Assembly (NCBI GenBank): GCA_001460835.1
Contig: CYKH01001563.1
Location: 885 to 48,622, forward strand
DNA from: Bodo saltans
Lineage: Eukaryota; Euglenozoa; Kinetoplastea; Eubodonida; Bodonidae
DNA: 47,738 nucleotides
Direction: 5' to 3'
Within the stretch, counting starts at the first letter, position 1, and the number at the start of each line of letters is the position of its first letter. Positions 1 through 47,738 of this stretch are shown here, piece after piece. The notes beneath the pieces are model-generated. The model made no database searches, was not told where the DNA came from, and saw only the letters and a list, made by a program, of their open reading frames with translations. The position numbers and the translations under genes were made by a program.

Positions 1-1
1 G

Positions 2-415
2 GCCGCGTTCCCCGACGACGACAGCAATTCGTGGAGCACCGCAGCGAGTGACGTGTTACAGGCGCAATTCTACGTTGGCGCCGCGTTGGTGGTGATCGAC
101 GGGCTATACTCCCGTCGCATCATCAACGCACTTCGTAGCTTTTTCGACGTTTCCACTGCAGCCGATCAGACTGCAACTGTTCAAGGTGATCGTACCGACG
201 ATGTTCCCCTTCTACACAGTCAGCAGCGCCTCCTGGTATCGCCATTGCCAACGACCGCTCGACATTCTACTGTTGCGTTGCTGCCGCCGTCTAAACTTCT
301 GCAACAACAGTCACACCACCCAAACATCAGCGTCAATTCTAATCATCAACTTGAGAGGCTGATTGCGACGATTTGCAAGTCGTCACGCTCGCACGGTGGA
401 CGTGAGGAACATTAA
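2..415 (+). CDS. C-terminal end of an unknown protein (5' truncated by window)
   Basis: The frame is open from the first bases to a TAA at 413-415, giving about 137 residues with no start in view, so the gene begins left of the window. I do not recognise a family. The first half has a moderately hydrophobic patch (FYVGAALVVIDGLY); the second half is Ser/Gln/His-rich and looks disordered. The only candidate start inside is a GTG at 53, which kinetoplastid genes do not normally use, so the entry is treated as a partial gene. Confidence 0.5.
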   Translation, partial: AAFPDDDSNSWSTAASDVLQAQFYVGAALVVIDGLYSRRIINALRSFFDVSTAADQTATVQGDRTDDVPLLHSQQRLLVSPLPTTARHSTVALLPPSKLLQQQSHHPNISVNSNHQLERLIATICKSSRSHGGREEH

Positions 416-837
416 GAAAAAATAGTGATTATGAGAGTAGGGGGAAAAAATATGAGTGAAGCAATGCTGGGGCCACAATTCATTTTCCGATATTTTTGTA
501 TTTCATGCCAACGTGGTGCAATCTTTGCACTCCCCCTTCTTTTTGTATTTATTGCACCTTACCTACTCGACGAAAAAACAAAGGACTCGAAACGTAAAAA
601 AGAAGAATTGTGAGTTGAGGCAAGAAAAAACGTTTTTCTGGCACACTTTTTTTTGAAAGCAACATTCTCGAAAACTTTCTTTTTTAAAAGAAAGAATGTG
701 ATGGACAAGCGAGATATGTTTGTGATTCTCAAAATAAAAAAAAAAAAACGTCACTGTTATTGTCGTTGTTGTTTTTGTAAACCAAGAAAAAGGTGTTCGG
801 GTGACGAAGATCTTTCCGCGTCTGTGTGTGCCTCTCT
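416..837. other. Intergenic spacer, no gene seen
   Basis: About 420 bp with only short low-complexity frames. T-rich stretches at roughly 480-560 and 640-690 and an A-run at about 737-750 fit a 3' UTR followed by a trans-splicing polypyrimidine region for the next gene. No tRNA or repeat was recognised. Confidence 0.5.
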
Positions 838-2490
838 ATGTCATCGATCGGCAACAACAGCGTGCTGCTGCTCCCCCCAAGTTTTGGCAGCAGTACGTTG
901 TTGCTTTCAGCCGTGTCGACAAGAATGGCAACGATTGTTTCAGAAACTCTTGCTAGCGTAAAATTTGTAGTGTTACGAGGAGAAACTTCTACCATCGCCT
1001 CGCCACCAAGCCCAAACCTTTTGATTTTATCGAGGCGCATTCTCACAAGCGTCTGTGTGCATGGCGCAATGTTCGTGTGCGCATCTGCCGTGTGGCCGAT
1101 GCTTCGAGGCCCTGTTGCCCGGGCTGCCGCGAGGGGACAACAAAAACTGGTGGACCTTGCAACTGTTGTGCTACAGATGCAAGGCGCAACAGCTTCTGCA
1201 TCTTCTGCTACGAGTAGCAGAAGTAACGCAGCGCTGTCACCATCTCCGCTGCTGAACAACAACAACGACAATAATTTGGCGTCCACAACATCATCAACAG
1301 GCAGCAATACCAACGCGTCGACAACATGGCCTCCTCCACGTGCCCAACATCAACCACAACAACATCAGGCGCAGCCAAACAGACCACCGTCATCAACGCA
1401 AATTCCTTTGCTCTCGTCGACCATGTCTGGCACTCTAGAGGAGGTTGTTTCTCTTCAACGCACAACACCGAACGTCTTTGGCCAGAAGATCGCTGCGATT
1501 GTTCAGCGTGGGCTGTGGTGGGTGCAAGCTCGTGTGGCGGGTTGGTTTGTGCGTAGCATCGTTGTAGGCGGTGCTGTGATGTGTTTATGCGAGTTGGCGG
1601 ATCGACGGGGCTTCCGTTGCCCCGCCCAACTGTCCTCCTCATCATCTACTGCTATGTCATGGTTTCAGTTTTACGATGTTGTCGGGACGATGCCGGGCCG
1701 TTGGGAATTACGATTCCCTTGGTTGCTACAGTTTCCTTCTTTCATCCTCGAAGGTCTTCCATTAGGATACCTCCCCACGATATTCCGAGTTTCCCACCAC
1801 TTCGGCAACACCGCCGTATCGGATCGCCTCCTGGCAACCGATGGCATTCGTGTTGCCATGAGCGAAGAGCAAATCGGAGCGATGCTGAGAAGCTGGCGTT
1901 GGCCTGCCTACGTTGCGTGGTACATTTGTCGAAAGCACCTCGATCGATTTGCGGGATGTATCGCCAACAGTTTACGGGATCTTGCGAACTACGCGCGGAG
2001 AAAAAAGCATCATCGTCATCAACATCGGCGCCACAATCGTCACCACCAGAACAGCAACAACACTGTGGCAACGGAGGATACGTCATATACGATAACGTCA
2101 GTTCACTCTGAACAGCAACAACAACAACAGCGCCGTCGTGACACATCGCCAATAATGAGCAGTCAGAACAGCATAGGTGGCGGGTCTGTCGCATCATCAA
2201 AGGCATCAACAGTCGACCGCCGTGATAATAATGCGACTAGGCAACGTTCTCCGGCGAATGCTCCATCATCATCCTCATCGCCCCAACAACCAGATCATCA
2301 ATCCACCACCACCGCCACAACACCACGCATCATCGCATACGAGCTCTTTCATGTCGCCAAGGGAGCGGTGCTCACAGCAATCGTGGTGTGGGTGGGAGGA
2401 AAGATTCCCTTTCTAGATTTCCTTCCAATTGTTGGTGGTCGTGGGGCTGCGTATGCTGCGGCTTCGCTGCTGTTTACCATCTTGCCTTGA
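838..2490 (+). CDS. Unknown membrane protein, Gln/His/Ser-rich
   Basis: The ATG at 838 is the first in a frame that stays open for 550 residues. I do not recognise the family. Hydrophobic segments lie near residues 74-90, 238-255 and in the last 40 residues (about 510-550, ending ...AAASLLFTILP), so a membrane protein with a C-terminal membrane segment is likely. A Trp/Phe/Pro-rich globular part sits at about 275-375, including SWRWPAYVAWYICRKH. It is flanked by low-complexity linkers (Gln/Pro/Ser near 125-210; His/Arg and poly-Gln near 385-500) encoded by CAA/CAC/CAT-rich DNA. The folded part between two disordered linkers is the most useful query for remote-homology search. Possible organelle membrane location is only a guess. 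Confidence 0.7.
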   Translation: MSSIGNNSVLLLPPSFGSSTLLLSAVSTRMATIVSETLASVKFVVLRGETSTIASPPSPNLLILSRRILTSVCVHGAMFVCASAVWPMLRGPVARAAARGQQKLVDLATVVLQMQGATASASSATSSRSNAALSPSPLLNNNNDNNLASTTSSTGSNTNASTTWPPPRAQHQPQQHQAQPNRPPSSTQIPLLSSTMSGTLEEVVSLQRTTPNVFGQKIAAIVQRGLWWVQARVAGWFVRSIVVGGAVMCLCELADRRGFRCPAQLSSSSSTAMSWFQFYDVVGTMPGRWELRFPWLLQFPSFILEGLPLGYLPTIFRVSHHFGNTAVSDRLLATDGIRVAMSEEQIGAMLRSWRWPAYVAWYICRKHLDRFAGCIANSLRDLANYARRKKHHRHQHRRHNRHHQNSNNTVATEDTSYTITSVHSEQQQQQQRRRDTSPIMSSQNSIGGGSVASSKASTVDRRDNNATRQRSPANAPSSSSSPQQPDHQSTTTATTPRIIAYELFHVAKGAVLTAIVVWVGGKIPFLDFLPIVGGRGAAYAAASLLFTILP

Positions 2491-2781
2491 AGTGGAAGGG
2501 ATGATCGATGGAAATCTCGAAATAAACATCCGAGGAGTGCACGATGGTAGTTCACCGCGTTTTTTTCCCCTTCTTTAGGAGAAGGTGCCAAGAAACAAAC
2601 GCTGCGCCCTTCACATACATACATTTGCTCAAAGAAACAACCACGCCAAATGGGGGTACAACGAATGCCTGTCAAAGCAGAATGCAAATGCTGCTCTCTT
2701 TTCGTGCACTCTTTTTTTTTGGAAAGAAGTGGAAGTTAGGCAAGAAAGTTAGCGTCACATCACTCTCACGAAATTAAGAAT

Positions 2782-4503
2782 ATGTTTGACACCTTAGGAT
2801 TAGGAGGAGACAGAAGAGCACACACTGCGATTCCTGGTCCTCGCGGTGCTGTTGGAGAGGCACACCAACAACAACAACAACAACAGCGCAGTGGAGGTGG
2901 AAAAGGGCACGTGCTTCAAGTAGAAAAGAACATGCCTAGCATCGTCGGGGTGCTTGGCGATGTCGATCGGTTGTATCGACCAGAAATCACGGAGCGCCTC
3001 TTTGGACCGCCTGAAGTAGAGGCCGATCCGAGGAAAACAGCAGAAGGCAGGTATCACGCGACGGAGCGGAGCAAGAATGCCTCGGGCGAACGCGTAGTGA
3101 TGAAAGCCTACAATAGCAACAACACATTACCTCCGGCTGTGGCGGGAGCGTCGTCGCCTTCGTCGGCACTGGTCGCGTCGTCGGCCCCGTTTTCTGAGAC
3201 GATCTCACAAGGAGGGCAGAGCAACAGAACAACGTCGTCAACGGCTGCTGCGACGACATCGTTGCTCTCTGGGGTATACCACAGCACCGCCGCCACAGAT
3301 GTTTCATCAGGGCAGCAGCAACGTCTGTTGTTTGACGTCAACCGTATTTCCACCCGCCGTGCGGAAGCGCTTCCCCAACACGAGTTGCGAAAACTCCAAC
3401 AACGAGCACAACTCCTAGAACACCAGCTGCACCAGTGCCATCAGTCCATTGAGAACCGTGAGGCAGAAATTCAAATTGTACAAGGGCTGAGGGACTTACA
3501 TATTGCCAAGAAGAAAACACGACTTGGGTATGCGGTGAAGGATTACGAGACTCTCAATCGACAGATACGTCGCGCAAAGACTGCTGCTGCTGCTGCTGCC
3601 GCTACGCGTACTCCTACCACAGCAGCTACTGCAACAACTGCAACAATTGTTAGTGCTGGCACTCACATGGACACTTCAATAACGACAACGAATGCACCAT
3701 CGATGGGAACAACAGCAACATTATCAACATCTTCACAAAAACCTTTTGCTCCCACGAAAACCTTCGTCGATCATTTTAGCCATCAGGCCGCAGAGCGTGC
3801 CGTGAATCACAACCGGCTTACCCAACGCCACGGGGTGCCCACCTTTCACAGCGGTGCTGGTATTCCAGGGGAGAGCGACGGATATTGCCTCCCGGAGCGA
3901 CATCGCCGCCAACAACAACAGCTTCTTCTTCCCCAAGGGTCGCAGTCGTCGACCACCGCAACCACTCCCTTATCGCCGTCGCACAACGCTGGAGGTGGTG
4001 GTGAGAGCACTTTCCATCCTCAGTTTTCAAGTTCATTCGGAGGGGCTACCAGTACAACCGCCGCGTCGACGAGCGGCTCTGCGTTCGACCAACATCACCA
4101 CCACAATAATTTGGCATCGTCGGTTCGTGATTCTGCTCAGTGGCGTGGCGCAACTGCCCTCAAGCCACGGGAGCTGATGGACCGAGTCGCCGTGCCGCCA
4201 GTGAGGTGCCACACTAGTCACCAACCTGTAGGACCTCGCCATTTTCCCCAACTTCACTCAACACTTGCACCTTTTGCTGCCCAAGACCATCAACCGATGC
4301 CTCAGAGACGGGAGTTGGCGCAAGCCCGCATTACGACGCCATCGACGTGGTTGGAACGGCAAGCGCATCGCAGTGTGGTGGAGTTTAACAAGGCGATTGT
4401 GTTCACGCCGAACTTGCGCCGAGAACCGATGGCCACGCGGACCAACACGATCCCGCTATTGGCGCCGAATGGCAGCGGCAGCAGCGTCTCTGTGGAACAA
4501 TAG
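2782..4503 (+). CDS. Coiled-coil protein of unknown function
   Basis: ATG at 2782, 573 residues, stop TAG. A poly-Gln run lies near residue 30. A charged, heptad-like coiled coil spans about residues 200-266 (HELRKLQQRAQLLEHQ onward), followed by poly-Ala and a long Thr/Ser/Gln/His-rich disordered region. The last ~50 residues become ordered-looking again, with a Trp-Leu-Glu and an FNKAIVFTPNLRRE stretch. No enzymatic motif or signal peptide is visible. The coiled coil suggests a structural, possibly cytoskeletal, role, but this is inference; I do not recognise the family. Confidence 0.75.
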   Translation: MFDTLGLGGDRRAHTAIPGPRGAVGEAHQQQQQQQRSGGGKGHVLQVEKNMPSIVGVLGDVDRLYRPEITERLFGPPEVEADPRKTAEGRYHATERSKNASGERVVMKAYNSNNTLPPAVAGASSPSSALVASSAPFSETISQGGQSNRTTSSTAAATTSLLSGVYHSTAATDVSSGQQQRLLFDVNRISTRRAEALPQHELRKLQQRAQLLEHQLHQCHQSIENREAEIQIVQGLRDLHIAKKKTRLGYAVKDYETLNRQIRRAKTAAAAAAATRTPTTAATATTATIVSAGTHMDTSITTTNAPSMGTTATLSTSSQKPFAPTKTFVDHFSHQAAERAVNHNRLTQRHGVPTFHSGAGIPGESDGYCLPERHRRQQQQLLLPQGSQSSTTATTPLSPSHNAGGGGESTFHPQFSSSFGGATSTTAASTSGSAFDQHHHHNNLASSVRDSAQWRGATALKPRELMDRVAVPPVRCHTSHQPVGPRHFPQLHSTLAPFAAQDHQPMPQRRELAQARITTPSTWLERQAHRSVVEFNKAIVFTPNLRREPMATRTNTIPLLAPNGSGSSVSVEQ

Positions 4504-5003
4504 TTGACGACAAGCCAGCAACCGCACCAGTTGTGAGGGTGCTTAGAAGTATTAAAAAAAAAAAACCCCGACATCAATGAGAGGTGCCCCCTCGCGTCAC
4601 CTTTCCGTCATCATCCGCACTCGCTGCTGTTAAGTAGCAATGTACACTCCATCAACGTTTTTTCTTGAGAAGTTCTCATTTCAAAGTAGCTAGAATCACA
4701 TATGATGATGATGGATTGTGATGGACCCGTTTCTTTTAAAGAATGCGCCGTTATGAACAAAGAGAACGTGCACGGTAACTTTTTTTTTTTCATTGTTGTT
4801 TTTGGCACAGGAGGGTGTTTGTCAACAGATAAAAGCAATCCTTATATTCCCGCAGGCTTGAAGGAGCAAAAGGTACTGCAACTAAAAAAAAAAAAAATCG
4901 CAAACAAACATATTGAGTTGCGAAAACATTCTTCACACACGAGAGCTGCGCTGCGCAACACACCACCGCCGATCTCAACAAATATTTCAACATCATCATC
5001 ATC
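4504..5003. other. Intergenic spacer, no gene seen
   Basis: 500 bp of AT-rich spacer. A poly(T) run at about 4781-4790 and a TTGTTGTTTTTGGCACAG stretch just after it form a plausible trans-splice acceptor upstream of the next ATG. An A-run at about 4884-4896 and a CAT repeat right before the start codon are the only other structures. Confidence 0.5.
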
Positions 5004-6572
5004 ATGAGGTCGGGAGCATTACGAAGGACCACAATTCAACGGTGCTTTGGTGGTATCTTCGGTTCGCTGAACAACGACGATGTCTTGACCATGTCACAGA
5101 AATTGCGTGAGCAGCAGCAGCAGAAGCAGTCCACCACATCAATTGTAGGAGAAGGAGGAGCTTCGTTGTCGTCGTCACTGTCGTCGTCATCGTTTTCGCC
5201 GTTGGTAATCGGAAGCAACACCGCCATCAGTAGCAACAACAACGCATTGGCAGCGCCGCTCGTCCCACGCGTGTTGTCGTGGTATAAACCCGACAGCTCG
5301 TTTTCCATGTCGCACGTGCTGCAGGTGTTGGAGGAAAAGGGTGTCGTCCCCGAGTGTCGTTTTCCTCTCACCGCCGCACCGTCCTCATCCCCTCTTGCGA
5401 CGCCATCGTCGTCGTCGGGAGGAGGATCCACTACGACATCGTCATCATCAGCTGCCGCAGCAGCAGCGCTCAGCGCAGCCGCGACGAAGCAGCTTGAAAT
5501 TATTGGCTTCTCGATTGATCAGTCCTCCTCCTCATCACCGTTCCGCAGTCATCATCATGGCAGTGGGACTAGCAGTGGCGGTGGGATGATACCGGTGAAG
5601 ACAACATATTTTGTATTTGCGGATGGGAGCCTTGTAGGCTGGAACGCCTCTTGGGATGAGATGGTATACATGCGAGGACTGCTGTCCCCTTCTGCTGCTG
5701 CCCCACCCACCAGCACCACCACCGCATCATCGTCATCATCATCATTATCGCTGGACAACAAGGCGACGAATTCATTTGAACCCTCCTCTGCAACGTTTTC
5801 ATCGCCGGCATCGTCGATCCCAACCGCCTCCTCATCCACCATGTCGGTGGAGTCCATGCGGTATCAACTGTTCTTAACACTGCCTATGTCGGAAAGGCCC
5901 CATGACGCTGAGCCCCAAGAGGCGCAAACGTACATCGATGCTGACAAAGATCGAATCATTCTCGCCGATGATTCTGACATTGCGAAAAAGTTGCCGTACA
6001 GCTACGCGCTTGTGCAGAGTGTGAAGCTCGACGCGATGCACACATCCCTCGAGCCTGTTTCTCAGCAAGTGAAGTACTGGCAGCAGCAGCTCAGTGTCGA
6101 CGGCCGGCTGGTGTGCACACTAACGCAACTTCGCAAAGCAAAGACTAATTTACTGGCCCTCAACGAAGCGCTTAACTTTGGGCATCTTCATTTACAAACC
6201 ACCACCCCTCGCATCTTCTGGTCTGGGGAGTTTCACGCGGTCCGTGGTTTCTACCGCGACGCGTGCAGCCATCTTGAAATTGATGACCGTTCCGCGAGCT
6301 TGAAAGCGCAGATGGAAAGTTTGGACGAGACCTTGTCGTACCTCCACGATGAGGCCCATGCTGGCGAGAATGAATGGCTGACGTGGGTGATTATTGTCCT
6401 CATTGCATTTGAAGCTCTCGCTGCTCTTGGCGTGTTTGAGCGTGTGATGGGTTGCGTGATTGACCTGTTGTTCTTTAGGGGCGATGATGCGAAGAACATT
6501 GTCACGAGCAATCACAATAGCAAGGGCGATATTGCGTCTCCTTCTTCTCCTGCTGCTTTGAGCGCTGCTTAG
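5004..6572 (+). CDS. RMND1/RMD1-family (DUF155) mitochondrial protein
   Basis: ATG at 5004, 522 residues. The N-terminus (MRSGALRRTTIQRCFGG) is Arg-rich without acids and looks like a mitochondrial presequence. Ser/Ala-rich inserts follow. The DUF155 core runs from about residue 200 (YFVFADGSLVGWN) through a long helical region (about 395-455, with IFWSGEFHAVRGFYRDAC and a YLHDEAHAGE segment) to a C-terminal membrane span at about 459-479 (WLTWVIIVLIAFEALAALGVF). This order, a globular alpha/beta core then helices then one C-terminal membrane helix, is typical of the family. Human RMND1 and yeast Rmd8/Sov1-type relatives are tied to the mitochondrial inner membrane and mitochondrial translation; the same role here is inferred. 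A second DUF155 gene lies at 24114, without such a presequence. Confidence 0.88.
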   Translation: MRSGALRRTTIQRCFGGIFGSLNNDDVLTMSQKLREQQQQKQSTTSIVGEGGASLSSSLSSSSFSPLVIGSNTAISSNNNALAAPLVPRVLSWYKPDSSFSMSHVLQVLEEKGVVPECRFPLTAAPSSSPLATPSSSSGGGSTTTSSSSAAAAAALSAAATKQLEIIGFSIDQSSSSSPFRSHHHGSGTSSGGGMIPVKTTYFVFADGSLVGWNASWDEMVYMRGLLSPSAAAPPTSTTTASSSSSSLSLDNKATNSFEPSSATFSSPASSIPTASSSTMSVESMRYQLFLTLPMSERPHDAEPQEAQTYIDADKDRIILADDSDIAKKLPYSYALVQSVKLDAMHTSLEPVSQQVKYWQQQLSVDGRLVCTLTQLRKAKTNLLALNEALNFGHLHLQTTTPRIFWSGEFHAVRGFYRDACSHLEIDDRSASLKAQMESLDETLSYLHDEAHAGENEWLTWVIIVLIAFEALAALGVFERVMGCVIDLLFFRGDDAKNIVTSNHNSKGDIASPSSPAALSAA

Positions 6573-7083
6573 GGCCTCGGTTTGAACACACAAGACAGAC
6601 AGAGCGACAAAAAATCCCTTCGATGGTATTCACAGAAAGATAAAGATGAAGGAGCTTCATCAAACACTTTGATGACTTCGGGGGAAACAAACAGACGACG
6701 AAGGTTATGAATCCTCAAAAAGAACAATCACATGCACACACTCACACCAACAACAACAACAACAACAACAACGACAAAAAAAAGACTCAAAACAAACAAA
6801 TAAAAAAAAGAAGCGGAGACAATTTTTCACATTTCCAGTGCAATTTTTTTTGCGGTTCAAAAAACAAGTGATTCTATTGACCCCCTTAAGACGCAATGAA
6901 AGCGGAGAGTGCTGCTTTGGCAAGGAGGTGCTAGGCAGTGAGGGGACAAAATCTTTGTCATCGATTTCATTCCTATTTTTTTCTATTTCATCGTACCCGC
7001 AACAAAAAGGATTATCCTCACATCTTTCTTCCAAAGAGTTCTCGCAAGAGAATTTCAACACATCCGTCATTCACCATCAACCT
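6573..7083. other. Intergenic spacer with a CAA repeat
   Basis: About 510 bp. It includes an uninterrupted AAC trinucleotide run at roughly 6748-6772 and a T-rich, polypyrimidine-like stretch at about 6958-6994 before the next ATG. The frame of the downstream gene is open through part of this spacer from a GTG at 6838, but no ATG occurs before 7084. Confidence 0.5.
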
Positions 7084-7431
7084 ATGAACAGCAACGCCAC
7101 TTGTACTTCAAAAGCGGTCGTTAAGCCAATTCCGTTGACGTTGTCTACTGCTGCTGGGGAGCGCCTCTACGTGCTTGAGAACGAAGCGTACCACAATGGG
7201 AAAGCCGCAGCAGCATCTCATTCTTCTTCTTCTTCTGGTGCTGGTGCTACCGGCGCCTCCACCAGTGGCAAGGGAGGAAAGAAGAAGGCGCACTCACACG
7301 GCACTTCACCGATGCTGCCTGAGATGACGCCGTCCCTCGCTGATTTCAGTGTTGTGACAAGGGAGGAGGTTACCCAACCGCGCAAAGCGCGCATCGATGA
7401 GTCGGAGTGGGTAGTGGTCCCAAACGAGTAA
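7084..7431 (+). CDS. Small hypothetical protein
   Basis: 115 residues from the first ATG in the frame to TAA at 7429-7431. The frame is open further upstream, but only via GTG, so the ATG start is chosen. The protein begins with a short ordered-looking segment (GERLYVLENEAYHNG), has a Ser/Gly/Ala linker in the middle and a basic stretch (GKGGKKKAH), and ends with KARIDESEWVVVPNE. No domain is recognised. It occupies the right place and strand in the gene cluster and its composition resembles neighbouring genes, so it is probably real. Confidence 0.5.
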   Translation: MNSNATCTSKAVVKPIPLTLSTAAGERLYVLENEAYHNGKAAAASHSSSSSGAGATGASTSGKGGKKKAHSHGTSPMLPEMTPSLADFSVVTREEVTQPRKARIDESEWVVVPNE

Positions 7432-8403
7432 GTGGTTCCTCCTCGGGAAGGTCAACAAAAGAAAGTTGCCCCCCCACGAGACAAGAGAGCAAGGTGGGAG
7501 ACCACAACAAACCTGTCATACAGCAAAGACACCAAACCCATTTCAAAAAAAACAAACACAAATCGTAGATGGAGAACAGGAGCCAAGAAGATATTTTGCG
7601 CTCGTGCCTGTTGTTCCTCCAACATCAACTGACTATGCCACCCAACATCAATCCGACGAACAGAAATCAAACCCCCCACTTACGCACACAAAAACCATCA
7701 AGCGCGCCAAACTACTCCTCTCTTTCTCTCTGGTTCACCTAGAAGACAAAGAGAGCCGCATTCCAAAAAAAGCCAAAACAAAACACTATTTTCCATTTCC
7801 TTGCCCACTTCTTTTGTTTGCACTATTTTTATTTCCCGCATGGGACGTTCCTTTTCTTGTGCTAAACGGGCCTCAGTTGAATGCACTTTGGCTTCTGCCA
7901 GAATTCAACTGCCCGCTGCATGCAGAAGGATGAACACGTCAGCAAGCACGAGATGCGAAAGCATGATCAAAAAATGAAACATACAAACAAACAATGGCCT
8001 TTGCACGGACCAACACAAAGAAAACTCACGCAATCAAAGCAAAGTTTCAGACACAATCATACATCATTTCAAGATTTTTTTTGCACAATTCCTTTTTTTT
8101 GTACAACTACGCTTTCTTCAACAAATGAGGAAAACAGTGAAAGCAACAACTGCACGAGCGCCAAGAAAATTTCCGGAAGTCAGGGTGAGCCACACGTCGG
8201 ACTTTTTTTTTTTTTTGAATGTTTTCTTCCTGTTTGTTCAGCACCTTGGCATGTTTTCGTACCGCTTTCTCCCTTCGATATGCTAAACCATGGCACATAA
8301 AGTCTTGTCAGACAGCACCCAGTGTGGACTTTGAAAGAAAAGAAATCCAAACAAGGAACACAACAAAAGAAACGCCAAACAATTTGAGCAGAAACAACAA
8401 GCA
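7432..8403. other. Long intergenic spacer, no gene seen
   Basis: About 970 bp, one of the longest gaps in the cluster. Several 130-155-codon frames exist but have spacer-like composition (Lys/Thr/Pro/Phe-rich) and no recognisable domain. Polypyrimidine tracts followed by AG occur at about 7711-7741 and at about 8201-8216 (a 13-T run). No tRNA-like or snRNA-like structure was recognised. Confidence 0.45.
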
Positions 8404-10029
8404 ATGCTGGGTTCACCGATTGCTGCAGCGACACGTTCGCTTGACGACAGCGTCTTCCGCCCCCTCCACCAAGCTTCGCTCGGTATCCGGCCTTGGCTCA
8501 CGTTGCCCGTCACAATAATACCATCATCAACTAAAAACATGGAGCACTTTTTCTCGCCATCTTCTTTGTCATCTTCGCTCTCGCCACCGCGGAATCGGTG
8601 GTGGGTAAATGCAGAAGATGCGGCAAGTACTGTTTCCTCTCATCCGGCATCTCTGCCAACCTCAACGACGTTTTCACTTCCACCTTCTCACAACAACGGT
8701 GCGATGATGACGGCGGCAACGCTCTTTGCTGTTGGCGTGACCATCGGGTTTGGGTGTGGTATTTATGCCAAGCACGCAACTCGATGGGTCACACGTTGGA
8801 GGTCTGACCGAGCCCTTGCCCAACTTCGTCGGCAGCTCCCCCACAGCACCTTCTCGCCTGCCGTCACTTCAGACCTCTCTCGTAGTCTTCTCTTACAAGA
8901 GCTTCAACGCACTGGGTACACCGCTGTGTATTCTCGTGTACTCCGGTCGCCTGCGTGGGTCACGTATCTTGTCACACCCCAAACTTCTACGTTTGCGGCT
9001 CAGGTGGACAGAAGTAACATGTTCATTGCGGACAAGGACGTTCCCAAAGAAGATCGCTGGACCGCGCTTGACGTCAGGAGCCAGGCAGCAGGGGGCGGTT
9101 ACGACCGTGGACACTTGGCACCCCACGGTGCTGTGGGCTGTTGCGAGACAAGCAGTGCAGAATCATTTTTGCTGTCCAACATCGCGCTGCAACATCCGAA
9201 GTTGAACAGACGATCGTGGAAACAGTTGGAGATGGCAGTGACAAAGCACGTGGAAACACAATTTCGTGCGTGTCAAGCGAGCAACATGTCAACAACAACA
9301 ATCAAGAAAAAGACTTCATCGTCCATGATGAGCGTTGCGGCAGTAACAGTCGGCCCATTGTTCGGTCCCAAAGCGGTCACATCTGCGACAACAATGACGA
9401 CCAAGAAGGAAATTTCTTCTGCTTCCCTAGTGAATGAGGTACGCATCCCTGAAGCGTTCTTCATGGCTGTCTTTGACACGCAAACTGGCTGTACTGCGGC
9501 GTTTGTGGCAACCAACGATGCTCGCGCTTTGGTCACTGCGATGCCGCTCACGCATCTCGAGCAGAGATTAGGGAAAGAGTATGGTGGTTGCGGCATTGTT
9601 GGTGAAGCAGCAGCTCAACCTATTCGTTTGTTTTCACAATACCGTGATGAGGAGGACGACACTGTGCTAAGTGCTGTGGCACGTAGTGGCAACAACATTT
9701 CACGCACCATCAAAACTGTGCGACGACGCGTGACACGCATACTTCATCAAAGGTTGCCTCTGTGCGTGTTGAAGGCAACTGGGGCGTCTGCTGCTGTTGT
9801 CCATGCACGGCACTGTGGTGTGGCACGTATTGATGCAGCTGCCACATCGGAACTTCACTTACCAACAGGATCGTCGTCGTCGTTGGCTCACCGTGCCGTT
9901 GCCGCTGGCTCTCCAAAAGCACTGCTCCGTCGTCGAGGACGCGGTGGTCGTTCGAGCATAGGTACAAAGAAGAACCTTGCGCGGCTGTCCAAGGCCAATA
10001 CATGTATGTCGAAGCTCGGCAATGAATGA
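8404..10029 (+). CDS. EndoG/NUC1-like DNA/RNA non-specific endonuclease
   Basis: ATG at 8404, 541 residues. A membrane-anchor-like segment (TAATLFAVGVTIGFGCGIY) lies at about residues 103-121 after a long Ser-rich leader, as in mitochondrial EndoG proteins. The signature DRGH is at residues 234-237, with His237 the expected general base, followed by LLSNIALQ and LNRRSWKQLE, where Asn268 is the expected Mg-binding Asn. The VTVGPLF and VRIPEAFFMAVFD strands typical of the beta-beta-alpha-metal fold follow, with a Thr/Ser/Lys-rich insert between them. The family cuts DNA and RNA and acts in mitochondria and in programmed cell death; that role is inferred. The protein is longer than typical EndoG (about 300 residues) because of the leader, the insert and a basic C-terminal tail. 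Confidence 0.9.
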   Translation: MLGSPIAAATRSLDDSVFRPLHQASLGIRPWLTLPVTIIPSSTKNMEHFFSPSSLSSSLSPPRNRWWVNAEDAASTVSSHPASLPTSTTFSLPPSHNNGAMMTAATLFAVGVTIGFGCGIYAKHATRWVTRWRSDRALAQLRRQLPHSTFSPAVTSDLSRSLLLQELQRTGYTAVYSRVLRSPAWVTYLVTPQTSTFAAQVDRSNMFIADKDVPKEDRWTALDVRSQAAGGGYDRGHLAPHGAVGCCETSSAESFLLSNIALQHPKLNRRSWKQLEMAVTKHVETQFRACQASNMSTTTIKKKTSSSMMSVAAVTVGPLFGPKAVTSATTMTTKKEISSASLVNEVRIPEAFFMAVFDTQTGCTAAFVATNDARALVTAMPLTHLEQRLGKEYGGCGIVGEAAAQPIRLFSQYRDEEDDTVLSAVARSGNNISRTIKTVRRRVTRILHQRLPLCVLKATGASAAVVHARHCGVARIDAAATSELHLPTGSSSSLAHRAVAAGSPKALLRRRGRGGRSSIGTKKNLARLSKANTCMSKLGNE

Positions 10030-10308
10030 CGAAGAAGGTGAAAGCAACAAAAAGCGATTCATGCAAAAGGTTTTTGCTTTTTTGCTCTCACCATTTTGTA
10101 CAACCTGTTCAGTTACTTGTCCCCCCTTCCACCCACTTTCTTGTTCGTTGGACGCTCAAATCTTAACGCACTTCATTATTTTTTTTCCCGTGAGTACCGT
10201 CAAATTCAAGACACCGTAACTCTTCTTTTTTTTGTTTAATTTTCAAATGAAACGAAAGGAACTTCTCTTATTAACACACTCACACACACACCACGCACGA
10301 GTGTGAAA

Positions 10309-12915
10309 ATGGTGTCTCAACGTAACGTGTTGCCCGCTTCACCGAAGCCCAGCAACTACAAGCTCCGCATCACCCCCAACCTTACCGACTTTACCTTTGT
10401 AGGCGAGGTCGTGATCACCTTGTCGAACAACCTGCAACCGACCACCTTGATCATGCTCAACTACGCCGAACTTGAGTTCGACAGCGGATTCGTGACCTCT
10501 GCCGCTGGCGAGCGCGTGCAATCGTTTGTGAAAGATGACTTCAAACTCGACGAGAAGGACATGCGTGTGTCGCTCCACCTCGCGCAGCCGATCTCTGGCG
10601 TCAACTGGACGCTTACGATTGCGTACCGTGGCATTATCAACGACAAGATGCACGGCTTTTACCGCAGCAAGTTCACCACTTCAGATGGCAAAGACCGCTA
10701 TCTCGGCACCACACAATTTGAGGCCGTGGATGCTCGCCGCGCGTTTCCGTGCTGGGACGAGCCCGTGCACAAGGCTTCATTCGACCTCACCCTCGTCGTG
10801 GACAAGAATCTACGCGCGTTGAGCAACATGCCGGAGGTCAATCGCGTCGAGATCGATAGCAGCCTCGTTGCTGTGACGTACGACACGACTCCTATTATGT
10901 CAACCTATCTTCTCGCATGGACCATCGGTGAGATGGAGGTGATTTCTAAGACCATCCAAAAAACACGAGGAGGGGAGACTCTCGTACGTGTCTTCGCGAC
11001 GGAGGGGAAATCCAAGCAAGGCGAGTTTGCACTGGATGTGGCGTGCAAGGTGCTCCCGCTATACGAGGAATTCTTTGGCTCTGATTATTTCATTCCCAAG
11101 TGCGACCTTCTTGCCATTCCTGACTTTGCCGCTGGCGCCATGGAGAACTGGGGTCTCATCACCTACCGTGAAACCGCATTGTTGTGCGACGACTCCAGCA
11201 GCGCGGTGCACCGACAGTGGGTCGCCCTTGTGGTCGCCCATGAGCTCGCCCATCAATGGTTCGGCAATCTGGTCACAATGGAGTGGTGGAAGGAGCTTTG
11301 GCTGAATGAAGCCTTCGCCACGTGGGTGGAGTACTTTGCAGTGGACGTGCTGTTCCCTGAGTGGAACATCTTCACGCAATTTGTGAACGATGAAACCGGT
11401 CGAGCCTTGTCTCTTGACGCGCTCCGCAGCTCTCACGCCGTTGAGGTGGACGTGGTGAACGCTCAAGAGATTGATGAAATTTTTGACGCCATCTCCTACT
11501 GCAAAGGAGGCAGCGTTCTGCGCATGGCGATTGAATTCATCGGCATCGACGCATTCCGCACAGGCATTCGTGCGTACCTAAAACACTTTCAATTCAGCAA
11601 TGCGTCTACAGTGGACCTTTGGAAGTTTTTGGGCGATGCTGCAGGAAAGCCTGACCTTGCTCGTGTGCTAGAGCTGTGGACCGGAAGCCAAGGCTACCCG
11701 TACCTCACTGTCGCTCGCACGACCCCAACAACGCTTTCTATTCAACAAAACCGATTCCTCTCCACAGGCGATACAAAGCCGGAGGAGGATGAGGTGATTT
11801 GGTCTGTGCCGCTCCTCTACCGCGTGGCCGGGGAGTCCGACACCCGCGCCACTCTTTTCACGGAGCGAAGTGGGACTGTCACAATCGACAACGCCGATGC
11901 CGCGTGGGTGAAGGTCAACGCAAAGCAGGCGGCTTTCTGCCGTGTGAAGTATGACTCTGAGATGCTCACCTCCCTCCTCGCCGCAGTGAGCAGCAAGGCC
12001 CTCGGCAACGTGGATCGCCTCAGCCTTATCTCTGATTATCACGCGTTTGCGCAAGGAGGTTTCATTTCGACGGTGGACATGCTGCGCTTATTCGGTGGAT
12101 ACAAGGACGAGGATGACTACACGGTGTGGTGCGCAATCATTGCCGCCGAGGCGGACATCCGCGCCATGGTATACACCCAAGGCGCAGCAGCACTCAGCAA
12201 ACTGAATGCGTTTTTCAAGGCGTTGTACGCGCCCGCGTTGGCGACGCTTGGGTACGCACCTGTGGCTTCTGACAACCACCGCACTGCCCAACTTCGCGCT
12301 TCTCTCTTCGGCAGGCTGACCACCATTGGTGATGAAGCTGCGATCCAAGCCGCACTTCAATTGTACGACAACCGCGACGCCGCCCCCATCGCTGCGGATC
12401 TCCGTGGAACTGTCTATGCCACCGCGGTCCGTGAGCGTGGGGCTGTCGCCCTCGCACAGATGCGCAGCGTTGCGGAGAACACCGCCACCGACGCGATGGA
12501 GCGTTCCCGTGCACTTCGTGCCATGGCGTCGTCGCGTGACGCGGCCCTCCTGCGTGAGGTCATCGATTTTGGCTTATCTGAGAGCGTCCGAGCTCAAGAC
12601 TCACTTTACATTTTCGTCACGATTGCTGGTAACCCAGTGTCCCAGGCGCTGTACATCGACTGCTTGACATCGAAGTGGTTGCAGTTCTGGACTCGCCTTC
12701 CCGGCATGATGCTTGGCCGGATTGTGAAGGCGGTGGAGTCCTCTGCTGATTCTGCACTCGCGGATGCGCTCGAGGCGTTCTGGCCATCGGTCGATGAACA
12801 GCAGCGCCAAGCGATGGACCGGTCCTTCCGTCAGGGCGTTGAGGGCATTCGAAACAACGCAGCTTGGGCAGCGCGTGATGCGGCAGCGGTTGCGGCGTTT
12901 GTGGAATCCTTGTAA
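10309..12915 (+). CDS. M1-family zinc aminopeptidase (puromycin-sensitive type)
   Basis: The frame opens with GTG at 10303, but the first ATG is at 10309, giving 868 residues, the normal length for cytosolic M1 peptidases. It removes N-terminal residues from peptides. The exopeptidase motif GAMEN is at residues 276-280, the zinc motif HELAH at 311-315, and the third zinc ligand is the Glu of NEAF near 334. A beta-saddle N-terminal domain begins YKLRITPNL, the TTQFEAVDARRAFPCWDEP motif of this family is present near residue 140, and an ERAP1_C-like helical domain fills the C-terminal half. No signal peptide is seen, so it is probably cytosolic. Confidence 0.97.
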   Translation: MVSQRNVLPASPKPSNYKLRITPNLTDFTFVGEVVITLSNNLQPTTLIMLNYAELEFDSGFVTSAAGERVQSFVKDDFKLDEKDMRVSLHLAQPISGVNWTLTIAYRGIINDKMHGFYRSKFTTSDGKDRYLGTTQFEAVDARRAFPCWDEPVHKASFDLTLVVDKNLRALSNMPEVNRVEIDSSLVAVTYDTTPIMSTYLLAWTIGEMEVISKTIQKTRGGETLVRVFATEGKSKQGEFALDVACKVLPLYEEFFGSDYFIPKCDLLAIPDFAAGAMENWGLITYRETALLCDDSSSAVHRQWVALVVAHELAHQWFGNLVTMEWWKELWLNEAFATWVEYFAVDVLFPEWNIFTQFVNDETGRALSLDALRSSHAVEVDVVNAQEIDEIFDAISYCKGGSVLRMAIEFIGIDAFRTGIRAYLKHFQFSNASTVDLWKFLGDAAGKPDLARVLELWTGSQGYPYLTVARTTPTTLSIQQNRFLSTGDTKPEEDEVIWSVPLLYRVAGESDTRATLFTERSGTVTIDNADAAWVKVNAKQAAFCRVKYDSEMLTSLLAAVSSKALGNVDRLSLISDYHAFAQGGFISTVDMLRLFGGYKDEDDYTVWCAIIAAEADIRAMVYTQGAAALSKLNAFFKALYAPALATLGYAPVASDNHRTAQLRASLFGRLTTIGDEAAIQAALQLYDNRDAAPIAADLRGTVYATAVRERGAVALAQMRSVAENTATDAMERSRALRAMASSRDAALLREVIDFGLSESVRAQDSLYIFVTIAGNPVSQALYIDCLTSKWLQFWTRLPGMMLGRIVKAVESSADSALADALEAFWPSVDEQQRQAMDRSFRQGVEGIRNNAAWAARDAAAVAAFVESL

Positions 12916-13253
12916 GAAAAGTGATTAGCGACGAAGCAAGTCACCTTCTCGCTTCTACGAGAACTTCGACACGCTTCGCTCATTTTTTTCCCCTTTTGCA
13001 TGCTTTCCACTGCGACAACGAAGGAAACAAAACCCTATTTCGAGAAAACATAAACACAAACAAACCACAACGAAACACACAATCAAACAGCTAGGCGATA
13101 ATGTGAAACCTCGCACTTCACCATCGAACGCAAAGACACGCGTGACTGAGCGAGACAACAATAACACTGCTTGCATTGACACCATTTATCTATTATTTTG
13201 CTGGTCTCTCGCCACTCCTTCTCCAAAAACAAAACAGTGATCGGTTTAGCAAC
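12916..13253. other. Intergenic spacer, no gene seen
   Basis: About 340 bp. T/C-rich from about 12980 to 12998, A-rich afterwards, and a clear pyrimidine tract at about 13195-13224 immediately before the ribosomal protein start. Confidence 0.5.
13195..13238 (+). promoter_or_regulatory. Likely polypyrimidine tract and trans-splice acceptor of RPS4
   Basis: A T/C-rich stretch (about 13195-13224) is followed by CAG at 13235-13237 and the ATG at 13254. This would leave a 5' UTR of about 16 nt plus spliced leader, a compact arrangement plausible for a highly expressed kinetoplastid gene. A second AG at about 13249 is possible. Inferred from pattern only. Confidence 0.4.
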
Positions 13254-14084
13254 ATGGCTAAGAAGCACCTCAAGCGCCTCTTCGCGCCCAAGGACTGGAT
13301 GCTGAGCAAGCTCGGCGGCGTCTTCGCCCCCAAGCCCCGCGCTGGTCCCCACAAGCTCCGCGAGTGCCTGCCCCTGATGATCATCATCCGCAACCGCCTG
13401 AAGTACGCCCTGAACGCCCGCGAGGCCGACATGATCCTGCGCCAGAACCTCGTCAAGGTCGACGGCCGCGCCCGCGCTGACCGCAAGTACCCCACTGGCT
13501 TCCAGGACGTCGTTGAGATCCCCAAGACCGGCGACCGCTTCCGCGTGCTGTATGACGTCAAGGGCCGCTTCGCCCTGGTGAAGGTCTCCGAGGCTGAGGC
13601 CGCCACCAAGCTGATGAAGGTGACCAACATCTACACCGCCACCGGCCGCGTCCCCGTTGCCGTGACCCACGACGGCCACCGCATCCGCTTCCCCGACCCC
13701 CGCGTCGCTATTGGTGACTCCATCGTCTTCAACCTGGCTGCCAACAAGCCCTCGGACATCCTGAAGCTCCGCACCGGCAAGATCGTCATGCTGACCGGTG
13801 GAGCCAACCGCGGCCGTGTCGGTGAGCTCGTGTCCGTCGAGAACCACCCCGGTTCCTTCGATATTGCTCGCCTGAAGGACAAGGCCGGCAACGAGTTCGC
13901 CACTCGCCTGTCCAACATCTTCGTGATTGGCCAGACCTGGGCCAACATCTCCGTCACCCTGCCCAAGCAGCAGGGTCTGAAGCTCAACTTCATCCAGGAG
14001 CGCGAGGAGAAGCTCATCGCCGCCGACGCCGCCGAGGCCCGCAAGAACGCCGTCAACCGCCAGGCCAAGAAGACCAAGAAGTAA
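13254..14084 (+). CDS. RPS4: 40S ribosomal protein S4 (eS4)
   Basis: ATG at 13254 starts MAKKHLKRLFAPKDWML, the conserved eS4 N-terminus; an upstream non-ATG extension of the frame is spacer. At 276 residues it is near the usual ~263-273. The order is an S4 RNA-binding domain (LKYALNAREADMILRQ, residues about 43-70), the eS4 central domain (GRFALVKV) and a KOW domain near 175-210 (GKIVMLTGGANRGRVG), with a Lys-rich end. It is a structural protein of the small subunit. Third codon positions are almost all G or C, far more than in the neighbours, as expected for a strongly expressed gene. Confidence 0.98.
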   Translation: MAKKHLKRLFAPKDWMLSKLGGVFAPKPRAGPHKLRECLPLMIIIRNRLKYALNAREADMILRQNLVKVDGRARADRKYPTGFQDVVEIPKTGDRFRVLYDVKGRFALVKVSEAEAATKLMKVTNIYTATGRVPVAVTHDGHRIRFPDPRVAIGDSIVFNLAANKPSDILKLRTGKIVMLTGGANRGRVGELVSVENHPGSFDIARLKDKAGNEFATRLSNIFVIGQTWANISVTLPKQQGLKLNFIQEREEKLIAADAAEARKNAVNRQAKKTKK

Positions 14085-14364
14085 ACGTGGTCTAAGAAGT
14101 AAAAAAAGAGTGCAAGTTGTAACTGAAACACAATTTGGGGGGTGTGTGGTTGTTTTTTGTGATTTTCGTATTGTCTGTTTTTATCTGTGGATAGTATTGT
14201 TGTGTTTCGTGTTTGTTTTGCTGCACGAGTAGCCAGAAGAGGACGGTGGAAAAATATCAAAATAATTTAAAAGAATAGGTTTGTCCGGAAGATCCAGAGA
14301 GAAGATTTAACATTGCGCAGGAGGAAACATTTAACCTCCACACGACTAAGTCAACTGCAAACAA

Positions 14365-15822
14365 ATGATCGGCGGGTTTGAGTCGTATGACGAGCTGTAC
14401 ACGTATTTGACAGCCCTTGGCCTTGGCATGTCCATGCTGTTCTCCTTCAACAGCTTTATTTCTGCGCCGGACTACGTTCAGAACTACTACCAGTACGCGT
14501 CCAACGACGAGTTTGCCGTGGCGAAGTACCCTGACTTCTGGCAAAATGCAGAGAGCTACATTTCTGTCTCAAACATGATCCCCAATCTCATCTTTCAGGG
14601 GTTCGTGTTCACCCCAGTGATCCGTCGCATTCCTATGCAACGTAAAATTCTCGTGGCGATGACACTTGTGATCTTCGCGATGCTGTTGATCCCTGTGATG
14701 CCTGCGTTCTCCGTCAGCGAGGTGGTCGCTGCGGCAACGCTGATGTTTGCGAGTGCATTAGCGGGCGCGGCAACCGCGTTCTTCCAATCAACAGCGTTTG
14801 GGCTCGTGGCGTGCTGCCCTGCGAAGCACATGGGCGGTATCTTATTCGGCATTGGCGTCAGCGGAACGACCACGTCATTGCTTCAGATTATTACCAAGGC
14901 AGCGATGGGGAGCGGGTACAACGACAGCCAAACACAAAGCCGTGTGTACTTTGGCGTCGCGATCGGTTTTATGATTGTGAGCTTTATCAGCGTGATCCGC
15001 CTAAAGAAGAACCGATATGCTCAGCGTTACATTGTGGAATACCGCGATGAGACTTACGTGGACGACGGTTTCGGCGTTGGGAGCGGTAATGCCGCAGGAG
15101 TGGCGGCAGCCACCGCCCCGGCAGTGACCGCTGAGAACAATGCAGGGGAGGACTACCTGAACCCCGGTTCTGCTGAGAGCCTCGCATCCGCCAATCGTTT
15201 CACCGCCTCTGTGGTTGAGGACGGAGAGACATCCGCGTTGATCAAAGGAGGAGGAACAGACCATCGTCAAGCAGAAGAGCATGGTGGCGCGACGGAGTAC
15301 GAAGCCCAGGAGAGCGTTTCCATTCTGCCCGTTGTGAAACAAATCTGGCCGATGATGTTCTCCTGCTCGCTTACCTTTTTTATCACGCTCACGGTGTTCC
15401 CGGGTGTTGGTGTGGCCATCAACAACAGCAGTGCGTGGTTCGGCGTGATTATTATCTTCTTGTTCAACTTTGGTGATACTATTGGCCGTTTCGGGTCGAA
15501 CATTCCACGGATCTGGATTCCAAGAAAATATGTCCCGTTCGCTGCCACGTGCCGCCTGGTGGTGATTCCGTTGTTCTTCTTCTGCATCACGCCGCACTGG
15601 ATCCCCGGAAACGTCTTCCCGATGATTTTGATGTTCGTGACCGGAGTCTCCAACGGCTTTATCGGATCGATGGCGTTGGTCTATGGTCCGCAGACAGAGG
15701 CGCTTCGTAGTGATGGGGAGCGTGCGTTGGCAGGCAACGCAATGAGCATGTCGTTGCTGACTGGTTGCTCGGCGGGATCTCTCTTGGCGCTGCTGATCAC
15801 ATCGAAGCTGCCTTCGACGTAA
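14365..15822 (+). CDS. Equilibrative nucleoside/nucleobase transporter (ENT, SLC29 family)
   Basis: ATG at 14365, 485 residues. It opens with GFESYDELYTYLTALGLGMSM, closely resembling the first helix of kinetoplastid NT transporters, including the Asn in FNSFISAPDYVQNYYQYAS. About five to six helices precede and five follow a hydrophilic loop at about residues 225-320, the usual 6+5 ENT layout. The C-terminal half shows FLFNFGDTIGRF (a family motif) and the ending NAMSMSLLTGCSAGSLLALLI. The protein moves purines or pyrimidines across the plasma membrane; kinetoplastids cannot make purines and depend on it. Substrate cannot be read from sequence. Confidence 0.92.
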   Translation: MIGGFESYDELYTYLTALGLGMSMLFSFNSFISAPDYVQNYYQYASNDEFAVAKYPDFWQNAESYISVSNMIPNLIFQGFVFTPVIRRIPMQRKILVAMTLVIFAMLLIPVMPAFSVSEVVAAATLMFASALAGAATAFFQSTAFGLVACCPAKHMGGILFGIGVSGTTTSLLQIITKAAMGSGYNDSQTQSRVYFGVAIGFMIVSFISVIRLKKNRYAQRYIVEYRDETYVDDGFGVGSGNAAGVAAATAPAVTAENNAGEDYLNPGSAESLASANRFTASVVEDGETSALIKGGGTDHRQAEEHGGATEYEAQESVSILPVVKQIWPMMFSCSLTFFITLTVFPGVGVAINNSSAWFGVIIIFLFNFGDTIGRFGSNIPRIWIPRKYVPFAATCRLVVIPLFFFCITPHWIPGNVFPMILMFVTGVSNGFIGSMALVYGPQTEALRSDGERALAGNAMSMSLLTGCSAGSLLALLITSKLPST

Positions 15823-16292
15823 GGAAAAAAAAAAAAGGGAACAAAACAGAAAACGATGTCCGTCTTTGTGAGAGAGGGCAATGGAGAGCTTAGAAAAGGA
15901 AAAGTCTCACATGAAGCAAAATGAGGGATGTGTCTGTACGGTGGTTTGTGTGTTTCGGGTTTTTGTAATTTCACTTTGTGATAATGGCGTTGCGCGCGTG
16001 TTTACAACATGTGTCGGGTTTTTGTAATTTCACTTTGTAATAATGGCGTTGCGCGCGTGTTTACAACCCTCACAAACAGAGAGGAACCCCACTTTTTTTT
16101 TCTTTCCTTTTGCATTCCTTTTTATGTTTGTTTGTCAATCTTGAAACAAAAATGAAAATCTTTCGTCAATGATGCTTTCTCACTTTATCGAACCTTCAAA
16201 TTTTTTTTCGAGCGCTAGCGAAAGTTGAAAAGAGCAGATAAAGTGAGAGTAGCGTCGCAACTAGAATACCCCCACAACAACATACACACAAC
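15823..16292. other. Intergenic spacer containing a tandem repeat pair
   Basis: About 470 bp. It contains an A-run at about 15824-15836, two near-identical 54-bp copies (annotated separately) and a T-rich tract at about 16092-16130, then ATTTTTTTTCGAG before the next gene. No gene seen. Confidence 0.5.
15955..16067. repeat. Two 54-bp direct repeats, period 59 bp
   Basis: The blocks at 15955-16008 and 16014-16067 both begin TCGGGTTTTTGTAATTTC, run through TAATGGCGTTGCGCGCG and end TTTACAAC. They differ at one base (GTGATA versus GTAATA). They sit in the presumed 3' UTR of the ENT transporter gene. Confidence 0.9.
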
Positions 16293-16643
16293 ATGGCCGA
16301 TTTCGAAGAAGACCAGCACGAGGAGCTCTCCATCAACTCGGAAAAGATCTCCGACGACATCACCGGAATCGTCAAAGGCAAACTCGCCGCTGAGAAGTGG
16401 AATGGCAAGAAGGTAGACTTATGGGTGAAGGACATCATCGAGATTAGCCTCAAGTACCTGTCGGAGATGAAGAAGCCATTTAAGTTTGTCGTCACGTGCG
16501 TGATTATGCAGAGGAACGGCGGTGGTCTGTCTACCGGGTTCATTGGCTTGTGGGACAATACGAAGGATGGTGTGGTGAATGTACCGTGGGATAATGAAAC
16601 GATGCACGTGATCACCACTGTGTACTTCCTCAAGCTCGATTAG
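16293..16643 (+). CDS. Tctex1-type dynein light chain (DYNLT family)
   Basis: ATG at 16293, 116 residues, the normal length for Tctex1 light chains. Two N-terminal helices (ISDDITGIVKGKLAAEKWNG and a VKDIIEISLKYLSEMKKPFK segment) are followed by the beta strands KFVVTCVIMQRNGGG, LSTGFIGLWDNT and the last strand VITTVYFLKL, in the family order. The protein binds dynein intermediate chain and acts in cytoplasmic or axonemal dynein and intraflagellar transport. Confidence 0.95.
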   Translation: MADFEEDQHEELSINSEKISDDITGIVKGKLAAEKWNGKKVDLWVKDIIEISLKYLSEMKKPFKFVVTCVIMQRNGGGLSTGFIGLWDNTKDGVVNVPWDNETMHVITTVYFLKLD

Positions 16644-17249
16644 AGGAGCGAGAAAGAGAAAAGGAACGACGTGTCGAGTTCGAGTACTCACACAGAGCGT
16701 CATGGCAGGAGTTCACCAATGAGTGCGAGCATGTGTGTGAGGGGAAAAAAAAGAAACACAGAATTGACACAAGAATGAGAGTAGAGGTGCGGGGACGTAT
16801 GTACAGAAATTTTGTTTTCGCGTGACGTGTTGTCATTCTCCTTTGCCTCCATTCCAGTTCCTCCTGAGGAAGACGCACACATTGCCGATGCTTGGTAGAG
16901 AAATATTGTGTTGGCATGATTGCCCTCTTCTGGGAGGTTATCACAATGTGGGGGTAAGGAAAAAAAAAGGACAACCGAAGCGCGTGGCTCTTCCACTCCC
17001 CTCCCTCCATCTCTCGCTCTTCGTTAGCGCCCCCCTAATCTTTTCTCACACTTTCCACTTTTTTTCTGTTGTTCTCCTTCACACGGCCTCATGAGAGTGT
17101 TGTTGTGTGTGTGTGAATGTGTATCTTGAACAAAAAGGTTTATGCCGCTAACACGAATAAAGTGAGTCTGCTTTCTTTGTGCTCGCATTGGCTCGTTTTT
17201 CGTCAGTTGTCCTTCAAAAAATAAAAGTGCAAGTTGAACGGTTTTGTTG
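16644..17249. other. Intergenic spacer, no gene seen
   Basis: About 600 bp. Pyrimidine-rich tracts at about 16989-17023 and 17039-17085 are candidate splice signals; a GT-rich patch lies at about 17098-17125. No domain-bearing frame in any strand. Confidence 0.45.
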
Positions 17250-18518
17250 ATGTTTGGTGCTGCACGGAGAATATCCTCGTCGTCTTCCTTGAGGCGGCGA
17301 GTGCCCACTACTGTGGGTAGAGGAGCATTTCCTACCATGACTTTGAACTCTGCAGGAGGAGAAAAGGAGGAGCTCTCTTGTGCCTTCTTCTTCGTCTCGT
17401 GCAGCATGGCCACTTCGTGCCGTCGTGCGTCGTCGTCGACGTCATCAACTGCTGCAGCTTCTGCAGCGCCGATGTCTTCGGCGTCTGCCACAACAAAAAG
17501 CTGGAACAACAATGATCTTCTTTTTTCGTCACTCGGATCATCATCATCATCGCAGCAGAATCTTCTACCATCTGAAACGCAGCTTTTTGACGTTTGCCGA
17601 GCAGAGCTGCGGGCAGAGGAGTTGAGGGATGCAGTGGAGGGTGTGCCAGCCATTGCACCGATGGTGCCCCCTGGGTGGTCCATGGAGCCTCGTAGCACTA
17701 ATTCAAATTATTTTGTGCTGACGCGTCATCCGCCCAGACAACGAGGGACGAAGGCCTCCTCCTCCTCGCCGACCGAAGATGAAGATGAGGGTACTGTCAT
17801 GTCAAGCCACCGTAAGTTCCGCAGTAGGCAACAAGAAGAGATCGAACGCATGGAACGAGACCTCCTCGCGAGACGAGCCTCCACATCCTCGTCGTCACAA
17901 CAAAAAAAACAACAGCAACAACAAGCGGCACTACGTCTCCTTCCTGTTGCACCGAGTGTGCAGATCTTCTGCCCCATGAGAACAATTGACCCATCTCTAC
18001 ACGACTCCTCAGTAGACTTATGCGAGTGGACCGGATTCGATGTTCTTGTTAGAAAACAAGGAGGAGTAGGAGGCGGAGGTGCTGGCGTTGCAGAGCCGGC
18101 GCGCTCGACAGATGTGATCATGTTCTCAATGGCATCGGTGAACAGTGAGTTGCGTCTTCGAAGCGTTCAAGTTGTGTCACCCAACCAGGCGAAAACGGCA
18201 ATATCAGTTTCGAGACATATTTCAGACAGCCCCGGAAGAGAGTCCACTGTATTTGCCACGTCTCCTGCGGCTGCTCTGGAAGTCGTAACGGCGTTCGACT
18301 TAACGGGAGAGTACTACCGCGATACACAGCTGTACAAAGGTCCTCTGTTATCAGAGCTCAGCAAACCCATGCAGGAGGAGCTGCGAAACTACGTGCATAA
18401 CGCGCTTGGGGTGACGGCCGAGGTGCGAGAATTTATTGCCCAGATGTTGTTTGTCTTGGAGCAAGAGGCGTACACTGCGTGGTTGGCGCAGATTGGCCAT
18501 TTCTGTTCGCGAAAGTGA
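17250..18518 (+). CDS. Mitochondrial MAM33/p32-family glycoprotein
   Basis: The frame begins with two TTG codons, but the first ATG is at 17250, giving 422 residues. The start MFGAARRISSSSSLRRRVP is a good mitochondrial presequence. After Ser-rich spacers, the p32 fold is recognised at the end: ESTVFATS, a Tyr-Lys-Gly-Pro-Leu segment (LYKGPLLSELSKPMQEEL), a helix VTAEVREFIAQMLFVLEQEAY and TAWLAQIGHFC, matching the C-terminal helices of the family. p32 proteins form acidic doughnut trimers in the matrix; in trypanosomes a homologue (p22) assists RNA editing. A role in mitochondrial RNA or ribosome biology here is inferred. Confidence 0.85.
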   Translation: MFGAARRISSSSSLRRRVPTTVGRGAFPTMTLNSAGGEKEELSCAFFFVSCSMATSCRRASSSTSSTAAASAAPMSSASATTKSWNNNDLLFSSLGSSSSSQQNLLPSETQLFDVCRAELRAEELRDAVEGVPAIAPMVPPGWSMEPRSTNSNYFVLTRHPPRQRGTKASSSSPTEDEDEGTVMSSHRKFRSRQQEEIERMERDLLARRASTSSSSQQKKQQQQQAALRLLPVAPSVQIFCPMRTIDPSLHDSSVDLCEWTGFDVLVRKQGGVGGGGAGVAEPARSTDVIMFSMASVNSELRLRSVQVVSPNQAKTAISVSRHISDSPGRESTVFATSPAAALEVVTAFDLTGEYYRDTQLYKGPLLSELSKPMQEELRNYVHNALGVTAEVREFIAQMLFVLEQEAYTAWLAQIGHFCSRK

Positions 18519-18523
18519 TCTGT

Positions 18524-18554
18524 GGTGTGTGTGTGTGTGTGTGTGCGTGTGTGT
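18524..18554. repeat. GT dinucleotide repeat
   Basis: A near-perfect (GT)n microsatellite directly after the p32 stop codon, in the presumed 3' UTR, with one GC interruption. Confidence 0.9.
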
Positions 18555-18792
18555 GAAAACGATGAAAGTTGAAACACGCTTTGTACACTCACAAACGGAC
18601 TCATTGTTGTTGTTTTCGGTTTCGTTTGAGAATTCTTTTGTTACGTTGTCTGACAAGTTTTTTGAAAGCCTACTAGTTAGTTGGGTACTCTTCTTTTTTT
18701 TCTTTCCATCGTCTTTTCAACAGAATTAGTGAGCGTTTCAGAAACACTTGAGTTTCTTTTTTTTCCTAGAACAACAATCCCCTTCCACGATC

Positions 18793-19260
18793 ATGTCATC
18801 TATCCAGCATCACCTCTCTGAAGAGGAGCTCGCCGAGTTTCGTGAAATCTTCGACCTTGTCGACGAGGATAAGGGAGGCAGCATTAGCCGTGCAGAATTG
18901 AAGAAGCTGATGATCACCCTTCGCCTAAAACCCACCGAAGAGGAGCTCGATGCAATGATGAAGGAAGTCGATAGCGACGGTTCCGGCGATATTGACTTCA
19001 ACGAGTTCGTCACCGTCATGTCGCGGCGCGTGCAGGCTGATTACACCCCTGAGCAACTCCGTAGTGCGTTCAAGGTGTTTGAGACCGACACCGTGCCTCC
19101 AGGGTATGTGTCCACTGAGATATTAGAACACGCCCTTACTACGTATGGGTCGGATAAGCTAGCACCGGAGGAGGCAGCTGAGCTGTTGGCAACGGTGGAT
19201 CCTGAGAGCACAGGGAAGATCAATTATATGGAGTTTATCAACATGATGAGCGGGAACTAG
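18793..19260 (+). CDS. Centrin/calmodulin-like EF-hand protein
   Basis: The upstream frame starts at a non-ATG; the first good ATG is 18793 (MSSIQHHLSEEELAEFREIF), giving 155 residues. Four EF-hand positions are visible. Loop 1 (DEDKGGSISRAE) and loop 2 (DSDGSGDIDFNE) are canonical. The third (ETDTVPPGYVST) lacks the usual acidic ligands and is lengthened, so it is probably unable to bind calcium. The fourth (DPESTGKINYME) is close to canonical. Length and spacing fit the calmodulin/centrin superfamily; the short N-terminus is more calmodulin-like than the basic tail of centrins. It is likely a calcium sensor of the basal body or flagellum, but the exact subfamily is not settled. Confidence 0.88.
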   Translation: MSSIQHHLSEEELAEFREIFDLVDEDKGGSISRAELKKLMITLRLKPTEEELDAMMKEVDSDGSGDIDFNEFVTVMSRRVQADYTPEQLRSAFKVFETDTVPPGYVSTEILEHALTTYGSDKLAPEEAAELLATVDPESTGKINYMEFINMMSGN

Positions 19261-19560
19261 AAAAAAACTAGTAAACCGCCGTGTAGAGTAGAGAGAGAAA
19301 GAGGTTGTCCAACATTTCACTTTGGAGACAAGACACAAAAAGTAAACAAAACCGCACCCCGTTCACAAACATCCATGTTGTTAGTTCATCAACACAAACA
19401 AACAAAAAAAGTGCCAACATCAATCATCATTGCCGCGCAATTTCTTCGCTGTCCCTCGCATTAAATTTCGTCTTGGTTTTCTCCTTCGGGAACAAAAAAA
19501 CAAGAAAGAAGAGTACCAACCCAATATAATAATTTTGCTATCCCTGTGTGTATTTTTTCT

Positions 19561-20811
19561 ATGCCAGTCTCTCTCTTTGCTCAAAAGTTGGGCACAGGCA
19601 CCAACGCTGCTCGTCGTTGCTCCGACATCGCCATCTCTCACGGCTTCCTCGGGAGCTGCAACAACTGGGCGACTGTGGGCAAGAAGTTAACCAACCACCC
19701 CCTGGTGGCGGAGAGGCTTCGACATGCGTATGCCCTAGACATGCGTAACCACGGCCGCTCCCCACATACACCGAAGCACTCGAATGCGTTGATGGCGTCG
19801 GATCTTGATTTGTTTATTGCGAATAGAATGGTCAATACTTCAGCGACGGCCGAGGTAAGCGATGATGATGTAAGCGGCCAACATGTGCTCATTGGCCACA
19901 GTATGGGTGGCGCAGTGACGATGAATGCGATTTATCGTCGTTGGTTTGAACGGTGGCGCAGCGAGAACTCAATCGACGCCCCTCCCGCCGCTGGCGTTGC
20001 GGATGGTGGTGCAGGAAAGAGCGAAGACGACGTGAATGTCGCCAAGGGTATCTGCGAGCAAGATAACTTTCTTGCCATGAATCTTGTCCCAGCTGCGTCT
20101 GCGGCGTTGAAGAACAAGAATAAGAATGCGGCAGCAAGCAGCAGCCACTTGAGTGCGACGGAGGAGGATGACAACAATGTGTGGTGCTTCGAAATGCCAA
20201 AAACAGTGTCCCAGTCGAAGAATCGTGTCGCAGCGGCCGTTATTGTTGACATCACACCAACCATGTCAAGCCACCGCCCAGCTACCTTCGATTCGGTTCA
20301 GGAAGACCTTAATGCAATGAAGGCGCTCGATTTGAACACGCTGCACTCCATACAGGAGGGCACAGCGTTGCTCGAGGCCCTTGGTGTGAAGAGCTCTCAA
20401 ATGAGGAATTTCCTTCTCACAAATCTTGAACGAATAACGAACAATAGCAGCAGTAGTAGCAGCAGCACGATAGGAGGACAACAACAACAGCAGCCAACCT
20501 ACCGCTGGAAGTGTAATCTTGGTGTCCTATGGAAAGATTTCGATAAAATTCTACTGCCCCGCGACACGTTCGATCATTCTGCGTACTCGTCCATCTTGCC
20601 GCCCCCGCCATGCCCGATGCCGGTGCTGTTTGTGTTTGGTGAAAAGTCCCCATACTACAACAATCGTACGGAGAGAGAAAAGATCCACAAATACTTCTCC
20701 AACGCGGAGGTGGTCGTGATTCCAGACGCTGGGCACTTTGTGCACTACGAAAAGATGGATGCGTTTGTGGAGCAGGTGGCGCCGTTTGTGTACGAGCACA
20801 TGGGGATCTAA
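19561..20811 (+). CDS. Alpha/beta hydrolase, ABHD11-like
   Basis: The first ATG in frame is 19561, giving 416 residues. The oxyanion strand SHGFLGSCNNW, the DMRNHGRSPH motif and the nucleophile elbow GHSMGG (Ser114) are in order. Near the end come FGEKSPYYNN (the acid or its neighbourhood) and PDAGHFVHYEKMD, whose His is the catalytic base. The D-RNHG-S motif and layout match ABHD11, a mitochondrial serine hydrolase. Low-complexity inserts (residues about 125-220 and a Ser/Gln stretch near 300) make it longer than the usual ~310. Substrate unknown. The start PVSLFAQKLG is only weakly presequence-like. Confidence 0.9.
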   Translation: MPVSLFAQKLGTGTNAARRCSDIAISHGFLGSCNNWATVGKKLTNHPLVAERLRHAYALDMRNHGRSPHTPKHSNALMASDLDLFIANRMVNTSATAEVSDDDVSGQHVLIGHSMGGAVTMNAIYRRWFERWRSENSIDAPPAAGVADGGAGKSEDDVNVAKGICEQDNFLAMNLVPAASAALKNKNKNAAASSSHLSATEEDDNNVWCFEMPKTVSQSKNRVAAAVIVDITPTMSSHRPATFDSVQEDLNAMKALDLNTLHSIQEGTALLEALGVKSSQMRNFLLTNLERITNNSSSSSSSTIGGQQQQQPTYRWKCNLGVLWKDFDKILLPRDTFDHSAYSSILPPPPCPMPVLFVFGEKSPYYNNRTEREKIHKYFSNAEVVVIPDAGHFVHYEKMDAFVEQVAPFVYEHMGI

Positions 20812-21403
20812 ACTAACAGCTCACATGTGAGGAAGTGTTGTTTTGCCTCCCATCGTCAACAGAGTCAGTTGTGTGCGCTGCAGGTTGTTGGGTGTGCGAT
20901 GATCCATCCGAGATGACTCTCTCTCTCTCTCTCTCTGTGTCTGCTAGAACTTTTTTTTTTTTTTTTGATGAAGTGAATTATTGAGGCGGTATGACGTGGA
21001 AGTGGCGTGACGACCTCGAAGTTGCCAACCAGCGACCCAACGAGAGAGATGACATAGTGTTTTTTTTTCTTGTTGTTTTTCTTTCGCCGCAATAAGCGAT
21101 GGAAACATTGAGTGCTCACACTACTCTAAACTGCATATCCCCTCCTCCCCAATTGCCGCATAGATATTTTTTCCCGCTGGTTCTCTCAACGGAGCAAAAA
21201 AAGTTGAGAGTTCCGGAAATTCTTTTGCGCTTTTATGTTTGTTTTCAATGTTCTGAAAAAAACCGAAAAGATGCTTATTACATTCAAAATCAGTGTACCG
21301 CTTCGCTCTTTCTGCTTTTTGATATTTTCAAGCAATCGTAAGGACGCATGTTACACACAGGCGCCACTACATCGTCTCGTATCGAAACAAACACCACAAA
21401 CCG
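20812..21403. other. Intergenic spacer with CT microsatellite and poly(T)
   Basis: About 590 bp. It holds a (CT)n run at about 20916-20937, a 15-T run at about 20951-20965 and another T-run at 21059-21068, all plausible splicing signals for the WD40-kinase gene. No gene seen. Confidence 0.5.
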
Positions 21404-22741
21404 ATGAGCTCCAACTTATCCGTTCTTTTACAACCAAACTCTGCCATCAACTCCGTTGCGTTCAGCCCCGACGGCAAACTGCTAGCAACGGGCAGCAATG
21501 ATTCTGCGACGAAGTTGTGGCGCGTTGCTGATGGTATGTGCACCGTGGCTCTTGCTGGCCACACCGGCGCAGTAAATTCTGTTGCGTTTAGTCCCGATGG
21601 CACGCTGCTCGCGACGGGCAGCGAAGACAACACGATGAAGCTGTGGCGCGTTGCTGACGGTGTGTGCACCGCAACCCTTGCTGGCCACAGTGCCACCGTG
21701 AGGTGCGTTGCGTTCAGTCCCGACGGCACAATGCTTGCGACGGGTGGTGAGGACAAGACGATAAAGCTGTGGCGCGTTGCTGACGGTGCGTTCACCGCAA
21801 CCCTTGCTGGCCACAATGACTTCGTGATGTCTGTTGCTTTCAGTCCCGACGGCACGCTGCTCGCGACGGGTAGTGAGGACAAGACAATAAAGCTGTGCCG
21901 CGTTGCTGACGGTGTGTGCATTGCGACCCTTGCTGGCCACATCGCGGCTGTGGCGTTTGTTGTCTTCAATGCAGACGGCACAATGTTTGCATCAGTAGGG
22001 GCAGATGGCCTTTGGTTAGTTTGGAATGTGAACTCAAACATGCCATTGTGTTCCAAGAAACTTCTTGACGTGAACGTTGATGATGTAGTGTTCGTTAAGT
22101 GTGACAGCCAGTGTTGTGTCCTTGAGTATTGTTGTGATCGAAACCCGACGAAGCTGCGTGCTGAGTTTCAGTGGACTACGCAGAAGAACGATGATACGAA
22201 TCCGAACGCATCTGTTCCGTTTTTTCCGCATGTTTTCTTGGAGGACGTAGCTGTTGGGAGCGTCATTGCCGGAGGCTCGTCGTGTGTGTTGTACAACTGT
22301 ACTTGGCGTGGAAGAAACTACGCACTGAAAAGGTACTACCCGTACGTTATTCGTCAAATTGCACGCGAAATCGCTATTGCGCCATATCTGCAGCACCCCA
22401 ACATTGTACGCGTGGTGGCCATTGTTGACTCTTCCGATGGTGATGCTCAAACTGTGGGACTGTTGATGGAACTGACGTCGGATTCGCTAGCAGTTGTGTT
22501 AGCATCACCTTCACGCCCCCCTCAAGCAACGATATTGCGGTGGCTGCACGAGGCTGCTCAAGGCATCGAGTACGCGCATCAATGCAGGGTGGTGCATAGC
22601 GACATCAAGCCGGAGAACATTATGACTGTTGTCAATGAGCAGCAGCACGGTGGCCAAAGTGACGGACTTCGCTTCGGCGAGCATTTTATCCACTCTTGGC
22701 ACTTTAACAGTACGTGGAACGCCGATGTTCATTGCGCCTGA
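21404..22741 (+). CDS. WD40-protein kinase-ADP-ribosyltransferase fusion, N-terminal part (frame-broken)
   Basis: ATG at 21404. Residues about 12-221 are five WD40 repeats of exactly 42 residues, four of them almost identical (SVAFSPDGTLLATGSED, KLWRVADGVCTATLAGH). A linker follows, then a protein kinase domain from about residue 283: Gly-rich loop (IAGGSSCVLY), Lys in YALKRYY, helix-C Glu in AREIAIA, and the catalytic loop VVHSDIKPEN (Ser replaces the usual Arg of HRD). Just after PENIM the frame loses homology and ends at 22741 in unrelated residues, while the kinase continues one frame over (next entry). The shift is one base forward, equal to one inserted or two missing bases. No signal peptide or membrane span. 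Whether this is a real lesion or a sequencing error cannot be told. Confidence 0.88.
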   Translation: MSSNLSVLLQPNSAINSVAFSPDGKLLATGSNDSATKLWRVADGMCTVALAGHTGAVNSVAFSPDGTLLATGSEDNTMKLWRVADGVCTATLAGHSATVRCVAFSPDGTMLATGGEDKTIKLWRVADGAFTATLAGHNDFVMSVAFSPDGTLLATGSEDKTIKLCRVADGVCIATLAGHIAAVAFVVFNADGTMFASVGADGLWLVWNVNSNMPLCSKKLLDVNVDDVVFVKCDSQCCVLEYCCDRNPTKLRAEFQWTTQKNDDTNPNASVPFFPHVFLEDVAVGSVIAGGSSCVLYNCTWRGRNYALKRYYPYVIRQIAREIAIAPYLQHPNIVRVVAIVDSSDGDAQTVGLLMELTSDSLAVVLASPSRPPQATILRWLHEAAQGIEYAHQCRVVHSDIKPENIMTVVNEQQHGGQSDGLRFGEHFIHSWHFNSTWNADVHCA

Positions 22742-23942
22742 GTACGCCGCTGGTGACACTGGTCCAACGAAGGCCTCTGACGTGTTCAGCTTCGGAATGA
22801 CGATGTGGTGCGCACTGGTGCCCCCAGGCACTGACCACGGTCTTGGTAGAATTGATCTTCAAGTGTGCCGAGCGCTAGACAAAGGTCGTCGACCACCGGT
22901 GGCAGCACTCGATCCGTTGCATGCGCACCTTATTGAGCGGTGCTGGGCAGAAGAGCCATCGCAGCGACCAAGCATGATTGAGGTTGAAGAGGCTTTGCGC
23001 AACTTGGTTGGGACCTCAGCGCAACCACGATCGAGTCCCTCATCGCAGTTGTGGACGACCCTGCTTCAGTCGTATCGTATGGAATCTGCATTGGCAGCTT
23101 TGCAGTACCGCCCAGTGGGACGAATCTTCTTCTCAGATGATATTGTCGATACGACCAACCCTTGTTATCGATTTGTTGCCGGGATGGCTGGCTCCTTGTC
23201 GACCAAAGTGCGGCGGGTTGTCATGGTGGGCGTTGATACTCAAACGGTTATCTCTTTTGATACTCTCCACGCAACTGAATTGGACAGTCGTTCCGTCAAC
23301 CCTGCCCTAAGCGAGAAGAACCCTACGGATGCTGCTTCAGTGGCGGGCCTTAACCGTTTGATGCAATCCTTCATTCCCGTCGACACTGCACCGGGCGAGC
23401 CACTGCCGTCTGCTCGCTTGCTTTTTGCGTGGCATGGAACAAAGCCAGACAAGATTGCCGCTGTGTGTCGAGACGGCCCCAGATCGCTGCGGACAACGGA
23501 CTGCGGATACTTCGGTGCTGGATCGTACTTTGCCCTCGAGGCCGCGTATGCTTTGCGCTACAGTCGTCCGGAGCCCGCCACCGGTGCTTGCGCCGTGATC
23601 CTGTACTTAATTTCTGTATCCCAAGTGAGGGTGATCACGCCGGAAAGGGATTATCGCAGGGTAGAAGACGACAACACTCCACATCTGCACGGCTTTAGTC
23701 GGTACTATTTGGGCAATAGGGACACCAATATGGCCCTTGCCCCTGGCTGCGATGCGCATTTCATTCCGGTGAAGGAATGCGGGTGTGTGCACCCACTCAC
23801 TGGGCATGTCATCCCTCGTAATGTTCAGTATCAAGCCGTAGATGAGTCATCTGGTGAAGCGGAAGCGCATGAGATTGTGATTGGAAGCCATCATCGGTGC
23901 ATCCCGATAGCCATTGTGTACTTTGGAATGGAGGAAATTTAG
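22626..23942 (+). CDS. WD40-protein kinase-ADP-ribosyltransferase fusion, C-terminal part (kinase end and PARP-type catalytic domain)
   Basis: This frame continues the kinase of the previous entry: AKVTDFASA (the DFG position reads DFA), TPMFIAPEYAAG (APE), SDVFSFGMTMW and RCWAEEPSQRPSM, in TKL-like order. After a spacer comes a PARP-type ADP-ribosyltransferase domain: LLFAWHGT (His, about 23433), GYFGAGSYFALEAAYALRYS (Tyr), a further beta region and HEIVIGSHHRCIPIAIVYF with Glu at the third catalytic place. The H-Y-E set suggests poly- or mono-ADP-ribosylation using NAD+, but activity is inferred. The frame is closed upstream by TGA at 22623-22625, so the switch from the first part must lie at about 22626-22660. 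Some ATGs exist here (22635), but a separate gene is unlikely because half a kinase would lack its ATP-binding lobe. Confidence 0.88.
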   Translation: MLSMSSSTVAKVTDFASASILSTLGTLTVRGTPMFIAPEYAAGDTGPTKASDVFSFGMTMWCALVPPGTDHGLGRIDLQVCRALDKGRRPPVAALDPLHAHLIERCWAEEPSQRPSMIEVEEALRNLVGTSAQPRSSPSSQLWTTLLQSYRMESALAALQYRPVGRIFFSDDIVDTTNPCYRFVAGMAGSLSTKVRRVVMVGVDTQTVISFDTLHATELDSRSVNPALSEKNPTDAASVAGLNRLMQSFIPVDTAPGEPLPSARLLFAWHGTKPDKIAAVCRDGPRSLRTTDCGYFGAGSYFALEAAYALRYSRPEPATGACAVILYLISVSQVRVITPERDYRRVEDDNTPHLHGFSRYYLGNRDTNMALAPGCDAHFIPVKECGCVHPLTGHVIPRNVQYQAVDESSGEAEAHEIVIGSHHRCIPIAIVYFGMEEI

Positions 23943-24113
23943 TTTTATGCGTGATAAAATAGATGCACCACTCGTGTCGGTTTTTTTTGTTTAGAGTTGC
24001 AAGTATGATTTTTTTTTGCCTCTGCATGCCTGTGGCTGTGCTTGCATTGAAGTGCTTCTCGCTGTCGTTCGAGAAAGGAAAAATAAAAAGAAAAAAAAGA
24101 GAAAAAAACACAC

Positions 24114-25889
24114 ATGACGGACTCCGAATCTGACTTTACCGCTGTCTCGCGCGATCCTCGCCGCCGCATCATGAACTTAATTTACTGTACGCAAGGCACT
24201 GCCAACGAAACCTTCTCCATTCGTGAAATTGCCTCGATGCTCGGCGTCGAGCACAATGTCGTGATCCGCGAGGTAGAACATATTCCCCAGTTGTTCTTCT
24301 CTTTTTTTTTTTTTGTGCGTCTTCGTGGACCACAAGACTTTGACCACTCCATGAACGCTGGTGGTGGCGTTGGCGGTGGTGTTGGTGGCGCATCTGGTGC
24401 ATCTGGTGCCACTCATCATGCTGTTGGTGGTAGCTCTCTTGGTGCATCAGCTGTGGCGGGAGGTGGCCCTTCTGGCGCCCTTCTCCTGGAACGTGGGGTT
24501 GGTGCTGGTGGAGTGGGCGGAGGAGGTGGCCACATGGGATTCCATAGCGGACCACGCGCCCTCCCATGGGAACAAATCGACGCGGTGGCCGCCGTCAAGA
24601 AGGTCAAACATCGCCGTCCGTTAGGTAAATCGACCGACATCCGAGCCGTCGTGCCTGATGCTACAAAAGGTCGTGTTGGCTACGTCTGCGTGGCGGACGA
24701 GTTCGATTTGGAGGAGCTGGAGAAGTACTACGCAGAGCAGGGGTACTACACCAAGTGTGACTACGACGTGCTGCATATTCGCTTTTCTGATAAGGAAATG
24801 CAGAAGCAACAAACGAATACCTCCGGCGGAGTAAATGCAAGTGGCACGACTGCTGCTGCAACTGCTACCAGTGGTGCGAAGCACAGCAGCAGCAGCAATA
24901 CGATTCATACCGCCAAGACGCCGCTGGTGGGCGCGGCCGTCACCACTACAACACAAGGCGGCAGCTCGCGTATGTCAAGCAGGTTCGAATCCCCCATGAT
25001 GCCAATGTCATCAATCACCACCAACTCCTCGTCTGTAGGTGGAGGATTAGATTCCCAGCAGAACTCCCCAGTTCCAGGAGGAGGCTCAATGGCGTCACCT
25101 CCAACGTCAACGACCACTGCAAAGAAGCATGGTTTTGATCTGTTTGTCTTCCAGTACGGTGCAATTGTGTGGTGGGGATTTGACCAGAAGTATTTTAAAA
25201 TTGTGGAGCAGGATTTCATGTTTCCGTCCAGCAAGATTCAAAAATACCTCGTCAATCGCTACCGAACGCAAACCATCAACGAAATTTATCCCGTGTGGTG
25301 CACCTACTCGCTCGAACGAAAAGACACTCTCGAGCCTGATGATGATTTCAAAGACAGACTTCTGTTTGACCATTTCTTGATTCCCTTTTCGGTTGCGGAT
25401 TTGGATTCGTCGTCTATCAGCATGTTGTGTGCAAGCCACGCATTGGCACAAAGCGCGAAGATTGATTACTTGGAAATTAAAATTCAAGATTTGACGCAAA
25501 GCTGCAAACCGCTGCCTCGCGAACTGAAGGAGTATGGTCGCGTGACGATCACCGAGCGAAGACTGCTTCAACTTCGAGGCGAAGTATTGAGTTATCGGTT
25601 AATGCTCAAGTCTGGCTCTGATCTGCTCGACGAGCCGGAGCTGTTCTGGCAGAACGCGTACCTCAAGCCTATTTTTCAAGCCACGAAAGAGTGCTTTGAA
25701 ATCACCGAACGTGTTCGTGCGCTGGATACAAAACTAGACGCGGCCAATGAAATCTTGTCGATGATCGCGGATCAATTTACTGAGAGACATGGCGCGAGGC
25801 TTGAGTGGATTGTGATTTCGTTGGTGCTAGTGGAGGTGATTATCGGTGTGCTGGAGCTACTCCTGGACATCAAGCCCTGGGTGACGTAG
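24114..25889 (+). CDS. RMD1/Sif2-type DUF155 membrane protein
   Basis: ATG at 24114, 591 residues. The DUF155 parts are clear: VGYVCVADEFDLEELEKYY and HIRFSD (residues about 180-225), FDLFVFQYGAIVWWGFD after a Ser/Thr/Gly-rich insert, then EEF-like YSLERKDTLEPDDDFKDRL, FLIPFSVADLDSSSISMLC, a long helical region with LLDEPELFWQN, and a C-terminal membrane helix near 565-587 (WIVISLVLVEVIIGVLELLL). No mitochondrial presequence is seen, unlike the paralogue at 5004, so this resembles the yeast RMD1/fission-yeast Sif2 branch. The first ~60 residues (FSIREIASMLGVEHNVV) look helix-turn-helix-like and end at a Phe run coded by 13 T's. A shorter protein from the ATG at 24351 is possible. Confidence 0.88.
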   Translation: MTDSESDFTAVSRDPRRRIMNLIYCTQGTANETFSIREIASMLGVEHNVVIREVEHIPQLFFSFFFFVRLRGPQDFDHSMNAGGGVGGGVGGASGASGATHHAVGGSSLGASAVAGGGPSGALLLERGVGAGGVGGGGGHMGFHSGPRALPWEQIDAVAAVKKVKHRRPLGKSTDIRAVVPDATKGRVGYVCVADEFDLEELEKYYAEQGYYTKCDYDVLHIRFSDKEMQKQQTNTSGGVNASGTTAAATATSGAKHSSSSNTIHTAKTPLVGAAVTTTTQGGSSRMSSRFESPMMPMSSITTNSSSVGGGLDSQQNSPVPGGGSMASPPTSTTTAKKHGFDLFVFQYGAIVWWGFDQKYFKIVEQDFMFPSSKIQKYLVNRYRTQTINEIYPVWCTYSLERKDTLEPDDDFKDRLLFDHFLIPFSVADLDSSSISMLCASHALAQSAKIDYLEIKIQDLTQSCKPLPRELKEYGRVTITERRLLQLRGEVLSYRLMLKSGSDLLDEPELFWQNAYLKPIFQATKECFEITERVRALDTKLDAANEILSMIADQFTERHGARLEWIVISLVLVEVIIGVLELLLDIKPWVT

Positions 25890-26157
25890 CTACCACCATC
25901 ATCATCACAAGGAGGAGGGAGGAGAAAAGAGTCTTAAACAAAAGGACACACTATCAAAAGAGTTTCTCTGAAAACAGTGTTATGTTTGTGCGGTGGCTTT
26001 GAGGAAAAAAAAAAAACCGAATTGCCAGCGCAGCAAAATGCAACAAGCTAGTATCGGGAATCTTGACTTTGCTTTTCGCTGCATTTGCGTTCTCCCACTG
26101 TGTTCACTAGTTTTCTAAATTGTGCGCAACAACAAAAAAAAGTTTCGAAAAGAATAA

Positions 26158-26394
26158 ATGATCATCCCAGTTCGATGCTTCACGTGCGGAAAAGTGATTG
26201 CCGATATCTATGAAACCTACCTAGACCTCCAACGCGAGGGTGCCGATGAAGAAAAGGCTCTTGACGCGCTTGGCCTTACGCGATTCTGCTGCCGTCGTAT
26301 GCTGCTGACCCATGTCGACTTTAGCGACACGCTGCAAAAGTTTAACCCCGCCGATCATGCACACGTATTACAGATTCATGAACGCAGACAGTGA
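26158..26394 (+). CDS. RPB10: RNA polymerase subunit RPB10 (RPABC5)
   Basis: ATG at 26158, 78 residues, close to the usual ~70. It starts MIIPVRCFTCGKVI, the near-invariant N-terminus, with the zinc ligands Cys7/Cys10 and the Cys44-Cys45 pair in RFCCRRMLLTHVD, and LDALGL before it. RPB10 is shared by RNA polymerases I, II and III and sits at the interface of the two largest subunits with RPB3/AC40. The tail after THVD is slightly longer than in yeast. Confidence 0.98.
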   Translation: MIIPVRCFTCGKVIADIYETYLDLQREGADEEKALDALGLTRFCCRRMLLTHVDFSDTLQKFNPADHAHVLQIHERRQ

Positions 26395-26731
26395 TGCTGT
26401 TGTTGGTGAGGAGTGAGGGGATGTGGAGCAGTTGTTGAAAATTTGAGTTTCTCTTAACCAAAAAAACCCCAAACAAGGACAACATAAACTAGTTACCGCT
26501 CTCTTGTTTACGCTGACACACATAAACCAAATTTTCAAATTTTCTTTTCTTTTCTCTCATCTAAAGTCGATAGGTCCGTCCGCCATTTGTTGGTGAGGAA
26601 ACAACAACATAGACTTACTACACCAATTTGTCAAACACACAGTGGAAGTACACACAAACTTTCCACACCCACACACAATACGCGCTAGGACCCACCGACA
26701 CTTCTCGATTTCTTCCATAAAATAAATAAAT
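26395..26731. other. Intergenic spacer, no gene seen
   Basis: About 340 bp with a T/C-rich stretch at about 26530-26560 ending TCTAAAG, a plausible trans-splice site, and an AAATAAATAAAT motif immediately before the next ATG. Confidence 0.45.
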
Positions 26732-28249
26732 ATGGAAGGCCGTGTTCGTGCTGACCCTCGCCGCACCATCGGCAACGCCAACGCCCTTGCTACAGGACAA
26801 CCAGTACCCACATTCACCACCATATCCGACGCAACGCTTGCGCGGTACCAGGACATCGCGAACAACGGTGCGCAACTAGCCCACGACGCCCTCCTGGAAG
26901 ATCGTAGGGAGAAGCTAGAAGTGTCCAAGGCACGAGTGAACACATGGGGCGACACACTTCAGGCGAAGAGGAAGCAGTACGTCACCGACAGATCGAATCG
27001 ACTGGAAGCCGATGAGCTTCGACGACAGCGCATTGACGCGGAGGAGACCGAGTTCCGCGAGGCGAACCGGCAACAACGCTTGCAAGAAAGCAATCAGCAA
27101 TTGTTCTTACGTGACGAGCGAGGTCGACTAATGAAGTCTGCCGTGTTAGCCAATGAAGTTCGTCAAACGCAAGAGTGGCAAATGTCCATCCAAGCCGAGA
27201 AAAAGGCCGTCGTCGACGAAGAAACACGCGATTACGCTGCGGCGGTCAAACGCGCCGCGGCAAAAGAAATCGAAGAGAAGCAGATTGCTGCCCAACTTGT
27301 CAAAGATAAGATGTTGAAGGTCAAACAGGATCAGTATGCGATGTTGGAGCAGGCGATGGATCAACGCCGAGCAGAAAACAGGAAACTAGTGCTCGACGGT
27401 GAGGAAATTCGACGCGCTGCGGAGGCTGAAGCGCTCGAGAACAGTGCGCGCCGAGAGCAACGCCGCCAGAACGAAAAGAACCTTAAGGAGGATCAGGCCA
27501 AGCAGATCTCCCCACGATATTCACCGCGCCAAAAGTTGCAGCAAACCACCATCTCGCCCAATAGCATCGACGGATCCATCTTGAAATATCAAGCGCACAA
27601 AGAGTCTCAAGCTGCAATGCTTGCTGAGCTCGCGCGATCCCGCCAAGAGCGCCACGATACGCTGGTGCAGCAAGCAACCGCATCACTATCCTCCGTCACT
27701 GGCGCCAACAAGAAGGACGCAACGGTTGAACGCTTCGCCACCGCTCCGTCCATCTCTCATCGTCTCATTGAGGATAGCAACCTGAGGGAGCTGACGATTG
27801 CACAACACAAACGCGAGGTCACCGCGGCCCCGTCCCCGAGAACGATGCGCAGCACTCTCGGCATGTCCGTGGACACTGCTGTCGAGAGGAACTACAATGA
27901 ACTTCGGTCCCCGCGACACCGCGAGCGGTTGGATCAACAAATCGCAATGCTCGACCGATTCGACCAGGAGCAGAAGATGGCGCAGCGCCAAGATGCCCAG
28001 TATTTAGCGATGATCCACCAAATGCAAGCAGCAGAGAAGAAGTACCAAAAAACCATCGACAAGGATGCGGACATTCAAGACGCGCTTAGTCGACGAGCAG
28101 GAGTGGAGGCAGAGGACGCACTGTTTCGTGAGTTTGTGGAAGCTCACTTGCCGGAGAATTTGACGCCACGGTTGGCCAAGACGGCCCGCGGGCAGATGAC
28201 CACTGGTGGAAAGTTCACTGGGCGGCATGTGTACAACAGTGGGGAGTGA
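26732..28249 (+). CDS. CFAP210/CCDC173-like axonemal coiled-coil protein (TPH domain)
   Basis: ATG at 26732, 505 residues, almost wholly helical and rich in Arg, Glu, Gln and Lys. Residues about 70-255 (RVNTWGDTLQAKRKQ, then LFLRDERGRLMKSAVLANEV) match the trichohyalin-plectin homology domain of CFAP210, including the Trp near its start and the switch to an SALL-EV-type helix. That family consists of microtubule inner proteins that line axonemal doublets. Residues about 270-400 are less helical, with Ser-Pro motifs. A short helix and TGRHVYNSGE end the protein. It is a likely structural flagellar component; assignment to CFAP210 rather than another TPH protein is probable, not certain. Confidence 0.78.
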   Translation: MEGRVRADPRRTIGNANALATGQPVPTFTTISDATLARYQDIANNGAQLAHDALLEDRREKLEVSKARVNTWGDTLQAKRKQYVTDRSNRLEADELRRQRIDAEETEFREANRQQRLQESNQQLFLRDERGRLMKSAVLANEVRQTQEWQMSIQAEKKAVVDEETRDYAAAVKRAAAKEIEEKQIAAQLVKDKMLKVKQDQYAMLEQAMDQRRAENRKLVLDGEEIRRAAEAEALENSARREQRRQNEKNLKEDQAKQISPRYSPRQKLQQTTISPNSIDGSILKYQAHKESQAAMLAELARSRQERHDTLVQQATASLSSVTGANKKDATVERFATAPSISHRLIEDSNLRELTIAQHKREVTAAPSPRTMRSTLGMSVDTAVERNYNELRSPRHRERLDQQIAMLDRFDQEQKMAQRQDAQYLAMIHQMQAAEKKYQKTIDKDADIQDALSRRAGVEAEDALFREFVEAHLPENLTPRLAKTARGQMTTGGKFTGRHVYNSGE

Positions 28250-28735
28250 ACACACAGCACAGCAAAGAAGAAATGAGAGAACAAATGGAATGTACAAAAC
28301 CAAAAAAAATTGAAGAAAAGAGCCCGCCTTTTTTTTGAATGTGCACAATAGCAACAACAACTACAACAACAACAACAAAAAAAAAAGACGACAAGAAAGA
28401 AAGGAGGGTGCCGAGGCCCTCACAAAAGAGGCCCAAGTATGTGTTCAACTGTCATGTTTTTATTTTCTAAAGAAAAACGAACTCAATGGACCAAAAATAA
28501 ACCCTTTCTTTGAGTGTCATTGTTTTTTTTATGTTTAAACATTTCCTCACTCACACATAGGTTGCGGACAATTTCACTCAAAGAAATAGTGAAAGCACTT
28601 ATTTTCATCGTGCAAAGTGTCCCATAGTAGAAGAGGAAAAAAAAAAAGGAGAGTGTAGACCCACATCATCATTGGCGGCAAACAACAAAAAAAGTGGGAA
28701 GCCAAATAGATTTAACTTTTTTTAGTGATATTGAG
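28250..28735. other. Intergenic spacer, no gene seen
   Basis: About 490 bp. It has an AAC trinucleotide run at about 28345-28378 followed by an A-run, several T-runs and an A-run at about 28639-28650. No recognisable RNA or protein gene. Confidence 0.45.
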
Positions 28736-29308
28736 ATGATTCAGTCTCCAACGTCACTAATTCCCCAACCTCCACGTGCAGCTCCACCGCCCGCAGCTGT
28801 ATTATCATCGTCACAACATCTTCAACAGCAACAACAGCAACAAGGTCACTTGTTGATGGCACCCTCGTTGATAAGCACCCCCGCCGATACGACACTGCAG
28901 TCCTCTGGCACCGCGCCGCCCTCGCCCGCGAGTCCAGCCATGTGGCCGTTCGACTCTGCATCACCAGGAAGTATTCCGGTGGTTCAATCCATGCACTACC
29001 CAGAGGACGTGACGACAAGTGGCGGAATGTACAGCGGAGGGACCGGGACTGGGACGTCGTTTTCCACCCACCACCGGGGTAGTGCAGCAAGCGGAGGAGT
29101 AGGAGGCGGCAGCATGACGATAGGAGGGGTAATGATCGGTGGACTTTCGGTGAGTGAGCAAATGCAACAACGCCGAGCGTCAACCGAATCGAGAAATAGC
29201 GCCGCCAGCACCAGTGGGACGAGGACGAGCGCGATGATGTCTCCAGGACATCCGCAACACCTCGGCGATGATGTTGGTGGCGGCGGCAACATCCCAGGCG
29301 CCGATTAG
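28736..29308 (+). CDS. Low-complexity ORF in frame with, and upstream of, the CNG-type channel
   Basis: ATG at 28736, 190 residues ending at TAG 29306-29308. It is Ser/Gly/Pro/Gln-rich with no domain. The following 28 codons (29309-29392) are open and similar in composition, then the channel ORF begins at ATG 29393 in the same frame. There is no spacer with a polypyrimidine tract between the two, unlike every other gene pair in the window. So this is probably the N-terminal disordered tail of the channel, separated by a single stop. It may be a nonsense mutation, a base-call error or a readthrough site; a stand-alone small protein is the less likely alternative. Confidence 0.55.
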   Translation: MIQSPTSLIPQPPRAAPPPAAVLSSSQHLQQQQQQQGHLLMAPSLISTPADTTLQSSGTAPPSPASPAMWPFDSASPGSIPVVQSMHYPEDVTTSGGMYSGGTGTGTSFSTHHRGSAASGGVGGGSMTIGGVMIGGLSVSEQMQQRRASTESRNSAASTSGTRTSAMMSPGHPQHLGDDVGGGGNIPGAD

Positions 29309-29392
29309 AGCTACGCCACTCGTGCCTTCAACAACCAAGGCAGCTCCATCTCCATCTCACTGCCACCGCAGCAACAACATCAGCCTCGCGGT

Positions 29393-32300
29393 ATGACGAT
29401 GGTCTTGCCGAACTTAGACGGAGGTGGCAGCGGTGATGTCGGAAGATCCGCCAGCGGTTCGAATTGGCAGCAACAACAAAACAACAACAACGGCGCACCG
29501 ATGGTGACGATGATGCCGAGCATCGTGTCCGCTGCTAATTTATTAGTTCGACAGTCGTCAGCTGGGAGAATGGGCTCAGGAACCAACAATTCAAATCTTG
29601 GCGCGTCAATGATGGGAGGCGCTGGCGGTTCCGCATCTGGTGCGGCATCTGCGGCTGCGAGAATGCGCACCAACAAACTTCGAGCTAAAGTTTCAACCGG
29701 TAATTTATTGAAACTCCGAGCTGGTAATGAGACCTCCAACAGCAACAACAGCAACATTGTTGCATCAACGCCCAGTCCGTACGTTGATACCCCCCTCGTT
29801 GGAGGGTCGAAGTTTGGCAACGCCGCAGCGATGGCGATGACAATGTTGGGGCAGTCCACCATGCTCACTACATCCATTGCGTTAGCGTCTTCCACCCCAA
29901 AAGAAGGAGTCCTTGATATGCCCCCGCCGTCATGGTCTGCAGCAGCAGCCAATAACAACACCAGCAATATGACATTAGCGAGCCCGACACTAGCCCACAA
30001 CAACAACAACAACAACAACAACACTAGCAATAGTAACAACAACAACAACAACGGCAATCCGGCGACGACGCTAGGGAGAATATCGAGCAACCTCAGTTCC
30101 TTCAGCGCCCACTTGGGCAGCAATCACGGCGCCCATCAGGCAGGTGGTGCCGGAAACACGATGCCTCCAGTTCGCATCTCCTCGTCCGGTCATCTCCAGG
30201 GAGGAGGAGGTGGACACGCGGCGGCAGGTGCAGGCCCCCTCAATGATGACGACACTTTCACAGGTGACAACGCATCGATTAGCGTTAGCTTTCAAGCGTC
30301 ACACGGAGGTTTGCATGGAGGAGGTGGCGCTGCGGCGGCAGCACCTCGGCAAGCGTTCGTGCAGCACACCGCATCTGGCCAGCGGATATTGCAGAATCTT
30401 AGTTACGAAGAGCGTCTTCGCATGCAAGCCGTCTTTGACCGGTACGATACGAAAGGCACGGGCTCCATAGAAAACTCTACCTTGGTGAAATTATTATCAG
30501 AGATTGGCCACCCGATGCCAGCATCCCAGGCGCTCGAACTTCTGCGTCAAGTCGACTCGAACCAAAACGGTCTGATGGAGTTTGAAGAGCTTCTTCAGCT
30601 GGTGATTATTTTCAAAAGTGTTGCACAATTTCGGATGGACACGACCACTCCGAGCGGTAGCAGCGACCACCACTGGAGTGGCAGTGGGGCATCAGGAAAA
30701 CAATTTGATGGTGGTGCTGGTGGCGGTACCAGCGACGAAAGAGATGATTTCGCGGATATTCCTGGTGGTGCAAAAGCAACCTCCACTCAATATCACATCT
30801 CCAAAGCAATGAACAAGTTCAAAGCCATTCTCCCAGACTCGGCGCTGTGGAAGTGGACGTGGGAAATTACGATTCTCGTCACCTACATGTACATCTTCGC
30901 AAGCGTGACGTCCATGCACATGCGCGACGATACGGTTGACATTTGGAACCAGGCGGATTACTTTTACTGGTCCGACATTGGCATCACCGCGATCCTACTT
31001 GGTGAGATGATCATGTCGTGCTTCGTGTCGTTTCAAGGCAGGAATGGGGCGTGGGTCGAAGACTTTAGCGTCATCACAATGAACTACCTCGGAACATGGT
31101 TCATCCCAGATATGATTTCTCTCCTACCACTGAGATGCTTTGTGCCCGACAGGGCGCACGAATTGACCACGCTCATGATTGTGTTGGCCCATTTCCGTCT
31201 TGCGCGTTTCCCGCGATTGTACTTCACGAGCTTCTTGAACTCGAACCAAGTCGGTATGACCAGAGAGTACATTGGTTTCTACTTTGTCTTTGCGCCACTC
31301 GCCAAGCAGTTGGCCGCGCTGCTGTGCGCCATCCACTTGTACGCTGTCATTTGGATGAGAATTTTAGACGACACCCAAAACTACGCCACCGGGATTTACA
31401 TTACCATGTATTATTTCAGCGCGGTAGGCTACGGTGGCTTCGAAACGACGACTGCTTCCAGTGAATGGTGGTCGAATATCTGTTGCCTCTCTGCCCTGTT
31501 TATCAACGCTGCTGTGGTCGGGAATGTCGTTAGTATTATGAACCAGGCGGATGTGGAGGGGTCGCGACAGAACCGACTGGTCGAAACACAAGCCGTGTTG
31601 CAATTCTTTGACGTCCCCACCGCGCTGCAAGAGGAAATTCTACAATTTCAGAATTACGTCCTACAAAAAGATATTCAAACGGCGCATCGCGGGTTGATGG
31701 ACAGCCTCCCCGCAGAGATTCGCGCGAATTTGCAACTGCAACTCCAACTTCATGTCTTGTACGGCGTCCCACTATTCCGCACCGCGCATCAGACAGTCAA
31801 GATTGCGCTCGTGCAGCAATTCGCCTCCGTCATCTGCTGCCCAGAGGAGTACCTGGTGGTATCCGGTGAGGACGCTATGGATATTATTTTCATTTCGTAC
31901 GGGTTTATTGATCTTGTGGACTGCAACGGCGTCTACGTCACCACACTCCGGAATGGGCATTCATTTGGAGAAGCTTTGATGTTTGCACCCCGAGAGGCCC
32001 CAGTGATTCATGAAATGAGTGCCAAGTCACTTGGCTACTCAGAATTGTTGGTGCTTGGCATCGAAGGCTTATGGGCGGTGTCGGACATGTTCCCTGCCTT
32101 TGCTCGAGATATCGCGGAGTATGGAAGAGATATGCAGCTCGGTGTGGATGCACCGGTTGTAGCCCCGGATTGTGTCCCTGTCACCGCGTCTGCCGCGTTC
32201 GAGCCAACCGCGGGAGGGAGAGGCGATGCGCGACGTGGAAGTAAAATCGAACTCCGTGGAGGGGAAGATGACGATGACGACATCGAGATGATGCACCAGC

Positions 32301-35143
32301 ACCACCGTGATGATGAGGGTGTTGGATTCTTCGTTGGACCAAACGCTCACTCAGGAAGCGGCGATGAAAAAGACATGACAACAGACTTCGGAGCTGCCCA
32401 CGGCATCGTGCAGCCCACAGGTGGTGGTAGGACGACGCCGTCAAACAACAACATCAACAGTGCTAGTGAATTCCGAAGGATCTCTTCCGGTGCTCAAGGC
32501 AACAGGCGCCGCCAGAGCAGTGTTGCGTTTGCTCCCTCAGGTTCATCTGGCGGCGGCTCACCAGAAGAGCGCAAACGCCGTCGGAGTAGCGCAGGAACAA
32601 TGTCACCAGAGCATGACAAAGAGGAGCTACTCACCAAGCGAACCTCATCGCTGGCAGAGAGCATCAAAAACTTTTTTACGTTGGATGGGTCCGTCAAAGG
32701 TAACTTCGACAATGCGGCATCGCCAAAATCTCACGCCCGGACCGGCGTTCTGCGCCCCTTTCGTGTCAATGCCGAGGGGGAGGTCGCATTTCTGCTCGGC
32801 ATCGCTGGGAGCATTAGAGCCACATCCGACGCGTCCACGATGGCGATGGCGCAGAGCGTCATGATGAACGGCAGCACGTCGGGCAACAGCCTCAAAACGT
32901 CTTCACTGACCACCACAGCACGCGTCACTCCTGGCTTTCCTGTTGAGGGCAGTATTGGGCTGTCGACCTCCACCGACACCGGCGCTGCAACCACAGCAGC
33001 TCAACAACAACAACTGCGCATTCAGCAGGCACTCATCAAAGAAAATATCACCGCGACCGCCACTGCATCGTCGGATGCAGCAGCAACAGCATTCACAACA
33101 TCGTCGACATCACCTCCCTCGTCAAATGTCTCCCCTGGTCAGCATCACGGCAACAACAACAACCTCACCGTTGTCATTGGTGGTCTTCACTGTTCGCTCG
33201 CCGACAACTCAATGATTCAAAGCGGCGGCAGCGCGGCAAAGATCTCTCCCCCCTCGTCTTCCTCCAACAATGCTCCTCATCCCGTGTTGCCCACCCCGCG
33301 CACCAGCAACGGAGGTGGAAGCGTGACCACCGGTGGTGGTGGTGGTGGTGGTGCGCCACTTCTTCGTCGGCTTACTGTTCTGACGAGTGAAGAGGAGATG
33401 CCACCACATTCCCATAGCCACACGGTCACGCCCCTTGTAGTGTCGGGAGCGAGCACCGGGTTCTTTTTTGGAACCGGTGGCGGCCCTGCGGTTGCGGGGA
33501 CTAGCAACGCTCCCCATGGGAAACTGCAAACCCGACGTGGGACGGTGGTGGAGTCGAGTGGTGTTGGTGTTGCGCAGACACCGCGCACAGGCCTTGCCGG
33601 TGTGATCGGCCCAAATAATGCTACCGCAACCAGCGCCATCGCTCAAGCACCAACAAAGCATCAGCATCATCACGGTCAGCAACAAGGCGCCCTTTCAGCA
33701 CACCGTCAACAAAAAGCCGCTGCCGTTGGCGTGTTCCCAACGATTTACACGTCAACGCACGGAGATGACAACGACCATAGCAGTCCAGTCGGTACGGGTG
33801 AAGTACCGTTCATAAAGATATCAGGACAGCGAAGCCAAAGCCAACAGCCACAAGACCAACAACCACCTCAGGTTGTCGTGACTGCAACGAGCAACAGTTC
33901 CGATGAAGTATTCCGTGAGGCGGATCGTCAACGCCGTCAACGAAAAAAGAATCAGTCAGGAGATGACGTTGGAAGCACAACGGGCGACGATGACGATGTC
34001 GTAAAGAGCCCGTTGTTGCTTGGTGCAGAGGGCCAACAAGGAGGGCACGAAGCAACAGAAGGCGACGATGAATCAGATGACTGGAAGGAGGTTCGTGCGG
34101 ACGCAGCAGTGACAGAGAGCCGCGACAAAGCGATGAGGAGGCGACGAGCGAAGAAATCAGAAAAAGGAACATCTCATCACGCATTTGACGACGATGACGA
34201 GAGTCACGAGACAAGTTCGATTAGCACAGCAGGAGGCATCGCCAAGAAGCCCATCATCGCCTGGCATGCACACGGAGGAGGATCAGCAGGGGATGCAACG
34301 TCTCCGCGTGCAGCCGATGCGACCACCACCACCAACACGCATGCATCACGCCTGCACTCTCTGCCACACGGAGTAGCCGCAGGTCGAGTAGCAACAATTG
34401 TCGCTAACGGTGGTCGATCACCAAATTCCCAGGAGGGAACTGCGCAACAACCACCGCTGATGATTCCCCCTGTTGGAGGCAATGGCGGGGGAGTGATGCA
34501 TCAACTATTCCTAGGAGGTGGTGCTGCTGCTGGTACCCCGCATCACTACCATCACACCCTGGCGCAGCAGCATCATGTAGGAGGAGGAGGAGTGGTCCCC
34601 TTCCTCGACGATCCGTGTAACATTCACATGACAAACGAGGAGTGGCAATTACTCGTCAGTGAAGTCACTGCGCTGTTAAAGCTTGTGGACCAAGCGTCGG
34701 ACAGACTCACGTCGTTGACGTCGCCTCACTCCCCGCCAAATAGCAGCAGTACGATCACGTCAGCGACCGGTGGTGGTGGTGGCGGGGACGGTTTAGTGCA
34801 GGAGAACAGTCATTCACTCTACAGCCCCGCAGCCACCAACACACCGCATCACTCCCCGCACACTGGGCCTTACAAGCCACCCACAAGGACGACGATCCTG
34901 CCCATAGTGACAAGTATGAGCGGGGGTGATGGAGATCTTGTGTTAGCATTCCACTCCCCACCAACACCCACAAGGGGGGAACATGACGAGTCGGTCTCTT
35001 ACAAAAAATCGAAGCGAGAGGACTCAGACAACTTGTCTGCGACAGCAAAACCGCTTGAAGCCCCTGTGCCACAGCAAGCTATCCAGCCAAGAGATGAAGA
35101 CATCGTGAGAGCCATGTCTAGCGGTAGCGATGACGATTCGTAA
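29393..35143 (+). CDS. EF-hand-containing cyclic-nucleotide-gated/EAG-type K+ channel
   Basis: ATG at 29393, 1,916 residues. A long Asn/Ser/Gly-rich N-terminus precedes two EF-hands at about 345-400; the first loop is degenerate (DTKGTGSIENST), the second canonical (DSNQNGLMEFEE). The channel follows: S1 near 485 (WTWEITILVTYMYIFASV), S2/S3, an S4-like helix with spaced Arg (HFRLARFPRLYF), S5 (LAALLCAIHLYAVIWM), and a pore with filter SAVGYGGFE near 676. A C-linker and cyclic-nucleotide-binding fold (about 800-905) follow, with FGEALMFAPREAPV at the phosphate-binding cassette. The last ~1,000 residues are low-complexity except an ordered patch near 1740-1780 (NEEWQLLVSEVTALLKLVDQ). The filter predicts K+ selectivity. 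Regulation by calcium through the EF-hands is inferred. One chain forms a quarter of a tetrameric channel in plasma or flagellar membrane. Confidence 0.88.
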   Translation: MTMVLPNLDGGGSGDVGRSASGSNWQQQQNNNNGAPMVTMMPSIVSAANLLVRQSSAGRMGSGTNNSNLGASMMGGAGGSASGAASAAARMRTNKLRAKVSTGNLLKLRAGNETSNSNNSNIVASTPSPYVDTPLVGGSKFGNAAAMAMTMLGQSTMLTTSIALASSTPKEGVLDMPPPSWSAAAANNNTSNMTLASPTLAHNNNNNNNNTSNSNNNNNNGNPATTLGRISSNLSSFSAHLGSNHGAHQAGGAGNTMPPVRISSSGHLQGGGGGHAAAGAGPLNDDDTFTGDNASISVSFQASHGGLHGGGGAAAAAPRQAFVQHTASGQRILQNLSYEERLRMQAVFDRYDTKGTGSIENSTLVKLLSEIGHPMPASQALELLRQVDSNQNGLMEFEELLQLVIIFKSVAQFRMDTTTPSGSSDHHWSGSGASGKQFDGGAGGGTSDERDDFADIPGGAKATSTQYHISKAMNKFKAILPDSALWKWTWEITILVTYMYIFASVTSMHMRDDTVDIWNQADYFYWSDIGITAILLGEMIMSCFVSFQGRNGAWVEDFSVITMNYLGTWFIPDMISLLPLRCFVPDRAHELTTLMIVLAHFRLARFPRLYFTSFLNSNQVGMTREYIGFYFVFAPLAKQLAALLCAIHLYAVIWMRILDDTQNYATGIYITMYYFSAVGYGGFETTTASSEWWSNICCLSALFINAAVVGNVVSIMNQADVEGSRQNRLVETQAVLQFFDVPTALQEEILQFQNYVLQKDIQTAHRGLMDSLPAEIRANLQLQLQLHVLYGVPLFRTAHQTVKIALVQQFASVICCPEEYLVVSGEDAMDIIFISYGFIDLVDCNGVYVTTLRNGHSFGEALMFAPREAPVIHEMSAKSLGYSELLVLGIEGLWAVSDMFPAFARDIAEYGRDMQLGVDAPVVAPDCVPVTASAAFEPTAGGRGDARRGSKIELRGGEDDDDDIEMMHQHHRDDEGVGFFVGPNAHSGSGDEKDMTTDFGAAHGIVQPTGGGRTTPSNNNINSASEFRRISSGAQGNRRRQSSVAFAPSGSSGGGSPEERKRRRSSAGTMSPEHDKEELLTKRTSSLAESIKNFFTLDGSVKGNFDNAASPKSHARTGVLRPFRVNAEGEVAFLLGIAGSIRATSDASTMAMAQSVMMNGSTSGNSLKTSSLTTTARVTPGFPVEGSIGLSTSTDTGAATTAAQQQQLRIQQALIKENITATATASSDAAATAFTTSSTSPPSSNVSPGQHHGNNNNLTVVIGGLHCSLADNSMIQSGGSAAKISPPSSSSNNAPHPVLPTPRTSNGGGSVTTGGGGGGGAPLLRRLTVLTSEEEMPPHSHSHTVTPLVVSGASTGFFFGTGGGPAVAGTSNAPHGKLQTRRGTVVESSGVGVAQTPRTGLAGVIGPNNATATSAIAQAPTKHQHHHGQQQGALSAHRQQKAAAVGVFPTIYTSTHGDDNDHSSPVGTGEVPFIKISGQRSQSQQPQDQQPPQVVVTATSNSSDEVFREADRQRRQRKKNQSGDDVGSTTGDDDDVVKSPLLLGAEGQQGGHEATEGDDESDDWKEVRADAAVTESRDKAMRRRRAKKSEKGTSHHAFDDDDESHETSSISTAGGIAKKPIIAWHAHGGGSAGDATSPRAADATTTTNTHASRLHSLPHGVAAGRVATIVANGGRSPNSQEGTAQQPPLMIPPVGGNGGGVMHQLFLGGGAAAGTPHHYHHTLAQQHHVGGGGVVPFLDDPCNIHMTNEEWQLLVSEVTALLKLVDQASDRLTSLTSPHSPPNSSSTITSATGGGGGGDGLVQENSHSLYSPAATNTPHHSPHTGPYKPPTRTTILPIVTSMSGGDGDLVLAFHSPPTPTRGEHDESVSYKKSKREDSDNLSATAKPLEAPVPQQAIQPRDEDIVRAMSSGSDDDS

Positions 35144-36434
35144 GAAACAACAAAATGAAAGAAAAAGTAGCACCGCGGCGAAGTTTCTACGAAAAAAGAA
35201 GAAATTATAGCACTTTACTCCTCCTGCAATCCCCCAAGCTAAAAGTAGCATAGGCGAACACCGACAAGGTGGTAACAGAGTTAAATAGTTGCAGTCTGTG
35301 CCTTTCTCTTAAAAGTAGTGAAATCACAAAGAGCAATGTTTTGAGGGGCGTGCGTGCGTGTTGATTAGAGAGATATTTTGTGTTGTCTAGGGGGGCACCA
35401 CAGATGGGGGGCACCACGCACTTGAAAACTTGAAAAAAGTAAAGTGCAAGAGTGTTAAAAAAAACGCACAAAAAAGAGGGGTAAGTCAATGTAAAAAGAA
35501 CAGAAAGGGGAGCGACAGAAGAACGTAAAAAAAGCAAGACATGACGACCACTAATAAAAGGTGGGTACTTGCGCACGTTGTTCTCGTTTCTAACTTGGAT
35601 GGGTTGTATCATTCTCGTATACAAAGCGGAGGGGGAGACTTTGAAGTCCAAGGAATGCTTTTTTTTTTTCTTTCGCCTGCGCTTTTTTTTCTTTCGCCTG
35701 CGCTTTTTTTTTTTGTTTCGATTTCCTTTCCAATTTCTTATCATTTCAATCAAAACTCGCTGATGTGTAACATTCAGCAATGACATCCCCCTGAACGAAC
35801 AGAAATGCCTGGGGGCTCCGAAGAACCTCTCACCGTCCATTTCTGGACATCACGATAGGTTTCGTTACCATCTCCGCCTTTCACTCTCACTCTCACTCTC
35901 AGAGAGAGAATAAGCAAGTTTCGTCACTCGCCCCTGCGCGCACACATAGTTTAAGGAGCGGCGGTTCAGAGGGTGTAAGGTAGCGGTGTGTGCGTGTGTG
36001 TGTGTGTGGCAAATGTGTTGTGAAAAGGGGGGTGGTTAAGGTGGGTTACGGGATTATAGAGGAAAGTGTACGCGTTCTTCTTTTAGCAAGAGCTGTTTCT
36101 CCGCGAGAAATATTGCGATCCTTGTGGGGGTACAACATATCCAAGGTTTGTTTCTGTCCTCTTTTTTTTTTGGCGTCGAAGGTCTGACAGAAAGGTCCGA
36201 TCGAAAGAGAATAAAAAATAAAAAGAGATGTCAAATCGAGGCCAAATTCCGTGCGTCATGATAAGCGCTCCGGTGCTGACGTTGTCACTACAGACGGGGA
36301 TGAACGTGTCCGTTCTCACAGCGCTGAACAAACGCGTCTAACCGCTGCGGGAAACCCTCCTGTGGCTGCCACCACCTGGTGGTGGTGGCCGCAACCGCAG
36401 CACAACTCATTCCAGCAACGCCTCCTCCCATAAT
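35144..36434. other. Longest spacer in the cluster, no gene supported
   Basis: About 1.29 kb between the channel and the RING gene. A minus-strand frame of 211 codons (35205-35840) is rich in Lys/Arg runs made by poly(T) and has no domain; I do not accept it. Visible structures are a repeated GGGGGGCACCAC at about 35390 and 35406, a 21-bp tandem repeat at 35670, CACTCT and GT microsatellites at about 35880-35905 and 35982-36008, and the first copy of a 119-bp duplication at the right end. A short plus frame at 36251-36433 is in the frame of the RING ORF and may be remains of its N-terminus. Confidence 0.45.
35670..35711. repeat. 21-bp tandem repeat, two copies
   Basis: CTTTCGCCTGCGC plus a T-run is repeated at 35670 and 35691 within a poly(T)-rich tract. 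Non-coding context. Confidence 0.85.
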
Positions 36435-36600
36435 TATCAACAACAGCAACAAGTACAACAGCAACAAGTACAACAGCAGAGGACACCGACGGTGGTGGTG
36501 GTGGTGGCCGCAACCGCAGCACAACTCATTCCAGCAACGCCTCCTCCCATAATTATCAACAGCAACAACAACAACAGCAACTACAACAACAGCAACAAGT
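36378..36600. repeat. 119-bp offset direct duplication
   Basis: A block starting GGTGGTGGCCGCAACCGCAG, through CTCATTCCAGCAACGCC and CATAATTATCAACA, into CAGCAACAAGTACAAC, occurs at about 36384 and again 119 bp later. Because 119 is not a multiple of three, the duplication changes the reading frame leading into the RING gene. Confidence 0.88.
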
Positions 36601-36634
36601 ACAACAATCGAGGCATGCACAACAATCGAGCAAC

Positions 36635-37909
36635 ATGATGACGCGAAGCATTGGTGGTGGCGGTGGTGACGGTCCTTCTCCCTTGATGAACGATGCACAG
36701 CACCAGCAACAACAACACCGTTCGCGTCGAGTTGGTAACGACCAGAACAACAACCACAACAACAACAACAACAACCGCCTTGCCCCTGCAGCAGTACCTG
36801 ATTGGCTGAACGCGAATCGACGTCAAGCTGAAGGAGCCGACAATCGGCAGCACCAGCAACAGTTGCATGGTTTCAGAAACCCTTTTGCGTCGCATCAGCA
36901 TCAGCATCGAGAGGATCACGAGAGTAGACATCCACACCAACAGCATCATCAACCTTCAATGGGCCGCTATGCCACCGCAATGGCACATGGAGGGGGCAAC
37001 AACGCTCAGCTTCTGCAGCCTCCGCGGCCTCAACAACAACAACAAGATGCTGTGTTGGGTTTGATGGGAACTCTGGGGCGGGTAACAGCGCGCGACGATA
37101 GTCATCAAACAACAGGAAGTGGTCTCCAGGCGGGATTCTTCGCTCCTTCAAGTGCTGCTCATCATCACCACCACCACTATCTTCATCTTTCGGGCTACCA
37201 GCATCATAATCGTGGTGTCCCTCCTCGTGCCCACCGCTACGATCCCTATCATCAACTTGATGACGATGGTGAAGAAGAAGATACCCATCACGTAAGGTTC
37301 CCTGATAGTGACGACGATGATATGCACCACTACCCAAGAAGAAACTACAACACGAGGCAGCAGTTTCATCATCACCATCACCACGCAGCAGTGCTACACC
37401 AGTTGTTTGCAGGTGGTGGTGGTGGTCACCCACGCGGCGGGGGTCGCCTTCATCAGCACCGCCAGCGACTGGTGGACCCTGATGCTATGACATACGATGA
37501 GTTGTCTACTCTATGCGACACTATTGGCAACGTGGATGTGCCTACCAAAGGTTGGGAGCACTGGGTGCTGTCCACTGAGGAGTTGTATCAAGTCAGTGAA
37601 GCCATGCGGAGCAAACAACCGAAAACAACAACAACAACATCCTCCTCGTCGGTGAAGAAGGAAGAAAGTGTGAACGAGGCCGAGGTAGAAGAGGAGGATT
37701 ATGCGGTCCAGTGCTGCATCTGCTTGGAGTCGTGGGCTGCTGACCGGCCACTACCAACACCTCCAACCCCACTAGCTGGTGTGAATGACGACGAAGGTGA
37801 TGATGAGGTAGAATATTTAGGTCGCCGCTCGGCCAGTGCTATGAAAACATGTCGACTGACGAGAGGCCGCGGCAGCGGAGGAATCAAGCGTGCGCTGCTC
37901 AGTATCTAA
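36635..37909 (+). CDS. RING-finger protein, N-terminal part (frame-broken)
   Basis: Frame 36434-37909 is open; the first ATG is 36635, giving 424 residues, but the true start may lie in the duplicated DNA upstream. The protein is dominated by Gln, His, Asn and Asp low-complexity. A small ordered segment (DPDAMTYDELSTLCDTIGNVDVP, residues about 280-302) precedes an acidic stretch and the start of a RING: QCCICLESW, giving the first two zinc ligands. Then a 30-residue insert and KTC. After that the frame ends at 37909 without the His/Cys core, and the final CPVC pair is found in another frame (next entry). As an intact gene it would encode an E3 ubiquitin ligase. Confidence 0.65.
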   Translation: MMTRSIGGGGGDGPSPLMNDAQHQQQQHRSRRVGNDQNNNHNNNNNNRLAPAAVPDWLNANRRQAEGADNRQHQQQLHGFRNPFASHQHQHREDHESRHPHQQHHQPSMGRYATAMAHGGGNNAQLLQPPRPQQQQQDAVLGLMGTLGRVTARDDSHQTTGSGLQAGFFAPSSAAHHHHHHYLHLSGYQHHNRGVPPRAHRYDPYHQLDDDGEEEDTHHVRFPDSDDDDMHHYPRRNYNTRQQFHHHHHHAAVLHQLFAGGGGGHPRGGGRLHQHRQRLVDPDAMTYDELSTLCDTIGNVDVPTKGWEHWVLSTEELYQVSEAMRSKQPKTTTTTSSSSVKKEESVNEAEVEEEDYAVQCCICLESWAADRPLPTPPTPLAGVNDDEGDDEVEYLGRRSASAMKTCRLTRGRGSGGIKRALLSI

Positions 37910-38517
37910 ATACGAAGCACGTGTGCCCTGTGTGCCGACAGGATCTCAATGAGTTCTCATCGCAGCAGCGTCGTGCCTTTGAAAAGGTTGCAGGAGGAGG
38001 TGCAACATCAGCAGCAGAAGCTCACAACGCACACAATGGTAATGGTGGTCCACGGCAGCCAGCCGTCGTGACCACCGCTGAGTCGCGTCAGGGATCACAG
38101 CAGCTTCGCCGCACGGGACCACCGCCGCCGGCTGTGACTGTTGCTATTGCTTCGACTAATGCAACTACCTCTGTCACTGCAACACCCACCACCACCGCAG
38201 CAGCAATGTCACAGTCTCAGCTCGCCGCCAATGCTGCAGCAGCTCGTCACGAGCGATATATCCAGCAGCAACGAGAAGATAGTGTTGGGCAAGCAGCAAC
38301 TCCTCTGGCGCCATCTGCCGCAGCAGCAGCAGTCCCAGCAGCAGCAACAGGGCCTTCGCCGACTGCTGTTGCAACAACATCATCATCACTCCCTTCGCCA
38401 AACGGGGGTGTGGAGGGAAAGAATGCAAACGAAGAAGACGAAGACGACAGTCATCTGTGGACTATCGGTCGGAAGAAGAATGCGGGTGGACAGCGACGCA
38501 GAAATCGCAAGTCATAG
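37849..38517 (+). CDS. RING-finger protein, C-terminal part (frame-broken)
   Basis: This frame holds QACAAQYLNTKHVCPVCRQDL, the last part of a RING-H2 finger (helix plus the final Cys pair), followed by an Ala/Thr/Gln/Ser-rich tail ending in an acidic patch and a basic Trp-containing end (DSHLWTIGRKKNAGG). The ATG at 37849 gives an unconvincing start; it is more likely the continuation of the previous ORF after a frameshift near 37845-37905. The segment expected to hold the C-x-H-x2-H/C ligands was not found in any of the three frames, so bases may be missing, not merely shifted. Confidence 0.6.
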   Translation: MSTDERPRQRRNQACAAQYLNTKHVCPVCRQDLNEFSSQQRRAFEKVAGGGATSAAEAHNAHNGNGGPRQPAVVTTAESRQGSQQLRRTGPPPPAVTVAIASTNATTSVTATPTTTAAAMSQSQLAANAAAARHERYIQQQREDSVGQAATPLAPSAAAAAVPAAATGPSPTAVATTSSSLPSPNGGVEGKNANEEDEDDSHLWTIGRKKNAGGQRRRNRKS

Positions 38518-38895
38518 TCACGCAGGAAAGAAGAACCAGGGGGCAAAAGGATCACAGCAGCTGTGTTGGGACACAACCCTATTCAAACGCGTTTTCCACT
38601 ATTTCTTCTCGAAGAAGTATTTTTCGTTTTCTTTGCGTTCAACCAACACATTTTTTGCGATCGCATATGTTGACACGCAACGATCTCTCCCCAACTCAAA
38701 TCTCACTTAGAAAAAGAGAGAACGAGATTGAGAGATAATGTTGCCTCAATAGTCTTGGAAGTAGAATTGAAATTGCGATAATGTTGCTCGTTATCTATTT
38801 TTTTTTTTACAATGGCGACAGAGAAAACAGGCCCAAACGCCATCACACATAGCACATATTTTTCTTTTTTTCATTCTTAAACGTTAAACAACACA
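38518..38895. other. Intergenic spacer, no gene seen
   Basis: About 380 bp. T-rich tracts at about 38620-38660, a T-run at 38799-38809 and TTTTTCTTTTTTTCATTC at about 38860-38877 upstream of the LeuRS ATG. No RNA gene recognised. Confidence 0.45.
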
Positions 38896-41800
38896 ATGTC
38901 AACTGCTCGCCGTGATGTCTTGACCGACATCGAGACGCGCATGCAACAAAAATGGGACGCCGAGAAGACCCACGAATCTGACGCCCCCGCACAAGGCACG
39001 ACTGCCGCTGAGCAACCGAAGTACTTCATCACGTTTCCGTACCCGTACATGAACGGCAAGCTGCACTTGGGCCACTGCTTCTCTCTGACGAAGTCTGAGT
39101 TCGCTGCACGATTCTACCGCATGAAGGGGCGCAAGGTGCTGTGGCCGTTTGGTCTGCACGTCACCGGCACCCCCATTGCCGCGTGCGCTCAAAAGATTCA
39201 AACGGAGATGGCGAAGTTCGGTAACCCCCCGCAGTTCCCCGAGGAGTACTTCGCGGAGCGGACCAACGCTGCGGAAGAGAAGGCCAAGGAGGCCGCTGCT
39301 GCTGGACAGCACAAGAGCAAGCGTGGCAAGACGGGTCCCCCGAAGCCCCAATGGCACATCATGAAGGACATGGGCCTGAGCGATGCCGAGATCCCTAGCT
39401 TCGCCAACAGCCGCCACTGGCTGGACCACTTCCCAGCGTTGGCCGTGACGGATTTGAAGAAGTTGGGCTGCCACATTGACTGGCGCCGCAGCTTTATCAC
39501 CACCGAGGTGAATCCATTCTACGACTCGTTTGTTCAGTGGCAGTTCCGCAAGCTGCGCGAAGCCGGGTACCTGAACTTCGGTAAGCGGTACTCCGTGTAC
39601 AGCCCGTTGGACGGCCAGCCTTGCGCGGATCACGATCGCGCATCAGGTGAGGGCGTCCTGCCCCAGGAGTACACGATTGTGAAGCTGAAGGTTCAGAACC
39701 CATCCAGCATCGAGGCGTTTGCTCCATTCTTGGACATCATTGGCCAGCGCGAGGTCATTCTGCCCGGCGCTACTCTGCGTCCAGAGACTGTTGTGGGACA
39801 GACCAACTGCTGGATCTCCCCTAACTTCGCGTACAAGGCGTACGCCGTGAAGAACGCTGCTGGTCAGGAGGAGGTGTTCCTGATGACGCAGAAGGCAGCA
39901 CGCAACATGCTGTACCAGAACTTCACCGTCAACGGCACGATCGCCACCAGTGACGTGGAGGCTCTGTTTGAGATCGACGGCGCGAAGCTGATTGGTCTGC
40001 CCCTGACTGCTCCCATGAGCCGCTTCCCCACCATCTACACTCTGCCCATGGCCACCATCTCCGAGAGCAAGGGCACTGGTGTCGTCATGTCCGTCCCCGC
40101 CGATAGCCCCGACGATTACATCAATTTCACTCAGCTGATCAAGAAGCCCGAGTACCGTGCCAAGCTGGGCATCAAGGACGAGTGGGTTGTCCCTTTTGAG
40201 ATTATCCCAATCATTGAGGTCCCCGGCGAGCTGGGCCGCGAGTCCGCCCGCATTGTGTGCGAGAGGTTGAAGATCAACGGACCCAAGGATGCCGACTTGC
40301 TGGAGGAGGCAAAGAAGATTGTGTACCAGGCAGGCTTCTACCAGGGCGTTATGATCGAGGGCCCCTACACCGGAGAGAAGGTGTCGATTGCCAAGGTGAA
40401 GATGACCAAGGAGCTGATGGACCAGGACCTGGCCATCCGCTACTTCGAGCCCACGAAGCAGGTCATGAGCCGCAGCGGTGACGAGTGCGTCGTCGCCTTG
40501 TGCGATCAATGGTTCATCGAGTACGGAAAGAAGGAGTGGAAGGAGGCAGTCGTGGACCACGTCAAGGGCATGAACTTGTACTTCCCTGGTATTCGTAACG
40601 GGTTCGAGGAAACCCTGGACTGGTTGGCGGACTGGCCTTGCAGCCGTACCTTCGGTTTGGGCACCAAGGTGCCGTGCGATAGCAGCCAGTCGATGATTAT
40701 TGACAGCTTGAGCGATTCCACCATCTACATGGCGTACTACACCGTCGCCCAGTTCTTCCATATTGCCGAGGATGGTTCCTTGTGCTTAGACGGCAGCAAG
40801 CCCAACCGCTACGGTATCGTCCCTAGCATGATCACCGACGCTGTCTGGGATTTCGCACTGAAGGGTGTCGGTTCTGCTGAGTCCGTGCATGCTGCCACTG
40901 GCCTGCCCGTTGATATCGCCAACGCGATGCGCAACGAGTTCAGCTACTGGTACCCTGTCGACCTGCGCGTGTCCGCTAAGGACTTGATCCAAAACCACTT
41001 GACGATGTTCTTGTACAACCACGCCGCCATCTGGCCCGAAGATCGCAGCAAGTGGCCTCAGTCCATCTACTGCAACGGTCACATTCAAGTGGATAACGAA
41101 AAGATGTCCAAGTCCAAGGGCAACTTTATCTCCTTGAGCGAAGCTGTGGCAACCTACGGTGCCGACGCAACCCGCATGGCCTGCGCAGATGCCGGTGATA
41201 GCTTAGACGACGCCAACTTCGTACGCGAGAGCGCGGCTGGGTTTATCATGAAGCTGACCACCCTGATCGAGACCGCCAAGGACTCTTTCGCCAAGAAGGA
41301 TGTTCTGCGTGCCGGCGAGTTCAACACGTTCGACAAGATCTTCGAAAACAGCCTGAACGCCGTTATTATCACCACCGAGAACTACTTCAAGGGCATGGCC
41401 TACCGCATGGCGCTGAACACCACCTTCTACGAGCTGGCCAATGAGTTCAGCACATACAAGCAGAGCTGCGACGATGCCCAGATGCATGCCGACTTAGTCC
41501 GCCGTTACTACGAGGTGACCACCCTGATGCTGATGCCATTGGCCCCTCACTTCGCCGAATACATGTGGGGCGAGGTCTTGGGTAACTCGGGTTCCGTGAT
41601 GAACCAAAGCTTCCCCTCCCCTAGCGCCCCTGTGAACTTCCAGATGCAAGTCGCCTCTCGCGTGTTCAACGATGTCGTGAAGGAAATCCGTGCCCAGGTC
41701 ACCAAGAACGCCAAGAAGCGTGGCCCTATCGATGAGCTGTACGTCTACGTCGCCCAGGATTACAACGCATGGCAGAAGAAGGCCTTGGCCACGCTGACGA

Positions 41801-42150
41801 CTATTTTCGAGGAGAACAACCGCGCATTCCCTGCGGATACCACGAAGATCATCATCGGTCGCAAGGAGGACTGGATGACCAAGGATCTGATTCAAGACGC
41901 CATGGCCTTCATCGCCTTCGTCAAGGCCAACACGGACAAGTACGGCGCTGATGCCTTGTCCGCCACCCCTGTAGTCAACGACCTGACGATGTTGAAGGAG
42001 GTGCTGCCCAGCATCACGAAGCTGTCCGGTGTTGCGACAATTCATGTGTTGGACAATTCTGATGAGTCTGTTGCGGAGCACAAGATTGCACGCAGCAAGG
42101 CACGCCCAGGTGAGCCGAATGTCACGTTCCCGCCTGCGGCCAAGAAGTAA
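38896..42150 (+). CDS. Leucyl-tRNA synthetase, cytosolic (archaeal/eukaryotic type)
   Basis: ATG at 38896, 1,084 residues, normal for eukaryotic cytosolic LeuRS. It charges tRNA-Leu. The class I signature HLGH is at 57-60 after FITFPYPYMNGK, and KMSKSKGNF is at about 736-744. The CP1 editing domain between them has the GATLRPETVVGQTN Thr-rich region and GTGVVMSVPADSPDD. The anticodon-binding helical domain follows, with WMTKDLIQDA and an archaeal/eukaryotic-type C-terminal extension. No mitochondrial presequence is obvious (MSTARRDVLTDIETRMQ), so dual targeting is not predicted. No frame break is seen. Confidence 0.97.
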   Translation: MSTARRDVLTDIETRMQQKWDAEKTHESDAPAQGTTAAEQPKYFITFPYPYMNGKLHLGHCFSLTKSEFAARFYRMKGRKVLWPFGLHVTGTPIAACAQKIQTEMAKFGNPPQFPEEYFAERTNAAEEKAKEAAAAGQHKSKRGKTGPPKPQWHIMKDMGLSDAEIPSFANSRHWLDHFPALAVTDLKKLGCHIDWRRSFITTEVNPFYDSFVQWQFRKLREAGYLNFGKRYSVYSPLDGQPCADHDRASGEGVLPQEYTIVKLKVQNPSSIEAFAPFLDIIGQREVILPGATLRPETVVGQTNCWISPNFAYKAYAVKNAAGQEEVFLMTQKAARNMLYQNFTVNGTIATSDVEALFEIDGAKLIGLPLTAPMSRFPTIYTLPMATISESKGTGVVMSVPADSPDDYINFTQLIKKPEYRAKLGIKDEWVVPFEIIPIIEVPGELGRESARIVCERLKINGPKDADLLEEAKKIVYQAGFYQGVMIEGPYTGEKVSIAKVKMTKELMDQDLAIRYFEPTKQVMSRSGDECVVALCDQWFIEYGKKEWKEAVVDHVKGMNLYFPGIRNGFEETLDWLADWPCSRTFGLGTKVPCDSSQSMIIDSLSDSTIYMAYYTVAQFFHIAEDGSLCLDGSKPNRYGIVPSMITDAVWDFALKGVGSAESVHAATGLPVDIANAMRNEFSYWYPVDLRVSAKDLIQNHLTMFLYNHAAIWPEDRSKWPQSIYCNGHIQVDNEKMSKSKGNFISLSEAVATYGADATRMACADAGDSLDDANFVRESAAGFIMKLTTLIETAKDSFAKKDVLRAGEFNTFDKIFENSLNAVIITTENYFKGMAYRMALNTTFYELANEFSTYKQSCDDAQMHADLVRRYYEVTTLMLMPLAPHFAEYMWGEVLGNSGSVMNQSFPSPSAPVNFQMQVASRVFNDVVKEIRAQVTKNAKKRGPIDELYVYVAQDYNAWQKKALATLTTIFEENNRAFPADTTKIIIGRKEDWMTKDLIQDAMAFIAFVKANTDKYGADALSATPVVNDLTMLKEVLPSITKLSGVATIHVLDNSDESVAEHKIARSKARPGEPNVTFPPAAKK

Positions 42151-42475
42151 AAGAGTTTGGAGAAGAGGGAGACACATGTCGAATTGAGAGAGAGAGAGGG
42201 ACAAGGAGGAGGAAGACAATGATCAAAAAAACGAACAAACAAACAAACAAAAACAAGAAAATGGTGAAGAGGAGATTTGCAGCTGGCTGAAGTTGTTCGT
42301 TCCTTGCACATTTAAAAAAAAATCAACACAAAAAAAACACCAAAAAAAAAAAGATTCATAATGTTATGACAAAAGAACTTCCACGCGAGAGCATACTATC
42401 TCTTAAAGCGCAACTGAAACAGGTGATCTGTCACTCGTAATAACACATCATGAATCTCACGATGTTTCTTCTTTT
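42151..42475. other. Intergenic spacer, no gene seen
   Basis: About 325 bp. It has a GAGA repeat at about 42186-42200, A-rich stretches at 42225-42260 and 42314-42352, and little pyrimidine tract until TTTCTTCTTTT directly before the ATG at 42476. Out-of-frame ATGs lie just upstream. Confidence 0.45.
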
Positions 42476-43990
42476 ATGATTCAACACAACAACAACAATT
42501 ACAAAGACGGCCTCCCCCTTAACGTTAACAAACAGTTGTACCTCCCCTTTACCAAAACAACGCAAAAAACAATGGTAGGAGCATCAACTTACGGCGCAGT
42601 GAACAACGAAGACGGCACCGCCTCCAACGCCTCCTCGATGTCCCCATCGCCCCATAGACAACAACACAGCGGCAACTACGTAAACGCAGTCGGTGTGGAC
42701 GTCTCCCCCGGCCACAGCGATCAGTCGTCGTCTGTGTCCCCGGACAACAGCAGCCACCCCTCGCCAACGCTCAAGAAGCCACACCTCATTGCGATCAGCC
42801 TCGACGACCCGTATCCTGAGGAAGAAACACTGCTCGACCCACCGATGACCCCGCACACCTACGAGACCCTTCGCCGCGCATTCTTCACGATGTTCCCCTT
42901 GTTCATGGGCTACGCCGCCATGGTGACCCTCCAAGACAACATCAAGACTCAACTTGGCATCGGCGACAACAGCAGCCACGAAAGTTACGAATTCAGCTTT
43001 GCCACGTCGCTCTTGTACCTCGGGAACCTCATTTTCCGCCTCTTACACAACATTATCTTCTCCTTCATGCGCCCCCGTTATCGCGTTGTGGTCGCCTACG
43101 TCTGCATGACCATCGCCACTGGACTCCTCGGACTCGTGTACTACGTCGCGAACTCCAAGTCGATCGTCTGGGTGTACGTTGCGTACCTCCTTGGTGGCGT
43201 TGCCGTTGGCACATTCGAGTCTAACCTCATCTCCACGATTACTCCTCTTGGACACGGCACCAAGGTGTGGGCGCAGTACGGCATTCCTGTCGGCTTCAAT
43301 GGCGTGAGTGTTGGTGCGTTTATTCTCTTCGCTTCGTTCCCCGGCAACCTTGACCTGCAATGCGGCGTGTATCTGTTCATCTCCGTCGCGAACATGTTAG
43401 GCATGATCTTCTTCCTATTTGCCATTCCCGACGTTGTGTTTGAGAGCACGCACAAGACCATCGGCGTTTTTATTGAAGACGTCAAGAAGTTTCGCGAGTG
43501 GGCCCCGCTGATCTGGAAACACTCCTTCTCCCTCGCTGTCGATATGTTCGCAGTGAGCTTCGGTTCCGCCATCCAACTCTACATTTACGACACAAGCCTC
43601 ATCCCTCTGTGGCTCGGTGCGGCCCATCACGTGAACAAGAATGTGTTCCGAGCCATCTTCAACTCATGCTCTCTGTTGGGGGATGCCACCGGCCGAAAGC
43701 TTGCCTACTACACACACCGACACGTTACGCCTTTCTGGTTCCTTATCTCCACGGTAGTGGGCGTGTCTCTGATCTTGTCTAAACAGTCAATTGTGGCGCC
43801 GCTCGGCATGTTCTGCGTGATGTTCGCCAACGGAAGCATCTACGCCCACACGACCAAGTACGTGGATGACAAGGTGAATCACAAGTACAACTTGATCAGC
43901 TTGAGTGCGTGGCTGTTTATTGGTGACGTTGGCAGCTTCACAGGATCTAACCTTGTGAACTCTATTCGTGTGCTGATCGGCAACGCGTAA
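42476..43990 (+). CDS. Multipass transporter-like membrane protein
   Basis: The ATG at 42476 gives 504 residues; an in-frame ATG at 42572 (MVGASTYGAVNNEDG) gives 472 and may be the real start, because the first 32 residues are Asn-rich UTR-like sequence. About 130 hydrophilic Ser-rich residues precede about ten membrane helices, beginning AFFTMFPLFMGYAAMVTL. A striking conserved-looking stretch is GGVAVGTFESNLISTITPLGHGTKVWAQYG. A cytoplasmic linker (FIEDVKKFREWAPLIWKHSF) separates two halves, as in major-facilitator-type or ENT-like carriers. It does not show the ENT motifs of the gene at 14365. I cannot name the family or the substrate. Confidence 0.78.
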   Translation: MIQHNNNNYKDGLPLNVNKQLYLPFTKTTQKTMVGASTYGAVNNEDGTASNASSMSPSPHRQQHSGNYVNAVGVDVSPGHSDQSSSVSPDNSSHPSPTLKKPHLIAISLDDPYPEEETLLDPPMTPHTYETLRRAFFTMFPLFMGYAAMVTLQDNIKTQLGIGDNSSHESYEFSFATSLLYLGNLIFRLLHNIIFSFMRPRYRVVVAYVCMTIATGLLGLVYYVANSKSIVWVYVAYLLGGVAVGTFESNLISTITPLGHGTKVWAQYGIPVGFNGVSVGAFILFASFPGNLDLQCGVYLFISVANMLGMIFFLFAIPDVVFESTHKTIGVFIEDVKKFREWAPLIWKHSFSLAVDMFAVSFGSAIQLYIYDTSLIPLWLGAAHHVNKNVFRAIFNSCSLLGDATGRKLAYYTHRHVTPFWFLISTVVGVSLILSKQSIVAPLGMFCVMFANGSIYAHTTKYVDDKVNHKYNLISLSAWLFIGDVGSFTGSNLVNSIRVLIGNA

Positions 43991-44674
43991 TGCAACATCC
44001 GACGAACGCAAGAATCAATGAAGAAATATGAAAGCAGCAACAGCAAAAAACAAGCGAATGCAAACGCGCGTCACACACATAGACAACACGTATTGTTGAA
44101 AAAAAAAAATCGGAACAATACATAAGCAAGAAACCATTCAATGGAGGGAAAAGCAACAATAGTCGTACTTGCGACAAAACGCGGAAATCGAAGCAAATCA
44201 ATAAATCACTCCGGTGCCATAGACTCTGTTTGTCTTTCTAGACGAAACGGAAGGCTCATCAACAACTTCTGAGGGCACGATCCGCACAAGCAAAGCGTGC
44301 ACTTGCCAGCAACACTGGTCCGCGATATTTTTCCCCCCGCATTTAGAGTCTGCGAGAACTCCTCCCTTCCCTGATAATAACGACATAGAAACACATCACT
44401 GAACTTACAGGTTCAACGCACTTTTTGTGCTGACAGCAAAGGACAGAAAGCGAGAGGCACGATTTTGTCACGCGTTTCTTCGTTGAGCTCGTTTGATAGA
44501 TCCTCATTGTTTTTTTCTTTTTTCCCTTTTTCTTGAGTAAATGTTTCAAAACAACACCCTTTTCCTTCCCTATTTCCAATTGAAGATATGGAACCCGCCA
44601 GACCGGATCCTCGCCGATTGTAATTGATCGACTTTCCTGCTTTGCGTAATGTGCACAATTTTCTTGTTGTTTTG
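43991..44674. other. Convergent strand-switch spacer
   Basis: About 680 bp between the last plus-strand gene and the stop of the minus-strand gene. A-run at 44099-44109 and T-rich stretch at about 44508-44538. Minus-strand frames up to 140 codons exist but are Lys/Ser-rich without domains and probably belong to the 3' UTR. In kinetoplastids such sites are where polycistronic transcription ends; tRNA genes often lie there, but I found none. Confidence 0.5.
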
Positions 44675-45838
44675 TCAAAGGAGTAATGCAAAGATAGTTG
44701 CGCCACAAGTCAGATGAGCGTCGAGGATGATGGTTGTGGGCTGCCACAGCGAGACGGCTACCCACCCATACTCAGGAGTGGGCGCAATCGTCACCACATG
44801 CCACGAGTCACCATAGTACGGGTAGGTGTGCTGCAGCGTAAGGTTGTCGTTCAGGGTGATGTTTTTGACACGGAGGCCAACCGCTAACTGCGCAGGAGCT
44901 TGGATCGTTAGGTTTGCAACAAGCATTGGAGGTCCACCGTTGTCCCAGCCATACATAAGAGTCCTGCGGTCAATGCTCAGTGCTCCAACAGGTAACGTGG
45001 CGTCCACAGAGGAAGTAGTAGAACTTTGGTTCTGATACCCAAGGGTTGTGTATGACGTTATGCTTGTGTTGGTCGAAGTGGGTATTGGTAAAGTAAGGGA
45101 CGAAAATACCACGCGAACCTGAGAAGGTCGTATCGTCATCAGTGAGTGGCAGGGAAGCGGACTGTTGGTGGTTGTATGTGTAGACGTGAGGGAGCTGTTC
45201 AGCAATGAATTTGTGTCGCTGGCGGTAAGCGGTAAAATCAAAGACTTCGAGTTGCTTCCACTTGAAGTGTTGGTTATTGTTGACGATATTGTAAGTGATG
45301 CGTTTATAGTACGTGATTCGGAAAGAGACACACTTTTTGAGCTCGATGCATCAAAACTAAGGGACGGTGGAAATGTGGAGGGTGACATTGACGTCGACAT
45401 GGTTCGTGATGAAGTGCCAGTCGAAGTCGGTGACACTGTCGAGGATGCAGTGATGGTGGCGCTTGCACGCTGCGTCGAACTCCACGACGATGATCCGGTC
45501 TTCATACGGGAAGCTGTGCTGGTCGTACTGTTTGTGCCACTGCGGGACTTAGTCAGCGAGATGCTGCTTGAGAACGTTGTTGAGGTTGTGAAATTTTCAC
45601 TTTGGCTGTGACTAGACGACACCGCCGCGGTGGATGAATTTCTATTTCGAGAGAATGTAAATGTATCCGTAGTACTCATGGTGGCGGACAACCCATCCAG
45701 TGAAGGACTCTGTGTCGTTGAAATGTATTGACTCACCGTTTGCGTTGTGGAGAAATGATCCAGTGTTGCGCTGATCGAGAGCGTTGCGGAAAGCTTTCGA
45801 TTTCGGGTGCTACTGTGTGTGATCTCGTCAGAGTCGCC
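44675..45838 (-). CDS. Ser/Thr-rich mucin-like surface protein fragment
   Basis: On the minus strand the frame is open from 45838 to the stop at 44675-44677. ATG at 45679 begins MSTTDTFTFSRNRNS; upstream residues have the same composition, so the 5' end is probably not there. About 200 residues of Ser/Thr-rich sequence with scattered Asn (many N-x-S/T glycosylation sites) are followed by an ordered ~130-residue domain (RRTLMYGWDNGGPPMLVANLTIQAP onward, ending CGATIFALLL). This suggests a heavily glycosylated cell-surface protein. The next ORF upstream, in another frame, contains an EGF-like domain, and a frameshift near 45838 would link them. No membrane anchor is clear. Confidence 0.6.
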   Translation of the reverse strand, partial: GDSDEITHSSTRNRKLSATLSISATLDHFSTTQTVSQYISTTQSPSLDGLSATMSTTDTFTFSRNRNSSTAAVSSSHSQSENFTTSTTFSSSISLTKSRSGTNSTTSTASRMKTGSSSWSSTQRASATITASSTVSPTSTGTSSRTMSTSMSPSTFPPSLSFDASSSKSVSLSESRTINASLTISSTITNTSSGSNSKSLILPLTASDTNSLLNSSLTSTHTTTNSPLPCHSLMTIRPSQVRVVFSSLTLPIPTSTNTSITSYTTLGYQNQSSTTSSVDATLPVGALSIDRRTLMYGWDNGGPPMLVANLTIQAPAQLAVGLRVKNITLNDNLTLQHTYPYYGDSWHVVTIAPTPEYGWVAVSLWQPTTIILDAHLTCGATIFALLL

Positions 45839-46238
45839 TTAGAGTCAACGCGAGACTAACGGACGACGTGCGTTGGCAACGAGGGCCAGCGAAGCCTTTT
45901 CGACAAATACATCCGCAGTGAGGTTCTGAACCAACGACAACAACGGTGCCAGGGGCGTCACAATATTTTGTCCGGTTGCAGCTGCACGTAGGCGAACTGC
46001 CCCAACCTGATTGGCAAACACAGAAAGAGGAAGGGCCGCCGCTGGAAGTGGCGCTTCTCAGCATTGGAAACACAGGATCAGAGCCCTGCAATGGTGCTGC
46101 CGCCCTTTCACTGGCCTTGTGATTGCGTTGATGTTCCGCGTTGGTGCTGGGGTTGCGGCGCCGCATTCTCAACGCCAGTGGTCTGAGTCTGAGTCTTTCT
46201 TTGAACGGATCTCCGAATTTCCTGGCCTTGGAGGACAC
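45828..46238 (-). pseudogene. EGF-like domain fragment of the mucin-like gene (frameshifted)
   Basis: The minus-strand frame ends at TGA 45828-45830 in LALTLRRL, overlapping the start of the Ser/Thr-rich frame. Its informative part (about 45850-46040) reads SSFCVCQSGWGSSPTCSCN, then KYCDAP and CGCICRKGFAGPRCQ, the Cys spacing of EGF-like modules and similar to the plus-strand repeats at 47256. The residues further 5' (to the ATG at 46238) are Arg-rich and unconvincing. Probably an interrupted piece of the same gene; direction and cysteines argue it is real coding sequence. Confidence 0.5.
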
Positions 46239-46588
46239 TTAGTCTCGGCAGTAATGCTGTGCAGGTGATTCCTTCATCTTGGATGAACGTCACGGAAGAT
46301 GCTCATCATGCGGTGGCAGAGATTGAGGCTCAATTTTGGGATGCCAGTGGCTCCGCAAAGATGCGCAGCGATGGCGAGGATACCGCCGCAGTCATTCTCA
46401 CCGCGGAACGAAACGAGAAGAAACTCACTGATGACGTTTATTTGCGAGGTCATAACACGAATGCGGATGGTTCGTTACATGATGTGGATCTTTTCATGAC
46501 GAACCGTGAGAAAATGACGCGAAAGCGGGAGGGGGGTCATCATCAGCAGCAGTTGATGCACTTCACCACTGCTACTGGGGAAAGATAA
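46205..46588 (+). other. Possible relic coding frame on the plus strand
   Basis: This frame is open from 46205 to TAA 46586-46588. It reads as an acidic/hydrophilic segment (WMNVTEDAHHAVAEIEAQF, later LRGHNTNADGSLHDVDLF) resembling a cytoplasmic tail more than spacer. No ATG occurs near its beginning; the adjoining frame upstream (46011-46268) has a hydrophobic patch (GLVIALMFRVGAGVAA). It may be the frame-shifted end of a lost plus-strand surface-protein gene overlapping the minus-strand EGF fragment. Weakly supported. Confidence 0.25.
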
Positions 46589-46667
46589 ATGAAAGGGGGG
46601 AAAAAAACAATAATGAAGACACAGACACAGTTGTTCTTCTCATATCCCCATTTCGTGTGGTCGTTTT

Positions 46668-46729
46668 TCTTTCTTTCTTTTCTTTTCTTTAATTTCTTTC
46701 TTTCTTTCTTTTTTTTTTTTTTTTTTTGG
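46668..46729 (+). repeat. Long polypyrimidine / poly(T) tract
   Basis: TTTC repeats followed by an unbroken T-run of about 20 (ending at about 46728). It is the longest pyrimidine tract in the window, lies in the divergent interval and could serve initiation or trans-splicing for the EGF-repeat gene. Confidence 0.8.
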
Positions 46730-46900
46730 TTATGAATTTTCTCTCACTTCTGGGTATGGTCTTTTTTTAAAAGAAACAATGATGATTTTTTCCCCCCTCT
46801 CTCTTAACTTCACAAAGGAATGCTGAGTTGCCGAGGTTTTGAGTCTCAGAGCGCAATCAGGAACGTTTAGAATCAAGAGGGAGGGAAATAACTCACAACC

Positions 46901-47738
46901 ATGCCTGATATGCTGAAGTCGGTAAAACTTGTCGTCGTATTTCGGCGGCAACGAACAGCCTCGCCAGTGCTGACGCTGGCGGCAACGAACAGCCTCGCCA
47001 GTGCTGACGCTGCATCGCTTGGTGCTTCTGAGTTTTCTTGGTTGCATCGCAGTGCTGACACCCAGTCCAGTTGCCGGAGCTTCTTGTTATGATGATTACG
47101 ACTATGACTATGGCAGGAGCTACGTGTACTGCGACTACGATGGTAGCGAATGCAATGCAGGTTATGTAAGTGATTGTTACTGTCGCGGGTATAATGCTGT
47201 TGTCAGTTGCTCGTGTCCTGCAGCGTATGGTGGGAGTGCGTGTGAGCTGACGTATTGCACTGCGTCTGATTGCAACAACAGAGCTTACTCAGTATCAGGA
47301 TATCGCCCTAGCTGTACTTGCTCGTGCAACGCTGGATACAGCGGAAGCTCATGCGAGCTGACGTATTGCACTGTTTCCGCCGACTGCAACAACAGAGCGT
47401 CTTCGGTGTCAGGATTCCGCCCTAGCTGTACTTGTTCATGCTACAGTGCATACAGTGGAAGCTCATGCGAGTCGACGTACTGCACAGCTAGCGACTGCAA
47501 CAACAGAGCGTCATCTGTTTCTGGCTCTCGTCCGAACTGTGGATGTACGTGCTCCGCTGGATACGGTGGAAGTGCGTGCGAATCGACGTATTGCACTGTG
47601 CCAACCGATTGCAGTAACTCAGCATCCTTTGTATCAGGATATCGCCCTAGCTGTACTTGCTCGTGCAACGCTGGATACGGTGGAAGTGCGTGCGAATCGA
47701 CGTATTGCACTGTGCCAACCGATTGCAGTAACTCAGCA
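46901..47738 (+). CDS. Secreted/surface EGF-like repeat protein (5' frame broken, 3' cut by window)
   Basis: The EGF-like frame is open from about 46974 to the window end but has no ATG. ATG 46901 (MPDMLKSVKLVVVFRRQ) is in another frame up to a 34-bp tandem duplication at 46944-47011; without one copy the two frames join. The coding part then has a signal-peptide-like segment (LHRLVLLSFLGCIAVLTP), a Tyr/Asp-rich start and Cys-rich modules. Five repeats start at Cys codons 47256, 47367, 47481, 47592 and 47706, 37-38 residues each, with pattern C-x4/5-C-x13-C-x-C-x-C-x8-C. They suggest an extracellular adhesive or surface protein. The related EGF fragment on the minus strand at 45850 supports a local family. 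Confidence 0.65.
46944..47011. repeat. 34-bp tandem duplication
   Basis: The unit GGCGGCAACGAACAGCCTCG, continuing CCAGTGCTGACGCT, occurs at 46944 and again at 46978 with no difference seen. The length 34 shifts the frame by one base. Confidence 0.92.
47256..47738 (+). repeat. Tandem repeats of 111-114 bp encoding EGF-like modules
   Basis: Copies begin at 47256, 47367, 47481, 47592 and 47706 and share TATTGCACTG, GATTGCAACAAC and CGCCCTAGCTGTACTTG. The 47592 and 47706 copies are identical over all visible bases of the last one. The array continues beyond the window. Confidence 0.9.

Follow-up and report, generated by a model that had tools for sequence, protein, structure and literature searches.

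Background

Mono-ADP-ribosyltransferases (mono-ARTs) of the macro-PARP group mostly lack Glu as the third residue of the H-Y-E set, and protein kinases lacking the Arg of the HRD motif are referred to as non-RD kinases. For WD40 repeats, the closest described system is the HET-E/NWD family of Podospora. In the available text on these proteins, the selected unit codons of HET-E are 7, 9, 25 and 27, flanking the conserved codons 8 and 26 (PMC1805685). The TKL group of kinases was reported absent from trypanosomatid kinomes in the accessible part of an earlier study (PMC1266030).

We analysed a window of 47,738 nucleotides of Bodo saltans DNA (contig CYKH01001563.1, positions 885 to 48,622 of the forward strand). 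It contains a gene with a disrupted reading frame that belongs to a multigene family of a kinetoplastid. The best-kept members of this family are almost certainly single proteins composed of an N-terminal module, a non-RD TKL-like kinase with Ser replacing the Arg of HRD and, at the C-terminus, an ART of the PARP class with H-Y-E residues. Like HET-E/NWD, the family is modular and multi-copy with pseudogenes, and it shares with these proteins a high mutual identity of WD40 units and variability at equivalent unit positions (available text of PMC1805685). Unlike HET-E/NWD, its repeats are N-terminal, neither a NACHT domain nor another NTPase was found in it, and its unit identity is 62-65% compared with about 85% in HET-E/NWD (available text of PMC4986451).

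In the literature searches, no title or beginning of an abstract was found to describe a WD40-kinase-ART architecture. The accessible text of the Bodo saltans genome paper contains no mention of kinase, ADP-ribos or WD40 (PMC4728078). That of a PARP survey mentions neither kinetoplastids nor Bodo, and WD40 once, for an ARH3 protein (PMC4245714), and that of a paper on viral NAD systems mentions neither WD40 nor kinetoplastids (PMC9503650). As far as these literature searches reach, the family is previously undescribed, in agreement with the initial annotation, which knew of no described kinetoplastid protein with this domain order.

Domains and broken reading frame of the window copy

The window copy, here named C556, encodes at 21404-23942 of the plus strand, in this order, WD40 repeats, a kinase of TKL-like type and a PARP domain carrying the H-Y-E residues (Table 1). 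Two long plus-strand frames (stop-to-stop ORFs at 21404-22741 and 22626-23942) cover the gene. The first frame matched WD40 (PF00400, E=1.5e-58, 193 bits, 5 stretches, above the Pfam cut-off) and the N-terminal half of a kinase (PF00069, E=3.2e-16), and the second frame matched the C-terminal half of a kinase (PF07714, E=7.1e-10) and PARP (PF00644, E=5.4e-7, 29.7 bits against a cut-off of 26.7). Thus, the Pfam matches in both frames bear out the domain order given in the initial annotation as well as its PARP-type domain at 23100-23940, and the five WD40 repeats counted there were recovered as well, though the fifth is degenerate and the first slightly partial. The kinase Lys, Glu, catalytic Asp and DF-A and the ART His-Tyr-Glu named in the same annotation were all present in the residue table. 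What it describes as one gene region is split into two overlapping frames and broken inside the kinase.

Table 1 Features of the window copy and its upstream region (window positions)
Feature	Coordinates	Strand	Evidence
Tract rich in pyrimidines and then AG, preceding the first ATG	21303..21332	+	Sequence reading
WD40 repeats: four units of 42 residues, the first matched slightly short of full length by the profile, plus a fifth, degenerate unit	21431..22054	+	Pfam, unit alignment
Kinase N-lobe and catalytic loop, first frame: ALKRY Lys, REIAI Glu, HSDIKPEN Asp	22205..22625	+	PF00069, residue table
Zone of frame overlap; the frame changes inside the kinase	22626..22741	+	Stop-to-stop ORFs, junction alignment
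Kinase C part, second frame, DFA (close aligned paralogues: DFG)	22641..22997	+	PF07714
PARP-type ART and preceding region	23100..23939	+	PF00644 match 23424-23636, paralogue alignments
ART residues: WHGT His, GSYFALEA Tyr, AHEIV Glu	within 23100..23939	+	Residue table

The junction alignment with the paralogues placed the frame switch between the HSDIKPEN catalytic loop and DFA. At this point the window copy and its paralogues differ in length by something other than a multiple of three, and the paralogues C871, C825 and C644a, which have DFG, read through the same junction without a change of frame. The window copy is probably either a recently broken gene (pseudogene) or the product of a sequence error. 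The latter explanation, in which sequencing or assembly introduced the frame change and the gene is in fact intact, has a chance only somewhat short of even. Both halves of the gene are otherwise open, there is a short triplet run where the frames meet, and dN/dS of the kinase C part and ART is still 0.21 against each of C731, C29 and C825; on the other hand, the junction contains no homopolymer, DFG has become DFA in this copy, and three other copies are frame-broken as well. Programmed frameshifting that joins the two frames is very improbable: the frames do overlap by more than 100 bases, but the paralogues cross the same place in a single frame. Since the frame is broken and DFA replaces DFG, a full-length protein is unlikely to be made from the window copy.

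Because dN/dS of the kinase C part and ART is low, the copy was under constraint until recently. With C29 as outgroup, 96 non-synonymous and 93 synonymous changes were counted on the lineage of the window copy and 40 and 50, respectively, on that of C731, the split between these lineages being unclean as C731 and C29 are mutually closer. The tract upstream of the first ATG is compatible with a putative trans-splice acceptor. The same-strand neighbours are ordinary genes, encoding an alpha/beta hydrolase and a DUF155 protein.

A multigene family in the same genome

The genome (29.3 Mb in 934 contigs) encodes one KMP-11 (178 bits), a protein of kinetoplastids, which supports its assignment to this group. 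It was searched in six frames with the second frame of the window copy as query. The 36 matches obtained were read as 19 places with part or all of the ART, located on 15 contigs (C556, C731, C29, C825, C686a, C686b, C685, C644a, C644b, C554, C871, C57, C730, C403a, C403b, C403c, C800, C764 and C692). A kinase or its remnant was found beside the ART in 15 of these places and was absent from C554, C764, C800 and C730, the last being truncated by a contig end. In four of the 15 copies (C556, C731, C686a and C644b) the kinase-ART frame is broken, which fits a family evolving by birth and death.

WD40 repeats, kinase and ART were present in a single frame in six copies (C871, C686b, C685, C57, C403a and C403b), only two of which, C871 and C57, passed the Pfam cut-offs for all three domains. 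C871 encodes 1497 aa with 15 WD40 stretches and a PARP match of 38.6 bits. The PARP scores of C685 (16.8) and C403a (16.5) were below the cut-off, that of C686b was borderline (26.3 or 29.3 bits in two scans) and the kinase of C403b remained just under the cut-off (22.6 vs 23.1); in these four copies the sub-cut-off domains were assigned by alignment to family members. In C29 (1353 aa) and C644a (1001 aa), kinase and PARP scored above the cut-offs, while the N-termini matched no Pfam family; by eye, this N-terminal region looks helical. The N-terminus of C644b remotely resembles those of C644a (33% over 261 residues) and C29 (22% over 507 residues, E=8e-14). Because one-frame paralogues recur and C29 and C644a carry other N-termini, the WD40-kinase-ART order of the window copy is real and N-terminal modules can be exchanged. 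A misassembly of two loci, which the initial annotation had raised as a possible source of this order, is ruled out by the identical domain order in one frame on other contigs.

Active-site residues and selection

The residue table comprised 11 aligned paralogues in addition to the window copy. Among the 11, all tested kinase and ART residues were kept only in C871, C29 and C644a. The ART residues H-Y-E were intact in eight paralogues and in the window copy, with Tyr replacing His in C685, C403b and C403c. The kinase was degenerate in C686b, C685, C57, C403a, C403b and C403c; in C825, which begins where its contig does or ends, the kinase Lys is absent from the alignment, and the C692b frame is without an N-lobe. 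Wherever the catalytic Asp was kept, the loop read HSD or HGD and not HRD. The ART of C871 is internally duplicated, the WHGT motif occurring twice.

The kinase-ART core is under purifying selection among the five well-kept copies C556, C731, C29, C825 and C871, with dN/dS of 0.18-0.27 for the kinase C part and ART in all 10 pairs. The ratio was 0.64 for C686b against C685 and 0.27-0.39 for pairs of either of these two with the other five. Structure models were of very low confidence and unsuitable for fold searching, both for the ART (AlphaFold2, mean pLDDT 40, alignment of 5 rows) and for the WD40-kinase half (single-sequence model, pLDDT 34).

Affinities of the kinase and ART domains

When the kinases of C29 and C644a were compared with solved structures, CTR1, TAK1 and LRRK2 were the best matches, with RIPK3 close behind for C644a, and EGFR, FES, PknA, CaMKK2 and DCLK1 ranked lower. 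These matches of the paralogues support the TKL-like assignment proposed in the initial annotation, at the level of sequence similarity. The Pfam Pkinase profile scored above PK_Tyr_Ser-Thr in C871, C29 and C644a. The family kinase differs from the TKL kinases CTR1, TAK1, LRRK2 and RIPK3 in being fused to an ART.

The family ART profile, searched against the PDB, had PARP13/ZAP (E=2.8e-6), PARP15 (1.4e-5) and PARP12 among its best matches (to 6.8e-5). With the window ART alone, a phmmer search of the PDB gave nothing significant, the best match being PARP15 at E=0.024. PF00644 and the WHGT and G-Y-F-A motifs are shared with the macro-PARP side of the PARP/ARTD proteins (PARP13/ZAP, PARP15, PARP12, PARP14 and PARP10). 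In contrast to the macro-PARPs, the family ART is fused to a kinase and WD40 repeats and has a D-[AS]-H-F-I-P-V motif of its own, and unlike the mono-ARTs of the macro-PARP group it retains Glu as the third residue.

Variability of the WD40 units

Six genes yielded 36 WD40 unit matches, 29 of which were gapless, non-terminal and used for comparison. Mean amino-acid identity was 0.62 among the 29 units and 0.65 within C871. Judged by spacing, the unit positions equivalent to the selected codons of HET-E would be 5, 7, 23 and 25. Mean pN at these four sites was 0.587 compared with 0.207 elsewhere, and 21 of 111,930 quartets of positions were as high. Their pN/pS did not exceed 1 (0.97, bootstrap 0.83-1.16, with pS near 0.6) and was 0.44 elsewhere; a ratio of about 1 at the four sites is compatible with diversifying selection there as well as with its absence. 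Unit positions 1, 4, 36 and 42 were likewise highly variable. A control with less homogenised WD40 repeats (C57, C136 and C403b; 5 gapless units, 4 of them full-length and thus too few to use) gave a mismatch of 0.92 at the same sites vs 0.69 elsewhere (p=0.04). Since the same sites are more variable in this control, WD40 repeats at large may share the pattern, and the control speaks, if anything, against the four HET-E-like sites being special.

Nucleotide identity of the units was 0.72 within C871, 0.63 within C894 and 0.62 within C556, compared with 0.67 between genes. Concerted evolution of the units was not supported in general, as the within-gene values of C894 and C556 are below the between-gene value; homogenisation was seen only in C871.

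NACHT was absent among the Pfam matches listed for the two window pieces and 16 paralogue pieces, and none of the 9 matches of a NACHT search of the genome fell on the 15 contigs that carry family members. One of the NACHT proteins of the genome (C136) carries WD40 repeats. As the genome separately encodes NACHT proteins, NLR-like proteins exist beside the family. In the family itself no NTPase was found among the matches listed, and NLR/STAND membership was rejected on this ground.

Relatives in bacteria and viruses

In a search of a contig collection, 46 stretches matched the pattern and four, all from bacterial MAGs, encode a relative (L050, L051, L052 and L053). L051 and L053 encode a kinase followed by PARP, L050 a PARP with ankyrins and L052 a PARP with TPR, the NACHT-like matches of L052 being weak and below the cut-off. 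C29 was matched over 544 residues by L051 (25% identity) and L053 (23%). Both have the same kinase-PARP order as the family, are collinear with it and have the D-[AS]-H-F-I-P-V motif in common with it, but they show no WD40 match and differ in their C-terminal regions and by this low identity. One neighbour gene each of L050 and L052 looks bacterial (HI0933-like, PDDEXK_9), the neighbour of L053 encodes a reverse transcriptase and the second neighbour of L050 was without a match. The genomes of the four loci are 1.2-1.7 Mb in size. A search of 131 genomes of the order to which the L053 genome belongs gave three that matched, the L053 genome alone in full and the other two in the kinase part.

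A 23-row ART tree placed 12 family members in one group (100/99) and the four bacterial ARTs in another (97/93). The two groups joined at 84/70, with seven further PARPs of the genome falling outside; this join is uncertain, with long branches and this genome as the sole eukaryote sampled. A search for viral relatives of the ART gave four pattern matches, none of which was confirmed.

Proposed mechanism and alternative explanations

The reading that best covers the data, to which we give about an even chance, is an expanded receptor family of the sensor-kinase-ART type, plausibly acting in conflict or stress. From the domain layout, sensor-switch-effector wiring appears reasonably likely. The variable N-terminus would bind a ligand, and binding would release or cluster the kinase. 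Phosphorylation by the kinase, or a pseudokinase scaffold in the copies with a degenerate kinase, would then turn on the ART, which could modify a target with ADP-ribose taken from NAD+ or else consume NAD+, and a defence or stress output might follow from this action on NAD+. A role in conflict with bacteria, viruses or non-self is proposed tentatively, at clearly less than even chance. The immune or conflict logic suggested in the initial annotation gains indirect support from copy number, exchanged N-termini, broken and partial copies and the variable HET-E-like sites; it loses some through the missing NTPase and a pN/pS not above 1.

The same genes could also be stress or nutrient signalling proteins that multiplied by chance duplication and have no role in conflict, with N-termini binding cellular partners and kinase and ART acting on shared pathways, e.g. 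RNA stress or DNA damage. We regard this as quite possible, though under an even chance: the core is under purifying selection, same-strand neighbours are ordinary genes, no pN/pS above 1 was found at the WD40 sites and other PARPs exist in the genome, but about 19 copies with swapped N-termini, residue loss and broken members fit birth-and-death receptors better. An exchange of the kinase-ART cassette between intracellular bacteria and protists, leaving either a domesticated bacterial effector in the protist or captured protist genes that serve as effectors in the bacteria, is distinctly unlikely. It would account for the shared order and the long matches to C29 in L051 and L053, for the ARTs with ankyrin or TPR in L050 and L052 and for the grouping of bacterial ARTs beside the family; however, that grouping has modest support and long branches in a tree without other eukaryotes, and just one of the three matching genomes matches in full. 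Since identity is low, any transfer would be old.

The expanded receptor family could, in its furthest-reaching form, represent an innate recognition family of a non-trypanosomatid kinetoplastid, with HET-E-like variable sensors, a non-RD TKL kinase, an ART effector, birth-and-death evolution and a cassette in common with intracellular bacteria; in this full form we consider it rather unlikely. In our judgement, little is known of how unicellular predators recognise dangerous prey, symbionts and viruses, and if the proposal is true, the family would be a concrete candidate. It would likewise mean a TKL branch in a lineage whose parasitic relatives reportedly lack such kinases, and would carry antiviral-type PARP logic into a further eukaryotic branch. 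Through the bacterial kinase-PARP fusions, it becomes possible to test which way any transfer went.

Judged by eye, the other PARPs of the genome include one PARP1-like and two WWE-like proteins.

Further family copies in the Bodo saltans genome

Apart from an internal duplication of its ADP-ribosyltransferase (ART) region, in which the WHGT motif occurs twice, the copy on contig C871 is the best-preserved WD40 member of the family. On C403, three family members follow one another in tandem; their kinases are degenerate, while Tyr and Glu of the ART catalytic triad are kept, and judged from sequence this trio possibly represents a pseudokinase-ART cluster. C731 carries a further disrupted copy besides that of the window, and here the kinase segment that holds the catalytic loop is tandemly repeated with a change of frame. 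Seven copies or pieces (on C825, C685, C730, C764, C894, C644 and C686) are no more than roughly 1.5 kb away from the end of their contig; this suggests either that repeats broke the assembly at these places or that the copies occupy a special position on the chromosomes.

Related domain architectures and other features

Among bacterial proteins from metagenome-assembled genomes (MAGs), a kinase is followed by a PARP domain in L051 and L053, and related ARTs occur in L050 and L052 with other partners. Among 131 searched genomes from the order to which the L053 genome belongs, the L053 genome itself was the only one with a full match. When the whole kinetoplastid genome was searched, nine NACHT matches were obtained. 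The C136 protein combines NACHT (43.9 bits) with four WD40 stretches in the portion examined, and its architecture resembles that of HET-E. Within the window, the long antisense open frame across the WD40 repeats is probably no gene but a side effect of the codons used in the repeats.

Coordinates of family copies, related proteins and other window features
Feature	Location	Remark
Duplicated ART region	C871 (L037) 4701-6674
Tandem family members	C403 (L040 + L041) 44000-58500
Repeated catalytic-loop segment	C731 (L029) 3960-4260
Kinase then PARP domain	L051 230-2722	bacterial MAG protein
Kinase then PARP domain	L053 128-3142	bacterial MAG protein
Related ART, ankyrin repeats	L050 2749-5079	bacterial MAG protein
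Related ART, TPR, weak NACHT-like matches	L052 1963-5349	bacterial MAG protein
NACHT-WD40 protein	C136 of G000 (L055) 346-3453	same genome as window
Long antisense open frame	window 21367-22167	minus strand
DNA/RNA non-specific endonuclease domain protein	window 8404-10029	PF01223, E=3.7e-26
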